From contig NZ_SRZX01000004.1 of assembly GCF_004792665.1 (NCBI RefSeq), positions 124,001 through 188,000 on the forward strand: 64,000 nt of DNA. The letters run 5' to 3'. Shown piece after piece: positions 1-64,000 of the stretch (the first letter of the stretch is position 1; each line of letters begins with the position of its first letter). The notes beneath the pieces were generated by a model. The model was not told where the DNA came from. It did not search any database and worked only from the letters and a program-made list of their open reading frames with translations. The position numbers and the translations under genes were made by a program. Origin of the DNA: Marinobacter orientalis. Lineage in GTDB: Bacteria; Pseudomonadota; Gammaproteobacteria; Pseudomonadales; Oleiphilaceae.

Positions 1-971
1 TTACCCACGCACTCACCGTCTTTCTCCAGCGCCCAGTATCTGGTGTTAGGGCCCGACAGCGCGGGACCGTCGATCACCAGACCAACGTGCTTGCGAGAGA
101 CACCTTGTTCACGGATACGCCTGAGTGCAGCCTTACCAATGAAATCAGCCTCCATATCCAGCTCAACCAGTCGATCAAGGCCTAGTTCATACGGATTGGT
201 ATTGATGTCCATATCGGCGTGGTAGGACAGCATTCCGCCTTCGATACGGCGAATTGTCGATGTATGACCCGGTTTGAGCCCAAATGGAGCACCTGCAGCC
301 ATGATCTTCTCCCACAACTCTTCACCTTTCGAAGCGTCCTGCAGGTAGAGCTCATAGCCCAGCTCGCTCGACCAGCCGGTGCGGGAAATGATCAGAGGAA
401 TGCCGTCGAGCTCACAGTCGCGTAGCCAGAAGTAGCGGAGATCGGTAATGCTCTCACCGAACAGGGTTTTCATGATCTCGCCGGACTTCGGGCCCTGCAG
501 CTGAAGCGGAGATACTTCCGGTTCGCGGATTTGCACGTCCAGCCCAGCGTTGATGGCGACACCCTGGGCCCACAGCAAAATGTCGCTGTCAGCCAGGGAG
601 ATCCAGAAGCGATTTTCCTCGAGACGCAGCAGGACAGGATCGTTCAGAATCCCGCCCTCGGCATTTGTAATAAGCACATATTTACACTGGCCGACAGCAC
701 ATTTTGAAAGATCCCGTGGAGTAAGCAGTTGCGCAAACTGTGCGGCATCGGGGCCAGTGATCTCGACCTGGCGCTCTACGGCTACATCACAGAGAATGGC
801 GTCGTTGACCAGGTTCCAGAAATTCTGTTCGGGATCACCAAAATCGCGAGGGATATACATGTGGTTATAGACCGAGAAGCCATTCGCGCCCCAGCGCACG
901 GTTGCCTCGAAATAGGGAGATTTGCGGATTTGTGTTCCAAAGCCAAATTCTTTCTGTTCGTGCTTACCCAT
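1..971 (-). CDS. GcvT-fold folate-dependent methyltransferase, DmdA-like (partial, C-terminus off the left edge)
   Basis: The reading frame opens at an ATG at 971 behind an AGAGGA ribosome site and runs through the left edge, giving 323 codons. The protein has the aminomethyltransferase (GCV_T) fold. Segments such as SVYNHMYIPRDF, CDVAVERQVEI, LLTPRDLSKCAVGQC and GGILNDPVLLRL resemble, from memory, dimethylsulfoniopropionate demethylase DmdA more than glycine-cleavage GcvT. DmdA moves a methyl group from DMSP to tetrahydrofolate. The neighbouring purU, a folate one-carbon enzyme sharing the same upstream element, fits a role in methyl-group catabolism. Other GcvT-family demethylases (sarcosine, dimethylglycine) are possible, so the substrate is inferred. 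The start and fold are secure. Confidence 0.7.
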   Translation of the reverse strand, partial: MGKHEQKEFGFGTQIRKSPYFEATVRWGANGFSVYNHMYIPRDFGDPEQNFWNLVNDAILCDVAVERQVEITGPDAAQFAQLLTPRDLSKCAVGQCKYVLITNAEGGILNDPVLLRLEENRFWISLADSDILLWAQGVAINAGLDVQIREPEVSPLQLQGPKSGEIMKTLFGESITDLRYFWLRDCELDGIPLIISRTGWSSELGYELYLQDASKGEELWEKIMAAGAPFGLKPGHTSTIRRIEGGMLSYHADMDINTNPYELGLDRLVELDMEADFIGKAALRRIREQGVSRKHVGLVIDGPALSGPNTRYWALEKDGECVG

Positions 972-1049
972 TTTTTCGTCCTCTTATTTTGCAACCCCGT
1001 CCCTGTTCCTGGCCGTGACACTGCGCACAACCAAAAACCCGGCACCATG

Positions 1050-1155
1050 TAAATGATATGAGGAACTCGCCGAAAACGGGGCCTAAACAGAAGCCACAAA
1101 AGCAGGTATCAGGACTATTTTTCCGCGTCTTTTAGACTGTTTGGCCTAAAGCCGG
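1050..1155 (-). promoter_or_regulatory. 106-bp conserved upstream element, copy 1 (before the dmdA-like gene)
   Basis: This stretch aligns without gaps to 2089-2194 at roughly 80% identity counted by eye. It lies 78 bp upstream of the dmdA-like start, on the same side as the other copy relative to purU. Read on the minus strand it holds GGCCAAACAG and, downstream, CTGTTTAGGCC, which pair with one bulged A. It also holds a small CCG-UUUU-CGG hairpin and a conserved 3' end CCTCATATCATTTA. It may be a shared operator/promoter or a structured RNA leader; the sequence alone does not decide. Confidence 0.7.
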
Positions 1156-1167
1156 ACCTGATAATCT

Positions 1168-2040
1168 CTAGTGTCCGGGAAAGACAACAGTTTTGTTACC
1201 GTTGAGGAAACACCGTCGCTCAATATGCAGCTTGATCGCCTTTACCAGGGCGAGGCGTTCAGTATCACGTCCTTTTGCTACCAGGAGCTCCGGCGTGTAG
1301 GTATGATCCACCGCCTCCACTCCCTGGGTGATGATCGGACCTTCGTCGAGAACTTTACTTACGTAATGCGCAGTCGCTCCTACCAGCTTCACTCCTTTGT
1401 CATAGGCCTGATGGTAGGGCTTTGCGCCCTTGAACCCCGGCAGCAGCGAGTGGTGGATGTTGATGGCACGCCCGTGCAATTTTTTGCACATATCGTCGGA
1501 CAGTACCTGCATGTAGCGCGCCAGCACGACCAGGTCAGCATCGACTTTCTGGATGATCTCCCATATCCCGGCTTCCTGCTGCGACTTTGTTTCCTCAGTA
1601 ATGGGCAGGTGGTAGTAGGGGATGTCGTGCCAGTCAGCCAGCCCTTTCAGGTCCGGGTGGTTGGATATGATAGCCGGAATCTCGATATTGAATGCGCCGG
1701 TACGGTAGCGATGCAGAATATCCTCCAGGCAATGGTCATACTTTGATACCAGAATAACCAGCCTGTCGGGAATCGATAAATCCCGCAGCTCCCATTCCGT
1801 GTCAAAGGCTGTAGCCCGGTCGGCGAACTGACTCCGCAGGCTTTCTTCGGAAAATTCGCCACCGCCAATATAATAAAACTCTACCCGGAAGAAAAACCGT
1901 TCAACATCATTGTCGTCAAAAGTATGTATTTCATAGGCATAACACTCATGCCTGTATAAGCATCCAATGATCAGATCAAGCACACCCAGTTTGCTACCCG
2001 AGCTTCCGGCAAGGATATAGGTTTTTTTATTGGTATCCAT
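1168..2040 (-). CDS. purU: Formyltetrahydrofolate deformylase PurU
   Basis: The enzyme hydrolyses 10-formyl-THF to formate and THF, balancing folate one-carbon pools and supplying formate. At 290 residues it has the usual family length: an N-terminal ACT-like region (about 5-85) and a formyltransferase domain (about 92-280). The active-site segment NIHHSLLPGF lies at 194-203, followed by GATAHYV (221-227) and LDEGPIITQ (231-239), which carries the catalytic Asp. The N-terminal regulatory part is divergent. Its start at 2040 is 48 bp downstream of the second copy of the 106-bp element. With the DmdA-like methyltransferase next door, it may drain formyl-THF made by oxidation of methyl groups (inferred). 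Confidence 0.93.
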   Translation of the reverse strand: MDTNKKTYILAGSSGSKLGVLDLIIGCLYRHECYAYEIHTFDDNDVERFFFRVEFYYIGGGEFSEESLRSQFADRATAFDTEWELRDLSIPDRLVILVSKYDHCLEDILHRYRTGAFNIEIPAIISNHPDLKGLADWHDIPYYHLPITEETKSQQEAGIWEIIQKVDADLVVLARYMQVLSDDMCKKLHGRAINIHHSLLPGFKGAKPYHQAYDKGVKLVGATAHYVSKVLDEGPIITQGVEAVDHTYTPELLVAKGRDTERLALVKAIKLHIERRCFLNGNKTVVFPGH

Positions 2041-2088
2041 AAACCTGGTCCCTTAAGAATTGAATTCGCCAATTTATGCTTCAGTCGC

Positions 2089-2194
2089 TAAATGATATGA
2101 GGAACCTGCCGGAAACGGAGGCTAAACAGAGGCTATAAATATGGATATCAGGACTATTTTCCTGCGGCTTTTGGACTGTTCAGGCTAAAACCGG
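2089..2194 (-). promoter_or_regulatory. 106-bp conserved upstream element, copy 2 (before purU)
   Basis: Gapless partner of 1050-1155. On the minus strand the arms are GCCTGAACAG and CTGTTTAGCC. They pair over eight positions including a G-U pair, so both arms changed relative to copy 1 while pairing was largely kept. Further shared features are AATAGTCCTGATA, a CCG-UUUC-CGG hairpin and the end TTCCTCATATCATTTA. The rest of 2041-2347 holds no gene, only this element and the tRNA-Gly terminator. Confidence 0.7.
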
Positions 2195-2297
2195 GAATGG
2201 CGAGAGTGCAAAAGGTAATCAGGGGGTATCAGAGAAACCGGCCAAAGCGAGAGTGCGCGGGAATGCCAGGCTGACGGTGAAGCCCGGAGGCTTCGCT

Positions 2298-2340
2298 AAA
2301 AAAAGAAACCCCGCGCTCTCGCTTGAGAGGGAGGGGTTTC
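2298..2340 (-). terminator. Rho-independent terminator after tRNA-Gly
   Basis: On the minus strand the arms GAAACCCC (2340-2333) and GGGGTTTC (2312-2305) enclose an inner CTCTC/GAGAG stem. Seven T residues follow (2304-2298). It sits directly downstream of the tRNA-Gly 3' end. Confidence 0.88.
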
Positions 2341-2347
2341 CGGAAAC

Positions 2348-2423
2348 TGGAGCGGGAAACGAGATTCGAACTCGCGACCCCAACCTTGGCAAGGTTGTGC
2401 TCTACCAACTGAGCTATTCCCGC
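2348..2423 (-). tRNA. tRNA-Gly (anticodon GCC)
   Basis: The minus strand reads GCGGGAATAGCTCAGTTGG at the 5' end, with anticodon loop TTGCCAA, T-arm GTTCGAATC and an encoded CCA end. The acceptor GCGGGAA pairs with TTCCCGC. Cloverleaf and length (76 nt) are canonical. Confidence 0.97.
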
Positions 2424-2492
2424 TTGATCAACGGACGCGTATTCTACGGATTCATCCCTGTCCGTCAACTCTTTTTTGCGATCAGCCTGGTG

Positions 2493-3095
2493 TTACTGGC
2501 CAAACCGCTTCCCTGACTGCAGGAAGCTTTCTTCCTCCGGGCTCGAGCGGCGTTTCAATGCCCGGTTTCGGTGGGGAAAGCGGCCGAACTTCTGGATAAT
2601 ATCCCGGTGATCTCTGGCGGATTGCAGGAAACTTTCCATGAAGTCCCCTGCAATTCCGCCAGTGGCGGATGCCAGCTGCTCGTAGCAATCCACCGAAAGA
2701 TTCTGGTCTTCAATTTTCTCGGAATGTTGCAGCGGCATATAGAGAAACGCCCGCTGAACCGGTGGCAATGCCATGTCATGTCCGCTGCGCATGGCATTCC
2801 TGCACAGTTTGATAGCCAGTCTGTCATTATCGAAGGCCAGCGCTCCGCCACGGTAAATGTGGCGACTGAACTGATCCAGCAGGATAATCTCGGCCAATGC
2901 CCCGCCTGGCACCTTTCTCCAGTGGCGCAATCCATCCTCAGAGGCAAACAGAACCATGGATATGAAACGTCGGCGAATCTCCTGATCGAAGGCGCGAGAC
3001 GATCGGAACCAGCGATTGCGATGCTCGCTGTCCGGCAACCCGTGTTCATCGAGTTCGCCAAACCAGAAATCCAGAATCTCTTTCCAATCGAACAT
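2493..3095 (-). CDS. DUF924 family protein
   Basis: A 200-residue protein with the hallmarks of DUF924: the N-terminal ILDFWFGELDEHGLP, then ILLDQFSRHIYRG, then FLYMPLQHSE and finally KFGRFPHRNRALKR near the C-terminus. The family is widespread in proteobacteria, is predicted to adopt a TPR-like all-helical fold, and has no established reaction, so no function is given here. The first Met at 3095 gives the family's typical start. It is transcribed toward tRNA-Gly and back to back with the CbiX-like gene, with 97 bp between the two starts. Confidence 0.85.
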   Translation of the reverse strand: MFDWKEILDFWFGELDEHGLPDSEHRNRWFRSSRAFDQEIRRRFISMVLFASEDGLRHWRKVPGGALAEIILLDQFSRHIYRGGALAFDNDRLAIKLCRNAMRSGHDMALPPVQRAFLYMPLQHSEKIEDQNLSVDCYEQLASATGGIAGDFMESFLQSARDHRDIIQKFGRFPHRNRALKRRSSPEEESFLQSGKRFGQ

Positions 3096-3192
3096 ATTGT
3101 TTACCCTGTTGCATTGCTACAGGCCGGCCACCGGGCCGGCAATGCTACACTCTACGATAACTATCAGGCTATTGGTCATATCAGGAGATGCC

Positions 3193-3576
3193 ATGAACCA
3201 CGACCCCAGAATCATTCTACTCGCGCACGGAAGCAGTGACCGGCGCTGGTGCCAGACCTTTGAAAAACTTGCCACGCCAACGCTGGATTCAGTGCCGGGC
3301 TCTCGCATCGCCTACATGGAACTGGCAGAGCCTTCCCTGGAGACTATTATCTCCGAAGGCAAGAACGACGGCATCACCACCTTCACGATCGTTCCGCTGT
3401 TCCTGGCTGCGGGTCGTCACCTGAGAAAAGACGTACCCGGAATGATAGAAGAGCTTCAGGATAATCATGATGTCACCATTACGCTGGCGCCACCGATCGG
3501 GGAAAATCCACAACTGGGCAATGCAATCCGTGATGTGGTGACCCAGGAACTGGAACGACAGAAACAGCCGGCGTGA
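3193..3576 (+). CDS. CbiX/SirB-type sirohydrochlorin chelatase domain protein
   Basis: The protein has 127 residues from ATG 3193, preceded by TCAGGAGATGCC, a good ribosome site. Earlier in-frame ATGs from 3016 lie inside the divergent DUF924 gene and are rejected. The class II chelatase pattern is present: RIILLAHGSSD at the N-terminus with the metal-binding His, and later VPLFLAAGRHLRKDVPG with the second His. Single-domain CbiX proteins insert Co2+ or Fe2+ into sirohydrochlorin for cobalamin or siroheme. A coenzyme-B12-dependent ribonucleotide reductase is encoded further right, but no cobalamin genes surround this one, so the metal and pathway are open. Confidence 0.8.
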   Translation: MNHDPRIILLAHGSSDRRWCQTFEKLATPTLDSVPGSRIAYMELAEPSLETIISEGKNDGITTFTIVPLFLAAGRHLRKDVPGMIEELQDNHDVTITLAPPIGENPQLGNAIRDVVTQELERQKQPA

Positions 3577-3641
3577 CAATCTCCGTGACAAAGCTGCCCG
3601 CGCTGACACCTGAACCGGCAAATCATAAGGAGTGAACGATC

Positions 3642-4547
3642 ATGAAAAAGCGGATTTTGGTTACCGGAGGCACTGGCTTTATTGGCCAGTCGCTGTGCCA
3701 GAAACTGATCGCCGAGGGTCATATCCTTACCGTTTTAAGCCGGCAACCGGCGCCCGATGTCCAGTCGGTGTGCGGTCGCGTCGAAGCGGTGAACGATCTT
3801 GAAAAGCTCCGCGACCACGAGGGCTTCCACGCTGTGATCAACCTGGCTGGCGAGGGCATTGCGGACAAGCGCTGGTCCGAGTCGCGCAAGCAGGAACTCA
3901 GGGACAGCCGTATTGCCCTTACCAACCAGCTGGTGGATGTGATACGGAGCTGGCAGACGCTCCCGCCCGTTCTGGTATCCGGTTCCGCTGTCGGATTCTA
4001 CGGCGATCAGGGCAGTCGCCGGGTCACTGAGGATACTCCGCCCAATGATGAATTTACCCACCGGCTGTGCAGTGACTGGGAACAGGCAGCGCTCAGACTG
4101 GAACCAGATGGAGTGCGTGTGTGTCTTTCCCGCACCGGCGTTGTTGCCGGGCCCGGCGGCGGGTTTTTGCAACGTATGTTACCGCCGTTCAAGCTTGGGC
4201 TCGGAGGTCGCCTCGGCAGTGGTGAACAGTACATGCCCTGGGTGCATCGTGACGACGTAGTAGCGGCCCTGATCTGGATGATGGACAACGAAGGTGCACG
4301 GGGAGCCTACAACGTTGTCAGTCCTAACCCGGTGACAAACCGACAGTTCACCAAATGTCTTGCAGGTGTTCTCGGCCGGCCGGCAATTTTTCCGGTTCCT
4401 GCGCCGGTCCTGAAAGTCGCGTTGGGAGAAATGTCACGGCTGCTACTGACAGGGCAAATGGCCATACCCGAGCGGCTTGAGGCTGAAGGGTTCGAGTTCC
4501 GCTTTCCTGATCTCAGCCCTGCCCTCGCGGATGCCGTTGGATATTGA
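3642..4547 (+). CDS. TIGR01777/YfcH family NAD(P)-binding epimerase-like protein
   Basis: The 301-residue protein opens with the Rossmann motif ILVTGGTGFIGQSL (5-18), followed by INLAGEGIADKRW and a YG pair in GSAVGFYGDQG. The C-terminal part, including NVVSPNPVTNRQF and FPVPAPVLKVALGEMS, is the DUF1731 region typical of YfcH/SDR39U1 proteins. These bind NADP(H) and are distant relatives of sugar epimerases; the substrate is unknown. It starts 65 bp after the CbiX gene behind an AAGGAGTGA ribosome site, so the two may be cotranscribed. Confidence 0.88.
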   Translation: MKKRILVTGGTGFIGQSLCQKLIAEGHILTVLSRQPAPDVQSVCGRVEAVNDLEKLRDHEGFHAVINLAGEGIADKRWSESRKQELRDSRIALTNQLVDVIRSWQTLPPVLVSGSAVGFYGDQGSRRVTEDTPPNDEFTHRLCSDWEQAALRLEPDGVRVCLSRTGVVAGPGGGFLQRMLPPFKLGLGGRLGSGEQYMPWVHRDDVVAALIWMMDNEGARGAYNVVSPNPVTNRQFTKCLAGVLGRPAIFPVPAPVLKVALGEMSRLLLTGQMAIPERLEAEGFEFRFPDLSPALADAVGY

Positions 4548-4561
4548 AGGGCGCATTCCGA

Positions 4562-4598
4562 CGGCCTGTTTTTTTCAAAAACCGTTTGACAGGCCGGA
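4562..4598. terminator. Possible terminator-like hairpin after the epimerase gene
   Basis: CGGCCTGT (4562-4569) and ACAGGCCG (4589-4596) form an eight-base inverted repeat with a T-rich loop. No T-tract follows on the plus strand. The right arm overlaps the -35 of the tRNA-Glu promoter, so it could be a weak terminator or chance. Confidence 0.35.
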
Positions 4599-4614
4599 TC
4601 GCCTTACTTAATAT
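4586..4614 (+). promoter_or_regulatory. Sigma-70 promoter of tRNA-Glu
   Basis: TTGACA (4586-4591), a 17-bp spacer and TAATAT (4609-4614), followed by a GC-rich ACGCGCC discriminator as expected for a stringently controlled stable-RNA promoter. It lies about 40 bp before the tRNA. Confidence 0.85.
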
Positions 4615-4652
4615 ACGCGCCACCTCGATGAGGCAAGGTTTTGAAGCGATGC

Positions 4653-4728
4653 GTCCCCTTCGTCTAGTGGCCTAGGACTCCGCCCTTTCACGGCGGCAAC
4701 AGGGGTTCGAACCCCCTAGGGGACGCCA
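4653..4728 (+). tRNA. tRNA-Glu (anticodon TTC)
   Basis: Acceptor GTCCCCT pairs with AGGGGAC. The anticodon loop CTTTCAC carries TTC, the T-arm contains GGTTCGAACC, and CCA is encoded at 4726-4728. Confidence 0.97.
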
Positions 4729-4745
4729 ACTTTACAGCCTGCCTG

Positions 4746-4907
4746 TTACTGCTTGCGGCCATCATGTTCTGGTGACCCGGAATGCCTGCCATGATCGCCA
4801 AGCTGATGCTTTGAGTCCTTCAGTACAAAAATTCCCACGCCGATAAAAAATCCTACCATCAGTAGAACGGTCACAATGCCTGCGATAACAACTGCGTCGG
4901 TATACAT
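4746..4907 (-). CDS. 53-residue single-span membrane protein, FNR/Anr-controlled
   Basis: A short gene with ATG at 4907 behind GGAGAGTAAGGCT. The peptide begins MYTDAVVIAGIVTVLLMVGF, and one hydrophobic segment runs from about 6 to 30. A polar, His-rich tail (KDSKHQLGDHGRHSG...) follows. It loosely resembles small proteins of the DUF3149 type; I cannot name it securely. The FNR-type site with a correctly spaced -10 directly upstream supports real expression under low oxygen. Small membrane proteins with such control often assist terminal oxidases (CcoM and CydX are examples), but that role is only a guess here. Confidence 0.72.
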   Translation of the reverse strand: MYTDAVVIAGIVTVLLMVGFFIGVGIFVLKDSKHQLGDHGRHSGSPEHDGRKQ

Positions 4908-4945
4908 AGCCTTACTCTCCTGAACAGTTCCGATTAACTGTTTTC

Positions 4946-4987
4946 AGATTACGCTCACGGCCCCGACAGCATATTGATCTGAGTCAA
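4946..4987 (-). promoter_or_regulatory. Class II FNR/Anr-dependent promoter
   Basis: TTGATCTGAGTCAA (4974-4987) matches the FNR/Anr consensus TTGAT-N4-ATCAA at nine of ten fixed bases. On the minus strand a -10 hexamer TAATCT (4951-4946) begins 29.5 bp from the box centre. That places the box at -41.5, the classic activating position. The expected start is about 30 bp before the small membrane-protein gene. Confidence 0.75.
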
Positions 4988-5149
4988 TGGCACCGACGGC
5001 CATACCCCGTCAAAACCCTGAACCGCTACACATTTCTTCCGATTTTTCCTGTATTTGCAAAGCATTTGCAAGAAACTGCTGTTATAGTCCTGAAGATATA
5101 GCCTGACCGTTAGCGACCAAATCCTCCCTGTGCGGCCGAAGTATAGGAC

Positions 5150-7564
5150 ATGCAAAAACTGCTGAATCGTCTGCAACAATTTCGAACGGGGTCTCCGCTG
5201 TCCTTCCGGCTACTCGCTTATATCCTGCTATTCAGTACCGTGTTCACACTGATTTCCTCGGCTTTCCAGATCTATTCAGACTATCGTAAGGATCTGGCCC
5301 AGATTGACCGGCGGATGGAGGTGATTGAGACCGGTTATACCTCCAGCCTTGCCCGCAGCCTCTGGGCACTTGACCAGAAACTGCTACAGACCCAGCTCGA
5401 GGGCATCCTGAGCCTTCCGGACATCGTCCATCTGCGACTCAAGATCGAGCCTGATTCCGAACTGGTGATGGGCAACATACCCCGTGACACAAGGACCACC
5501 GAACATACCTTTGAACTGGCGCATGGGGGGGGAGGCACGTTCACCCTGGGCCAACTGACCGTAACCGCGGATCTGGACCGCGTGTATTCGGACATGAAGC
5601 AAAAGGTTGTGGTGGTACTGACGACCGAGTTTCTGAAAATCTTCGTTGTGTCGATTCTGATTATCTGGATATTCCAGTATTTCGTTGTCCGCCATCTCAG
5701 CACCATGGCCAACTATGCCCGCAACTTCTCCCTCAGTAATCTCTCGCAACCACTCGAACTGGACCGACCCGACAGTCCGCTGAATCGAAATGATGAACTG
5801 GCCCAGGTAACCGATGCCATCAACCAGATGCGGGAGCGACTCAATGATGACGTGGAGCGGCAGGCCAGGGATGCCGAGGAGATTCGCAAATTCTCCAAGG
5901 CAATTGAGCAAAGTCCCTCGTCAGTACTGATTTGTGACCGTCAGTGGCGCATCGAGTTCGCGAATCATAAGTTCACACAGCTCACCGGCTACGATGCCGA
6001 TTCCATCCTCGGCAGGCATCCAGGCATGCTTTCCGAGGATGCCCATGCCAATCGCGAGAACCGGCAGTTGTGGCAATCCATTCGTCTTCAGGTTCAGCGT
6101 GTTGGCGTTTGGCAGGGTGAAATCAACAGCGTTCGCAAAAACGGTGAGCGCTTCTGGGAGCAATTGATTGTCACTCCCATCAAGAATGCCAACGGAGAAG
6201 CAACCGGGTACCTCATCCTCGGCGAAGACATCAGTATCCGCAAACGATACGAGCAGCAGCTTCTGCGGCAGGCGAACTATGACATTCTCACCGGCCTTCC
6301 CAACCGGATGCTGGCGCTTGACCGGCTCAAGCTCGCGTTGGCCCAGGCGCGGCGCGAAAGCTCGCTGGTTGGCGTCATGTTTCTGGATCTGGACAACTTC
6401 AAACACATCAACGACACCCTTGGACATGATGCAGGCGACAACCTCCTGATTGAAGCAGCGCGCCGCATTTCGAGCTGCCTGCGGGGAACCAGCACCGTTG
6501 CCAGACTTGGCGGCGACGAGTTCCTGGTTATTCTGCCAGGACTGACCGGCCCTGAAGCAACCTCTCAGGTAGCAGAGCGTATTCTCAAGACCTTTGCCCC
6601 GCCCTACCTGCTCAACGGCCAGGAAGTGTTTGTCACCACCAGTATCGGCATAGCCATATTCCCCAATGACTCGGATAACAGTGGCACCCTGTTGCAGCAC
6701 GCCGATGCCGCAATGTACCAGGCCAAGCGCAAGGGCAAGAGTGCCTACGCACTTTTTGCTCCGGAAATGACCGAAGTGTCCCACGAGAGACTGCAGATGG
6801 AATCGCTGATGCGCCGGGCACTGGAACAGAAAGAATTCGAGCTTTACTACCAGCCGATTGTGCATACGGATTCCGGCGAACTCTCGTCGGCAGAGGCTCT
6901 GCTACGCTGGAACAATCCCGGCCTGGGCATGGTCATGCCCGATCGTTTCATCCCGCTGGCAGAGGAAACGGGTCTGATTACACCTATCGGCGAGTGGGTA
7001 CTGCACGAAGCCTGCCATGCGGCGATGCGCTGGAAAAAAACCATGGGCACCAGCATCGGCATATCGGTGAATGTATCTCCGCGGCAGTTCCGGGATCCGG
7101 GTTTTGTTTATACCGTCATGAATGCTCTTGAATCCAGTGGCCTGGAGCCCCATCAGCTCGAACTGGAAATTACAGAGCGCCTGATACTGGATAACACCAT
7201 TGAGACCGCTGATATACTGCGTCAGCTGGATCAATCCGGCGTTCGCCTTGCTGTGGACGATTTCGGAACCGGCTTCTCCGCGCTGAGCTACCTTAAAAGC
7301 TATCCGTTTGATACGCTGAAAGTTGACAAATCCTTTGTACAGGATGTAATGAAAGAAGCGGACGACGCAGCCCTGGTCAGGGCCATCATCAATATGGCCC
7401 ACAGCCTCAACCTGCAGGTTATAGCAGAAGGAGTTGAGGAAGAAGCACAGACCCACTTCCTCCAACGGGAAGGCTGTGACTACTCCCAAGGTTATTTTTA
7501 CAGCCGCCCGCTGCCGGAGGACGATTTCCGGTCATGGCTCAGATCCAATCATCGGGTTCGCTGA
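5150..7564 (+). CDS. Membrane PAS-GGDEF-EAL cyclic-di-GMP enzyme
   Basis: An 804-residue inner-membrane protein. The order is TM1 (about 20-42), a periplasmic sensor region (45-155), TM2 (about 155-180), HAMP-like linker (181-240), PAS (about 248-365), GGDEF (about 373-535) and EAL (about 548-795). The cyclase motif is intact (RLGGDEF, 452-458), but the product-inhibition site reads RGTS at 445-448 instead of RxxD. The phosphodiesterase motifs EALLRW (582-587), LEITER (672-677) and DDFGTG (703-708) are intact, so c-di-GMP hydrolysis is likely; net activity cannot be read from sequence. It ends 28 bp before ackA. Confidence 0.93.
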   Translation: MQKLLNRLQQFRTGSPLSFRLLAYILLFSTVFTLISSAFQIYSDYRKDLAQIDRRMEVIETGYTSSLARSLWALDQKLLQTQLEGILSLPDIVHLRLKIEPDSELVMGNIPRDTRTTEHTFELAHGGGGTFTLGQLTVTADLDRVYSDMKQKVVVVLTTEFLKIFVVSILIIWIFQYFVVRHLSTMANYARNFSLSNLSQPLELDRPDSPLNRNDELAQVTDAINQMRERLNDDVERQARDAEEIRKFSKAIEQSPSSVLICDRQWRIEFANHKFTQLTGYDADSILGRHPGMLSEDAHANRENRQLWQSIRLQVQRVGVWQGEINSVRKNGERFWEQLIVTPIKNANGEATGYLILGEDISIRKRYEQQLLRQANYDILTGLPNRMLALDRLKLALAQARRESSLVGVMFLDLDNFKHINDTLGHDAGDNLLIEAARRISSCLRGTSTVARLGGDEFLVILPGLTGPEATSQVAERILKTFAPPYLLNGQEVFVTTSIGIAIFPNDSDNSGTLLQHADAAMYQAKRKGKSAYALFAPEMTEVSHERLQMESLMRRALEQKEFELYYQPIVHTDSGELSSAEALLRWNNPGLGMVMPDRFIPLAEETGLITPIGEWVLHEACHAAMRWKKTMGTSIGISVNVSPRQFRDPGFVYTVMNALESSGLEPHQLELEITERLILDNTIETADILRQLDQSGVRLAVDDFGTGFSALSYLKSYPFDTLKVDKSFVQDVMKEADDAALVRAIINMAHSLNLQVIAEGVEEEAQTHFLQREGCDYSQGYFYSRPLPEDDFRSWLRSNHRVR

Positions 7565-7592
7565 AAAGCCACTGAGTAAAAATGGACTTATC

Positions 7593-8780
7593 ATGGAAGA
7601 AACGATACTCGTCATTAATTGTGGCAGTTCATCACTCAAAATTGCACTGTTTGACGGACAGCTGAACAAGGTATCCAGTGGCCTGGCTGAACGTCTTGGC
7701 AAAGATGACGCCTTTGCCACGGTCAAAGGCCGCGAGGAACGGATTGACCTTAGTGCCGGAGCCGGCCATAAGGAGGCGCTGAACGCACTTGTTAATGTCT
7801 GGCAGGACTGCGGGCTGCTTGATGAAACACCCGCTGCCATTGGGCATCGGGTCGTCCATGGCGGCGAAACCTTTCGTGAAGCGGCACCCATCAATGATGA
7901 CGCACTCGCTGCAATAAAAAACTGCGCGAGCCTGGCGCCGCTCCACAACCCGGTTAACCTGACAGGAATCGAGGCAACCACAGCCCTGTTTCCGGACGTT
8001 CCCCAGGTCGCGGTATTCGATACCGCCTTCCACCATACGCTGCCGCCGAAAGCCTATCTTTACGCCCTCCCCAGGCAGCTGTACAACGACTGGGGTATTC
8101 GGCGCTATGGCTTCCATGGCACCAGCCATCAGTTTATGTTGACTGAGACAGCCCGCATTCTGGGCAAAACCCCCGCCACCACATCCATTATCTCCGCTCA
8201 CTTGGGCAATGGCTGCAGTATCACCGCCATTCGTGACGGCAACAGTGTTGATACCAGTATGGGGCTGACACCTCTGGAGGGGCTCGTGATGGGCACTCGC
8301 AGTGGCGATGTAGACCCCGGCCTGTTTGATTTTCTTGCCAACAAGGACATGAACGCAGAGCAGGTTCACCGTATGCTGAACAAAGAGAGTGGCCTGCTGG
8401 GATTGTCGGGCCAGACCAATGACATGCGGGCCCTGTGCGAACTGGCAGATCACGGCCATGAACCCTCGCAGACTGCCATTGATGTCTTCTGCTTCCGCCT
8501 CGCACGATACGTAGGAGCCATGATGGCCTCCCTGGCGCATCTCGATGCCCTCGTCTTCACAGGAGGGATCGGCGAAAACAGCAGTCTGGTGCGGAAAAGG
8601 ACACTGGAGCACCTCGGTCTGTTCGGATTCACCGTCGATGGCGAGCTGAACAACCATCACGGCAACATCAGTAATGGACAGATTGAAGGGGCAGACAGCC
8701 GCTTCCGTGTTCTGGTCATACCGACCAATGAAGAACTTGTGATAGCCAGGGAAGCGCTGGTGGCCTCCCGGAATGGCTGA
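7593..8780 (+). CDS. ackA: Acetate kinase
   Basis: The enzyme interconverts acetyl phosphate + ADP and acetate + ATP. The start at ATG 7593 gives 395 residues beginning MEETILVINCGSSSLKIALF. The in-frame upstream extension overlaps the GGDEF/EAL gene and is rejected. Family signatures are present: VINCGSSSLK, HRVVHGG, VFDTAFHHTLP, RYGFHGTSHQ, AHLGNGCS, TGGIGENS and the C-terminal IPTNEELVIAREAL. pta follows 30 bp downstream, the usual operon for acetate overflow and acetyl-phosphate formation. Confidence 0.97.
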   Translation: MEETILVINCGSSSLKIALFDGQLNKVSSGLAERLGKDDAFATVKGREERIDLSAGAGHKEALNALVNVWQDCGLLDETPAAIGHRVVHGGETFREAAPINDDALAAIKNCASLAPLHNPVNLTGIEATTALFPDVPQVAVFDTAFHHTLPPKAYLYALPRQLYNDWGIRRYGFHGTSHQFMLTETARILGKTPATTSIISAHLGNGCSITAIRDGNSVDTSMGLTPLEGLVMGTRSGDVDPGLFDFLANKDMNAEQVHRMLNKESGLLGLSGQTNDMRALCELADHGHEPSQTAIDVFCFRLARYVGAMMASLAHLDALVFTGGIGENSSLVRKRTLEHLGLFGFTVDGELNNHHGNISNGQIEGADSRFRVLVIPTNEELVIAREALVASRNG

Positions 8781-8810
8781 ATAACGACGAATCAACGCAG
8801 GAAGCCATCC

Positions 8811-10964
8811 ATGGCAAAAAGTCTTTTTATTGCGCCAACAGCCCTCAACTCCGGGTTAACGTCGGTCTGCCTGGGCATGCTCAGAGCACTTGAGCGAGTG
8901 GGGGTCAGCGTAGGGTTTTACAAACCGTTTCGCCAGTCAGTCTATGACGGTGAGGCCCACCATAACGGAGGGGAAGACAGCTCCGTGGCTTTTGTTCGGG
9001 CCCGTAGTCATCTCGAGCCTCCCGACCCGATGAGCCTGAAAGAAGCCCAGAACCTTCTCAATACCGGTAAGGACAACCAGCTCCTGGAAACCATCGTGGG
9101 CGAATATCAGAAAGTAGCCAGGACCGTTGATGTGGTTATTATCGAGGGTCTGGTACTGGACACAAAAGAAGCCTATATCGCAAGACTGAACATGGAGGTA
9201 GCCCGCAACCTGGGTTCCGAGGTTGTTCTGGTCAGTACTCCGGGCACTACCGATCCACAAAGTCTCGACGAGGAACTGGAGTTCTACGCCCGACTGTTCT
9301 CGAGTCCGTCGGATCCGGACGTGATCGGCGTGGTTCTCAACAAGGTTGGCGAACCCGAGAGATCTGAATTCACGCCCTGGGTAAATTCCAGAGTCCCAAC
9401 GGAAACGGTTGATTATGACCAGGCCTGTAGCGTTTTCAGGGACGGCCAGTACCGGCTGCTTGCTGTCATTCCCTGGCAACCGGAGCTGATGGCGCCACGG
9501 GTTTCGGACATTGTCCGTGAAATGGACTCGGAAGTACTCCACGAAGGGGAAATGCACACCCGCCGTGTCCAGAAAGTGACCGTCAGTGCCCGCACTATTC
9601 GCAATATGATAGACACCCTGAAACCGGGCACCCTCATGGTGACGCCGGGAGACCGGGAGGACATTATGGTAACCACTGCGGTTGCAGCACTTAATGGCGT
9701 CCCGCTCGCCGGCATCATGCTGACAGGCGGGCTTATGCCCGACGACAGAGTAATCGAACTCTGCAGCCGGGCACTGGAAACGGGGCTGCCCGTCATGAGA
9801 ACGAAAACCAATACCTACGAAACGGCTCACCGCCTCGCCAGTCTTTCGCCCGCCATCCCTGCGGATGATCCGGACCGGATTGAAAAAGCCATGGAGGCAG
9901 TTGCTACCCGCATTGACGCCGAATGGCTCAGAGAACACCTGAAGGTAGAACGCCAGCGCGGGCTATCGCCACCGGCTTTTCGCTATTTACTGTCGGAACG
10001 CGCCCGGGCCGCTGGCAAACGCATCGTCCTGCCGGAGGGCAATGAACCCCGTACGGTCCATGCGGCGATTATCTGCCACCAGCGCAATCTGGCTCACTGC
10101 ATAATGCTGGGTGACCGTAATGATATTGAAAATGTGGCCCGGTCCCAGGGCCTGGAATTGCCTGATGAAATGGAAATCATCGACCCTGCGGAGGTTCGCG
10201 AACACTATGTCGAGCCGATGGTGAAGCTTCGCAAACACAAGGGCCTGGCCCCGGATATGGCCAAAGCGATGCTGGAAGACAATGTGGTTCTGGGAACCAT
10301 GATGGTTGCCGAAGACAAGGCTGACGGGCTGGTATCGGGCGCTAACCACACCACCGCCAACACTGTGCGCCCGGCGCTGCAACTGATCAAGACCCACGAG
10401 CATGCAAAGGTGGTGTCTTCTGTTTTTTTCATGCTGCTACCGCAACAGGTTGTTGTCTATGGTGATTGCGCAATCAATCCGGATCCCGATGCAGAGGACC
10501 TGGCTGATATAGCAATTCAGAGCGCAGGTTCGGCGGAAGCGTTCGGTATTGAGCCGGTAGTGGCCATGATCAGCTACAGCACCGGCGAGTCGGGCAGTGG
10601 CGAGGACGTGGACAAAGTGCGGGAAGCCACCAGAATCGCACGGGAAAGGCGCCCTGATCTGATGATTGACGGCCCCCTGCAATACGACGCCGCAGCCATC
10701 GAAAGCGTTGCCAGAAGCAAGGCGCCCAACAGCAAGGTCGCCGGCAAGGCAACGGTCTTTATCTTCCCCGACCTTAATACAGGTAACACCACCTACAAAG
10801 CGGTTCAGCGCAGCGCCAACGTAGTGAGTATCGGCCCCATGCTTCAGGGCCTCAGGAAACCGGTTAACGACCTTTCCCGGGGAGCGACGGTGGAAGACAT
10901 CGTCTTTACCATTGCTCTCACCGCAGTACAGGCCAGGCAGGTGGAGGACGCAGGGTTGATCTGA
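8811..10964 (+). CDS. pta: Phosphate acetyltransferase (long, E. coli type)
   Basis: Converts acetyl-CoA and phosphate to acetyl phosphate and CoA. At 717 residues it is the long form: an N-terminal cobyrinic-synthase-like AAA_26 region (about 1-220, beginning KSLFIAPTALNSGLTSV), a DRTGG regulatory domain (about 225-340) and the catalytic PTA_PTB domain (about 390-710). The last includes VLPEGNEPRTVHAA, VSGANHTTANTVRPALQLI, SYSTGESGSG and IFPDLNTGNTTYKAVQ. Its end faces der across 24 bp with no clear terminator. Confidence 0.97.
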   Translation: MAKSLFIAPTALNSGLTSVCLGMLRALERVGVSVGFYKPFRQSVYDGEAHHNGGEDSSVAFVRARSHLEPPDPMSLKEAQNLLNTGKDNQLLETIVGEYQKVARTVDVVIIEGLVLDTKEAYIARLNMEVARNLGSEVVLVSTPGTTDPQSLDEELEFYARLFSSPSDPDVIGVVLNKVGEPERSEFTPWVNSRVPTETVDYDQACSVFRDGQYRLLAVIPWQPELMAPRVSDIVREMDSEVLHEGEMHTRRVQKVTVSARTIRNMIDTLKPGTLMVTPGDREDIMVTTAVAALNGVPLAGIMLTGGLMPDDRVIELCSRALETGLPVMRTKTNTYETAHRLASLSPAIPADDPDRIEKAMEAVATRIDAEWLREHLKVERQRGLSPPAFRYLLSERARAAGKRIVLPEGNEPRTVHAAIICHQRNLAHCIMLGDRNDIENVARSQGLELPDEMEIIDPAEVREHYVEPMVKLRKHKGLAPDMAKAMLEDNVVLGTMMVAEDKADGLVSGANHTTANTVRPALQLIKTHEHAKVVSSVFFMLLPQQVVVYGDCAINPDPDAEDLADIAIQSAGSAEAFGIEPVVAMISYSTGESGSGEDVDKVREATRIARERRPDLMIDGPLQYDAAAIESVARSKAPNSKVAGKATVFIFPDLNTGNTTYKAVQRSANVVSIGPMLQGLRKPVNDLSRGATVEDIVFTIALTAVQARQVEDAGLI

Positions 10965-10988
10965 AGCATCAGCCCTGCGCTGGCAGGA

Positions 10989-12413
10989 TCAGCGTTTCCT
11001 GCTCTTCATTCTCGCTTTCTTTTTCACCGGCCGGCCTTTCTTGAGGTCGTTGTCCTGCTTGACCTTCTGACGAGGGGTCAGCCGGCTGACCTTGTTGGCA
11101 AACGGATTCTCACTGGAACGGAATTCAAAGCGGATGGGTGAGCCGTTTACCTTCAGTACCTTGCGAAAGGTATTCTCCAGGTAGCGCTTGTAAGCGCCCG
11201 GTAACGCATCTGTCTGGTTGCCGTGCACCACGATTACCGGGGGGTTGGAGCCGCCCTGGTGGGCATAACGGAGCTTGATACGGCGCCCCTGCACCAGTGG
11301 CGGCTGATGCTGTGCGGTTGCATCCTGAAGAATGGCAGTAAGCCGGTTAGTGGGCCACTTGGCCATCGCGGATTCGTAGCAGTCATGAACCGAATCGTAC
11401 ATCACACCAACACCGGAGCCGTGCAGTGCGGAAATATAGTGCTTGTCGGCGTAATCGAGAAAATCCAGGCGACGCTGAACCTGCTCTTTCACCTTCGCCT
11501 TGTCTTCAGGGTCCATGCCATCCCATTTATTGATGGCGATGACCAGTGAGCGGCCCGCATCCAGAACAAAACCAATCAGGTGAAGATCCTGGTCCACCAG
11601 CCCTTCCCGGGCATCGATCACCAGGATAACCACATGGGCGTCGTCGATGGCCTGCAGTGTCTTGATAATGGAAAACTTTTCCACGGTCTCGCTGACGTTC
11701 TTGCGGCGGCGAACGCCTGCTGTATCGATCAGCGTGTACTGGTGATCCATACGCTCATAGGGGATGTAAATGCTGTCCCTGGTGGTGCCGGGCATGTCAA
11801 AGACCACAACCCGATCTTCGCCCAGCATGCGGTTAACCAGAGTGGATTTCCCCACATTGGGTCGACCGACGATCCCGATCCGGATACCCGGATACCGATC
11901 CGCCCTGTCCTGGGCTTCACGCTCTTCTTCCGAAGGCAGCAGTTCCTCAAGCATCGAACGGATGCCGCGGTTGTGAGAGGCTGCAATCAGAAAGGTCGAA
12001 GTGAATCCAAGGCCGTGAAAATCAGAGGCGGCAATGTCAGGGTCCTGACCGTCAGTCTTGTTGACGACCAGGTGTGCCCGCTTGCCGGTTTTGCGCAGAT
12101 GGTTGGCAATCAGTTCGTCACCGCCATTAAGCCCGGCTTTGCCGTCCACCAGGAACAGCACGATATCAGCCTCTTCAACCGCCTGCATGGAATGGCGGGC
12201 CATTTCTGCGTCAAGGCCTTCCTCGTTGCCAGTGAGGCCACCGGTATCAATTACAATAAACCGCTGGCCCTCGTAATCGCCCTCGCCGTATTTGCGGTCA
12301 CGGGTGAGGCCCGGAAAATCCGCTACAAGCGCATCCCGGGACCGCGTCATCTGGTTAAACAGTGTCGACTTGCCAACGTTGGGACGCCCGACAAGTGCAA
12401 TTACAGGGGTCAT
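10989..12413 (-). CDS. der: GTPase Der (EngA), 50S ribosome assembly
   Basis: A 474-residue protein with two tandem G domains. G1 motifs are [11 protein letters not shown] (about 8-18) and [11 protein letters not shown] (about 183-193). The switch motifs are DTGGLTG and DTAGVRRR, and the base motifs NKTDG and NKWDG. A C-terminal KH-like domain ends in a very basic tail ([17 protein letters not shown]). Der is needed for late 50S maturation. It is the last gene of the long minus-strand string, 62 bp after bamB, a common pairing in gammaproteobacteria. Confidence 0.97.
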
Positions 12414-12475
12414 AATCTTTCGCTACACAGTGAACAGGGCCGGCGCTTCACAGCGATACGGCCGGAAAGGAACGC

Positions 12476-13648
12476 TCAGTCGCGCTCCGGTAATTTAAGA
12501 ACAGACATCTTACCGCTATTGCCGTAAACCAGCAGGTTTCCATTCTGCAGGCGCTGGAAAGGCACCCGCAATCCTTCGTCGTCAAACTCCCGCTGGCCCT
12601 CGAGGCTACCGTCCTCCAGTGACATCATATGGATGTAACCTTCATAATCTCCAACCAGCAGATAATCGCCGTAGACAACCGGTTGCGTGGGCTGACGCCA
12701 GGAGAGCTTATCCTGAACCCACAATTCGCGACGGTCAGAGCCGCGATAGGCGGTAATGTTACCATCGGCTCCGGCTATGAAAATGTTGCCGCTGCCTATC
12801 ATGGGAGATTGCAGGCTGGATTCCTTACGGCTCCATATTTCCTGGCCACTCTGCAGGTCCACCAGGGCCAGCTTGCCCTGATAACCAACCACCATGGCCG
12901 CGCTTTCCAGAATCAGCGGCTCTCCGGCAACATCCACCAGTCTTTCCAGCTCTGTGCGCCCCTGGGGTTGACCCACTTCATACTGCCACACAGGTTGCCC
13001 GGTCTCAGTGGAAATCGCCATCAGCTTGCCGTTGGACAGTGACGCCAGCACCAGATCCGCACCTACCAGCGGTGATGCCGCCGCGCGAATGGACAGGACC
13101 GGTACATCACTGTCGTATTGCCAGGCCTTTTCGCCACCATTGACATCGAACGCCAGTACTTTACCGTCAATCGTCTGTGCCACTACAAGGCGGCCGTTTG
13201 ACTGCGGAGAAGCCACCGCCTCGTTTGGCAGGGACTGCTCCCATAACTCGGTGCCGTCCTGCCGCGACAGAGCTTTCAGCTGCGCATCGCGGGTAACCAG
13301 ATACAGGTTGCCCTGGTCCCCGCCAACTCCGGCACTGATGTCCTCGTCGAGATCCTGATACCAGACCACCTCTCCATTTTCCGGCCTGACAGCCCAGATT
13401 TCACCTTCAGCCGAGGCGGCGTAGAGGATATCGCCGGCATTCAGTGGTGCCAGGTAAAGGAAGTTGTCATCGTGCCCCTCCCCCACGTACATGGTCCACA
13501 CAGTTTCGAGCTCAACGGAGGCGGAAATTTCAGGCACCGGCGCTGGCTGCTCATAAGTATCCGTGGCACTGCAGCCGGCAAGCAGTGCGATCACCAGCAG
13601 GACGATCAATGGTGCGGGACGCATTTGCCCTTTAAACACCAGGGGCAT
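12476..13648 (-). CDS. bamB: Outer-membrane assembly lipoprotein BamB
   Basis: A 390-residue PQQ-type beta-propeller lipoprotein of the BAM complex. The signal peptide ends in the lipobox LLAGC with Cys26. Repeated W-x-Y / G-x-x-x-A-x-D propeller blades follow (for example NGEVVWYQDL, DGTELWEQSL, GGEKAWQYDS, TGQPVWQYEV). The ATG at 13648 overlaps the TGA of the upstream yfgM-like gene. An internal Met at 13624 would give a more typical signal peptide, so the true start is one of these two. Confidence 0.94.
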   Translation of the reverse strand: MPLVFKGQMRPAPLIVLLVIALLAGCSATDTYEQPAPVPEISASVELETVWTMYVGEGHDDNFLYLAPLNAGDILYAASAEGEIWAVRPENGEVVWYQDLDEDISAGVGGDQGNLYLVTRDAQLKALSRQDGTELWEQSLPNEAVASPQSNGRLVVAQTIDGKVLAFDVNGGEKAWQYDSDVPVLSIRAAASPLVGADLVLASLSNGKLMAISTETGQPVWQYEVGQPQGRTELERLVDVAGEPLILESAAMVVGYQGKLALVDLQSGQEIWSRKESSLQSPMIGSGNIFIAGADGNITAYRGSDRRELWVQDKLSWRQPTQPVVYGDYLLVGDYEGYIHMMSLEDGSLEGQREFDDEGLRVPFQRLQNGNLLVYGNSGKMSVLKLPERD

Positions 13649-14304
13649 CAGTCTCCCTCCCCTACACCAAGATCCGAGAGCTTGAGCTCAAGAATACCGC
13701 TACGCCCCTGCTGATTCTGATCTCTCGCCGCCAGGTAGGCGTCACGGGCAGCGTCACGATTACCCTGTGCCAGCAGGATATCGCCTTTCAGCTCTGAGAA
13801 AATGGCGCTGAAACTACCGGTATCGTCCACGCTCTCAATGGTGTTGAGAGCGACGTCATACTGCTCGGCACCAAACTGGGCCCGGGCCAGCCGGTTACGG
13901 ATCACCAGCGCCAGGGCGCCGGATTCTTCCGCATTCTCGCGGGCCCAGGTAAGGGACTCGATGGCAGCTTCCGGGTCATCCTGGTCCATCATCTGTTGCC
14001 GGGCCAGCATCAGCATGCCATAGATGGCAAATGCGCTGTCACTGTATTCCTCACGCAGGTTCTGGGCCACGTAGGCAACTGTCTCGGCGCGGTTTTCATC
14101 GCTCTCATCGCTGTAGGCGTTGATCAGGTCGGCAAACTGCGAAGCGGCTTCGGTGCGCTGCTGCATCTGATGGTTCTGCCAGGCCTGCCAACCAAATACG
14201 ATAGCCAGTGCCGCGGCGATACCGATCAGGAGCGAGCTGCCGTTTTTCTTCCACCAGTCCTTGATTGCCTGGACCGTTTCTTCCTCAGTGCGAACTTCAG
14301 CCAT
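13648..14304 (-). CDS. yfgM: YfgM-type membrane-anchored TPR protein
   Basis: The 218-residue protein has a cytoplasmic N-terminus (AEVRTEEETVQAIKDWWKKNG), one membrane span (about 21-40, LLIGIAAALAIVFGW) and a periplasmic helical TPR-like region. YfgM is an ancillary SecYEG/periplasmic chaperone partner encoded next to bamB and hisS in gammaproteobacteria. Here it lies between them and its stop overlaps the bamB start, indicating translational coupling. Confidence 0.88.
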   Translation of the reverse strand: MAEVRTEEETVQAIKDWWKKNGSSLLIGIAAALAIVFGWQAWQNHQMQQRTEAASQFADLINAYSDESDENRAETVAYVAQNLREEYSDSAFAIYGMLMLARQQMMDQDDPEAAIESLTWARENAEESGALALVIRNRLARAQFGAEQYDVALNTIESVDDTGSFSAIFSELKGDILLAQGNRDAARDAYLAARDQNQQGRSGILELKLSDLGVGEGD

Positions 14305-14355
14305 GATGACTCCTGTAATTGATGATTATTGTGCCTGCAGCCTGTCGGCCCGCCA

Positions 14356-15636
14356 TCAGCGGCCCAGCAATTCTTCCAGTATGCCCGCGAGTTCGGCCCG
14401 GGCAATATCCTGTTGTGATTCATCCGACCGCAACGGCTTGAGTGCCACTGAGTCGTTGGCCAGTTCGTTTTCGCCAAGAATGATGGCGTAACGTGCGCCG
14501 CTGCGATCTGCCTTTTTCATCTGGCTCTTGAAGCTGCCACCGCCACAATGGCTCATTATCCGGGCGCCCGGCAAGGCAGAACGCAGTGACTCGCCAAGTG
14601 ACAGTGCGGGTGCCACCGCAGCCTCTCCCATCGCAGTAACATACACATCCACATTGCCGTTGGCACTGGCCGGAACCAGGCTGAGAGTTTCCAGCAACAG
14701 AATCAGCCGTTCAAGGCCCATGGCAAACCCCACAGCGCAGGTGGGTTTGCCACCCAATTGCTCAACCAGCCCGTCGTATCGGCCACCGGCGCATACGGTA
14801 CCCTGTGCGCCAAGGCTGTCGGTGATCCACTCGAAGACGGTTTTGCCATAGTAGTCAAGCCCACGCACCAGGCGCGGGTTCACCGTGTAATCGACACCGG
14901 CGGCATCCAGCAATGAGCGAAGCTCGCGGAAGTGCTCCACTGACTCATGATCGAGATAGTCATCCAGCTTTGGCGCATCCGCCAGAACCTGCTGGGTTCC
15001 AGGGTGCTTGCTGTCCAGGATACGCAGGGGATTGGTGGCCAGGCGGCGCTGGCTGTCATCATCCAGCTGATCCCGATAACCGGACAGATAGGCCACCAGA
15101 GCCTCCCGGTATTCACGGCGCGCCGCCGAGGTACCGATGGAATTGATTTCCAGGCGGGTATGTTCGCTCAGCCCGAGCTCACGCCAGAGACGGGCCGTCA
15201 GCACAAGCAGTTCGGCATCGATATCAGGGCCGTTCATTCCGAAACATTCCACGCCGATCTGGTGAAACTGGCGGTAGCGACCTTTCTGCGGGCGTTCGTG
15301 ACGGAACATGGGGCCTGTATACCACAGGCGGCGGGTCTGGTTGAATAGCAGGCCATGCTCTTCAGCAGCGCGAACACAGCCGGCAGTGCCCTCCGGGCGC
15401 AGAGTCAGGCTGTCGCCATTGCGGTCCTCGAAGGTATACATTTCCTTCTCGACAATATCCGTTACTTCGCCAATGGACCGCTTGAACAGGTCTGTCTGTT
15501 CTACCACTGGCATGCGGATTTCCTGGTAACCGTATTGCGAAAGCACCCGCCTGACTGTGTCTTCGACAAACTGCCATACCGGCGTCTGTTCTGGCAGGAT
15601 ATCGTTCATCCCGCGGATTGCCTGGATCTTAGCCAA
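14356..15636 (-). CDS. hisS: Histidyl-tRNA synthetase
   Basis: Class II synthetase of 426 residues that charges tRNA-His. The N-terminus [21 protein letters not shown] is diagnostic. Motif 2 includes [23 protein letters not shown], the HisA motifs are [15 protein letters not shown] and [15 protein letters not shown], and motif 3 is [13 protein letters not shown]-terminal anticodon-binding domain follows (about 330-426). It sits 40 bp after ispG. Confidence 0.97.
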
Positions 15637-15676
15637 GTTACTACCTTTTCTGTTTCAGTGATTTGACGACCAGCAC

Positions 15677-16795
15677 TCAGTCAGTCGAGCGGGTAATGAT
15701 CGCGTCTTCCTTTTCCTTGCGACGGGCGACTTCCTCGCGGATCAGTCGTTCCAGATCCTCGGTCAGGTTGGCATTATCGAGTTTCTGGTTGGGCTTGCCC
15801 GACATGTAGAACAGATTCTTCGGGCTACCACCGGTGAGACCGAGATCCGCCACCTTGGCCTCGCCCGGACCGTTAACAATACAACCGATAATGGCCACAT
15901 CCAGCGGCTCGTTCACATCTTCCAGGCGGGCCTCAAGGTCATTCATGGTCTGGATAACATCGAAATTCTGGCGCGAACAGCTTGGGCAAGCCACAAAGTT
16001 TATACCGCGGCTGCGCAGACGAAGGCTTTTGAGTATATCGAATCCGACCTTGATCTCCTGAACCGGATCTGCCGCAAGGGACACCCGGATGGTGTCGCCA
16101 ATACCGTCCATCAACAACATGCCCAGGCCAATCGATGACTTCACGGTACCGGAACGAAACCCCCCTGCCTCGGTGATGCCCAGATGCAGTGGCTGGTCGA
16201 TCTGCGCTGCAATCTGGCGGTATGCCGCCACCGTCATGAAAACTTCAGAGGCCTTGAGGCTGACCTTGAAGTTCTGGAAATCGTGTTTGTCGAGAATATC
16301 GATATGGCGCATGGCCGATTCCACCAGTGCCTCTGGTGTAGGCTCGCCGTATTTGCGCTGCAGGGCTTTTTCCAGCGAACCGGCATTGACCCCGATTCGA
16401 ATCGGAATATTCCTGTCCCGGGCGGCGCTGATAACCGCACTGACACGATCATCCCGTCCGATATTTCCCGGGTTGATCCGAAGGCAGTCAACACCAAGCT
16501 CCGCCACCCTCAGGGCAATACGGTGGTCAAAGTGGATGTCCGCCACCAGAGGCACCGATACCAGGGAGCGGATTTTACCAAAGGCCTCGGCAGCGTCCAT
16601 GGTCGGCACCGATACCCGGACGATATCGGCACCCGCTTCCTGGAGCGCCCGGATCTGGCCCACCGTAGCATCCACGTCGCAGGTATTGGTGTTGGTCATG
16701 CTCTGAACGGCAATCGGAGCGTCCCCACCAACGGGAACATCACCCACCATTATCTGGCGGGATTTACGTCTTTTGATAGGAGATTCGTGATTCAT
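15677..16795 (-). CDS. ispG: 4-hydroxy-3-methylbut-2-en-1-yl diphosphate synthase (flavodoxin)
   Basis: The penultimate enzyme of the MEP isoprenoid pathway, a [4Fe-4S] protein. From the Met at 16795 ([20 protein letters not shown]) it has 372 residues; a start three codons earlier is possible. Cluster cysteines appear in [11 protein letters not shown] and [12 protein letters not shown]. The TIM-barrel region contains [13 protein letters not shown] and [13 protein letters not shown]. It lies between rodZ and hisS as in Pseudomonas. Confidence 0.96.
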
Positions 16796-16827
16796 AGCTG
16801 CCAACCGGAAAAGTGTGTTCGTAACTA

Positions 16828-17895
16828 TCAGATATCCAGCGAAAATTCTGCGCGGTTATTGAAAGCCCTGAATTCGGATATATCCACGGCTTCCCCATCG
16901 AAGCGAATGGACTCGACAGCATCAACAGCGCCAACAATCACCTCAATCGGCACTCTGCCGGAAACCTCGACGCGATCACCATCCCGCTGCAAAGACCCCA
17001 GCAGACGATTGCCAGCGGAGTCCGTCACCTGAACCCAGCACTCACCGCTGAACGTCATTTCCAGTCGGGCGTTTCCCACTGCCGCGTCCGGCCGCGCGCT
17101 TTCCTCGAATGCTGGTTCCTGAGTAATGGTGACCACCGGTACACGGCTCTCGTCAATGTCGCCTGTTGGTTCTGAAGCCTGTTCCCCCACAGGCCTGGCG
17201 GCCTCACCGGAATCGCTGTCTGCAACCAGAGGAATTTCACTCTGTCCGTTCATCGGTGCCGGTATACCGCCGTCTTCGACAGCCAGCTCGTCGCTGCCCG
17301 GCTCAACCTCCGTCCGCAGCGGTTTCGCGACATCGCCGTTTTCTCCGCTAGAACCACCGACGGCGCCTGAAGCATCGCTGACGTCAGTCTCGGACTGCGC
17401 TGGCTCAACCGACTCTTCAACCGACTCTGATGGCATGTCGGAGGTACCCGGCTCTTCGGGTGCAACGGTCATACCGCTGTTATCCAGAAAACGAAGACCC
17501 ACAAATACGGCAATGGCAATAACAAGAACAAAAAACAGCAGCTTTGCAATATGGCGCTTCTGGCGCCTACGGCGCTCAATATCAACCAGCGGATTCAGCT
17601 CTTCCGCCTGCGCCTTTCTTTCCCGCAGTGGTTCAAGCTCCTTGTCCAGTGTCGCAATAAGGCTGTCCGGGTCGAGGCCAACCTGCCGCGCATAAATTCT
17701 GACATATCCCTTCAGGAACAGTTCACTGTCGATCTGTTCGTAAGCGCCATCCTCGATGGCATGTATGACTGCCGGACGCAGGTGTTGCGCATCAGCCACG
17801 GCCGAGACACTCAGCCCCTTCTGTTCCCGTGCGCGCCGCAGTTGCTGCCCTGCGGGTTCATTCACCACTGGCTGTTGTGTGTCATCACTGTCCAT
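16828..17895 (-). CDS. rodZ: Cytoskeletal cell-shape protein RodZ
   Basis: A 355-residue bitopic membrane protein. The N-terminal HTH_25 domain (about 15-95, [21 protein letters not shown] and [20 protein letters not shown]) binds MreB in other species. A basic RRRRQKRH precedes one TM helix (about 117-138). A long acidic Ser/Glu/Pro-rich linker is followed by a C-terminal DUF4115 domain (about 275-355). Its start overlaps the pilF stop by 11 bp. Confidence 0.92.
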
Positions 17896-18691
17896 TTGAC
17901 GTCATCACCCTGTATTGTTGGTATTCGACAGAGTTCGGAAAGTTGTTCTTCAGCTGCAGTCCCAGACTCGATGCCAGATTCCGGTCACCGAAGTGGCGGG
18001 CAATGCGAATGCCTGTATACAGGCTTTCCGGAGAATGGCGAAGGTTCCGGTTTCGCTGCATCAGATTGGTCAGACGGCTGTAATAGCGAGCAGCAGCCTC
18101 ATATTCGCCGCTCTCCACCAGCGTGCGCGACAGCGCAAGCAACGATCTGGCGTCGCCACGGGATAATTCGACGGCCCGTCGATACGCCGTTACAGCGCCA
18201 TCAAGATTGCCCAATCGCTCTTCAGTCAGGCCAAGATTGAAAAAAACCGATCCACGCTCAGGGTAGTCAGTATCCCGCGAAGCGGCCAGGAACTGGTCAC
18301 GAGCCTCTTCAAATCGCCGCTCCCGATACAGATAGGCGCCATAATAAACCCGTCCACGGGTGTAGTCGGGATCGCTGTCCAGGGCATCTTTGAATGCTCG
18401 CTCTGCCAGTTCCGGTTCACCCTCTGACTGGTAGACCAGGCCCTTCGCGGCAAGAGCACCCGGGTTTTCCGGCGAAAGCTCGAGAGCGCGGTCAATGTGG
18501 TTTCTGGCGCGGTCTATGTTGTCCTGGCCAATATAGGCTGTCGCCAGCTGAACGTAGTTCTTTACTGCTTTCTCACGATCGGCTTCGCGGGCGAATCGGC
18601 TATCGGTTTTGGTCACACAGCCTGTGACAAAGATTGCCAGTAATACCATGGCAAATGCAGCCCGTACCCTGTTTACCGGTTCAGATGTCAC
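17885..18691 (-). CDS. pilF: Type IV pilus biogenesis lipoprotein PilF (PilW)
   Basis: A TPR lipoprotein of 268 residues. The signal peptide ends with the lipobox VTGC (about residues 22-25). Five to six TPR units follow (for example AYIGQDNIDRARNHIDRALELSPENPGA split across two helices). PilF pilots the PilQ secretin to the outer membrane. The gene order rlmN-pilF-rodZ is the standard one in Pseudomonas and relatives. Confidence 0.92.
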   Translation of the reverse strand: MTSEPVNRVRAAFAMVLLAIFVTGCVTKTDSRFAREADREKAVKNYVQLATAYIGQDNIDRARNHIDRALELSPENPGALAAKGLVYQSEGEPELAERAFKDALDSDPDYTRGRVYYGAYLYRERRFEEARDQFLAASRDTDYPERGSVFFNLGLTEERLGNLDGAVTAYRRAVELSRGDARSLLALSRTLVESGEYEAAARYYSRLTNLMQRNRNLRHSPESLYTGIRIARHFGDRNLASSLGLQLKNNFPNSVEYQQYRVMTSNGQ

Positions 18692-18736
18692 AATGGATAA
18701 TTCCTCTTGTATTCAGGGGCGAAACCTCACCCGGAC

Positions 18737-19849
18737 TCATGGACTGACCTGGTGCACCTGTATGTAACGCTGGCTTCTCCTGGTCCGATCTTCCACCATG
18801 CCAACAAGCTGCCCGCAAGCCGCATCAATATCGTCGCCGCGGGTTGTTCTGACAGTTGCAATATACCCCGCCTCATTGAGAACAGCCTGAAAGCGACGGG
18901 TGGCGTTCATGCTCGGACGCCGGAAATCACTCTCGGGGAACGGGTTGAAGGGAATCAGGTTGATCTTGCACGGTAAGCCGCGCAAAACAACCGCCAGCTC
19001 CCTCGCATGTTCCGGCTGATCATTGACCCCTTCAATCACTGTATACTCGATGGTTGCTTTGCGTTTATCCGGCAGGCGGGCGAGATAACGGCGCGTGGCA
19101 GCCAGCAACTCGGAAATCGGGTACTTCTTATTCAACGGCACCAGTTGGTTACGCAATTCATCGTTGGGCGCGTGAAGCGAAATGGCCAGTGAAACATCGG
19201 TAACCTCGCCCAGCCGGTCTATTGCCGGAACCACGCCGGAAGTGCTCACCGTCACCCTGCGCTTGGAGATGCCGTAAGCCAGGTCCTCCATCATCAGGTT
19301 CATGGCGTCAACCACGTTATCGAAGTTCAGCAGCGGCTCACCCATGCCCATCATCACCACGTTGGTGATCGGGCGATCCGGGCCGGGCTCGAAGGGCATG
19401 AACGCCTTGCGGGCCACCCAGACCTGGCCAATAATCTCGGCAGCGGTCAGGTTACGGTTGAAGCCCCGTTTTCCCGTTGAGCAGAAAGTACAGTCCAGGC
19501 TACAGCCAATCTGGGAAGAAACACACAGAGTGCCGCGTTCACCATCAGGAATCAGCACAGTTTCGACACTGTTGCCGTTATCCATGCGCATGGCCCACTT
19601 GCGGGTACCGTCTTTCGATGATTCGTCGTAGACCACTTCCGGCCCGCGAATCTCTGCCACTTCCTTCAGTTTTTCCCGCAGCACCTTGCTCATATTGGTC
19701 ATTTGATCGAAGTCATCGGCACCACGCTGATGAATCCACTGCAACACCTGTGTTGCCCGGAAACGCTTCTCCCCCAGGGATTCGAAGAAAGCCTCCATCT
19801 TGGCCTTCGGCATTCCCAGAAGGTTGGTTTTCTCAGCAACAGCTGTCAT
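18737..19849 (-). CDS. rlmN: Dual-specificity 23S rRNA/tRNA methyltransferase RlmN
   Basis: A radical-SAM enzyme that makes m2A2503 in 23S rRNA and m2A37 in tRNA; 370 residues. The cluster motif CSLDCTFC is present, preceded by [23 protein letters not shown], the SAM-binding region [12 protein letters not shown] and [16 protein letters not shown] are all present. The C-terminal [15 protein letters not shown] carries the methyl-carrying Cys. It follows ndk with 62 bp between. Confidence 0.97.
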
Positions 19850-19911
19850 TTCATAACCTCGATCAGATAACCAATCCGGGCCGGAAATGGTTCCGGCCCG
19901 GTGCAGCTCAA

Positions 19912-20340
19912 TCAGCCGCGGGGGCAGATCTCGCCGTCATTGAAAAAATACGCGATCTCGCGCTCGGCAGACGCTGCCGAATCCGAACCATGAACCGCAT
20001 TGGCATCAATGGACGATGCAAAGTCGGCGCGAATAGTGCCTGCTTCCGCTTCCTTGGGATTGGTAGCACCCATCAGGTCGCGATTCTTCACGATAGCATC
20101 TTCGCCTTCCAGAACCTGAACAACAACCGGGCCGGACGTCATGAAGGCAACCAGATCATTGAAAAACGGGCGTTCCTTGTGCTCGGCATAGAACCCTTCC
20201 GCCTGCTCCTGAGTCAGATGCATCATCTTCGCGGCAACAATCGCCAGTCCCGCTTTTTCAAAGCGGGTGTAAATCTCGCCGATCACATTTTTTGCGACTG
20301 CGTCGGGCTTGATAATCGAGAGCGTGCGCTCGTTTGCCAT
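19912..20340 (-). CDS. ndk: Nucleoside diphosphate kinase
   Basis: A 142-residue enzyme that equilibrates NTP and NDP pools. It starts [19 protein letters not shown]. The active-site His lies in [20 protein letters not shown] and the nucleotide contacts in [18 protein letters not shown]. In most gammaproteobacteria iscX or fdx precedes it; here iscS does, 68 bp away, and ndk has its own -10. Confidence 0.97.
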
Positions 20341-20361
20341 GATCTGTCTCCATTACAGGTT

Positions 20362-20388
20362 CTGAAAAATTTCAGGGTTGGGATTATA
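20362..20388 (-). promoter_or_regulatory. Putative ndk promoter -10 and 5'-leader hairpin
   Basis: On the minus strand a perfect TATAAT lies at 20388-20383, about 43 bp before ndk, followed by CTGAAA/TTTCAG (20375-20362), a short hairpin. No good -35 was recognised at 16-18 bp spacing. It suggests ndk can be transcribed apart from iscRS. Confidence 0.5.
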
Positions 20389-20408
20389 CGCAGTCCGGAG
20401 GCAACTGC

Positions 20409-21557
20409 CTACCGCACTGAACGGAGACGGGTAACAACGTCAACGATTTGCGTCGCTGCGAAGTCAATCTCCTCCACTGTGGAAAAACGGCCAAAAGAAA
20501 ACCTCAGAGCCCGATGGGCCTGCTCATCTCCCAGACCTATTCCTCTCAACACGAACGATGGCTCAACGGTCGCAGACGCACAGGCGGATCCGGACGACAC
20601 TGCAAGATTCCTCAAGCCCAGCATCAGGGACTCCGCGTCCACGCCGGCAAAAGACAGGTTGACGATGCCCGGCACCCGGTGTTCTTCACTGCCGTTGAGC
20701 GCTACGCCGTCAAGGTTCTTCAGGCCTTGCAGAAAGCGGCTGCGGAGACGTTCCAGCATCGCCTGCTCTTGCTCAAGCTGCCCGGCTGCAAGCTCGAACG
20801 CCTTGCCCATCCCCACAATCTGGTGCGTTGGCAGCGTGCCCGAACGCATTCCACGCTCGTGCCCACCGCCATGAATCTGCGCTTCGATGCGCACATCCGG
20901 TGACCGACGGACATACAGTGCGCCAATACCCTTGGGACCATATACCTTGTGAGCAGACAGTGAAAGCAGATCCACCGCCATGGCGCTGACATCCACTTCG
21001 GTTTTACCGGCCGCCTGGGCCGCATCGACATGAAACAGTACGCCACGCTCCCGGAGCATGGCTCCAATCGCTGCAATGTCCGTCTGACAGCCCAGTTCGT
21101 TGTTCACCATCATCAGACTCACCAGAACCGTATTGTCGTGAAGTGCGCTCTCGACCTGTGCCGGGGCAATGCGGCCATCACTCCCGGGCTTTAGCCAGGT
21201 TACACTTACGCCGTTCTGTTCAAGCCATTTGCAGGTATCAAGTACCGCCTTGTGCTCGATTACCGATGTCACAATGTGAGGGTCGTCCCGGCCCGCAACC
21301 GCGCCTTTGATGGCAAGGTTATCGGATTCGGTGGCACCGGACGTCCAGACGATTTCTCGTGGGTCAGCATGGATAAGGCTGGCAACCTGCCGACGGGCAC
21401 CTTCCACTGCAGCTTCGGCCTGCCAGCCGTAGGCATGGGAGCGGGAGGCAGGATTCCCGTAAACGCCATCCGGCGTGAGGTACTTGCACATTTCTTCGGC
21501 AACGATGGGATCTACGGGCGTGGTCGCCGCATAATCCAGATAGACAGGTTTTTTCAT
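20409..21557 (-). CDS. iscS: IscS-type cysteine desulfurase lacking the C-terminal scaffold-binding tail
   Basis: A PLP enzyme that takes sulfur from cysteine as a persulfide. All 382 residues align with Isc[14 protein letters not shown] (73-85), His102 in EHKAVLDT, Schiff-base Lys204 in SAHK and catalytic Cys326 in SSGSACASA, inside the long IscS-type loop. It stops at RLRSVR. The roughly 20-residue tail that follows this point in E. coli IscS and helps dock IscU is missing. No iscU, iscA, hscBA or fdx follows; ndk comes next. It may serve tRNA thiolation or another scaffold. Confidence 0.9.
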
Positions 21558-21577
21558 AGAATTTTCAGGATAATCGT

Positions 21578-22075
21578 TCAGGCCGGCGCCTGATCCGAGA
21601 GGCGCTCGGTGTTGATCGTCTGTGAATCACCTTCCGAATGGCGCCTGTTCTGACGGGTAGCAACCACCTGGATCTCCCGCTTTCTCATCAGGTCACCGAG
21701 ACTGATATCACTCAGAAACTGATGGATCTGATCACTCAGATCAGACCACAGGTGGTGGGTCAGACATTTCTCGCCATTCTGGCAATCACCCTTATTGCCG
21801 CAACGGGTGGTATCCAGGGACTCGCTGACCGCGTCCACCACCTCCGCAATATACACGGAGTCTGGTGTGCGGCTCAGCCGGTAGCCACCACCGGGCCCCC
21901 GGATACTTGTCACCAACTGGTGACGGCGAAGGCGGGAAAACAACTGCTCGAGATACGAGAGGGAGATCTCCTGCCGGGCAGATATATCTGCCAGACTGAC
22001 CGGCCCCTGATCCCCGTGAAGGGCCAGATCCAGCATTGCCGTCACCGCATAGCGGCCTTTGGTGGTCAGTCTCAT
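21578..22075 (-). CDS. iscR: Fe-S regulator IscR (Rrf2 family)
   Basis: From ATG 22075 ([20 protein letters not shown]) the protein has 165 residues; the longer in-frame extension runs into the operator and is rejected. It has an Rrf2 winged helix followed by cluster ligands Cys92, Cys98 and Cys104 and a nearby His107, at the E. coli IscR positions. It should bind a [2Fe-2S] cluster and repress its own operon. It lies 20 bp before iscS. Confidence 0.94.
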
Positions 22076-22123
22076 AAACTCAGCCCCGGTCAGGAATTGA
22101 TTAGGCTTTATAAGCGGCGAGTA

Positions 22124-22152
22124 TGAATTGACCAACCATTTCAGTCAAGTAT
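22124..22152 (-). promoter_or_regulatory. IscR promoter with a type-1 IscR-like operator
   Basis: On the minus strand ATACTTGACTGAAAT fits the first half of the type-1 IscR consensus (ATASYYGACTRWWWY). TGGTCAATTCAT follows as a partial second half. TTGACT (22147-22142) serves as a -35 and CATACT (22124 and just below) as a -10 at 17-bp spacing. The operator thus overlaps the promoter, consistent with autorepression. Confidence 0.6.
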
Positions 22153-22926
22153 TCACCGCTTTGATGGTTCATCGTCCCGCACGCAGTCGAAATCTTCCTC
22201 CTGAAGCGGCGGCATTTCTCCGTTCTGGTATTCGCTGTTGACCTTCCTCAGAGCCTTGCACATATTTTCGATTCGATCATCCACCACATGCATGTGGTCC
22301 AGCAGGCTGCGCATGGCCCGGGCAACCGGGTCAGGCATTTCCTCGGTCACACCGTAGGCGTCGAACCCCATGCGCTCTTCCATTTCTTTGCGGCGAACAC
22401 TGTCTTCGTCCCTGCGTTTGACGACAACACGGCCAGGAATGCCGACCACCGTCGCACCCTCGGGGACCGCTTTGGTCACCACCGAATTGGAGCCGATCTT
22501 GGCGCCCTCTCCCACTTCGAACGGGCCGAGTATCTTGGCACCTGCACCGACCACAACACCATTGCCCAGCGTAGGGTGTCGCTTGCCCTTGCTCCAGCTG
22601 GTACCACCCAGGGTTACGCCCTGGTAGAGCGTCACATCATCACCGATAACCGTAGTTTCACCGATGACAACACCCATCCCGTGATCGATGAAAAAGCGAC
22701 GGCCAATGGTCGCACCCGGATGAATCTCTATGCCGGTCAGCCAGCGGGCAATAGTCGAGAAGGTGCGCGCGAGCCACTTCAGGCCCAGATTCCAGAGCCA
22801 GTGACAAAACCGGTGGAAGAGGAGCGCATGTAGGCCGGGGTAATTGGTCAGAACCTCAAAGGTATTACGAGCTGCGGGATCACGATGAAATACGCTGTTT
22901 ACATCTTCCTTTAAACGTTCAAACAT
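22153..22926 (-). CDS. cysE: Serine O-acetyltransferase
   Basis: Makes O-acetylserine for cysteine synthesis. From the Met at 22926 ([20 protein letters not shown]), behind AGGAATAGGGTT and after the trmJ stop, it has 257 residues. A start at 22944 overlapping trmJ is possible. An N-terminal helical region precedes a left-handed parallel beta helix of hexapeptide repeats ([51 protein letters not shown]). It supplies the substrate pathway for the desulfurase encoded next to it, a common Pseudomonas arrangement. Confidence 0.93.
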
Positions 22927-22930
22927 AACC

Positions 22931-23779
22931 CTATTCCTGCTCACCGGCTGTAGAACCAGCCCTGGAAGTGTTTTTTACTGTCTTTTCAGAGGACTTCTGG
23001 ACAGCAGTCAGAACCCCCCTGAGTATGTTGATCTCCGTCTGATCGAGTTTCGCTCTCTGGAACAGACGACGCAACCTCGTCATCAGCAGCCCGGGTTTCT
23101 CGCGGCGATGGAAATCGACATCCACCATCACCTGCTCAAGATGCTCGAAAAAACTCTCGACATCCCTTACCGGTGCCGGTGGCACATCCCACCCGGCATC
23201 CCCCGGCGCGGCCATGGCTCTGAGGTAGGGGCTGCCGTCGCCACCTTCAAGTCCTCGCAGATAATGCATGCGCAACTCGTAACACATCACCTGGACAGCC
23301 ATGGACAGATTCAGGGAACTGTAGTCCGGATTGGACGGAATATGAATGTGAAAGTTGCAACGCTGCAACTCCTCATTACTCAAGCCATGGTTCTCACGAC
23401 CGAAAACCAGTGCAACAGGCCCTGCACCTGAGTGTTCGGCGGCCATGGCAGCCGCATCGGGCGGTGCCATGGCCGGCCAGGGGACCTTGCGGCCACGGGC
23501 GCTGGTACCCATCACACAGACACAGTCGGCAATGGCCTCGTCGAGAGAGGTAACAACGCGGGCATTATCGAGTACATCCGATGCACCGGCCGCCCGCGCG
23601 TAGGAGGTTTCATCAGGGAACGACACTGGATTGACCAGCCAGAGACTACCCAGCGCCATATTCTTCATGGCCCTGGCAACGGCACCGATATTGCCGGAGT
23701 GAGAAGTCTCAACCAGAACAATCCTGACCTGGTCATCAAAGGTGTCGGTGCCCTCCTGGGGCATCGCTGACTTGTGCAT
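22931..23779 (-). CDS. trmJ: tRNA (Cm32/Um32) methyltransferase TrmJ
   Basis: A SpoU-family 2'-O-methyltransferase for tRNA position 32. The Met at 23779 ([10 protein letters not shown]) gives 282 residues; a second Met five codons on is equally possible. The longer frame upstream is non-coding in character. SPOUT motifs are seen: [40 protein letters not shown] and [21 protein letters not shown]. The C-terminal helical extension is typical. Order trmJ-cysE-iscR matches Pseudomonas and relatives. Confidence 0.94.
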
Positions 23780-23934
23780 GGCGCTCGTGTCTCTGTAGTA
23801 ACCTGTAAATAATGATCCCGAAGGGCCTGCATGATACCAGATTTTGCCCCGCCCCTGCTTCTTCGAATGCCCCCTGATACAGCGCCCCCAGTGACAATGC
23901 GGAGCCGAAAAACATACAAGTGGCACTTGTTTTT

Positions 23935-23942
23935 GATATGAT
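23935..23942 (+). promoter_or_regulatory. Extended -10 promoter for the SuhB-like gene
   Basis: TG-A-TATGAT (TATGAT 23937-23942) is an extended -10 with no good -35, ending 24 bp before the start codon. The region 23780-23966 separates it from divergent trmJ and shows nothing else clear. Confidence 0.5.
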
Positions 23943-23966
23943 ACGCGGCCTTCACACACCCGGATA

Positions 23967-24776
23967 ATGAACACTCAGATGCAACCAGCTATTAAAATGG
24001 CCCTGCGCGTCGCGCGTCAGGGGTCCGATTATCTGAAAGCACACTTCGAACGCCAGGAACCCAATGGCGACAGCGAGGACCGCCGCAAGCAACTGGAGCG
24101 GGTCGAGCAGTCTGTTTACGACAATTTCTCGGAGCAGCTCGAAAAGGCCTACAAAGACCACATGATCGCACCGTTGAACGACGCGGATGCAGGCGCCAAC
24201 GACAAAAGCTGGCACATATTTCCGGTGCTGGGGCGCGAAAACTTTTTACGGGGCATTCCTGATTTCGCACTGGCACTGCTGCAGAAGAAAAACAACCGCA
24301 CCGAGAATGTGTTGCTGGTCAACCCCGTCACCGGTGAAGAATATTCCGCCAGCCGCGGCCACGGTGCAGCCCTGAACAGCCGGCGCGTACGCACAAGCGA
24401 AATCAAACACGCCGATCGCGCTGCAGTGGTCAGTAACCTGCTTGACCAGACCCGATATGGGGATGATCCGCTGATGTGGGGCGAGATGGCATCATTGCTG
24501 GCCCGCGACAGCAGCATGTTCCGCACGGCCGGCTGCATTGCCCTGGATATCGCAAGGGTGTCTTCCGGCCACCTGGACGCTGCTGTCATTTTCCGCCCCG
24601 AACCTGCAGATCTTGCCATTGGCGTAACTCTGGCACTGGAATCGGGCGCGCTGACAGGCGACTTCTCCGGCAATCCGTCAACGGAAAAAGCGAAACAGCT
24701 TATTGTCGCCAACCCCAAGCTGTTCCGTGAAGTCCTGAAAACGCTTCACCCCTTCCGGGGCCGTTTGCCGCGCTAA
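23967..24776 (+). CDS. Inositol-monophosphatase-family protein, SuhB-like, catalytic motifs lost
   Basis: At 269 residues the protein aligns end to end with SuhB/IMPase: MQPAIKMALRVARQG at the start, GIPDFALAL, NPVTGEEYSASRGHGAALN, FRTAGCIALDIARVSSG and a C-terminal LESGALTGDFSG. The metal-binding motif DPLDGT is replaced: residues 82-93 read WHIFPVLGRENF, so both Asp ligands are gone. The upstream Glu motif is also not recognisable. Asp215 (PADLAIG) may be the only ligand kept. Phosphatase activity is therefore unlikely. In the same position beside trmJ, Pseudomonas carries intact suhB. E. coli SuhB also acts in rRNA antitermination, a role not dependent on catalysis, which could survive here (inferred). 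Confidence 0.83.
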   Translation: MNTQMQPAIKMALRVARQGSDYLKAHFERQEPNGDSEDRRKQLERVEQSVYDNFSEQLEKAYKDHMIAPLNDADAGANDKSWHIFPVLGRENFLRGIPDFALALLQKKNNRTENVLLVNPVTGEEYSASRGHGAALNSRRVRTSEIKHADRAAVVSNLLDQTRYGDDPLMWGEMASLLARDSSMFRTAGCIALDIARVSSGHLDAAVIFRPEPADLAIGVTLALESGALTGDFSGNPSTEKAKQLIVANPKLFREVLKTLHPFRGRLPR

Positions 24777-24786
24777 GCCGGAGACG

Positions 24787-24830
24787 CACAAAAAAGCCGC
24801 AACCCCTCGGGGTGTTGCGGCTTTTTTGTG
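24787..24830. terminator. Bidirectional Rho-independent terminator
   Basis: A perfect 17-bp stem (24787-24803 with 24814-24830) is capped by CCCTCGGGGT. It has A6 on one side and T6 on the other. It lies between the convergent suhB-like and secF genes and can serve both. Confidence 0.95.
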
Positions 24831-24846
24831 GTAGGCCGGTTTAGGT

Positions 24847-25803
24847 TTACATCCGGTTCAGCCATTCAGGCGGTTGCTCTTCTTCCTCTTCCTGCCCTGC
24901 CAGGCCTTCCTTCGGCGGCACAATCAGATCCTCACGGGCAACCCCGAGGGCAACCAGCATATTGGCAGCAACGTAAATGGATGAATAGGTACCCACAACC
25001 ACACCAATGATCAAAGCCAGCGCAAAGTTATTGATAGCTTCACCCCCCATGAAATAAAGGGCAAACAGAACCACAAGTGTGGTGCCGGATGTGTTGATGG
25101 TCCGGCTGATGGTCTGGTGGATCGATTCATTGATCACGTGCTCGGAATCTCCCTCCCGCATCTTGCGGAAGTTTTCACGGATCCGGTCCGCCACAACAAT
25201 CGTGTCGTTCAGGGAGTAGCCGATGACCGCCAGCAACGCGGCCAGCACACTCAGGTCAAAGGTCCACTGGAACAGCGAAAACACGCCAAGGACAATAATG
25301 ACGTCGTGGGCGAGCGGCACAACCGATGCGATCCCGAACTTGAACTGAAAGCGCATGCCCACGTAGATCAGCACCACTGCAAGCGCAATCAGCATCCCCA
25401 GCCCGCTGTCTTCCTTCAGTTCGTCACCGACCTGGGAGCCTACGAACTCGGAACTCACCAGCTCCAGTTCGGCGCCTTCTTCTGAAAGCACTTCCATCAC
25501 CTCGGCCGCCAGCTGATCATTCTCGGACTCGGCCATCCGTATCAGCACTGTGGTATCCGAACCGAAATTCTGCACCACAAACTGCTCGTAACCGGCACTC
25601 TCCAGAGTCTCCCGGATATCGTCCAGGGCCGGGGCCTGCTGATACTCAAGCTCAACAGACGTGCCCCCGGTAAAATCAAGCCCGAAGTTCAGGCCGCGTA
25701 TCGCCAGTAACGCAATCGCGATCACAATCAGGGCGATAGACACCACGGAAGCAATTTTCCGTGCGCCCATAAAATCGATAGGTTTTCTCTCAACTTCAGA
25801 CAT
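24847..25803 (-). CDS. secF: Protein translocase subunit SecF
   Basis: Inner-membrane partner of SecD that uses proton-motive force to complete protein export. ATG 25803 (MSEVERKPIDFMGARKIAS) overlaps the secD stop by 8 bp and gives 318 residues. Six TM helices with the RND-type motif IGYSLNDTIVVADRIREN and GLDFTGGTSVELEY near the N-terminus. The C-terminal tail is Glu-rich (EEEEEQPPEWLNRM). Confidence 0.96.
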   Translation of the reverse strand: MSEVERKPIDFMGARKIASVVSIALIVIAIALLAIRGLNFGLDFTGGTSVELEYQQAPALDDIRETLESAGYEQFVVQNFGSDTTVLIRMAESENDQLAAEVMEVLSEEGAELELVSSEFVGSQVGDELKEDSGLGMLIALAVVLIYVGMRFQFKFGIASVVPLAHDVIIVLGVFSLFQWTFDLSVLAALLAVIGYSLNDTIVVADRIRENFRKMREGDSEHVINESIHQTISRTINTSGTTLVVLFALYFMGGEAINNFALALIIGVVVGTYSSIYVAANMLVALGVAREDLIVPPKEGLAGQEEEEEQPPEWLNRM

Positions 25804-27670
25804 TGGCCAGCTTACCTCCGATCGACAACTTTTCGATCTTTCGACCGCCGTATACAAGATTCACGATGCTGCGACTGACCATCAGCCCGGAGAACATCGA
25901 TGTGAGAATACCGATCGACAGCGTCACCGCGAACCCTTTCACCGGGCCCGATCCCATGGCGAACAGGATCACTGCCACCAGCAAGGTGGTGATATTGGCA
26001 TCGAAAATCGACACAAACGCTCTGGAGTAGCCCGCATTGATCGCAGACTGCGGCGGAACACCTGTTTTCAACTCTTCCTTTATGCGCTCGAAGATAAGCA
26101 CGTTGGCGTCAACCGCTATACCCACCGTCAGCACGATACCCGCGATACCCGGCAGGGTCAGGGTTGCCGAGAGGATCGACATACAGGCAATCAGCAGCAT
26201 CAGGTTAAGTGTCAGGGCAACATTGGCGATCATGCCAAAGCCACGGTAGTAGACCACCATGTAACAGAGCACCAGAACAAAGCCGAGCAGTACCGACATC
26301 ATGCCGGCATCAATGTTTTTCTGCCCCAGGCTTGGGCCGATGGTGCGCTCCTGCACGAAGTACATCGGCGCGGCCAGTGAGCCGGCTCGCAGCAGCAGCG
26401 CCAGCTCCGAAGCTTCCGGAATGGAATCGAGACCGGTAATCCGGAAACTGATTCCCAGGGCGGACTGGATTGTGGCCAGGCTGATTATGCCTTTTTCAAC
26501 AACGCGGTTGTCGACGGTACGGGTTTCGCCGTCCACCACCACTTCTTCTGTTTCTGTACGGTATTCGATAAACAGCACTGCCATTCTGCGCCCGATGGCG
26601 TTGCGGGTAGCCCGGTTCATCAGGTCACCGCCCACAGAATCCATGGTGATATTAACCTGGGGCTGACCATTCTCGTCGAAGCCCTGCTGGGCATTGGACA
26701 CATTGTCGCCGGTTACGATGACATCCTCTTCCAGGCGTGCCTCGCGGTTGGGATTGTCACGGAACTGGTAAGTTTCGGTACTCGCCTCTGGCGCATCCTG
26801 CCGCGCCTCGAGACGGAACTCCAGGTTGGCGGTGGCACCCAGTACACGCTTTGCCGCCGCCGTGTCCTGGACACCCGGCAACTCGACGATAATCCTGTCG
26901 GCACCCTGGCGCTGCACCAGGGGTTCCGCCACACCAAGCTCGTTCACCCGGTTACGGATGGTCGTCAGGTTCTGCTCCAGGGCGTAATCCTGGATAGACT
27001 TGACCTCGCCTTCCGAGATCGTGAGCACCAGACGGTATTCTCCATCCTCGGTCTCTTCGTCCAGCAGGAACTGGTTGTACTGATCGCGAACAAGGTTGAA
27101 TGCCTCACTCCGGGACTCTTCATCCCGGAAGGTCAGAACGATAGAGTTGTCGCCTTCCAGGTCACCGCCACGATAGCGTACGCGCTCTTCCCGCAATTCA
27201 CGCTTGATCTGACTGGACATGGCTTCAAGGCGTTGCTCCACCGCAGTCTCCATATCCACTTCCAGGAGGAAGTGGACACCACCGCGCAGATCAAGGCCCA
27301 GTTTCATCGGCCCGGCACCAAGGCTTTTCAGCCATTCCGGGGTAGAGGGTGCCATGTTCAGGGCTACCAGATACTCCCTGCCGAGTGCATCCTGAACAAT
27401 CGGCCGTGCCCGCAACTGGGCCTCAGCGTCATTCAGCCGGATCAGGGCATCACGCTCCTGAATCTCGGATTCCTTGACGACAATCCCTTTGGCCTCGAGT
27501 GCATCAACGGCCCTTTCAAGAATCCTCTGATCGACCTCGGTGCTACTCCTCGCACCGGTAATCTGTACAGCGTAGTCATCAGGGAAGACATTAGGCAGAG
27601 CGTAGATGAATCCGATCACCAGTGCGATCAGGATTACCAGATTTTTCCAGAGCGGATACTTGTTCAGCAT
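25796..27670 (-). CDS. secD: Protein translocase subunit SecD
   Basis: A 624-residue RND-related membrane protein. TM1 (MLNKYPLWKNLVILIALVIG) is followed by a large periplasmic domain including LGLDLRGGVHFLLEVD and VNELGVAEPLVQRQGADRIIVELPGVQD. Five C-terminal TM helices include GIVLTVGIAVDANVLIFERIKEE. It is encoded between yajC and secF as in E. coli. Confidence 0.97.
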   Translation of the reverse strand: MLNKYPLWKNLVILIALVIGFIYALPNVFPDDYAVQITGARSSTEVDQRILERAVDALEAKGIVVKESEIQERDALIRLNDAEAQLRARPIVQDALGREYLVALNMAPSTPEWLKSLGAGPMKLGLDLRGGVHFLLEVDMETAVEQRLEAMSSQIKRELREERVRYRGGDLEGDNSIVLTFRDEESRSEAFNLVRDQYNQFLLDEETEDGEYRLVLTISEGEVKSIQDYALEQNLTTIRNRVNELGVAEPLVQRQGADRIIVELPGVQDTAAAKRVLGATANLEFRLEARQDAPEASTETYQFRDNPNREARLEEDVIVTGDNVSNAQQGFDENGQPQVNITMDSVGGDLMNRATRNAIGRRMAVLFIEYRTETEEVVVDGETRTVDNRVVEKGIISLATIQSALGISFRITGLDSIPEASELALLLRAGSLAAPMYFVQERTIGPSLGQKNIDAGMMSVLLGFVLVLCYMVVYYRGFGMIANVALTLNLMLLIACMSILSATLTLPGIAGIVLTVGIAVDANVLIFERIKEELKTGVPPQSAINAGYSRAFVSIFDANITTLLVAVILFAMGSGPVKGFAVTLSIGILTSMFSGLMVSRSIVNLVYGGRKIEKLSIGGKLANV

Positions 27671-27750
27671 GGGGTCCCTTTAAGCCGGCCAGCGGACCGG
27701 CTGTGATGTTTCAGCTTGGCAAATTCAGACCTGAGTCGAAAACCGGTCGA

Positions 27751-28113
27751 TCAGATGTCCTTCAGAGTTCCTTTCGGAAGTGCCGCTGCAACAGCAACTT
27801 TCTGAACCTTCACTTCAACATTGTCGGCAATTTCTATTACGATGAAATCGTCAGTTACCTTGGTGATCTTTCCAGCCATGCCGCCGGAAGTAACCACTTC
27901 ATCACCCTTGTTAAGGCCCGCCATCAGTGCCTTGTGCTCTTTCGCACGCTTGGACTGGGGACGCCAGATCAGGAAGTAGAAAATCAGGATAAAGCCGGCG
28001 AAGAAAATCACCTGCCCCATCACTCCCATGCCGCCGGCACCTGGATCCTGAGCCATAGCCAGTGCCGGCATTACGGCAAAGAGTGCAGCAACAAGTAACT
28101 TGATTGATTTCAT
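27751..28113 (-). CDS. yajC: Sec translocon accessory protein YajC
   Basis: A small membrane protein of 120 residues. One TM segment (about 29-48, MGQVIFFAGFILIFYFLIWRP) precedes RPQSKRAKEHKALMAGLNKGDEVVTSGGM, the YajC signature. A hydrophobic N-terminal stretch MKSIKLLVAALFAVMPALAMA looks like a signal sequence, somewhat longer than in E. coli. It forms the SecDF-YajC subcomplex. Confidence 0.95.
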   Translation of the reverse strand: MKSIKLLVAALFAVMPALAMAQDPGAGGMGVMGQVIFFAGFILIFYFLIWRPQSKRAKEHKALMAGLNKGDEVVTSGGMAGKITKVTDDFIVIEIADNVEVKVQKVAVAAALPKGTLKDI

Positions 28114-28174
28114 TGACTATCTCCGTTTTTTAAGAAAAGTTCAGGTAGCGGTTCAGAACCGGCTTGTCCCGCTG

Positions 28175-30399
<2,225 letters not shown>

Positions 30400-30440
30400 T
30401 GGATGGACTGTTCACGACACCGCGTTGAGCGGCTTGTAAG

Positions 30441-30527
30441 TGGTAGCGGCGGGCGGACTCGAACCGCCACGGGTTTTACCCCAACGGATTTTGAATCCGT
30501 CGTGTCTACCAATTTCACCACGCCGCC
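30441..30527 (-). tRNA. tRNA-Leu (anticodon CAA)
   Basis: An 87-nt class II tRNA. It has anticodon stem ACGGA/TCCGT with loop TTCAAAA, a long variable arm, T-arm GGTTCGAGTCC and an encoded CCA. The acceptor pairs GGCGGCG with CGCCGCT, leaving a G-U pair at 1-72. Confidence 0.95.
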
Positions 30528-30610
30528 ATCGGAGAGTGCGGGGAATTATACTGAGGTTGAATCTGAAAGCAATAACAAGTGCCGGGCTTCCTTGTTCCGG
30601 CAGGCCTTTG

Positions 30611-31822
30611 TTACAGACGATCAAACAGTGACAGCCTCGATACCTGCGCAAACGACTGCTGCGCCGCCTGCAAAACGAAGCTCTGGAAGCTCAGGTTACT
30701 GATGGCCTCGGCGTAGTCCACATCCTGCAGTTCAGAGCGGATCTCTTCGCTGTAAACGGAGGAATCCTCCAGAAAGGACCTGGTGGACTCCACCGCATTC
30801 AGTCGCCCGCCCAACTCGGTCTGCTTCTGCACAACGCTTTCCTGGGCGTTGTCCAGATTCTGCAGGGAGGCGGCAATCAGGTCGTCATAAGCTGCCTGGC
30901 CTGCTGGCGAGCCCTTGTCGATGGTATCCAGGCCATCAATCAGGTTTTCGAAGGTGGCAAATACCGACTGTTTTTCGCCTGCACGGATGGTGAATTCATC
31001 TCCGGCCGCCGCATCCGTGATAGTCGCCTGCACCCCCGCGATCTCAAATGGCTCACCACTGACATAATTAACGGGCGAATCCGGTAGAGGGTCTCCTGTC
31101 CGGCTATTGATGGCGGTTATGGTTGCAGTGGCTGTGTCCACGGTCAGGGTGATATCGTCGGGTGAGACGGTAGCAAGATCTCCGTTATCAGTGACCCGAA
31201 TGCCGTCTATTCTGGCTTCTGCCGCATTGGCAGGGTCACCTTCAGCAAACACAGCAGCCGCAATGTTAGAGAAAATTCCCTTGCCGTGATCGCTGATTGG
31301 AACGGTTACACCGTCATCAATCTCCAGCACTCGCTGCCCTTCGTCACCCTGGTACACCCAACTGCCTGAGTCATCCTTGGCAAACGCCGCTGTGTTGCCC
31401 TGGAAGCCGCTGAAGATATACTCCCCTGAAGCGTCACGGGTGTTGGCAATGTTTGCCAGCTGCCCCAGCCGTTCCTTGATTTCGGAAGAAATGGACTTGC
31501 GGTCATTCGCAGACAGAGAGCCATTGCCGGCCTGGACCGTCAGTTCACGAACACGCTGGATAACATCCACCGAACTGGCCAGTGTGCTTTCTTCCTGCTG
31601 CAACCGGTTCTCCGCAAGTCCGGCATTGCGCTGGTAGGTTTCAATACGGGACAGTTCCTGGTCCAGCTTGAGAATGCGGGCGGCCGCAACAGGATCATCC
31701 GACGGCCTGTTCACCCGTTTACCGGTGGAGATCTGCTCCTGAGTCTGGTTAAGACTGCTGTTCAGGTCCTGCAGCCGGTTGATCCCGCCGGAGAATATCT
31801 GTTGTGATGAAATTCTGATCAT
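30611..31822 (-). CDS. flgL: Flagellar hook-filament junction protein FlgL
   Basis: HAP3, 403 residues, joining hook-associated FlgK to flagellin. The flagellin-like N-terminus is MIRISSQQIFSGGINRLQDL with QEQISTGKRVNRPSDDPVAAARIL. The C-terminal helix NLSFQSFVLQAAQQSFAQVS can pair with it. The middle domain is variable. It is the last gene of the flg run, 19 bp after flgK. Confidence 0.95.
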   Translation of the reverse strand: MIRISSQQIFSGGINRLQDLNSSLNQTQEQISTGKRVNRPSDDPVAAARILKLDQELSRIETYQRNAGLAENRLQQEESTLASSVDVIQRVRELTVQAGNGSLSANDRKSISSEIKERLGQLANIANTRDASGEYIFSGFQGNTAAFAKDDSGSWVYQGDEGQRVLEIDDGVTVPISDHGKGIFSNIAAAVFAEGDPANAAEARIDGIRVTDNGDLATVSPDDITLTVDTATATITAINSRTGDPLPDSPVNYVSGEPFEIAGVQATITDAAAGDEFTIRAGEKQSVFATFENLIDGLDTIDKGSPAGQAAYDDLIAASLQNLDNAQESVVQKQTELGGRLNAVESTRSFLEDSSVYSEEIRSELQDVDYAEAISNLSFQSFVLQAAQQSFAQVSRLSLFDRL

Positions 31823-31841
31823 GTCACATCACCTCGTGCTG

Positions 31842-33899
31842 TTACCGGAAACTCTGTAACAGGGTATTGAACAAATCCTGAGCCACGCTCATTACCTGGG
31901 CCGAGGCGTTATAGGCGGCCTGGTACTGGATCAACCGGCCGGCTTCCTCATCCAGGTTGACGCCCGAAACCGACTCCCGCTGGTTGCTGGACTGCTCCAG
32001 AAGGGTCTGGCCTGCGTCCTTGTCCAGCTGGCTCTGGCGGGTTTTCACACCGATATCCTCAACAAGCCCGGCATAGCCTTCGGCAAAGCTCTGGCTGCCA
32101 TTGTTCAGCGTATTTTTGGTGCCCAGCGCGGCCAGAAATTCAGCGTTACGGTTATCCGACACGCCGTTGGTGTTGTACTCAATCTTGAAAGAGTCTTCGG
32201 GCCTGGGATTGCCGGAGATTTCAAACTGGAAACCGAAATACTCGTCAGAGCGCGGGTCCTCAGTAAAGAACTTATTAGAGACGCCCTTCTCAAACACATT
32301 GACTGGCGGAGTGCCCGAGGCGTTGCCTGCAATAAGTGGCGGGTCCCCCGGAGCTGCGTTTGAGTCAAAGACGTCGTAAACAAGCGTGCCTCCATCGTCA
32401 CGGAACCGTATTTCCAGCGGCGGATCAAGCTGACCGTCCTGGCGGAAATTCGTCAGCAGCGAGTTGGTAAACGGGTCCCGTACGTTGAGCATCCTGCCCT
32501 GGTTGATGGTTGCATCACCGGTATTCGCGTCATCCCCTTCTGCCCGTACCGGGCTGGCGAAGGCCAGGTCCTCTTCCCGATCGACTTTCAGATCAATATT
32601 GGCCGCGGCCTGCCGTGTCGGCTGGATAAGGAACTTGTCGCCGGCATTAAAGGTGCCACCTTCCACGCGGATATTGAACCCTGGCATGGAAATCTCTGAC
32701 TGCACCGGGTCTGGCAAACGGCCCTGATTGACAACCTCACCGGTCGCCCGGTCCACCAATTCGAAGTTGCGGCCGTCGCCACCAAACTCCAGCGACCAGC
32801 TGCCGGCCGGCAGCGCGGCACTGTCCGTAATCTCTACCGCCAGCTGCGCGTTCTTTGGAGCGGCGTTGTTGGCATTGGCCACCACCCTTCCCTGCTGCGC
32901 GGCTTCCGAGTTGATGTCACTGAAGAACAACCCACCCAGGTCACCCTCGAGGTCCATACCGATTTCATGCTGTTGATTGACGGTATCAGACAGCGCTATG
33001 GCGACACGTCCCAATTCGTCGAATGCCGGCTGCAATCCCTCCGACTCAAAGCGCCGCAAGCCGCCCAGTTTGCCGCCACTGACCTGTTCGTCCACGTTCA
33101 GAACCCGGCCACCGGTGGTCAGGGTAAACGCCAGCGACATGGGATCCTCGGAATTCACACGAGTGCCCAGTTGCGCTGCCTGGGATCCAACCACCAGAGC
33201 CTGGCCATTACTCAGGGAAACATTCACCTGGCTACCTTCGGCCCGGGTCACCCGGATGCTGACCAGTTCCGACAGCTCGCGCAGTTTCTCATCCCGCTTG
33301 TCCAGCAGCTCATTCGGCTCGCGTCCCTGGGCCAGCCCGGGCGATTCAGAGATAGCCTTGTTCAGTTCCGCGATGCTCTCGAGCAGTGTGGTGGCGTCTT
33401 TTGCGCCCTGCTGCATCTGGGTCTTGACCGATTCCCGTTGCTGAATAAATTCCTGGTTGAGCGCTTCAAAACGGTTGACCACCTGTTGCGCTTCGCTGAG
33501 AACCAGTTGCCTCTGGGGCAGCGAGGCCGGATCTTCTGCGGCGTTCTGCAGGCTGGCAAAGAAATTGTTGAGAGCATTACTCAGCCCCGTGGACTCCCCA
33601 CCCAACAGGTTGTCCAGCCGGGACAATTCGGAATTAAGGGCCTCCTGTTCCCCGAACAGCGTGCTGTCTTCACGCACCTGCTGGGTCAGGAACTCATTCG
33701 CCAGCCGGCGAATATCGGTCACGTTAACCCCGGTACCCACAGATCCCGCACCGGTGCGCTGAGCCGCCTGGGTTTCGAACTGAACTTCCTGGCGGCTATA
33801 GCCTGGCGTATTGGCATTGGTTATATTGTTGCCGGTGGTATTCAGCGCAGTCTGGTGCCCGAGGATACCGGTCAGACCAATATTGATAAGCCCTGCCAT
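31842..33899 (-). CDS. flgK: Flagellar hook-associated protein FlgK
   Basis: HAP1, 685 residues, longer than the E. coli protein (about 550). The conserved N-terminus INIGLTGILGHQTALNTTG and TPGYSRQEVQFET, and the C-terminus LDEEAGRLIQYQAAYNASAQVM, define the family. The extra length lies in the surface-exposed middle (about 340-560). Confidence 0.95.
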   Translation of the reverse strand: MAGLINIGLTGILGHQTALNTTGNNITNANTPGYSRQEVQFETQAAQRTGAGSVGTGVNVTDIRRLANEFLTQQVREDSTLFGEQEALNSELSRLDNLLGGESTGLSNALNNFFASLQNAAEDPASLPQRQLVLSEAQQVVNRFEALNQEFIQQRESVKTQMQQGAKDATTLLESIAELNKAISESPGLAQGREPNELLDKRDEKLRELSELVSIRVTRAEGSQVNVSLSNGQALVVGSQAAQLGTRVNSEDPMSLAFTLTTGGRVLNVDEQVSGGKLGGLRRFESEGLQPAFDELGRVAIALSDTVNQQHEIGMDLEGDLGGLFFSDINSEAAQQGRVVANANNAAPKNAQLAVEITDSAALPAGSWSLEFGGDGRNFELVDRATGEVVNQGRLPDPVQSEISMPGFNIRVEGGTFNAGDKFLIQPTRQAAANIDLKVDREEDLAFASPVRAEGDDANTGDATINQGRMLNVRDPFTNSLLTNFRQDGQLDPPLEIRFRDDGGTLVYDVFDSNAAPGDPPLIAGNASGTPPVNVFEKGVSNKFFTEDPRSDEYFGFQFEISGNPRPEDSFKIEYNTNGVSDNRNAEFLAALGTKNTLNNGSQSFAEGYAGLVEDIGVKTRQSQLDKDAGQTLLEQSSNQRESVSGVNLDEEAGRLIQYQAAYNASAQVMSVAQDLFNTLLQSFR

Positions 33900-33904
33900 A
33901 ACCT

Positions 33905-34897
33905 TTACTCCTCAGCCCCGCGGGAGCCCATGGACAGCGTTGTCATGGAGTCGTTATTCATGATGCGGCGAATCTTGGCGCCGTAGTTCGGGTCGGTGGC
34001 GTAGCCGGCCTGCTGCAGCCTGTCGGCAAATTCATCAGGGTTGTCCGCCGCTGCCAGAACCTCGCGGTAACGGGGATTTGACTCAAGGAACGACACATAA
34101 TCGCGGAAGCTGGCTTCATAGTCTGGATAGGCCCGGAATGCGGCCCGCTCGTTCATTGGCACACCTTCCCTGAACTCCGTAGTGGCAATATTCACCGATT
34201 CACCCTGCCAGCGGCTGTCCGCCTTGATACCGAACAGATTGAAACTGGGTGAGCCGCCGTCACCCTCGATCATGTGCCGGCCCCAGCCGGTTTCCAGGGC
34301 TGCCTGGGCAACCATCAGGCGGGGGTTGATACCGCTCTGCTCCGCCACTCTTTCAGCCATCGGCAGAAGTTCGCGCACAAAATGTTCCGGCGAGTCGAAG
34401 CGGTCTGGCATTACTTTGCCTGCCGTCGGATCAGTCGCTGACGCGGCGGTTTCGGCAACCTCATTCACCCTGTCCACCTGCTCCGGCAGACGCGGCGAGA
34501 GCACCGGCAAACTGCGGTCATAGTCAGCCAGCGCCTTCTTATGAGCGGCCATGGGTTCGCCCTTATCATCCATGCCGGGAATCTGCCGGCTAAGCTGACG
34601 AACCAGGGCTTCGGAAAGGCCGGTGCCCTGCTTCTGTGACAGTGTCAGGCTGAGCTGGCTGTCAAACATCTCGCGGTAGAACTCCGACTGCTGGCTGTTC
34701 AGGTAGTTGCCCTCGGCAAACACATCGCCCGCCTTACGCATCGACTTGACCATTTCAGACAGAAACAGGCCTTCAAACTGCTTTGCTACTTCCAGCAGCG
34801 CTGCATCCTTGTCAGTCCTGGCCTGGGTTTTCAGGTCATTAAGACCTCCGAAATCGGTATAGACCTGTGCTTTCTGAAGACTGAGATCCTGCATCAC
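33905..34897 (-). CDS. flgJ: Rod-cap protein and peptidoglycan hydrolase FlgJ
   Basis: A 330-residue two-domain protein. The N-terminal rod-binding part (about 25-110) includes VAKQFEGLFLSEMVKSMRKAG. The C-terminal glucosaminidase domain (about 175-325) includes VAQAALETGWGRHMI with the catalytic Glu and FNLFGIKADSRWQG. It drills the cell wall for rod passage. It lies between flgI and flgK. Confidence 0.95.
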   Translation of the reverse strand: MMQDLSLQKAQVYTDFGGLNDLKTQARTDKDAALLEVAKQFEGLFLSEMVKSMRKAGDVFAEGNYLNSQQSEFYREMFDSQLSLTLSQKQGTGLSEALVRQLSRQIPGMDDKGEPMAAHKKALADYDRSLPVLSPRLPEQVDRVNEVAETAASATDPTAGKVMPDRFDSPEHFVRELLPMAERVAEQSGINPRLMVAQAALETGWGRHMIEGDGGSPSFNLFGIKADSRWQGESVNIATTEFREGVPMNERAAFRAYPDYEASFRDYVSFLESNPRYREVLAAADNPDEFADRLQQAGYATDPNYGAKIRRIMNNDSMTTLSMGSRGAEE

Positions 34898-34902
34898 GCC
34901 AC

Positions 34903-36000
34903 CTATATCACGATCAGCTCGGCCCGCAATGCGCCGGCCTGTTTAAGCGCTTCCAGAACTGCCATGACGTCACCCGGCGCCGCACCAACCTGATTTACCG
35001 CCTGAACAATCTGGTTCAGAGTGACGGCCGGGCCGAACTTGAACATCCTTGCCGGCTCTTCGGTGATCGCAATCTGGGTGTTGGGTTCAACAACGGTCTC
35101 GCCATCGCTGAAAGGGTTGGGCTGATTCACCTCCGGATTCTCTTCAATGGTCACCGTCAGGTTGCCGTGGGTCACCGCGGCCGGACTCACTTTCACGTTC
35201 TGCCCCACCACAATCGTGCCTGTACGACTGTTGATGACCACTTTGGCGGCATCCTGTGCCGGATCGACGGTAATGTTTTCAAGAATGGAAAGGAAACTCA
35301 CTCGCTGGGACGGATCACGGGGCGCCTTTACCGACACCGCCGTGGCATCGTGGGCATAGGCCATGTCCGGTCCCAACTGGCCATTGATGGCTTCCACCAC
35401 CCGGCGAGCCGTGGTGAAGTCAGCGCGCATCAGGTTGAAGGTGATGGTATCGCCCCTGTTAAAGGGGGAGATCACCTCGCGCTCGATGGTGGCACCATTG
35501 GGTATGCGGCCAACACTGGGCACATTCACGGTAATGCGCGAGCCGTCAGCGCCCTGGGCACCAAATCCACCCACTACCAGGCTTCCCTGGGCCATGGCAT
35601 AAACCTGGTCATCGGCACCTTTCAGAGGGGCCATCAACAGCATGCCTCCCCTAAGGCTGTCGGCATTGCCGATGGACGACACGGTAATATCGAGTTCCTG
35701 CCCCTGCTTGGCGAACGGGGGCAGCGTGGCGGTGATAGTCACGGCAGCCACGTTTGCCAGGTTGGGATTTACGCCCGGCGGCAGGGTGATTCCGAACTGG
35801 TTCATCATGTTGCGGAAGGTCTGGTTGGTAAACGGCGCCTTGTCGCCGGTGCCATCCAGTCCCACCACCAGGCCATAGCCGACCAGCTGGTTGTTGCGCA
35901 CGCCCTTGATACGGGCCAGGTCCTTGAGCCGGTCCGCCAGCACAGGCGCCGCGATGACTGACAGCGCTACCAGCAACACCCCGAATCTCAGCATTTTCAT
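34903..36000 (-). CDS. flgI: Flagellar P-ring protein FlgI
   Basis: The ATG at 36000 overlaps the flgH TGA (ATGA) and gives 365 residues; an upstream start would lie inside flgH. The signal peptide is [22 protein letters not shown]. The mature part starts [20 protein letters not shown] and has the family's [11 protein letters not shown] and [14 protein letters not shown]. It forms the periplasmic ring around the rod. Confidence 0.96.
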
Positions 36001-36701
36001 AGCGGGAACCACTCACTGTTGAAGAATCGTGCCAGCCAGCCCATCTGATTGGCCTGGTCAAAATCGCCGGTACCGCCGTAGGCGATCCTGGCGTCAGCAA
36101 TACGGTTGGAGGCAATGGTGTTATCCGGCGAAATATCCTGGGGGCGAACAAGCCCGGTCAGACGGATATATTCATCGCCATTGGTCAGGGACAGCCATTT
36201 CTCACCACGGATATGCAGAACACCATTCGGGAGCACTTCGGTGACGGTTACGGTAATGTTGCCCGCCAGACTGTTGCTCTGATCGGCTTCCGCCTGGCCC
36301 GCAAAATCCCGCTCCAGATCGATATCGGTACCCAGGTCGATGTTGCTTCTGCCCAGGATACGAGGGTCCAGGATGGAGATTTCATTGTCTTTGGTAATGC
36401 TGCTTTCGGCGTTCTTGCTGGCGCGGGTTGACTCTTCCAGGGTCACGGTCAGGATGTCGCCAACGTTCAGCGCTACGGTATCGCCGTACAGGCTGTAGTT
36501 ACGCGAGGACTGGTAAATAGCACCTGACTCCGGGTCTCTCTGCATCATGGCCTCGGCCCGAACCGGTGAATAGGCCGGGTCGTCCGGCATTGCCCGGGGG
36601 CGGCTCATGGCGGTACAGCCCTGAAGTACAGCCAGCGCCAGCACGACAGTCAGGATTCCTGCACCGTGCCTGCCTGATCTGTCAGTGATAATGGGTGTCA
36701 T
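35997..36701 (-). CDS. flgH: Flagellar L-ring lipoprotein FlgH
   Basis: A 234-residue outer-membrane lipoprotein. Lipobox LQGC ends a signal peptide at about residue 29. Family segments are [23 protein letters not shown] and [25 protein letters not shown]. It forms the outer-membrane bushing of the basal body. Confidence 0.96.
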
Positions 36702-36729
36702 GATGGCCCTCCTGAAACGCTGCTACCGG

Positions 36730-37518
36730 TTAACCGATATTATTCGTGATGAACTGCAACATCTGGTCCGTTGCAGAAACCACTTTGGAATTCATTTCGT
36801 AGGCGCGCTGGGTGGTAATCATATTGACCAGCTCCTCCACCACTTCCACGTTGGAGGCCTCAACCATGCCCTGTTCCAGGGTTCCGAGGCCGCCGATGCC
36901 GGGCTCACCTTCAGCGGGATCGCCACTGGCATTGGTGGCCTTGTAAAGATTGTTGCCGATCGCCTGCAGGCCCTGCGGATTAATAAAGTCAACCAGGGTG
37001 ATCTCGCCCAGATTGACGGGTGTCGCCTGGTCATCGGTCACCGCAGACACGGTGCCATCCTTACCGATGGTAACGTTGGTGGCGTTCTCCGGAATATTGA
37101 TGTTGGGCTCCAGGGTGTAGCCATCCGGATTGACGATGTCGCCGTCGGCATTCAGCTGGAACTGGCCATCACGGGTGTAGGCAATCTGGCCGTCCGGGAG
37201 CAGTATCTGCATGAAACCACGGCCGTTTACCGCCATGTCCAGGGGCTGCTCGGTGACCTCCAGGTTGCCCTGGGAGAACTGTTTGGTGGTGCCAACGATA
37301 CGCACACCCGTGCCCAGTTGAAGACCGGATGGCAGCTCCGAGTTCTGGGTATTCAGACCACCGGGCTGCCGGTCAATCTGATACAGCAGGTCCTGAAACA
37401 CCGCCCTGTCCCGCTTGAAACCGGTTGTGTTCACGTTGGCCAGGTTGTTGGAGATGGTGGACATGTTGGTGTCCTGCGCGCTCAACCCGGTTTTGCTGAC
37501 CCAAAGTGCTGGATGCAT
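36730..37518 (-). CDS. flgG: Flagellar distal rod protein FlgG
   Basis: Start chosen at ATG 37518 (MHPALWVSKTGLSAQDTNMS), behind AAGGAGTAGATGAC, giving 262 residues, the normal family length. The extra in-frame codons upstream cross a hairpin. The rod signature NLANVNTTGFKRDRAVFQDLLYQ and the C-terminal ELVNMITTQRAYEMNSKVV are present. Confidence 0.96.
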   Translation of the reverse strand: MHPALWVSKTGLSAQDTNMSTISNNLANVNTTGFKRDRAVFQDLLYQIDRQPGGLNTQNSELPSGLQLGTGVRIVGTTKQFSQGNLEVTEQPLDMAVNGRGFMQILLPDGQIAYTRDGQFQLNADGDIVNPDGYTLEPNINIPENATNVTIGKDGTVSAVTDDQATPVNLGEITLVDFINPQGLQAIGNNLYKATNASGDPAEGEPGIGGLGTLEQGMVEASNVEVVEELVNMITTQRAYEMNSKVVSATDQMLQFITNNIG

Positions 37519-37537
37519 GTCATCTACTCCTTGCCGG

Positions 37538-37555
37538 GGCCGCTTCAATGCGGCC
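37538..37555. other. Small intergenic hairpin between flgF and flgG
   Basis: GGCCGC and GCGGCC flank a six-base loop, about 20 bp ahead of the flgG start and just before its ribosome site. There is no T-tract. It may stabilise a processed mRNA end or be incidental. Confidence 0.45.
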
Positions 37556-37602
37556 GAATTTTGCCGCTTTCACGCCCACCCGGACGATGTTCAATAGGTT
37601 TA

Positions 37603-38355
37603 TCAGAGATTCTGCAACAGTCGTGCCGAAGCCTCGGAATTCTCATTGGCAGTAGTCATTATCTTCACCTGCATCTCGTACTGCCGGGACAGCTGCAGAT
37701 TGGAAATCATCTCTTCGACGGCGTTCACATTGGAGCTTTCCAGAAATCCCGACGCCACCCGCATGTTGGCGTCTGGCGGCTCCGGACCGTCCAGCGCCTG
37801 GTCGGCTTTACGGCGGATAAAACCGTCTTCACCTTTCTCCAGGGCTCCGGGTGGCGGATTCACCAGTTTCAGGCGGTCCACCTCGACCAGCTGGTCTGGT
37901 GGTCCACCCACAGGAATTACGGAAATCGTGCCATCGGCACCGATCTGCACATTATCGAAAGGGGGTAATGCAACCGGGCCGCCATTGCCCATCACCATCT
38001 CGCCGCTGGAGAGGCGCATCAGGCCATTCACATCAATCTGCATGCTGCCGGAACGGGTGAACACTTCCTGGCCCTGCTGGTTCTGCACTGCCAGCCAGCC
38101 ATCGCCTTCAAGGGCAACGTCCAGCTTGCGGCCCGTGTCCATCAGGGCGCCCGCAGAAAGATCCGTTCCCGGCCTTTCGGCCATGGCATAGGCGCGTGTG
38201 GGGTGATGCTCACCGAAAACCGGCATGCTGCGGGCCTGGGCAAAATCCCGCTTGAAACCGGTGGTGCTGACGTTAGCCAGGTTGTTGGCGTGGGCACGTT
38301 GGGAAAGCATGTTCTGCTTGGCGCCGGACATTCCAATATAGAGGGCTTTGTCCAT
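37603..38355 (-). CDS. flgF: Flagellar proximal rod protein FlgF
   Basis: A 250-residue rod protein starting MDKALYIGMSGAKQNMLSQR. It has the rod motif NLANVSTTGFKRDFAQARSM and the C-terminal SNVNAVEEMISNLQLSRQYEMQVK. Its AGGAG ribosome site (minus strand, 38364-38360 region) is embedded in the 3' arm of a hairpin, described separately. The gap to flgE (82 bp) is the largest inside the run. Confidence 0.95.
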   Translation of the reverse strand: MDKALYIGMSGAKQNMLSQRAHANNLANVSTTGFKRDFAQARSMPVFGEHHPTRAYAMAERPGTDLSAGALMDTGRKLDVALEGDGWLAVQNQQGQEVFTRSGSMQIDVNGLMRLSSGEMVMGNGGPVALPPFDNVQIGADGTISVIPVGGPPDQLVEVDRLKLVNPPPGALEKGEDGFIRRKADQALDGPEPPDANMRVASGFLESSNVNAVEEMISNLQLSRQYEMQVKIMTTANENSEASARLLQNL

Positions 38356-38360
38356 GGGAA

Positions 38361-38415
38361 AACTCCTGCCGGAATTTTGACTGTATTCAGTCTTTCCATT
38401 GTTCTAGCAGGAGTT
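38361..38415 (-). promoter_or_regulatory. Hairpin sequestering the flgF ribosome-binding site
   Basis: On the minus strand AACTCCTGC (38415-38407) is a perfect 9-base complement of GCAGGAGTT (38369-38361). The latter contains the flgF Shine-Dalgarno AGGAG, five bases before the ATG. Inside the 37-nt loop a second perfect hairpin, GACTG-AATA-CAGTC (38392-38379), is present. The layout suggests control of flgF translation or mRNA processing between flgE and flgF. Confidence 0.65.
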
Positions 38416-38437
38416 GTGCCATGTTCAGTTTTCAGGG

Positions 38438-40318
38438 TTAGCGGAGGTTGATGATCGTCTGGGTGACGGCATCGGAGGTTTCGATGGTTTTGGCGTTAGC
38501 CTGGTAGTTACGCTGGGCAATGATCAGGTTTACCAGTTCGGCGGAGAGATCCACGTTGGATTCTTCGATAGAGCTGGCCTTGATAGAGCCTAACGTTCCG
38601 GTATCCGGCGCGCCGACGATGGGCTGGCCGGATTCGAAGGTTTCCACCCAGGTAGTTTCACCCACCGGCGACAACCCGTTGGTATTGTTGAACGATGCCA
38701 GAGCCACCTGCCCGAGGGACTGTGACTGTCCGTTGGTGTAGCGGGCAAACAGAACCCCCTGATCGGAAACATCCAGGCCTGACAGACGGCCAGTCGCAAA
38801 CCCGTTCTGGCGCTGATCGTTCACCCCGAAGTCGCTACCGAACTGGGTGGTGTTACCCAGGTCCAGTACAAAGGCAGATGTAGTAGGTGGGTCGGGAATA
38901 GGAGTGGTAACTTCCTCCCCCGGAGCCGGAGGGCCGTCCGCGCCGTTGGGTCTGCCGTCAGCGTCCTTGGGCGTCCAGTCATCGATCAGAATTTCGCCAT
39001 TGGGATCACCGTTCACCGATTGCAGTACGCCGTCCTGATTGAAACGGGCCTGGTACGGATTCTGGTCCGTGCCTCCAACGAACTCACCATCAATCTGTGT
39101 GAACACGGACCACTCACTTATTCCGACACCATCACCCGGTGAAGGCTGTTTTACATAGAACTGAGTCATTTCGTGGGAATTGCCCAGGCTATCGTAAATA
39201 GTAGTGGAAGTGGCGTGGTTATAGGTGCGCTGATCCTGGGGATTGAACTGGTTGGTGATCTCAATGGTCCGCGAGTCCCACGAATTGGTCAGGTTCGTGG
39301 TGCCACTGGTTGACGCAATGTCCGTTATTTCGCGGTCTGCCGTGGGCCTTACTGTGCCCACGGCTGTGTCCGGACCCTGGCCAAAGTTGGTACTGCTATA
39401 GCTGGCGGTAAGATTGTTGCCACGATTATCGATCAGTCTCAGATTGCCACCAGTCAGCGATGCCGAAATCGTCGGCGCCTGGGCGTCATTGATGGCATTG
39501 ACCAGAGACTGAGGGTCAGTCACACCCGTTGTATCCACCGGCACCGTTACCCCGCCTACGGCGAGATTGAAAGCAAAGTTGCCGTCATCTATTGCATCCT
39601 GCAAGTTCCCTTCCGTCATTCCCTCGTAGGTGGTGGTCGCAGATGCGGAAAGCCCTTCCTGGGCATTGAGTATAGCCACTACATCTGCCGCTGAGGAATC
39701 TGCACTGATGGACGCGCTGACGACACTGCCATCCTCGTAGGTGATATCAAATGTTTCAGCAGGAAATCCTGGATCGACAGCTGTAAAGTCGCCCATGTCC
39801 GCCACCCGACGCTCCAGCACCGTCTCCCGGGAATCCAGATTGACGTCCGTACGCAGATTTGTGGTACGCCGTGGTGCCAGGTTATCGGTTTCTACCTGCA
39901 GGTCGTCACGAATACCCGACAGGTTACCGTCGTCATCGGCCACAAAGCCCTGCACCCGCATATTCTGGTTGTTGGTGACAAACCCGTCCTTGTCGATACC
40001 GAACTGACCGGCTCTGGAATAACGGACTTCGCCGCCATTGTTGAGCACGAAAAAGCCGTCGCCGTTGATCGCGAGGTCCAGGCCGTTGTCGGTGAAGCTG
40101 ATGTTGCCCTGGCTGAAGGACTGCTTGACGTCCTGCACCCGCACACCATCCCCAATCGGATTGGTGCCCGCACTCAGAAAGCCACTGGCGTACAAGTCGC
40201 CAAACTGGGCCTTGCTGCCCTTGAAGCCCACGGTACTGGCGTTGGCAATGTTGTTACCGGTGACATCAAGGTCCACCGATGATGCCCTTAAGCCGCTAAG
40301 ACCTGTATTGAAAGCCAT
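38438..40318 (-). CDS. flgE: Flagellar hook protein FlgE
   Basis: A 626-residue hook protein, well above the roughly 400 of E. coli. The N-terminus MAFNTGLSGLRASSVDLDVT and GNNIANASTVGFKGSKAQFGDLYA, and the C-terminal SNVDLSAELVNLIIAQRNYQ, are conserved. The expansion is in the outer domain (about 140-480), Thr/Asp/Gly-rich and probably surface-exposed. Marine relatives also have long hooks. Confidence 0.95.
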   Translation of the reverse strand: MAFNTGLSGLRASSVDLDVTGNNIANASTVGFKGSKAQFGDLYASGFLSAGTNPIGDGVRVQDVKQSFSQGNISFTDNGLDLAINGDGFFVLNNGGEVRYSRAGQFGIDKDGFVTNNQNMRVQGFVADDDGNLSGIRDDLQVETDNLAPRRTTNLRTDVNLDSRETVLERRVADMGDFTAVDPGFPAETFDITYEDGSVVSASISADSSAADVVAILNAQEGLSASATTTYEGMTEGNLQDAIDDGNFAFNLAVGGVTVPVDTTGVTDPQSLVNAINDAQAPTISASLTGGNLRLIDNRGNNLTASYSSTNFGQGPDTAVGTVRPTADREITDIASTSGTTNLTNSWDSRTIEITNQFNPQDQRTYNHATSTTIYDSLGNSHEMTQFYVKQPSPGDGVGISEWSVFTQIDGEFVGGTDQNPYQARFNQDGVLQSVNGDPNGEILIDDWTPKDADGRPNGADGPPAPGEEVTTPIPDPPTTSAFVLDLGNTTQFGSDFGVNDQRQNGFATGRLSGLDVSDQGVLFARYTNGQSQSLGQVALASFNNTNGLSPVGETTWVETFESGQPIVGAPDTGTLGSIKASSIEESNVDLSAELVNLIIAQRNYQANAKTIETSDAVTQTIINLR

Positions 40319-40344
40319 ACTTCACCTCTGATTTTTCACCGGTA

Positions 40345-41019
40345 TCAATTAATCTGCTCAACTTCTGACAGGGCGATGGAACCCATTCCAGCGAGGTTCA
40401 GCGTAATATTGCCGCCCTTGCCCAGCGAGACGCTGTCAACATTGGCGCTCATCATGGTGCCAAGCTGCTCAGGGCCTTCCGGGTATGACGCTTCCGCCAC
40501 TACTTTGTAGGGGCCGGGAGGCAAACTGTTGCCGTTGCCGTCCTTGCCGTCCCAGCTGAATCCGGTTACACCGGCCTGCCGGGAGCCCATATCAATCTGC
40601 CTTATCCGTTCGCCGGCCTGGTTCTCGATCGAAATCCTCAAACCGGAGGTGCTGGCCGGAACTTCCACATTGCCTGAAATCTCGCCGTCAGCGCCCAGGA
40701 TTCCCACGGAGGATGGCGCCAGAACAGTACGCCCCACCATCGCCGAGGCCTGCAGGGCCTGGGTGGAGCGGAACTGGTTTGCCACATCGTCCACACTGCC
40801 GGAGAGACCCTGCATCTCTTCCAGTGAACTGAACTGCGCCAGCTGGGAGATGAACTCACCATTGTCCTGGGGCTCCAGCGGATTCTGGTTCTTCAACTGG
40901 GCGATCATCAGTTCCATGAACTCGTTCTTGCCAAGCTCATTGCCGCTTTTGGTCTGCTGCTGCTCGAGCTTGTATTTGCTCAGCACATCCGAGGCATCTG
41001 CCGGGTTAATTGCGCTCAT
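40345..41019 (-). CDS. flgD: Hook-cap protein FlgD
   Basis: A 224-residue hook assembly scaffold. The conserved N-terminus is LGKNEFMELMIAQLKNQNPLEPQDN and FISQLAQFSSLEEMQGL. The C-terminal tudor/Fn3-like region includes GFSWDGKDGNGNSLPPGPY. It is encoded 18 bp after flgC. Confidence 0.95.
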   Translation of the reverse strand: MSAINPADASDVLSKYKLEQQQTKSGNELGKNEFMELMIAQLKNQNPLEPQDNGEFISQLAQFSSLEEMQGLSGSVDDVANQFRSTQALQASAMVGRTVLAPSSVGILGADGEISGNVEVPASTSGLRISIENQAGERIRQIDMGSRQAGVTGFSWDGKDGNGNSLPPGPYKVVAEASYPEGPEQLGTMMSANVDSVSLGKGGNITLNLAGMGSIALSEVEQIN

Positions 41020-41037
41020 GTTTCAATCCTCGCTCGG

Positions 41038-41490
41038 TTACTGCTGACCCAGTGTCAGGATGCGCTGCATCATTGATTTGGCGCTGTTCATGATGTCCAC
41101 GTTCATCTGGAAGCTGCGGGACGAAGACATCATGTCTGCCATCTCTTCAACCACATTCACGTTGGGATAATAGACATACCCCTCTTCGTTCGCCGCGGGA
41201 TGATCGGGTTGGTATCGCATCTGCAGTTCGGCGTCGCTTTCAATGATGCCCTCGACCCGAACGCCGGCACCCTGACCTTCTTCGCTCCCGAAGGCCAGAC
41301 CCTGCTGCTGTGACGGGTTCAGCATGGACTGCTGGATGGCTGCGAACACCGGCTTGCGGGCACGGTAGGTCTGCTCGGTACTGGAACTGGCAGTCTCGGC
41401 GTTGGCGATGTTGGACGCTGTGGTATTCAGCCGCAGTGACTGGGCTGTCATGCCGGACCCGGCGATATCGAAAATGCTACCCAGTGACAT
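41038..41490 (-). CDS. flgC: Flagellar proximal rod protein FlgC
   Basis: A 150-residue rod protein beginning MSLGSIFDIAGSGMTAQSLR with ASNIANAETASSSTEQTYRA. It ends with the family's YPNVNVVEEMADMMSSSRSF. It lies between flgB (34 bp) and flgD. Confidence 0.96.
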   Translation of the reverse strand: MSLGSIFDIAGSGMTAQSLRLNTTASNIANAETASSSTEQTYRARKPVFAAIQQSMLNPSQQQGLAFGSEEGQGAGVRVEGIIESDAELQMRYQPDHPAANEEGYVYYPNVNVVEEMADMMSSSRSFQMNVDIMNSAKSMMQRILTLGQQ

Positions 41491-41524
41491 GGTGTTGCTC
41501 CTCAGTTAAATGACTGCGCCCGGA

Positions 41525-41923
41525 TCACTGACCCGAGAGTGCCTTTTTGATGCCGGTAACTTTGCCGTTCAGGAACTGGAAACTGGCCTGGTAATCCATG
41601 GCGTTTCGCATGAAACGGGTCTGCTCCTGCTGCGAGTCCACCGTGTTGCCATCCACTGACGGCTGATGCGGAACGCGGTACAGCAGCTCGCTGTCCTGAC
41701 CCATGGTTGACGTGTCCATGTGTGACTCGTGCGTCCGGCTCATGCCGAACCCGCTCATGCCTTCCTGGGCTTTCTGCATCATCGCCTGAAAGTCGATATC
41801 CCGCGCTTTGTAGCCCGGTGTGTCCGCATTGGCGAGATTGTTTGCCAGCACCTCGGCACGTTTGACCCGCCCTTCCAGGGCGTGCTGGTGAATGCCTAAT
41901 GCTTTATCCAGGGTAATAGCCAT
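41525..41923 (-). CDS. flgB: Flagellar proximal rod protein FlgB
   Basis: A 132-residue rod protein and first gene of the flg run. The rod motif VLANNLANADTPGYKARDIDF lies at about 24-44, and the C-terminal YQASFQFLNGKVTGIKKALS is conserved. A sigma-54-type promoter lies 65 bp upstream. Confidence 0.96.
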   Translation of the reverse strand: MAITLDKALGIHQHALEGRVKRAEVLANNLANADTPGYKARDIDFQAMMQKAQEGMSGFGMSRTHESHMDTSTMGQDSELLYRVPHQPSVDGNTVDSQQEQTRFMRNAMDYQASFQFLNGKVTGIKKALSGQ

Positions 41924-41987
41924 AATGCCTCCGATACCTGCACCCGGCTTTGTTCAAATTGCCGTTTGTGCTTTATGCAGGACTGAA

Positions 41988-42003
41988 AGCAATCACGATG
42001 CCA
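41988..42003 (-). promoter_or_regulatory. Sigma-54-type promoter of the flg operon
   Basis: On the minus strand TGGCATCGTGATTGCT has GG and GC separated by ten bases, the -24/-12 pattern. RpoN with a FleQ/FlrC-type activator drives class II/III flagellar genes in polar-flagellated gammaproteobacteria, which fits the position before flgB. The rest of 41924-42126 shows only a G-rich tract. Confidence 0.65.
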
Positions 42004-42126
42004 GTTTTTACGGGATGTTGCGGGGCGGGGGCTGGGGCGGAATCCGGATCACTCATGGGAAGAGAGCAGGCATTAAAGCGGCAAGGGATTTCCCCCGCCG
42101 GAACCGGCAGGGGCAACTGCCGGCAG

Positions 42127-42672
42127 TTACTGCGGCCAGCGACTCACAAACTCTTTCTGATCGGGCCTTGGTACTGCCGGTTTGCTCGCGGTTACGGTAC
42201 CGGTGAAAAGAAAGCCGGTAATGATCTCATTATCTTTGAGCCCCAGGCCCCTGATGATATCCGGATGATAGGCGAGACCACCCGTGCGCCACATGCCGCC
42301 ATAGCCGGCAGCCTCCAGCGCCAGCAGCAAATAGCCCATACCAACAGCAGCCGACATGGTCTGCTCGATTTCGGGCACCTTGGGATGCGTCTGGTGACAG
42401 GCAATGCCGACGATAACCATCGGCGCCCTCAACGCTTTCTTGCGAAGCTTTTCCCGTGCTTTTTCCGGCGCATCGTCACCACAGGTTGATGCAAACAGAT
42501 TACCCAGGGCGTTCAGGGCCTCATCCCCTTCAATGACCAGGTAACGCCAGGGACGCAAAAGCGCGTGGTCAGGCGCCCTTGCGGCGCAGGCGAAGGCTTT
42601 TTCCAGAGTCCCGGCATCGGGTGCCGGCGAGGCCAGGCGGGGCTCCGAAGAGCGGTTCATCAATGCATCCAT
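42127..42672 (-). CDS. Nitroreductase-family NAD(P)H/FMN oxidoreductase (YdjA-like)
   Basis: From the Met at 42672 (MDALMNRSSEPRLASPAPDA) the protein has 181 residues, matching compact YdjA-type nitroreductases. The FMN-contacting segments ACAARAPDHALLRPWRYLVIEG, GYLLLALEAAGYGGMWRTG and NEIITGFLFTGT are present. YdjA-type proteins bind FMN as dimers and reduce nitro or ene substrates; the physiological substrate is unknown. A start four codons earlier is possible. Confidence 0.88.
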   Translation of the reverse strand: MDALMNRSSEPRLASPAPDAGTLEKAFACAARAPDHALLRPWRYLVIEGDEALNALGNLFASTCGDDAPEKAREKLRKKALRAPMVIVGIACHQTHPKVPEIEQTMSAAVGMGYLLLALEAAGYGGMWRTGGLAYHPDIIRGLGLKDNEIITGFLFTGTVTASKPAVPRPDQKEFVSRWPQ

Positions 42673-42791
42673 TACTGCAGTCATAGTGTCTCGCTGTGGT
42701 TGGGTATACGCCGTAGTTTCGAGCCTGGATACCCTTACGAATTGTGGGGAAGATAGTTTGCTGTTAGTCTTCCATCTATGTACTTTCCACG

Positions 42792-42896
42792 ATGAACACG
42801 TATTTATCTACCCTGAAAACAATAAATGATCCCGTAGATCCTTATATGAACCAACAGCAAAGCCTTCGCTACCTGGTGGATTCGCTTCTGAAATGA
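42792..42896 (+). CDS. Possible 34-residue leader ORF coupled to the adenylate cyclase
   Basis: ATG 42792 opens MNTYLSTLKTINDPVDPYMN... and stops at TGA 42894-42896, overlapping the cyclase ATG as ATGA. It has no obvious ribosome site and no recognised family. The overlap suggests translational coupling, but a chance frame is possible. Confidence 0.35.
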   Translation: MNTYLSTLKTINDPVDPYMNQQQSLRYLVDSLLK

Positions 42897-44323
42897 TGAG
42901 CGCACCGATCGACCTGCGTAACGCCAGCACCGGCAAGGCTGCTGTTCTGCATTCCCAGAACAACCCCATTGCCATCCCCCCCATGCCGGATTATAACGGC
43001 AGAATTCTGGCATACACCGCCACCGCGGGCATCATCGTTTCGGGCATGCTTCAGGATGTATTTGGCCTTTGGATGCTATGGCTGCTCGCAGGCGCCCTCT
43101 CCTGGCCTCACATCGCCCATCAGGTTACCCGTCGGACCTTTTTGCGCAACTCGGCCCGTATCCGCCAGAAAATGCTGCTGGTGGACTGTGCCATCGGAGG
43201 CGGGTTCGTTGGTTGCATCGGGCTGGTTGCAATCCCGTCCGTGGCCGTCGCGTTGATGCTGATGTTCAGTTGCCTGATCATTGGCGGCATCCGCCAGTGG
43301 CTGTTCGGTACGACCATCATGGCTGTTAGCTGTGCCATTGGCCTGGCCATTGCAGGCCCGGCAGAGTCGTTCGAGTCACCGCTGATTACCAGCATTGTCG
43401 CGATACTGGCCACCGGGCTCTACATATGCGTTACTGCCTTATACTCCCATCAGCAGGCCCGTGCCCTGATGATGGCAAAAACCCAGATCCAGAATCAACG
43501 TGAACAGTCCGCCGCACTGTCTCACAAGCTGTCCAAATACCTCTCCCCGCAGGTGTGGCAGTCCATCTTTACCGGTGAGCGCGATGTGCGGCTGGAAACC
43601 CGGCGGAAAAAACTGGCCGTGTTTTTTTCCGACATCAAGGGGTTCACCGAACTTTCCGAGGAGATGGAACCGGAAGCACTGACCGAACTGCTGAACCACT
43701 ACTTCAATGAAATGTCTGAAGTTGCCCTCAAGTACGGCGGCACCATCGACAAATTTGTCGGTGACTCCATCATGATCTTCTTCGGTGACCCCTCCAGCCG
43801 CGGCCAGAAAGAGGACGCCTTCGCCTGTGTCTCCATGGCCGTGGAAATGCGCAAGCACATGAAAATACTGCGCCAGAAATGGCGCAGCCAGGGCATCAAG
43901 ACGCCGCTGGAAATCCGCATGGGTATCAGTACCGGGTACACCACCGTGGGCAACTTCGGTGCCGAAAACCGCATGGACTACACCATCATCGGCAAGGAAG
44001 TGAATCTGGCCAGCCGCCTGGAATCCCTCGCGAAGCCCGGCGAGATCCTCATCTCCCATGAAACCTTCTCTCTGATCAAAGAACGCATCATGTGCCGGGA
44101 CAAGGGGAAGATTACCGTGAAAGGCTTCGGCCGGCCGGTGCCCATCTATGAGGTAGTGGACTTCCGCCGTGACATGGGCCCCAACCGTAGCTTTCTGGAG
44201 CACGAACACAGCGGGTTTGCGATGTATCTGGACTCGGAGAAAATTACCGAGCGCGAACGCGAGTCCATCCTGTACGCCCTCGAAAATGCCGCCGATCGCC
44301 TGCGCCAGGAAGCGAACTCCTGA
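42893..44323 (+). CDS. Class III adenylate cyclase with membrane MASE2-type sensor (CyaB-like)
   Basis: A 476-residue membrane enzyme making cAMP. The N-terminal half (about 35-190) has several hydrophobic helices resembling the MASE2 domain of Pseudomonas CyaB. The catalytic domain (about 238-420) keeps metal ligands Asp247 (FFSDIKGF) and Asp291 (KFVGDSIMIFFG), the purine-contacting Lys287, Asp362 (MDYTIIGKE), and the transition-state residues Asn371 and Arg375 (NLASR). All essentials are present. In Pseudomonas CyaB feeds Vfr; that link is inferred here. An ATG three bases on is an alternative start. Confidence 0.9.
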   Translation: MMSAPIDLRNASTGKAAVLHSQNNPIAIPPMPDYNGRILAYTATAGIIVSGMLQDVFGLWMLWLLAGALSWPHIAHQVTRRTFLRNSARIRQKMLLVDCAIGGGFVGCIGLVAIPSVAVALMLMFSCLIIGGIRQWLFGTTIMAVSCAIGLAIAGPAESFESPLITSIVAILATGLYICVTALYSHQQARALMMAKTQIQNQREQSAALSHKLSKYLSPQVWQSIFTGERDVRLETRRKKLAVFFSDIKGFTELSEEMEPEALTELLNHYFNEMSEVALKYGGTIDKFVGDSIMIFFGDPSSRGQKEDAFACVSMAVEMRKHMKILRQKWRSQGIKTPLEIRMGISTGYTTVGNFGAENRMDYTIIGKEVNLASRLESLAKPGEILISHETFSLIKERIMCRDKGKITVKGFGRPVPIYEVVDFRRDMGPNRSFLEHEHSGFAMYLDSEKITERERESILYALENAADRLRQEANS

Positions 44324-44335
44324 CTCCGCTCGCGC

Positions 44336-45154
44336 CTACTGCCTGATTAACCTCGGCCCTGCTGCATCTTCCGGCCTGGTGCTGCGCCATGGGTTGATAT
44401 CCAGTCCGCCCCGGCGTGTATAGCGTGCGCAAACCGACAGACGCTGCGGACTGCAGCGTGCCATCAGGTCCATGAACATCGTTTCCACACAGTGTTCGTG
44501 GAAATCCTGCTTCTGACGAAAGCTTACGATGTACCGAAGCAGTCCTGCCCGGTCCATTGCCGGCCCGGTGTAGTCGATCAGTACCGTGGCCCAGTCCGGC
44601 TGCCCGGTTACCGGGCAGTTACTCTTCAACAGGTGGGAGCAAAGCTTCTGTGAAATCACATCACCACTGGCTAACAGACAATCCGGGTTGTAGTCATATT
44701 CCACGGAATCCAGCAACTCATCATCGATGAGCAGGAACCCTTGTGGCCGTCCGATCGCCCTTGCTCCCTGGTCGACACTGTGCAGCTCCACTGCCACCGA
44801 AGCGCCGCTTGCACTGGACAGATCCCGGGAAATGACCTCCCTGACCTGATCAGCCGAGGAGAACACCGTCTGGTTCAGGGAGTTCAGGTACAGCTTGAGC
44901 GACTTGGACTCTATGATGGATGGCGATGCCGACGGCACGCGCACTTCCGCCCATGCCACTGCAGGCACACCTCCCGGTCGCAGCCAGGAAATTTCCCAGG
45001 CCTGCCAGAGATCTTCACCAAACCACGGCCAGCGGCCGTCTTCCAGCCCGATGCGCCGACGGTTTTCATCCCTGGCAACGGGGAACAGCAGTTGCGGATC
45101 GTAGGCATCCGGGTAGTCGCTGGATTTGCCCAGCGGGGCATCAAAAAGGGCCAT
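44336..45154 (-). CDS. queF: NADPH-dependent 7-cyano-7-deazaguanine reductase QueF (long type)
   Basis: Reduces preQ0 to preQ1 in queuosine synthesis. At 272 residues it is the two-domain type found in E. coli. The catalytic Cys lies in KSNCPVTGQPDWATV. The NADPH-binding pieces ESKSLKLYLNSLNQT and ECHCVETMF-like HEHCVETMFMDL are present. Tgt and QueA, acting later in the pathway, are encoded about 15 kb away. Confidence 0.95.
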   Translation of the reverse strand: MALFDAPLGKSSDYPDAYDPQLLFPVARDENRRRIGLEDGRWPWFGEDLWQAWEISWLRPGGVPAVAWAEVRVPSASPSIIESKSLKLYLNSLNQTVFSSADQVREVISRDLSSASGASVAVELHSVDQGARAIGRPQGFLLIDDELLDSVEYDYNPDCLLASGDVISQKLCSHLLKSNCPVTGQPDWATVLIDYTGPAMDRAGLLRYIVSFRQKQDFHEHCVETMFMDLMARCSPQRLSVCARYTRRGGLDINPWRSTRPEDAAGPRLIRQ

Positions 45155-45175
45155 GAAAAATCCTGCGACCAGACA

Positions 45176-45949
45176 TCAGTGACGAATGCCCTTGCCGCGC
45201 GCCAGCATGCGCAGGGAAACGGCAGACAGAATGGTGATAAACACCACAATCATACCAAGGGCAACGTACGGATTGACATCCGATACGCCAAGAATGCCAT
45301 AGCGGAAGGCATTCACCATGTAGAGGATGGGATTGATCATCGACACTCCCTGCCAGAAGCCCGGCAGCATGTCGATGGAATAGAACACCCCACCCAGGTA
45401 CGTCAGTGGTGTGAGAATAAATGTCGGCACGATGGAAATGTCATCGAACTTGGTGGCCAGCATGGCGTTGATGAAACCACCCAGTGAAAACAGTGCCGAG
45501 GTGAGAAACACCGTCAGGATTACCATCGGCAGATGATGAATCGACAGCTCGGTGAAGCCCAGCGACAGCAGCGTCACAATCAGGCCAATACCCAATCCGC
45601 GGGACATGCCGCCGGTGACATAGCCCGCCAGAATGATCCAGTTGGGCACCGGTGAAACCAGTAATTCCTCAATGCTGCGCTGGAACTTCATGGAGAAAAA
45701 CGACGACACCACATTGGCATAGGAGCTGGTGATCACTGCCATCATGATCAGCCCGGGAACGATAAACGACATATAGTCGAAACCATCCATAACCCCGATG
45801 CGGGAGCCGATGAGATTGCCGAAAATAATGAAGTACAGGGTCATGGTGACCGCTGGCGGCAAAAGGGTTTGCGGCCATATCCGCATGAACCGGCGGATTT
45901 CACGGGTCACGATGGTTTTGTAGGCCGTCAGCATGGCATCTGTTCTCAT
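45176..45949 (-). CDS. ABC-2 type transport permease (YadH-like)
   Basis: A 257-residue integral membrane protein with about six TM helices, beginning MRTDAMLTAYKTIVTREIRRFMR and containing the ABC2 signature region GGVFYSIDMLPGFWQGVSMINPILYMVNAFRYG. Its ATG overlaps the ATPase TGA. It matches the E. coli YadH size (256). The substrate is unknown. Confidence 0.9.
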   Translation of the reverse strand: MRTDAMLTAYKTIVTREIRRFMRIWPQTLLPPAVTMTLYFIIFGNLIGSRIGVMDGFDYMSFIVPGLIMMAVITSSYANVVSSFFSMKFQRSIEELLVSPVPNWIILAGYVTGGMSRGLGIGLIVTLLSLGFTELSIHHLPMVILTVFLTSALFSLGGFINAMLATKFDDISIVPTFILTPLTYLGGVFYSIDMLPGFWQGVSMINPILYMVNAFRYGILGVSDVNPYVALGMIVVFITILSAVSLRMLARGKGIRH

Positions 45950-46893
45950 GCCGCGTCTCCCTCCCTGGCGGTGCTTGGGTTATTGTCCTCCACCATGCGA
46001 ATGAACAGCTCTTCCAACCGGTTGGCCTTGGTGCGCATGCTGACCACTCGGATGCCCTTCTCTTCCAGCTGGATGAACATGCCATTAAGACTCTGGCCTT
46101 TTTCCACATCCACCACCATGGCGCCCTCGCCATCAAGATGGCTGTAGAAACCATCAAGAACCGGTGCATGCCCGAGCGGCTCGGCGGTGTCCAGAACAAA
46201 GGTTTCCGAACTCAGTTGCTGCAACAGCTCCCGCTTGCTGGTATTACGCAAGATCCGGCCATGATCAATAATGGCGATGTTACGGCACAGCGCTTCTGCC
46301 TCTTCCAGATAATGCGTTGTCAGAATAATGGTGGTGCCCTGGCGGTTCATTTCCTCAAGGAACGTCCACATGGATCGACGCAGCTCGATATCCACGCCGG
46401 CGGTGGGTTCATCCAGAATCAGCAGTTTCGGTTCATGAACCAGCGCCCGGGCAATCATCAACCGGCGCTTCATGCCGCCGGACAGCATCATCGCCGGGGT
46501 ATTGCGTTTATCCCACAGCCCCAACTGACGCAGATACTTTTCGGCCGACTCCGATGCTTTCTTCAGGGGAATGCCATAGTAGCCGGCCTGGGTGGTGACG
46601 ATATCGAACACCTTCTCGAACTGGTTGAAGTTGAACTCCTGGGGCACGACGCCGAGGTTCAGTTTGGCGTCCGAGAGATGGGTATCGATATCGGACCCGA
46701 AAACACGCACCTTGCCTGCACTCTTGTTCACCAGGGAACAGACGATGCCAAGCGTGGTGGACTTTCCTGCGCCATTGGGTCCCAGCAGTGCGAAGAAATC
46801 ACCTTCGGCTACGTGAAGATCAATACCCTTGAGGGCCTCAAAGCCGTCGCCATAGGTCTTGACCAGACCTTCAATTTCCAGTGCGTTGGTCAT
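45946..46893 (-). CDS. ABC transporter ATPase (YadG-like)
   Basis: From the Met at 46893 (MTNALEIEGLVKTYGDGFEA) the protein has 315 residues. It has Walker A GPNGAGKST, Q-loop VPQEFNFNQF, signature LSGGMKRRL, Walker B LLILDEPTAGVD and the switch His in TTHYLEEAE. The C-terminal DUF4162-like region follows. It partners the overlapping permease, and the pair resembles E. coli YadGH. Confidence 0.93.
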   Translation of the reverse strand: MTNALEIEGLVKTYGDGFEALKGIDLHVAEGDFFALLGPNGAGKSTTLGIVCSLVNKSAGKVRVFGSDIDTHLSDAKLNLGVVPQEFNFNQFEKVFDIVTTQAGYYGIPLKKASESAEKYLRQLGLWDKRNTPAMMLSGGMKRRLMIARALVHEPKLLILDEPTAGVDIELRRSMWTFLEEMNRQGTTIILTTHYLEEAEALCRNIAIIDHGRILRNTSKRELLQQLSSETFVLDTAEPLGHAPVLDGFYSHLDGEGAMVVDVEKGQSLNGMFIQLEEKGIRVVSMRTKANRLEELFIRMVEDNNPSTAREGDAA

Positions 46894-47035
46894 AATGAAT
46901 CCAGAGGAACAAAAACAGGTAGTTATAGGTTGTGCCAAGGGAAGAGGAATTCAAGTAGGCAGGGCGCTGTCGCACGAATCGGGAGGAAACTCAGAACTGC
47001 GGGTCAACGATAGCTCAGCATCCTTATCTGATCAT

Positions 47036-47071
47036 CCGTATCGTTGGTGCTCTCAGGCACCAACGATACGG
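47036..47071. repeat. Perfect 15-bp inverted repeat spanning the HD-GYP stop codon
   Basis: CCGTATCGTTGGTGC (47036-47050) and GCACCAACGATACGG (47057-47071) are exact complements around a six-base loop that holds the TGA stop. No T-tract follows on either strand, so this is not a canonical terminator. It may protect the 3' end of the mRNA. Confidence 0.8.
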
Positions 47072-48360
47072 GAAAGGCTCCAGCGGGATTCAGCCCCGGT
47101 CACATCGTAATGTTCCGGATGCAGACCTTCTGTGCCATAGGGCAGGCACTCGGCGATGCTGAGGGATTCCTGGCCGCCAAGGCTTTCGTTGTACCTGGCC
47201 AGGTCAACAATGCGGGCAGACTTGAGAGGACGGCTGTCATGATCTGTCATAATCATCACTTTCGGCCACAGGCGACGCTCTGGCGTATGGGAAACCACAA
47301 CTCCCCGCTGGCCATCCGTCAGCTCAACCAGGCTGCCGGTAGGATAGATGCCAGTGGCCTGAATAAACTGCTCCACCAGGTCTTCCTGAAACTCGATATT
47401 GCGCATGTCATAAAGCAGATTCACGGCACGGGCAGGCGTCAGCGGCTCTGCCCCATCGCGGGGGCCAATCAGGGTTTCAAAGTACTCCGCCAGCCCGGCA
47501 ACCTTGGCCAGCAGTGGAATTCTGTCACCGCGTACGCCTTCGGGAAAGCCGGAACCGTTATGCCGCTCCCGGTGCCCCTGAACAACGCTGATAACAGCTC
47601 TTGATAACCCTGTGTCCAGCAGCTTCTCTACACCCGTTTCCACGTAACGACGGTAGGTCGTGAAATCACCCGCATCCAGCTTGCCTTCGTTACGCAGAAT
47701 ATGGCCCGGAAGGTCCAGCTTGCCAATCTGCGACAGCAGGCAGCCCAGCCCAAGGTGATTCAGAAGACCTTCATTCAGACCAAGCTGACGACCGCAAACC
47801 AGGGCCCATACGGCGGTATTCAGGGAGTGCCGATAGAGATAGTCATCGTGATGCCGTGTTCGGCTGAGCCAGAGCAACGCATCAGGATTGCGAATCGCAC
47901 TGGCAACCATCCTGCGGGTTACTGTAGCCACTTCCCGCCAATCCGGCGTAACCCCTTCCTTTATGGCTTGAAACACCTGATGGAGAGAAGCCTCTGCATC
48001 CGCCATTAACTTTCTGGATACTTTGAGCTCCTTCTTCATGCTGGTTACATTTTCGTAGCTGACCGGCTCCCTGATGCTCAGCGGGGGCAGTTGCACCAAT
48101 TCGCGACTGGTTCCCGCTCGCATTGGCTTATCAGTAGAGTAGCGGCTGCCAGATTTGTTCTGCTCAATGCTTTCACGGATTTCCGCAACGTCAATGACCA
48201 CCCACTTGCAGTGGGACAGCACTGAGCGGACGTCGTCCTGGGAGCGGATATGGAAACCCTGGATAGGGAAAGGGGTCTGGTGCCACGGGCGATCAAGATC
48301 AGACACAAACATGCCGATTTCAAGATCATGGGCAGCTATTTTCTTTTGACGAATTCCCAC
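47053..48360 (-). CDS. HD-GYP-like protein with DUF3391 N-terminus and degenerate active site
   Basis: A GTG start at 48360 (VGIRQKKIAAHDLEIGMF...) gives 435 residues and matches the usual N-terminus of DUF3391-HD-GYP proteins; the longer frame upstream lacks coding character. HD-GYP enzymes hydrolyse c-di-GMP. Here the HD pair in LLHDIGK is Ser-Gln (LLSQIGK, residues 208-214), the HHE..DGxGYP segment reads GHRERHNGSGFP (262-273), and the intervening metal His is replaced in YRRYVETG. Catalysis is therefore doubtful; a c-di-GMP-binding or scaffold role is possible. The start is less certain than the frame. Confidence 0.82.
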   Translation of the reverse strand: MGIRQKKIAAHDLEIGMFVSDLDRPWHQTPFPIQGFHIRSQDDVRSVLSHCKWVVIDVAEIRESIEQNKSGSRYSTDKPMRAGTSRELVQLPPLSIREPVSYENVTSMKKELKVSRKLMADAEASLHQVFQAIKEGVTPDWREVATVTRRMVASAIRNPDALLWLSRTRHHDDYLYRHSLNTAVWALVCGRQLGLNEGLLNHLGLGCLLSQIGKLDLPGHILRNEGKLDAGDFTTYRRYVETGVEKLLDTGLSRAVISVVQGHRERHNGSGFPEGVRGDRIPLLAKVAGLAEYFETLIGPRDGAEPLTPARAVNLLYDMRNIEFQEDLVEQFIQATGIYPTGSLVELTDGQRGVVVSHTPERRLWPKVMIMTDHDSRPLKSARIVDLARYNESLGGQESLSIAECLPYGTEGLHPEHYDVTGAESRWSLSRIVGA

Positions 48361-48530
48361 GGGACACCCCCACACGGATACGAATCGATAGTCACCATTG
48401 TGGACACCGCGGGAAAAGAGTCCATTACATTTTTGTAGTGCAAGGTAACCAGAATGCGACAGAGAGTAACGAAAACTATCAGCGGGAAACAAAGTGTAGC
48501 AATGTGACAGGGCTCACATTTAACATCGTG

Positions 48531-48830
48531 TCATGCATCTTCGAACTGCAGCCCGAATCCATCATTGGTCTTGCGCACCACCATCATATCCAGAACCGGG
48601 GCGGGCACCGGCAGGCCCTGCACCTGGACCTGAACCTTGTCCCCAATTGATGGCACAAACGGTTCGGTATCCACCACCACAAAAACACCGCCATCGGATA
48701 TGTCTCTGGTCGAAAACACGAACTCACCCAGTTTTTCATGAGTTACGCGGACTTTCGCACTCATCGCCGTGCGGTTATGTATTCTGCGATCATTTCCACC
48801 CATAGTCTGTGTGCCCGCTACTTTCTGCAT
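48531..48830 (-). CDS. PilZ-domain c-di-GMP-binding protein
   Basis: A single-domain protein of about 99 residues (start at 48830, or 48803 for 90). The PilZ motif is RRIHNRTAMSAKV (RxxxR-like) followed by TRDISDGGVFVVVD (D/NxSxxG). It should bind c-di-GMP as a stand-alone adaptor. It lies 170 bp upstream of the HD-GYP-like gene on the same strand. Confidence 0.85.
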   Translation of the reverse strand: MQKVAGTQTMGGNDRRIHNRTAMSAKVRVTHEKLGEFVFSTRDISDGGVFVVVDTEPFVPSIGDKVQVQVQGLPVPAPVLDMMVVRKTNDGFGLQFEDA

Positions 48831-48888
48831 AGTTTTTATAGTCTTCCGAAGCATAGCACCATTTTTAAAAGAATATGGTAACGGTGTA

Positions 48889-48925
48889 TTGACACCGTGC
48901 TGAATAGTAATGAGAATGGTTGTTG
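48889..48925 (+). promoter_or_regulatory. Promoter with Fur-like box before the ferric-binding gene
   Basis: TTGACA (48889-48894), 17 bp, then GAGAAT (48912-48917) as a weak -10. AATAGTAATGAGAATGGTT overlaps the -10 and resembles the Fur 19-mer GATAATGATAATCATTATC, strongest at its centre (AATGAGAAT). The position fits iron repression. Confidence 0.6.
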
Positions 48926-48999
48926 TTTTTAAACATCGCTGACTCTTAATACCATTCAGCAAGTCACCGCTTACCGAAACAGATAAAGGAAGGCCCAAT

Positions 49000-50013
49000 A
49001 TGCGCTTAAAACTAGCCGCTACCGCCCTTGCCGCAGCCTGCGCCCTGCCAATTCAGGCCAGCGCCGACGGAGAGGTCAACATCTATTCCTACCGTCAGGC
49101 CTATCTGCTGGAACCTCTTCTGAATGCCTTTGAAGAAGAAACCGGTATTGAAACCAATGTGGTTTTCGCCAAGAAAGGTCTGGCAGAGCGTCTGGAGCGG
49201 GAAGGTCGCAACAGCCCGGCTGACCTGGTGATGACCGTGGACATCTCCCGCCTTAACGAGCTGGTTGAGCGGGGACTGGTGCAAAGCGTCGACAACGACA
49301 CGCTGGAGCAGAACATCCCGGAACACCTGCGCCACCCCGACGGAAAGTGGTTTGCACTGACAACCCGTGCCCGCCTGATCTTCGCTTCCAAAGAGCGCGT
49401 TGAAGAAGGTGAGATCACGACCTACGAAGACCTGGCCGACGACAAGTGGGAAGACCGCATCTGCACCCGCAGTGGCAAGCATCCGTACAACATTGCCCTG
49501 TTCTCATCAATGATTGCCCACCACGGCGAAGAAGCAGCCGAAGAGTGGCTGGAAGGCCTGAAAGACAACCTGGCGCGCAAGCCCCAGGGTGGCGACCGGG
49601 ACCAGATCAAAGCCATTCACGCCGGCGAATGTGATATTGCCATTGGCAACAGCTACTACTATGGCAACATGCTGAACGACGAGAACCAGCGTGAACAGGC
49701 AGAAGCCGTGCGCCTGATTTTCCCCAATGCCGATGGCCGGGGCACCCACATCAACATCAGCGGTGTCGCACTGACCAACAGTGCCCCCAACCGCGACAAC
49801 GCCATTCGCCTGATGGAGTTCCTGTCCACACCACAGGCGCAGAAGATCTATGCCGAGGCCAATACCGAATATCCGGCCAACCCGGAGGTCGAGCCGTCCG
49901 GCATTGTAGCCGAGTGGGGCGAAATCAATCCCGATGACCTGTCCCTGCAGGAAATTGCCGAACATCGCAATGCGGCAGTACGTATGGTCGATCGCGTCGA
50001 TTACGACAACTGA
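49000..50013 (+). CDS. fbpA: Periplasmic ferric-iron-binding protein (FbpA/FutA family)
   Basis: A 337-residue ABC substrate-binding protein. The signal peptide is MRLKLAATALAAACALPIQA with cleavage near ASA-DG. The mature protein starts VNIYSYRQAYLLEPLL and has the tyrosine cluster NSYYYGNM that binds Fe(III) in this family. A Fur-like promoter precedes it, and a terminator separates it from the permease gene 92 bp downstream. Confidence 0.92.
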   Translation: MRLKLAATALAAACALPIQASADGEVNIYSYRQAYLLEPLLNAFEEETGIETNVVFAKKGLAERLEREGRNSPADLVMTVDISRLNELVERGLVQSVDNDTLEQNIPEHLRHPDGKWFALTTRARLIFASKERVEEGEITTYEDLADDKWEDRICTRSGKHPYNIALFSSMIAHHGEEAAEEWLEGLKDNLARKPQGGDRDQIKAIHAGECDIAIGNSYYYGNMLNDENQREQAEAVRLIFPNADGRGTHINISGVALTNSAPNRDNAIRLMEFLSTPQAQKIYAEANTEYPANPEVEPSGIVAEWGEINPDDLSLQEIAEHRNAAVRMVDRVDYDN

Positions 50014-50029
50014 TTCAGGCGCTTTACCC

Positions 50030-50061
50030 AAAAAAGCCGGGACGTTGGTCCCGGCTTTTTT
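50030..50061 (+). terminator. Rho-independent hairpin between fbpA and fbpB
   Basis: Arms AAAAAAGCCGGGAC (50030-50043) and GTCCCGGCTTTTTT (50048-50061) enclose GTTG. Sitting between two same-strand genes of one transporter, it probably lets only part of the transcription through, keeping permease below binding protein. Confidence 0.92.
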
Positions 50062-50105
50062 GTACAATCCCGGCCCTGAGCTTTTCATGAACCCCAAGGG
50101 AACCT

Positions 50106-51794
50106 ATGACCGAGGCCATCACCGCAGACCAGACCGGAGCTGACCATCCCCTGCTGGCCAGGCGGACCTCGAAACGCTGGTTGATTACTGCAGCACTCAC
50201 TACAGCCATTGTGGTGATGCCGGTCCTGTCTGTGATTATCCTCGCCCTGTTTCCCGAAGAAAACATCTGGCCTCACCTGCTGGACACCACCCTTCCCCGC
50301 TACCTGATCACAACCCTTAAACTGATGGTCGGTGTTGCCATAATCACCCTTTTCATTGGCCTGGCCACCGCATGGGCGGTCACCATGTGCGAGTTCCCCG
50401 GCCGCAGGTTTTTCGAGTGGGCCATGCTGTTGCCGTTTGCGGTGCCGGCTTACGTGATCGCCTATGTATACACCAGCCTCCTGGATTACGCCGGGCCCGT
50501 TCAGACCACCCTGCGGGAATGGTTCGGCTGGCGTAATGCCACTGATTACTGGTTCCCGGAAATTCGCAGCCTCGAAGGCGCCACGCTGATGATCGGCCTG
50601 GTGCTCTATCCCTACGTCTATCTGCTGGCAAGGGCTGCCTTTCTCGAGCAGTCGCCGTCATTATTTGCCGTCAGCCGCAGCCTGGGCCACTCGGCACTGA
50701 GCACCTTTTTCAGGGTGGTGCTGCCGATAGCACGCCCGGCCGTTGCCGTCGGCCTGTCGCTGGTACTGATGGAAACACTGAACGATTTCGGCACCGTCGA
50801 CTTCTTTGCCGTCCAGACTCTCACTGCGGGCCTGTTCGATACCTGGATGAATCTGGGCAACCTCGGCGGTGCTGCACAGATTGCCACCACCATGCTGGCC
50901 TTTGTGGTGATTCTGGTCACCCTTGAACGATATTCACGGCGCAAACAGCAGCAGTTTGCGGCGCGAGACAATCGCGACCCCATTCGCCGCTTCACCATGT
51001 CATTTCCGCGCCAGATGATCTGCGTAGCCGTCTGCGCACTGCCAGTCATATTCGGCTTCCTGTTACCAGCCATTACTCTGGGCCAGTACGCGTGGGAATA
51101 CTTCGATGAAAGCTGGAACACAGACTTCATCCGCAACACCCTCAACAGCCTGTTCCTGTCCGGCACCGCTGCCCTGACCACGCTGATTATCGGGGTGACA
51201 CTGGCCTACAGTCGCCGCCTTCACAATAGCCGCGGCATGCAGATCATGATGCGGCTCTCCAGCCTGGGCTATGCCATGCCCGGTGCCGTGCTTGCGGTGG
51301 GCGTGATAGTGCCGCTGGCGGCGTTCGACAACCGGGTAGACAGTATCATGAGGGATACCTTTGGCATCAGCAGCGGATTACTGCTCAGCGGTTCGGCCTT
51401 CGCCCTGATCTTTGCCTACACCGTACGCTTCCTGGCGGTATCGGCCGGAAGTGTGGAAAGCGCGCTGCAGAAAATTACCCCGAGCATGGACATGGCTTCC
51501 AGGTCGCTGGGGCATACACCCGGCCAGACCCTGGTCAAAGTGCATCTGCCGATGCTCCGGGGCACCCTGATTACTGCAGCTCTGGTGGTGTTCGTGGATG
51601 TAATGAAAGAATTGCCTGCCACCTTGATCCTGAGACCGTTCAACTTCGAGACTCTGGCCACCTACGTGTATCAGTTTGCCTCGGATGAACAGCTGGCACG
51701 CAGTGCACTGCCCGCGCTGATTATTGTGCTGGCCGGCATCATACCGATTATCCTGATGAGCAAGTCCATTTCCGGCACCCGCTCCATCAGTTGA
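50106..51794 (+). CDS. fbpB: Ferric iron ABC permease (FbpB type)
   Basis: A 562-residue inner-membrane protein made of two fused permease halves, about 12 TM helices. EAA-type loops occur in each half (FAVSRSLGHSALSTFFRVVLP; ITPSMDMASRSLGHTPGQTL...). It transports Fe(III) delivered by FbpA. The usual ATPase gene fbpC is not next to it; a divergent thioesterase gene follows. Confidence 0.93.
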   Translation: MTEAITADQTGADHPLLARRTSKRWLITAALTTAIVVMPVLSVIILALFPEENIWPHLLDTTLPRYLITTLKLMVGVAIITLFIGLATAWAVTMCEFPGRRFFEWAMLLPFAVPAYVIAYVYTSLLDYAGPVQTTLREWFGWRNATDYWFPEIRSLEGATLMIGLVLYPYVYLLARAAFLEQSPSLFAVSRSLGHSALSTFFRVVLPIARPAVAVGLSLVLMETLNDFGTVDFFAVQTLTAGLFDTWMNLGNLGGAAQIATTMLAFVVILVTLERYSRRKQQQFAARDNRDPIRRFTMSFPRQMICVAVCALPVIFGFLLPAITLGQYAWEYFDESWNTDFIRNTLNSLFLSGTAALTTLIIGVTLAYSRRLHNSRGMQIMMRLSSLGYAMPGAVLAVGVIVPLAAFDNRVDSIMRDTFGISSGLLLSGSAFALIFAYTVRFLAVSAGSVESALQKITPSMDMASRSLGHTPGQTLVKVHLPMLRGTLITAALVVFVDVMKELPATLILRPFNFETLATYVYQFASDEQLARSALPALIIVLAGIIPIILMSKSISGTRSIS

Positions 51795-51820
51795 TGCCAC
51801 GGGCAAGATCACAGACTCTG

Positions 51821-52306
51821 TCAGATAACCGGCCTGGAATGGGCGCCCTGCACCACAAAGCGTCCCTGAAAAACCGCCACCGGCTCGCTAACCGGTTCCG
51901 TCGAGGGCTCGCCACAGTAGACTTCTGCAATCAACGACAACCGCCCTTTGCCATGGCGGGCCAGACTCTTGCGGAACCTGGCGGGAATTTCACCGCCGGG
52001 TAGACGGCACAGGGCATAGAAGTCACTCTCGACCGGTTCGATATACTCAATTTCACCAACCTGTATCACCACATTACCGGCCAGACCCAGGTCGGACAAA
52101 ACCAGCTCAACCAGACCCCAGGCTGAAATCACCGCTACCGAATAGACGCTGCCCCCAAAACCGGTGCCCTGATGGTTATGGTTGGGCTCCAGGGGAGCAC
52201 TGACCAGCAGTGCGTGGCCATCGTAGGACAGTAATTCCACCCCCAACGCTTCCGAGAGCGGAATCATGCTTTGAATGCGTTTCTGAAAACGGGCTAACTG
52301 AGTCAT
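51821..52306 (-). CDS. Hotdog-fold thioesterase (YiiD C-terminal domain type)
   Basis: A 161-residue protein with the YiiD_C/PF09500-type pattern: IPLSEALGVELLSYDG, APLEPNHNHQGTGFGGSVYSVAVISAWGL, and VIQVGEIEYIEPVESDFYALC. It likely acts on acyl-CoA or acyl-ACP; the substrate is unknown. It is transcribed away from the ABC importer on its right. Confidence 0.82.
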   Translation of the reverse strand: MTQLARFQKRIQSMIPLSEALGVELLSYDGHALLVSAPLEPNHNHQGTGFGGSVYSVAVISAWGLVELVLSDLGLAGNVVIQVGEIEYIEPVESDFYALCRLPGGEIPARFRKSLARHGKGRLSLIAEVYCGEPSTEPVSEPVAVFQGRFVVQGAHSRPVI

Positions 52307-52374
52307 ATTCCCTCCTGAACATGACGTCAGTTTATGCCCGTTTCAGTGCTTTCCCTATGCGACTTACGTCGGTT

Positions 52375-52388
52375 CACTGCCGGCAGTG
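52375..52388. promoter_or_regulatory. 14-bp perfect palindrome in the thioesterase/ABC intergenic region
   Basis: CACTGCCGGCAGTG is fully self-complementary. A second palindrome, TGACGTCA, lies at 52322-52329. Both are in the 239-bp divergent region 52307-52545 and could be operators; no regulator was identified. Confidence 0.4.
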
Positions 52389-52545
52389 CCCTGTGAAATT
52401 GATGAATAAGGCCTCTTCCCCTACCCCGCAAACCAGTAGCCTGTGATAAACTCCTGCCCCGCTATCAAACAGGCGTTCGGCACTCAGATTGCAGACTGCA
52501 CTCTGGCCGCGCCGCACATTCTCAACTGACTCCGGAGACCGGCTT

Positions 52546-53520
52546 ATGGCCAAGAGAATTCTGCGCACGCTGCTGGGCACTGCCCTGCTGGCAATGGCTG
52601 CTATTGCTCAGGGTGATGACCAGCGGGTGGTCGCGATTACCCAGATCGTGGAGCATCCGGCACTGGATGCGGTGTACCAGGGAATCAGGGACGAACTGGA
52701 AGAACGGGGATACAACGATGGCGACAACCTTCGCATCATGCATGAAAGCGCTCAGGGCAACTCTGCCATCGCCTCGCAGATCGCCCGTAAGTTCGTGGGC
52801 GAAGGCCCGGACGTAATTGTCGCCATCGCCACTCCGTCCGCCCAGACCATCGCTGCGGCCGCGCGCAAAACGCCCGTGGTGTTCTCCGCCGTTACCGACC
52901 CGGTGGCTGCCCGGCTTGTCAAAAGCCTGAAGGCGCCCGGCGCCAACATTACCGGTGTTACCGACATGCTGCCCATCGAGAGACACCTGGATCTGCTTGA
53001 GCGGGTGGTACCCGATGCCAGGCGCATTGGTACCGTTTACAACCCCGGTGAAGCCAATGCGGTTGCCTTGGTGGAAATGATCGAAGAGAGTCTGGAAGCC
53101 CGCGGCATGGAACTGGTGAAAGCTGCCGCCACCAAGACATCCGAAGTGCTTGGCGCCGCCCGCTCCCTGGCAGGCAAGGCAGACGCCATCTACCTGACCA
53201 CAGACAACACCGTCATCAGTGCGGTGGAGGCGGTGATCTCCGTCGGGGAGCGTGCCGGCATTCCGGTATTCGCGGCTGACACCGCCACCGTCAGCCGCGG
53301 CGCCGTGGCCGCGCTCGGCTTCGACTACTACGACCACGGCCGCCAGACCGGCGCCATGGTCGCCCGCATCCTGGAAGGCGCCAACCCGGCTGACATGGAT
53401 GTAGAGTCCGTCGACACTCTGGAACTGTTCGTGAACCCCGCTGCCGCAGAACGCATGGGCATTACCCTGTCCGACGATCTGATCAGCGAAGCGGAAGAAG
53501 TCATAAACAGCGACCAATAA
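52546..53520 (+). CDS. ABC substrate-binding protein, ABC_sub_bind (PF04392/TrpX-like) family
   Basis: ATG 52546 (MAKRILRTLLGTALLAMAAIA) gives a signal peptide and 324 residues; the longer frame upstream adds no signal. Family features include VVAITQIVEHPALDAVYQGIRDELEERGY, FSAVTDPVAARLV, GTVYNPGEANAV and LTTDNTVISAVEAVIS. In Firmicutes such systems (TrpXYZ) import tryptophan, but many others have unknown ligands, so none is assigned. It heads a three-gene operon. Confidence 0.88.
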   Translation: MAKRILRTLLGTALLAMAAIAQGDDQRVVAITQIVEHPALDAVYQGIRDELEERGYNDGDNLRIMHESAQGNSAIASQIARKFVGEGPDVIVAIATPSAQTIAAAARKTPVVFSAVTDPVAARLVKSLKAPGANITGVTDMLPIERHLDLLERVVPDARRIGTVYNPGEANAVALVEMIEESLEARGMELVKAAATKTSEVLGAARSLAGKADAIYLTTDNTVISAVEAVISVGERAGIPVFAADTATVSRGAVAALGFDYYDHGRQTGAMVARILEGANPADMDVESVDTLELFVNPAAAERMGITLSDDLISEAEEVINSDQ

Positions 53521-53530
53521 CACACTGTTC

Positions 53531-53560
53531 ACGGGCTGCCTCACAAGGGCGGCCCGTTTT
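53531..53560 (+). terminator. Weak hairpin after the binding-protein gene
   Basis: ACGGGC (53531-53536) pairs with GCCCGT (53552-53557), followed by only TTTT. It may give partial termination inside the operon, as between fbpA and fbpB. Confidence 0.5.
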
Positions 53561-53581
53561 CATTTACGGTGAACCTGCCCC

Positions 53582-54484
53582 ATGCTTAGCAATATTGCCT
53601 TCTACGGCGCCATAGAAACCGGCCTCATCTACGGCCTGGTTGCCTTTGGTATCTATATCTCCTTTCGCGTACTCGATTTCCCGGACCTGACGGTAGACGG
53701 CAGTTTTCCGCTGGGCGCCGCCGTTGCCGCCGTGCTGATTATCGACGGCGTCAATCCCTGGCTGGCGACCGGCGCCGCCGTGATTGCCGGCATGGGTGCC
53801 GGTGCCGTGACGGCACTGCTTAACGTCAAGCTCAATATCCTCAACCTGCTGGCCTCAATCCTCACCATGATTGCGCTCTACTCGGTGAACCTGCGGATTA
53901 TGGGCCGCCCCAACATTGCATTGTTAACCGAGGAAACCGTGCTCACACCCTGGTACAACCTGGATCTGGAATTCCACCAGGTGCCGGTATTGCTGTTTAC
54001 CCTGGTAGTACTGGCGGGTCTGGTACTGCTGTGGCGCTTCATGAAATCGGAAACCGGCCTGGCCATGCGCGCCACCGGTGCCAACCCGAGAATGGCACGG
54101 GCCCAGGGTATAGCCACCGGCGCCATGATTGTTCTCGGAGTTGCCCTGTCCAACGGCCTGGTAGGCCTGGCAGGCGCACTGTTCGCCCAGAGCCAGGGGG
54201 CGGCAGACGTCACCATGGGCGTGGGCGTGATCGTCATTGGCCTGGCTTCGCTGATTGGCGGCGAGGCCGTGCTGACACCCTCTTCGGTGGTGCGGGCCCT
54301 GACTGCCTGTGTGATCGGCGCCATCATCTACCGGCTGGCCATTGCCCTGGCGCTGAACGCGGACTTCCTGGGCCTGCAGGCGCAGGATCTGAACCTGATC
54401 ACCGCGGTGCTGGTCACCCTGGCCATCGTACTGCCCGGTGTTCGCTCGTCCGTTGTCGCGCGGCTGACCCGCAACAAAGCCTGA
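53582..54484 (+). CDS. ABC permease of the ABC_sub_bind importer
   Basis: A 300-residue membrane protein with about eight to nine TM helices of the BPD_transp_2 (LivH/LivM-like) class. It starts MLSNIAFYGAIETGLIYGLV, with FRVLDFPDLTVDGSFPLGAA and MRATGANPRMARAQGIA characteristic of TrpY-type permeases. The ATPase follows 10 bp downstream. Confidence 0.9.
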   Translation: MLSNIAFYGAIETGLIYGLVAFGIYISFRVLDFPDLTVDGSFPLGAAVAAVLIIDGVNPWLATGAAVIAGMGAGAVTALLNVKLNILNLLASILTMIALYSVNLRIMGRPNIALLTEETVLTPWYNLDLEFHQVPVLLFTLVVLAGLVLLWRFMKSETGLAMRATGANPRMARAQGIATGAMIVLGVALSNGLVGLAGALFAQSQGAADVTMGVGVIVIGLASLIGGEAVLTPSSVVRALTACVIGAIIYRLAIALALNADFLGLQAQDLNLITAVLVTLAIVLPGVRSSVVARLTRNKA

Positions 54485-54494
54485 AGGAGGACAC

Positions 54495-55289
54495 ATGATT
54501 ACAGCAACCGATCTGACACTGACCTTCGGCAAGGGTACGCCCCTGGAAAACCCGGCCCTGCGCGGCATGAGCCTGACCGTTAACCAGGGGGAATTTGTCA
54601 CGGTTATCGGCAGTAACGGCGCTGGTAAATCCACTTTCCTCAACGCCCTCGCCGGAGAGGTGATGGTGGACAGTGGCAAGATCATTGTCGATAACCAGGA
54701 CGTCACCAAGTTGCCCACCTACAAGCGCGCGGGCAGTGTGGCGCGGGTCTTTCAGGACCCCCTGGCCGGCACCTGCGAAGGCCTCACCATCGAAGAAAAC
54801 CTGTCGCTGGCCATCAAACGTGGCCAGCGCCGCGGGCTGAGCGCAGCGGTCAAGGGCCGCTACCTGGAGCAGTTCAGAACCAGCCTGGCCTCGCTCAACC
54901 TGGGCCTGGAAAATCGCCTGGGCGACAAGATGGGCCTGCTCTCGGGCGGCCAGCGCCAGGCCGTCAGCCTGCTGATGGCCAGCCTGACACCCTCGGCCAT
55001 CCTGCTGCTGGACGAACATACCGCCGCACTGGACCCGAAAACGGCGTCCTTCGTGCTGGCGCTGACCACGCAGATCATTGAGCAACAGAAGCTCACTGCA
55101 CTGATGGTCACCCACAGCATGAAACAGGCGCTGGAAGTCGGTGACCGGACGGTGATGCTGCATCAGGGCCAGGTGGTATTCGATATTGCCGGCAAGGACC
55201 GGGAAGGTCTGGAGGTGAAGGACCTGCTGGAACTGTTCGAGAAACAGCGCGGGCTGGAAATCACCGACGACAGTCTGCTGCTGGGTTAA
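54495..55289 (+). CDS. ABC ATPase of the ABC_sub_bind importer
   Basis: A 264-residue ATPase. It has Walker A GSNGAGKST, Q-loop ARVFQDPLAGTCEGLTIEEN, signature LSGGQRQAVSL, Walker B ILLLDEHTAALDP and the switch His in VTHSMKQAL. The signature and the DEHTAALDP variant are typical of the TrpZ-like subgroup. It completes the operon begun at 52546. Confidence 0.93.
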   Translation: MITATDLTLTFGKGTPLENPALRGMSLTVNQGEFVTVIGSNGAGKSTFLNALAGEVMVDSGKIIVDNQDVTKLPTYKRAGSVARVFQDPLAGTCEGLTIEENLSLAIKRGQRRGLSAAVKGRYLEQFRTSLASLNLGLENRLGDKMGLLSGGQRQAVSLLMASLTPSAILLLDEHTAALDPKTASFVLALTTQIIEQQKLTALMVTHSMKQALEVGDRTVMLHQGQVVFDIAGKDREGLEVKDLLELFEKQRGLEITDDSLLLG

Positions 55290-55499
55290 GGCTGCACCGG
55301 CGGGGAATGGCCGGAACCTTCCCCTGCCGGACAACTTTTTCCGATTTCTGCCTGCACAGTTTTTGACCACAACATCTAGTGGTTTCTGGTAATGCCGCTC
55401 AAGACGGCGTTTCTGCGGCAGTTTCCTAATTTTCAAGTATTCCTTCATTGATTTTCTTGCGCTTTCGGACGCTGTCTATAGTTGTCTTCTTATTCACAG

Positions 55500-55548
55500 A
55501 CCACTATATCCTGTTATACTCATCCAATATTCACCCATATATAGGGTT
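55500..55548 (+). promoter_or_regulatory. nrdJ promoter with tandem NrdR boxes
   Basis: Two 16-bp NrdR-type boxes, ACCACTATATCCTGTT (55500-55515) and ACCCATATATAGGGTT (55533-55548), have centres 33 bp apart, three helical turns as in other nrd promoters. Between them lies an extended -10, TG-T-TATACT (TATACT 55515-55520), with no strong -35. The boxes flank the expected start near 55527, a repressor arrangement. Confidence 0.82.
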
Positions 55549-55802
55549 TTCCGGCCCACCCGCCGCTATGTGGAACACCGGGAGCAAGCCGGTAAAACAC
55601 AGGGCAAGCCGCTTTCACTGAAACCTGACCCCAGGGCCTTTACGGGCGTTACGGCTGGCAGGATGAACACCAGATCTAGTGTTTAACCGGATCTGAAGCA
55701 CAACAGCCTTCCGGGCTGGTGCAGTTTGACGAAGCAACGGGGTATGGCCGTGTGCGGTTTGCAGCGGTCATCGAAAGATACAACGGACATTCGAGGGCAG
55801 TA
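55527..55802 (+). other. Long untranslated leader of nrdJa, possibly structured RNA
   Basis: About 276 nt separate the predicted transcription start from the nrdJa ATG with no credible ORF. Local hairpins are ACCGG/CCGGT (about 55578-55596), AACAC/GTGTT and CAGCC-TTCCG-GGCTG. It does not show a convincing B12-riboswitch box to my eye. A conserved RNA called the nrdJ motif is, from memory, described upstream of such genes; I cannot test the match. The remainder of the gap, 55290-55499, is AT-rich and otherwise empty. Confidence 0.45.
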
Positions 55803-57941
55803 ATGAACGCTAAAGCACAGGCGGTGGTAACAACAATTCCAATGCAGGAAGCTTCGCTGGACATCTGGAACAGCAAGTACCAACTCAAAACCAAGACCGG
55901 CGAGCCGGTTGACAGGGACATCGACGAGACCTACAAGCGTGTTGCCACTGCCCTCTCCCAAGTGGAAAACAAGGCCGACCGCGCAAAACACATGAAGGAT
56001 TTTGCCTGGGCTCTTCGCCACGGCGCGATCCCCGCTGGCCGCATCACCTCCAACGCCGGCGCGGAAGCTCACAAACCGGCTACCTCCACCATTAACTGCA
56101 CCGTGTCCGGCACTGTCCGGGACTCCATGAACGACATCCTGGAGAAAAACCACGAAGCCGGCCTCACGCTCAAGGCAGGTTGCGGCATCGGTTACGAGTT
56201 CTCCACTCTGCGCCCGAAAGGTGCCTATGTAGCCGGCGCCGGTGCGACCACTTCCGGCCCGCTGTCGTTCATGGATATTTTCGACCGCATGTGTTTCACC
56301 GTGTCCTCCGCCGGTGGCCGCCGTGGTGCCCAGATGGCCACCTTCGACGTGCATCACCCGGACGTGATCGACTTCATCCAGGCCAAGCGTGAAGACGGCC
56401 GCCTGCGCCAGTTCAATTTGTCGCTGCTGATCACCGAAGACTTTATCGAAGCCGTGCGCAACAACGACGACTGGCACCTGTCTTTCCCCGTAACCGGGAA
56501 AGAAGCCGCCGACGAAGGCCTGAATCTTAACGACAGCAGCCAGTTCGTCTACCGTGACTTCCCGGTACAGAACGGCTACGTGGTCAACGATGAAGGCAAG
56601 GTGGCGTGCAAGATCTACCGCACCCTCAAAGCCCAGTTCATTTGGGACACCATCATGACCAGCACCTACGACTACGCCGAGCCGGGTTTCATCCTGATCG
56701 ACAAGGTCAACCAGATGAACAACAACTGGTTCTGCGAAGATATCCGCGCCACCAACCCCTGCGGCGAGCAGCCCCTGCCTCCTTACGGCAGCTGCCTGCT
56801 GGGTTCGGTGAACCTGACCATGTTCGTGGACTACCCGTTCACCGACAAGGCCAGCTTCAACTATGAGAAATACCGCAAGGTCGTGGCCATCTTCACCCGC
56901 ATGCTGGACAACGTGGTGGAAATCAACGGCCTGCCGCTGGAAGAGCAGCGCCACGAAATCACCTACAAGCGTCGCCACGGCATGGGCATCCTCGGCCTGG
57001 GTTCCACCCTCGCCATGATGCGCATGCCTTACGGCTCGCCGGAGTCCGTGCAGTTCACCGAAGACGTTGTGCGTGAAATGGCCGTGGAAGGCTGGCGCCA
57101 GTCCCTCGCCCTGGCCGAAGAGAAAGGCCCGGCGCCGATCATGGACGACGAGTTTGAAGTAACACCAAAGATGCTGACCAAGTGCCCGCAGCTGTCCGAA
57201 GACGGCTACAAGCTGGGCGACAAGCTCAAAGGCAGGGTACTGCATGCCAGGTACAGCCGTTACATGCAGCAGATTGCCGGCGTGGAGCCTGAGCTGATAG
57301 AGAAACTGGCCGAGAAAGGTGGCCGCTTCACCCACCACACATCCATCGCACCCACCGGCACCATCAGCCTGTCACTGGCCAACAACGCCAGTAACGGCAT
57401 CGAGCCGAGCTTCTCCCACCACTACGCGCGCAACATCATCCGCGAAGGGCGCAAGACCAAGGAAAAAGTCGATGTATTCTCTTTCGAACTGCTGGCCTAC
57501 CGCCACCTGGTCAACCCTGGTGCCATGCCTTTCTCTGAAGAAGAAGAGAAGCGCCTGCCCCACTACTTCACCACCTCCGAAGACGTGACGCCGGCGCAGC
57601 ACGTGGACATCCAGGCCGCTGCACAGTTGTGGGTGGACTCCTCCATTTCCAAGACTGCCAACGTACCCCAGGACTTTGCGTACCCGGACTTCAAAGATAT
57701 CTACATGTACGCCTACGACAAGGGCCTGAAGGGTTGCACCACCTTCCGCTTCAACCCCGAAGCCTTCCAGGGCGTACTGGTCCAGGAAAAAGACCTGGAA
57801 AACACTCTCTACGAGTTCACCCTGGACGACGGCAGCAAAGTGACCCTCAAAGGCAATGAAGAAGTGGAATATGACGGTGAAATCCACAATGCCGCCAATC
57901 TCTTCGATGCGCTTAAAGAAGGCACTTACGGTAAGTACTGA
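55803..57941 (+). CDS. nrdJa: Adenosylcobalamin-dependent (class II) ribonucleotide reductase, large part
   Basis: The 712-residue catalytic chain of the split Pseudomonas-type class II enzyme, reducing ribonucleotides without oxygen dependence. ATG 55803 (MNAKAQAVVTTIPMQEASL) is chosen; the frame is open further upstream into the leader but lacks a start signal. Active-site residues are Asn318, Cys320 and Glu322 in NPCGEQ. A redox Cys lies in STINCTVSGT and the substrate loop in SIAPTGTISL. The C-terminal cysteine tail needed for re-reduction is encoded separately as nrdJb 30 bp downstream. Confidence 0.94.
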   Translation: MNAKAQAVVTTIPMQEASLDIWNSKYQLKTKTGEPVDRDIDETYKRVATALSQVENKADRAKHMKDFAWALRHGAIPAGRITSNAGAEAHKPATSTINCTVSGTVRDSMNDILEKNHEAGLTLKAGCGIGYEFSTLRPKGAYVAGAGATTSGPLSFMDIFDRMCFTVSSAGGRRGAQMATFDVHHPDVIDFIQAKREDGRLRQFNLSLLITEDFIEAVRNNDDWHLSFPVTGKEAADEGLNLNDSSQFVYRDFPVQNGYVVNDEGKVACKIYRTLKAQFIWDTIMTSTYDYAEPGFILIDKVNQMNNNWFCEDIRATNPCGEQPLPPYGSCLLGSVNLTMFVDYPFTDKASFNYEKYRKVVAIFTRMLDNVVEINGLPLEEQRHEITYKRRHGMGILGLGSTLAMMRMPYGSPESVQFTEDVVREMAVEGWRQSLALAEEKGPAPIMDDEFEVTPKMLTKCPQLSEDGYKLGDKLKGRVLHARYSRYMQQIAGVEPELIEKLAEKGGRFTHHTSIAPTGTISLSLANNASNGIEPSFSHHYARNIIREGRKTKEKVDVFSFELLAYRHLVNPGAMPFSEEEEKRLPHYFTTSEDVTPAQHVDIQAAAQLWVDSSISKTANVPQDFAYPDFKDIYMYAYDKGLKGCTTFRFNPEAFQGVLVQEKDLENTLYEFTLDDGSKVTLKGNEEVEYDGEIHNAANLFDALKEGTYGKY

Positions 57942-57971
57942 TCTGCGATAACCGACACAGGACAAGACATC

Positions 57972-58667
57972 ATGACAGTTAAAATCAGCAACAAAATCGT
58001 CGGCTACCGCGTCAAGAAAGCCGAACCGGAAGCCACCGAGCACCAGCCACCGGTGCAGGCGGAAACCAAGCCCGTGCAGATGAATGAATACATCGAACGG
58101 CCCGACTTCCTGCTGGGCACGACTTACAAGATCAAGCCGCCGATCGCCGAGCACGCGATGTACATCACCATCAATGACATCCTGCTCAACGAAGGCACCG
58201 ACCACGAAAGCCGGCAGCCCTACGAAGTATTCATCAACTCCAAATCGATGGAACACTTCCAGTGGGTTATTGCCCTCACCCGCGTTATCTCCGCAGTATT
58301 CCGCAAGGGTGGCGACGTGACCTTCCTGGTGGAAGAACTGCGCAGCGTGTATGACCCCAACGGCGGCTACTTCAAGAAAGGCGGCGTATTCATGCCCTCC
58401 CTGGTGGCTGAAATCGGCGCCGTGATCGAGAAACACCTGAAGGCCATCGGCCTGATGGAAAGCGAGGAAATGAGCGAAACCACCAAGCGCATCCTCGCCG
58501 AAAAGCGCGCCGAGTTCGAAGCCAGCCACAGCACGGCCACCAACGACGACAAGGCCACCGACTTCCCGCCCAACGCCACCATGTGCGGCAAGTGCAGCAC
58601 CAAGGCAGTGATCGTGATGGACGGGTGTGCGACTTGTCTGGCTTGTGGCGATAGTAAGTGCGGTTGA
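57972..58667 (+). CDS. nrdJb: Class II ribonucleotide reductase, small part with C-terminal cysteine-rich tail
   Basis: A 231-residue protein corresponding to the C-terminal piece of NrdJ that is split off in Pseudomonas. The last 27 residues carry six cysteines (CGKC, CATC, ACGDSKC), resembling the zinc/redox tail that regenerates the active-site disulfide. N-terminal NKIVGYRVKKAEPEA and the helical NSKSMEHFQWVIALTRVISAVFRKGGD are family segments. It should act together with NrdJa. Confidence 0.92.
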   Translation: MTVKISNKIVGYRVKKAEPEATEHQPPVQAETKPVQMNEYIERPDFLLGTTYKIKPPIAEHAMYITINDILLNEGTDHESRQPYEVFINSKSMEHFQWVIALTRVISAVFRKGGDVTFLVEELRSVYDPNGGYFKKGGVFMPSLVAEIGAVIEKHLKAIGLMESEEMSETTKRILAEKRAEFEASHSTATNDDKATDFPPNATMCGKCSTKAVIVMDGCATCLACGDSKCG

Positions 58668-58694
58668 GGTGATTGACCGTGATTAGTGATGAGG

Positions 58695-58725
58695 AGGCCT
58701 GGAGTGAGAACTTTGGGCCTTTTTT
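58695..58725 (+). terminator. Terminator after nrdJb
   Basis: AGGCC (58695-58699) and GGCCT (58716-58720) form a short stem followed by TTTTT. It closes the nrdJ operon and marks the end of ordinary core sequence. 58726-58897 has no gene that I can see. Confidence 0.65.
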
Positions 58726-58897
58726 GTTGTTGGGGCTGACAACCTTCGGAGATATACGACAGTTGACGTTTATTGCCGAGACAGCCATTTTCTGAATGAC
58801 GGTAGCTTTCTGATAACCGACTAAAAAATATGGGTGACCTCCAGAAAGCAAGGAAATATGCGCGTTGGGATAGAAGTCATTTGTCGTTGAATTCGTT

Positions 58898-58904
58898 GTT
58901 AGGC
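58898..58904 (+). other. Integron-type core recombination site (GTTAGGC), left end of cassette
   Basis: GTTAGGC matches the integron core GTTRRRY and lies 13 bp before the cassette gene start, the usual distance. No complementary GCCTAAC half was found in the 170 bp upstream, so the left partner is an attI remnant, a degraded attC or an unknown insertion site. Confidence 0.6.
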
Positions 58905-58917
58905 AACGGAATTGAGT

Positions 58918-59754
58918 ATGGATCTGACCAGTACCGAGCGAGAAGCCATAGGGTTATGCATCTGCACAGAGGCGGTTAACGAGATAGTTAATCATGCCTT
59001 GCTTGACGTCAGAAAAAGCTCGAGATCCGCTGGCGAAGCGCTTGTTTATTTCAAGGATATTGTTCATCGGTCGTTGTTCATTATTCGATTCCTTGATTTC
59101 GCCAAAGAAGCTGGAGACAGTCGATTGACCGGCGTTTCTGGATCTTGTGTTGATATTCTCGATACGGTTTGCACCAATAAGTACCTTGGTATTGATGGCA
59201 GCGGTTGCAAACTCGAAGATGCGGTTCAGGAATTGAAAGATTCGTTAAATCAAAAGGCCCCTGTAAGACTTTGGTTGCCCACACTGGATGTGAATGCAGA
59301 AATAGAAGTATCAAGAATTGAGTTTTTAAAAATTTCCGGAAACAGCTCAAAGCACAATATTTCAAGATTAACTGGTGTTTCCAAAGGCATTCATAGAATT
59401 CTCTCTGAGCACGGCTACGATGTTCCTATTGAGTTGATTCCTCTCGCTTTAGAGGATTTTCAGGAGCATCTGGAACAAAACTATTTCATCTATTATGCAA
59501 GCTGGATGGCGGAATTGTTAAACGAGGTGCGCTGGGGTATTCAGAGATACTTGGAGCCCTTGTTTGCAGTTTCGTACAAACCCGGAAATGATGGATTGTC
59601 CTATCGGTTCGATTATCCAGATGGGATCACTCAGGAGATTGCTAAACAATGGTTTTGGCGCTTGATGAATCACATCAGATCTGGCCCATATGTAGATCAT
59701 TTTCACACGCCCAATAGCCTTAAAGAGCAGAGCTCGCTTGAATGGGAGTTATGA
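58918..59754 (+). CDS. Orphan protein of an integron-like gene cassette
   Basis: A 278-residue protein from ATG 58918 (a TTG two codons earlier is possible), which I do not recognise. It is soluble, mostly helical by composition, and contains ALVYFKDIVHRSLFIIRFLDF and KISGNSSKHNISRL, loosely reminiscent of HEPN-type helical domains, but this is weak. The coding sequence is visibly AT-richer than its neighbours, with rare-looking codons. Core site GTTAGGC precedes it by 13 bp and an attC-like site follows the stop by 7 bp, so it was probably acquired as a cassette. Confidence 0.75.
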   Translation: MDLTSTEREAIGLCICTEAVNEIVNHALLDVRKSSRSAGEALVYFKDIVHRSLFIIRFLDFAKEAGDSRLTGVSGSCVDILDTVCTNKYLGIDGSGCKLEDAVQELKDSLNQKAPVRLWLPTLDVNAEIEVSRIEFLKISGNSSKHNISRLTGVSKGIHRILSEHGYDVPIELIPLALEDFQEHLEQNYFIYYASWMAELLNEVRWGIQRYLEPLFAVSYKPGNDGLSYRFDYPDGITQEIAKQWFWRLMNHIRSGPYVDHFHTPNSLKEQSSLEWEL

Positions 59755-59761
59755 GTCCAGT

Positions 59762-59839
59762 GCCTAACAAGAACAGTCACGGCGACGTCTACTACATTGC
59801 GGCTTCGCCTCCATTCTGCAGCCGCGCGTGCTGTTGGCA
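59762..59839 (+). other. attC-like recombination site (59-base-element type)
   Basis: It begins GCCTAACAAG and ends CTGTTGGCA, 78 bp, starting 7 bp after the gene's stop. The inner arms AACAGTCACGGCG and the reverse complement of CGCGTGCTGTT share AACAG-CACG-CG with single unpaired bases, as expected for a folded single-stranded attC. The right core GTTGGCA deviates from GTTRRRY. Confidence 0.65.
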
Positions 59840-59999
59840 TTGAGGCTGAAGAAAAACCCCGATATCTCAGCTCCGGTTTGCCAGGATCAGGCTAACGGCC
59901 AAGGAGACACCTCCAGGCATGTAACCACGCATCCGCTCTCCTGTGCGCTACACTCCAGGCAGCAGTTCACCCTTCTACTACCATTACGGGAGGACGACT

Positions 60000-60689
60000 A
60001 TGCCGGACTACGAACTCTATTATTGGGACCTGCCCTTTCGCGGCAATTTTATCCAGCTTTTGCTGGAGGAGGTTCAGGCGGATTATCGGAAGCTGGATGC
60101 CAGCGAGGTCTATCCTGACAGCAACCTGAGCCTCCATTACCCCGGGATGGCACCACCGTATCTTTACGACTGCAGGGCCCAGCTCTGGTTCGCCCAGATG
60201 CCGGCAATTCTCATGCATCTGGCGAAGGCGTACCATTTTCTTCCCGACGAAGCTGAGCAACACACCCTGGCCCTGAAGGTGATTCTGGACTGCAACGATG
60301 TCCTCATGGAAATCACCAACCACAATGGCATGGTGATGTGGGAGGAGGGCACATGGCAGGAGTTCCGGGCCCATCGTCTGGCCGACTGGATGACCATCTT
60401 TGAAAAGACAGGTCAGGCGCATTCCCTCAAGCCGGACACGGGCTATCTGCTGGGCACCAGGCTCACGGTGGCCGATATTGCGACTGCTGCACTGTTCGGT
60501 TCCCTGGTCCACAGCTTTCCGGAACTCGCCAGGGATTTGGAACACCACGCCCCCACGGTGGCGAACCTCTGCGAACGTATGGAAAGCCGCCCCTCTATAG
60601 GTGCTTTTCTGGACAATCAGCGGCGGGAATTGGGTAACGCCTACTGTGGTGGTCAGATTGAGCAGTCTTTGCGGGACGTCATACGGTAG
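60000..60689 (+). CDS. Glutathione S-transferase-like protein
   Basis: ATG 60000 behind GGGAGGACGACT gives 229 residues. The N-terminal thioredoxin-like part (YELYYWDLPFRGNFIQLLLEE) and the all-helical C-terminal domain with LLGTRLTVADIATAALFGSLV (the GST N-capping region) identify the superfamily. The usual catalytic Ser/Cys at the N-terminus is not evident, so activity is uncertain. It stands alone downstream of the cassette. Confidence 0.82.
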   Translation: MPDYELYYWDLPFRGNFIQLLLEEVQADYRKLDASEVYPDSNLSLHYPGMAPPYLYDCRAQLWFAQMPAILMHLAKAYHFLPDEAEQHTLALKVILDCNDVLMEITNHNGMVMWEEGTWQEFRAHRLADWMTIFEKTGQAHSLKPDTGYLLGTRLTVADIATAALFGSLVHSFPELARDLEHHAPTVANLCERMESRPSIGAFLDNQRRELGNAYCGGQIEQSLRDVIR

Positions 60690-60723
60690 GCACAACCGGG
60701 TTCACAAAGCCCGTGAGCAGAAA

Positions 60724-60750
60724 AAGGGGACAGATCGGGTCTGTCCCCTT
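60724..60750. repeat. REP-like palindrome
   Basis: AAGGGGACAGA (60724-60734) and TCTGTCCCCTT (60740-60750) are exact 11-base complements around TCGGG. The GGGGACAGA core is common in dispersed repeats of this bacterial group. A T-tract is missing, so it is not a standard terminator. Confidence 0.6.
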
Positions 60751-60923
60751 GGGGCTTCACTCGTGAAGCGATGATACACCCGGACGGATCTAATTTTCCA
60801 GGCAGCACTCCCATGGCTAAAGTAATAAGACGCGGCTATGAGGACGATTGATTGAAACCACGAACAGTTTTACTTCGTGATGACCGTCCGCAAGCAAGAT
60901 CCAACAATGAGGAGAGGCCGAAC

Positions 60924-61421
60924 GTGAGCTATCCCCCAACCGACGACACTGACAAAGCCTTTCTCCAGCAAGCTGTTCAACTGGCCATGGAATCGGTCGA
61001 CGAAGGTGGAGCCCCTTTTGGCGCTATGGTTGTTCACGATGGCAAGGTTATTGCGAGGGCCGGTAACCGGGCAAAGCTAGATTGCGACCCTACCGCCCAC
61101 GCTGAGGTAGCCGCAATACGCATGGCAGGCAGGATGCTGGGGAACTCGCATATGCCGCAAGCTACCTTGTACGCAAGCTGCGAGCCCTGCCCCATGTGTC
61201 TGGCCGCCACTCACTGGGCTCGTATTCCCCGTACTGTGTTTGCCGCACCTCAAGAAACTGCAAATCGTGCCGGCTTTGCCGACGGCAATATTGCAGAGCA
61301 ACTCTACGGCCAGACTCACCCCGCCAGGCCCGAACAATTGGGATTGACCCAGATCGAACTCGAGAACTCGGCGGCGCCTTTTCGGGCCTGGCTTATAAAG
61401 CATGATCTACCGCCATATTGA
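60924..61421 (+). CDS. Guanine-deaminase-like nucleoside deaminase
   Basis: A GTG start at 60924 behind GAGGAGAGG gives 165 residues; an in-frame ATG at 60852 adds 24 unlikely residues. The zinc/active-site motifs are PTAHAEVAAIR and CEPCPMCLAATHWAR. The downstream FAAPQETANRAGFADGNI and the C-terminal swap-like tail (FRAWLIKHDLPPY) resemble the Bacillus GuaD guanine deaminase more than TadA. The reaction would be guanine to xanthine, inferred from similarity. Confidence 0.82.
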   Translation: MSYPPTDDTDKAFLQQAVQLAMESVDEGGAPFGAMVVHDGKVIARAGNRAKLDCDPTAHAEVAAIRMAGRMLGNSHMPQATLYASCEPCPMCLAATHWARIPRTVFAAPQETANRAGFADGNIAEQLYGQTHPARPEQLGLTQIELENSAAPFRAWLIKHDLPPY

Positions 61422-61531
61422 TCGCAAAAGGCTCTAGACATCCTTGAAAAGGCCACGACTAGTGTCCCGTCTGCTACCTTTAATGGTGACAAATTAGTCA
61501 ATATTGATACTGGGAAAACCGAGGATTGCTT

Positions 61532-62083
61532 ATGGCTCTTATAATTGCTGGTCGTTTAGAGGACCAGGACAAAGCTGAGGAGCTCACTCAAGCGCTCCAG
61601 CACGCCGGGATTTCAAAAAGGAAGGTTTCGCTCTTTTTTGTCAATCCTGAAGGACAGCACCACATTCTGCCTTTCGGCGGCGATGAGAATCACTCTCCCG
61701 GCGCGTCAGAAGCAGGCAAAGGCGCGTTGATCGGTGCCGGCGCGGGTGCGGCGGCGGGAGCTGCCATCGGATCCACCGGCGGGCCGGTCGGTTCCGTTAT
61801 CGGCGCTGGGGTCGGCGCGTATACCGGATCGTTAACCGGGGCCGTTACCAAAACAGACGATAAGCCGGAATCCGACGCAGATACCGCCAAAGAAGAAGGG
61901 CCGGTGACTGACCGAAAATCCGGACTGCACGTCGCCGCAGAGCTCAATCGTGAGCAAAAGGATAAGGTAGTGGAGCTGATTCGCGATCACGGAGGCAAGG
62001 ACGTCGAGGAAGCAGACGGCAAAATTGAGGACAGTCACTGGCTTGACTTCGATCCTACAAAACCCATCAGGCTCGTATCCTGA
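61532..62083 (+). CDS. Glycine-zipper stress-type membrane protein
   Basis: ATG 61532 gives 183 residues. An N-terminal globular part (MALIIAGRLEDQDKAEELTQ...) is followed by a glycine-zipper membrane stretch (about 58-105; GAGAGAAAGAAIGSTGGPVG and similar). A charged C-terminal domain ends HWLDFDPTKPIRLVS. The central region resembles general-stress glycine-zipper proteins; I cannot name it. It stands alone. Confidence 0.72.
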   Translation: MALIIAGRLEDQDKAEELTQALQHAGISKRKVSLFFVNPEGQHHILPFGGDENHSPGASEAGKGALIGAGAGAAAGAAIGSTGGPVGSVIGAGVGAYTGSLTGAVTKTDDKPESDADTAKEEGPVTDRKSGLHVAAELNREQKDKVVELIRDHGGKDVEEADGKIEDSHWLDFDPTKPIRLVS

Positions 62084-62100
62084 GAGCCAGTGGGGAAAAC

Positions 62101-62123
62101 CGGGACAGATTTATTTTTTGGGG
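62101..62123 (+). repeat. Half REP-like motif
   Basis: GGGACAGATTTATTTTTTGGGG shares GGGACAGAT with the palindrome at 60724 but lacks the second arm. It lies in 62084-62303, which otherwise holds only the higBA operators. Confidence 0.4.
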
Positions 62124-62260
62124 TTGCGATGGTCGGTGCTGAGATCTTGCTGCGCTAATAAGTCGATCAAGTTCGTTCCGGCCGTTGGCCTCCACCGAAC
62201 GCCCTGTACAGAGCGCTGAACAACGGCGTCATGCCTCTCTCTCCGCCTGATTCGCCGCAT

Positions 62261-62292
62261 AATAACGCTTGACGTTATTGACGCCCTGCGTC
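62261..62292 (+). promoter_or_regulatory. Palindromic operators of the higBA operon
   Basis: AATAACG-CTTGA-CGTTATT (62261-62279) is a perfect 7-base inverted repeat containing TTGACG as a possible -35. GACGC-CCT-GCGTC (62280-62292) follows. They lie just before the toxin start, where HigA-type antitoxins bind. Confidence 0.6.
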
Positions 62293-62303
62293 ATCATTTA
62301 TTT

Positions 62304-62582
62304 ATGATCATATCGTTCAGCTGCAAGGATACCGAGAAGCTGGCAAATGGTCGTCGCGTCAGGCGCTTTGTCAACTTTGAGCGTGTTGCCTTGCGGAAAA
62401 TCAGGCAACTCCAGGCTGCAAGCCAGCTGGATGATCTTAAAGTACCGCCCGGTAATATGTTGGAGCCATTGCATGGTGACCGCCAAGGTCAACACAGCAT
62501 TCGAATCAACAGGCAGTTCCGGGTTTGCTTCCGCTGGACAAAGGCTGGTGCGGAAGATGTCGAAATTGTTGATTACCATTAG
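62304..62582 (+). CDS. higB: HigB/RelE-family toxin
   Basis: A 92-residue RelE-fold protein. Features of HigB/GraT toxins are seen: MIISFSCKDTEKLANGRRVR, ALRKIRQLQAASQLDDLKVPP, HGDRQGQHSIRINRQFRVCFRW and a C-terminal VEIVDYH. It should cleave mRNA at the ribosome. The toxin gene comes first, as is normal for higBA, with the antitoxin 10 bp downstream. Confidence 0.93.
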   Translation: MIISFSCKDTEKLANGRRVRRFVNFERVALRKIRQLQAASQLDDLKVPPGNMLEPLHGDRQGQHSIRINRQFRVCFRWTKAGAEDVEIVDYH

Positions 62583-62592
62583 GAGGTAGCTC

Positions 62593-62907
62593 ATGCGCAA
62601 CATTGAAGCCGTAACGCCAGGCGAGTTACTGAAGGAAGAGTTCCTTGAGCCGATGGGCATTTCTCAATACCGCTTGGCTAAAGAGATAGGGGTGCCTGCT
62701 CAGAGGATCGGCCAGATTATTGCTGGAAAGCGTTCGATAACCGCAGACACGGACCTGCGACTTTGTCGCTTCTTTGGCTTGTCCAATGGCTACTGGTTGC
62801 GAGCTCAGGCAGCCTACGACACTGAGATTGCGGAAGATGCCCTTGAGGACCAGCTCAAGAATATTCGTCCGTGGAGTGCTGTATCCGGAACCGGGCCCCG
62901 AGCATAA
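62593..62907 (+). CDS. higA: HigA-family antitoxin
   Basis: A 104-residue HTH protein that neutralises HigB and represses the operon. It has [20 protein letters not shown] followed by the helix-turn-helix [20 protein letters not shown] and a characteristic [17 protein letters not shown]. The start follows AGGAGGTAGCTC. Confidence 0.95.
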
Positions 62908-62992
62908 CCAAAGTAATCATTCACTGGGCTGCGGTAACGGTTTGGGTGCTTTTTCTTGGTGGCAGAAATCTTGTGCTGGAGTTGCAATCACT

Positions 62993-64000
62993 ATGACGGA
63001 ATCCGAACAGGTTACCGGCCTTTCGCCAGAGCGCCTTCTTCACATTGAAGACCATCTTGACCGCCGCTATATCCAGCCGGGGAAATTGCCCGGCACGCTG
63101 ACACTGGTGGCCCGGCGTGGGGAAATTGCCTATCTGAAAGCTCAGGGGCTGATGGATGTGGAGCGCAACAAGCCGCTCTGCCGGGATACGGTTTTCCGCA
63201 TTTATTCCATGACCAAGCCGATTACGTCTGTCGCCATGATGCAGCTCTATGAGCAGGGGCGGTTTTTGCTGGATGATCCCGTACACAAGTATATTCCGGC
63301 CTGGAAGAACCTGCGGGTTTACAAAAGCGGTGTCTATCCCGACTTCCTGACCGCACCTGCAACCAGCACTATGACCATTCGCGACCTGTTTACCCATATG
63401 TCGGGCCTGACCTACGGGTTCATGAACCGCACCAACGTTGACGCCGCCTACCGGGAGCTGAAGCTGGATGGCAACCGGAATATGACACTGGAAGCGTTCG
63501 TCGGTCATCTGGCAGAACTGCCGCTGGAGTTCTCACCGGGTACCGCCTGGAACTATTCGGTCAGCACGGATGTGCTGGGGTATCTGGTGCAGTTGCTGGC
63601 TGATAAGCCGTTTGATGAGTATCTGCGCGAGCATATCTTTGAACCATTGGCCATGCCCGACACCGGCTTCGATATTCGTGACGATCAGCTTGACCGTTTC
63701 GCCGCCTGCTATCAGTACGATCCTGTCGATCAGTTCAAGCTGCAGGACGATCCGCAGACCTCCCCTTTCCGGGAAAAAAGCAAGTTTCTGTCTGGCGGCG
63801 GCGGGCTGGTTTCCACCATTGACGATTATTTCCACTTTGCCCAGGCACTCTGTCAGGGCGGCGAGTTTGGCGGGCGACGGATCATTGGCCGAAAGACTCT
63901 GGAATTCATGCGTCGCAATCATCTACCCGACAATCAGGACCTGCCTGGCCTCTCTGCCGGCGCGTTCAGTGAAACACCTTATGCCGGGAGTGGCTTCGGT
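62993..64000 (+). CDS. Class-C beta-lactamase-fold serine hydrolase (partial, C-terminus off the right edge)
   Basis: The frame opens at ATG 62993 ([20 protein letters not shown]) and is still open at the edge after 336 codons. The catalytic SxxK is SMTK in [16 protein letters not shown]. The Tyr motif is WNYSVSTD (YSV rather than the YxN of true AmpC), and the segment [11 protein letters not shown] is typical of EstB-type esterases. It has no signal peptide. An esterase or peptidase role is more likely than beta-lactam hydrolysis; the third motif lies beyond the window. Confidence 0.86.

Follow-up and report, generated by a model that had tools for sequence, protein, structure and literature searches.

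Paired elements upstream of purU and a DmdA-like gene in Marinobacter orientalis are probably operator arrays and promoters for an Lrp/AsnC-family regulator

Targets of Lrp/AsnC-family regulators can carry periodically repeated sites, and the accessible portion of PMC8707732 gives 30-31 bp among the reported periodicities. The element described here resembles these promoters and differs from them in having its own motif, CaGaCCGATCGGtCtG, and a conserved fixed offset to a -10 box. A second close system is PutR-putA of Caulobacter crescentus, which like other cluster-adjacent Lrp/AsnC regulators has, in the available parts of the sources, a local regulator gene beside a catabolic gene that it controls. 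A regulator gene likewise lies beside a catabolic gene in our cluster, and we coined the label LrpD for this Lrp/AsnC-family member; however, the target pathway is different and lrpD often stands in tandem with its target or lies downstream of it, and is not divergent from it. The third comparison is with DmdA, the DMSP demethylase. The best solved relative of the DmdA-like protein is 3tfh (281 bits, with the next at 157), a Ca. P. ubique protein according to the accessible text of PMC7487153, whereas the DmdA-like members scored (n=6) reach 361.5-385.5 bits and all fall below the NCBIfam cut-off of 410. The kind of control (Lrp/AsnC) is already known, and no description of an Lrp regulator of dmdA-like genes, or of such a regulon, was found in the accessible parts of the open literature searched.

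The window referred to throughout is the whole 64-kb stretch of M. orientalis DNA that was analysed. A repeat search of this window recovered two 106-nt copies of the element, at 1050-1155 (copy 1) and 2089-2194 (copy 2), that align gap-free at 80% identity, exactly as the original prediction of a gapless 106-bp duplication of about 80% identity had it. Both copies have their sense on the minus strand, with copy 1 upstream of the dmdA-like gene and copy 2 upstream of purU; the minus-strand ATG codons of these genes are at 971 and 2040, respectively. Comparison of copy 1 plus 20 bp flanks with its own genome returned copy 2 at E 2e-21 and the next match at E 0.508, and plasmid records gave no match at E 0.01. 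Note that copy 1 is 77-78% identical to the copies in a second genome of the genus (G017), so that the window pair, at 80%, is no closer than this; shared constraint is therefore likelier than recent duplication alone, which we rejected as the origin of the pair. The features are as follows, with window coordinates unless L009 is given and with sites named after the palindromic motif.

1133..1148, minus strand: copy 1 (dmdA-like) site 1, palindromic 16-mer TAGGCCAAACAGTCTA; scores 12.7 bits with the other-locus motif, ranking second in the 64-kb window
1102..1117, minus strand: copy 1 site 2, 31 bp from site 1, with the left half TAGTCC alone kept; full-palindrome score -6.9, half-site conserved in the 18-row alignment
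1079..1086, minus strand: copy 1 site 3, half-site TTAGGCCC, spaced 31 bp from site 2 and lying on the expected -35
1053..1058, minus strand: copy 1 predicted -10 box TATCAT, at the fixed offset +59 from site 2; predicted start about 1046 (arithmetic)
2172..2187, minus strand: copy 2 (purU) site 1, palindromic 16-mer TAGCCTGAACAGTCCA; 13.1 bits, top score of the window
2141..2156, minus strand: copy 2 site 2, of which the left half TAGTCC remains; full-palindrome score -1.2, half-site conserved in the 18-row alignment
2118..2125, minus strand: copy 2 site 3, half-site TTAGCCTC
2092..2097, minus strand: copy 2 predicted -10 box TATCAT; predicted start about 2085 (arithmetic)
1168..2040, minus strand: purU, formyltetrahydrofolate deformylase; TIGR00655 288.5 bits, cut-off 285.95
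1..971, minus strand: dmdA-like gene, 3' end beyond the window (whole gene L009:11823-12971); 376.9 bits against NF009133, below the curated DmdA cut-off of 410
L009:10811-11932, minus strand, outside the window: metF-like frame (label by eye)
Outside the window, same strand, after the metF-like frame: folD
L009:9301-9801, outside the window, same strand, after folD: LrpD, Lrp/AsnC-family gene

The distribution of the element was followed in relatives taken from a protein scan of named genomes, the best 80 matches of which represent 78 loci. Within the genus, only two of the 61 genomes (M. orientalis included) contain the element, M. orientalis and G017, with two copies each. The same two are the only ones with the DmdA-like protein at 94-100% identity, the other genus matches above threshold being 42-44% identical, and among the matches listed the protein is about 91% identical to that of Marinobacterium. 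The presence of the cluster in 2/61 genus genomes and this identity to Marinobacterium suggest that the cluster (window 1-2200 with L009; G017 and L019) was gained horizontally. Profile searches showed that in marine gammaproteobacteria the element recurs, nearly free of indels, before the same set of genes (DmdA-like, purU and one-carbon), so that the look at related genomes called for by the original prediction did find it upstream of homologous genes. Specifically, the DmdA-like gene is preceded by a match in L012-L019 and L021 and by a weak one in L020, and the profile search placed extra copies ahead of purU, of the metF-like gene or of a second dmdA-like gene. Clusters L170, L171, L172, L173 and L174 each have two dmdA-like genes with an element copy of their own, and a third copy in L172 precedes an OsmC-like frame (named by eye). 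Eighteen elements were used as seeds, 14 from the nine loci L012-L019 and L021 plus two from the window and two from G017, with the weak L020 left out. They share a conserved core of about 100 bp in which the one indel is a single-base deletion in L019, and conservation drops directly after a CTCATATYATT box. When 13 genomes were searched with a model of the whole element, only weak matches with E of at least 0.06 were seen outside the cluster (150 of 280-764 candidates scored per genome).

The internal organization of the element was derived from 68 non-seed loci (L022-L089, among the matches listed), all of which entered the pair counts and 65 of which, after near-copy removal, entered the motif search. 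Expectation maximization with palindromic symmetry imposed, run on the 250 bp upstream of the DmdA-like gene, yielded the motif given above with an LLR of 489, as compared with 65-112 in five shuffled sets that preserved base composition alone and were given 60 starts against 150 for the real set. Sites above 6 bits occur in 58/65 non-seed upstream regions, and of the 102 distances from one site to the next in these 65 regions, 64 measure 31 or 32 bp. Using a pair threshold chosen for this analysis (a summed 16 bits or more), pairs were observed at 31 bp in 27/68 regions and at 32 bp in 32/68, which together are 56/68 distinct non-seed regions with repeated sites in helical phase; each of the remaining spacings between 20 and 44 bp gave pairs in no more than 9/68. 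Among 4346 control windows of the same loci only one other place had such a pair, L026:1109, where it was found on both strands between an lrpD-like gene and folD-purU. As this sole strong control pair lies before folD-purU, the regulon seems to include these genes in an alphaproteobacterium too. Note that in the seed columns alone neither the palindrome (4.9) nor the direct repeat of 31 bp (8.3) exceeds the column-shuffle range, so both rest on the non-seed set.

With the regions anchored on site 2, a half-site AGnCC appears at +31 to +37 and a TA at +59/+60. The TA is at +59 in 37/56 rows, with the next offset reaching 9/56, and a TATAAT match in at least four places at +59 is present in 15/56 rows only. 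The seed elements have a TATYAT-like box at this offset in 17/18 cases (TATGAT in L021), and in L019 the box is TATCCT and lies one base nearer owing to the single-base deletion of this locus. Given a -10 box at +59, simple arithmetic would put the start at about +71, so that the sites would be centred around -95 and -64 and the half-site would span -40 to -33. When the motif from these foreign loci was applied to the 64-kb window, site 1 of copy 2 (13.1) and site 1 of copy 1 (12.7) came out on top and nothing else reached 12. Random sequences of the same dinucleotide make-up contain on average 2.3 sites at that score, so it is the ranking of the window sites, not their count, that is telling. 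Each window copy has one full site and two half-sites (sites 2 and 3).

The LrpD protein matches PF13412, PF13404 and PF01037 above cut-off, covering the Lrp/AsnC helix-turn-helix and ligand domains, and its best solved relative is E. coli Lrp (2gqq); a protein with the domain make-up of this family is therefore encoded together with the target. Using 45% identity as the ortholog threshold (chosen for this analysis), orthologs of 59-95% identity were found in G017, G070 and the ten genomes that L012-L021 come from. Of five genus controls that lack the element, four carry only paralogs of 33-35% identity and the fifth has nothing at E 1e-20. Among the matches listed, the array is present in 66/78 loci (59 by pair and 7 by seed profile), and all 66 array genomes have LrpD, 60 of them within the fetched locus and 6 as found by genome search. 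The 12 array-less loci among these matches comprise eight from genomes without an LrpD ortholog, several of them MAGs, where the search gave either nothing or relatives of 38-39% identity, and four (L024, L040, L044 and L059) where LrpD is present with one site or a sub-threshold pair. The association of array and LrpD over these 78 listed loci has a Fisher p of 2e-8 with kinship disregarded, and on a tree there are two contrasts on well-supported branches (five on all branches) that agree in nearly all pairings and are too few for significance. Finally, G070, which is not part of the 78-locus table and has LrpD, contains weak sites (6.3-7.5 bits) 32 bp apart upstream of its dmdA-like gene, at -144, -112 and -80, with the limit that at such laxity weak pairs occur elsewhere too.

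The array, its phasing, the -10-like box and the co-occurrence with LrpD are read directly from the sequences; binding by LrpD, wrapping, activation, an effector and the enzyme substrate are what we infer. Overall, we consider it probable that each copy is an LrpD operator array joined to a promoter for demethylation and one-carbon genes, with activation as the most likely outcome. LrpD, encoded in the cluster, would bind the array, probably with a small-molecule effector. Sites 31-32 bp apart, or three helical turns, would fall on the same side of the double helix, which is what a wrapping Lrp-type multimer leads one to expect, and the last half-site would cover the -35 region of an element that ends in the predicted -10 box. 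The LrpD multimer would wrap the array and act on RNA polymerase, most likely activating the DmdA-like demethylase gene and purU, and at other loci metF-like and folD genes as well. Methyl groups removed from the substrate would thereby pass via the folate pool.

The original prediction offered an operator or an RNA switch, and its operator half holds in that phased sites end in a -10 box. A structured RNA leader ahead of both genes (a riboswitch or similar), folding via the long arms and the CCG/CGG hairpin, now appears very improbable. The arms can pair in both window copies as claimed, best in different registers, and over the alignment they pair in 84.4% of cells in either register as compared with at most 66.1% for slid versions. 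Nevertheless, RNAalifold predicted zero pairs in the 18 seed sequences, and the covariation scores of the two registers were equalled by 149/500 and 313/500 shuffles; other register 1 measures were reached by 34 to 76 of 500 shuffles, the values of 34/500 and 46/500 being borderline in favour of a leader. The CCG-loop-CGG hairpin is likewise present in both window copies and pairs in 68.5% of cells over 18 sequences, also a borderline value (37/500 shuffles as high), but two of its three pairs are broken, each in 8/18 sequences, and its covariation was equalled by 130/500 shuffles. An Rfam scan of the window at gathering scores gave no match for the element, and a search of 960-2300 up to E 10 likewise gave none, in line with the claim that it resembles no THF, glycine or SAM riboswitch. 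The window scan matched the PhrS small RNA (RF01673) elsewhere, at 4796-4949 on the minus strand, scoring 71.3 bits where the gathering score is 37. Compared as column profiles, the arms form a conserved inverted repeat (13.3 versus a 95% shuffle level of 10.2; 60 shuffles), and a binding site repeated in both orientations yields such arms without RNA. Moreover, the -10-like box is at the 3' end of the element, and its offset would place the transcription start at or past the downstream edge. On these grounds the element does not look like an RNA switch.

If the element is an operator, the identity of its binder and the sign of its effect have to be weighed. That the same array is the target of a different regulator, for example the GcvA-like LysR protein encoded beside some clusters, is in our view unlikely. 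A LysR gene at least 70% identical to that of L176 is found in three of the 78 loci (L015, L018 and L035, among the matches listed) and LysR-like frames are seen in some longer clusters (partly by eye), but the LysR gene is missing from the fetched flanks (4 kb at most) of most array loci, whereas LrpD is in all 66 array genomes among those matches. Somewhat less doubtful is a reading in which LrpD, bound to the array, keeps the promoter repressed until it is released by an effector. In its favour, the third half-site and the expected -35 overlap, and the accessible text of PMC8707732 describes the Lrp/AsnC protein PA2577 as a repressor. Against this, PutR, a cluster-adjacent Lrp-like protein, is an activator in the available part of PMC6168545, and two upstream sites in phase with the -10 would fit activation better. 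Overall, activation by LrpD would be likelier than repression.

The enzymes of the cluster bear on what such a regulator might sense. The metF-like frame matched no Pfam or NCBIfam model at E 0.001, and the gene is conserved in clusters despite lacking any family match. Genes nearby at several loci code for an acyl-CoA synthetase, an enoyl-CoA hydratase and an OsmC-like protein, which are reminiscent of DmdB and DmdD, but the neighbour ligase scores 305.8 bits against the methylthiopropionyl-CoA ligase model, the cut-off of which is 822. The accessible text of PMC9327192 has dmdB present and dmdA absent in Amphritea, yet Amphritea atlantica (L018) contains the DmdA-like gene, and the substrate of the DmdA-like protein is for this reason unsettled. 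We tentatively suggest, at less than even confidence, that LrpD governs an undescribed regulon, present in both alpha- and gammaproteobacteria, that serves a DmdA-like demethylase acting on a new methyl donor, and that LrpD may sense this methylated compound and not an ordinary amino acid. The common operator links purU and folD with the demethylase as one C1 regulon. The predicted regulator-operator pair thus offers a handle, in the form of a testable inducer screen, on a DmdA-like family with an unsettled substrate, and an inducer of LrpD would point to that substrate.
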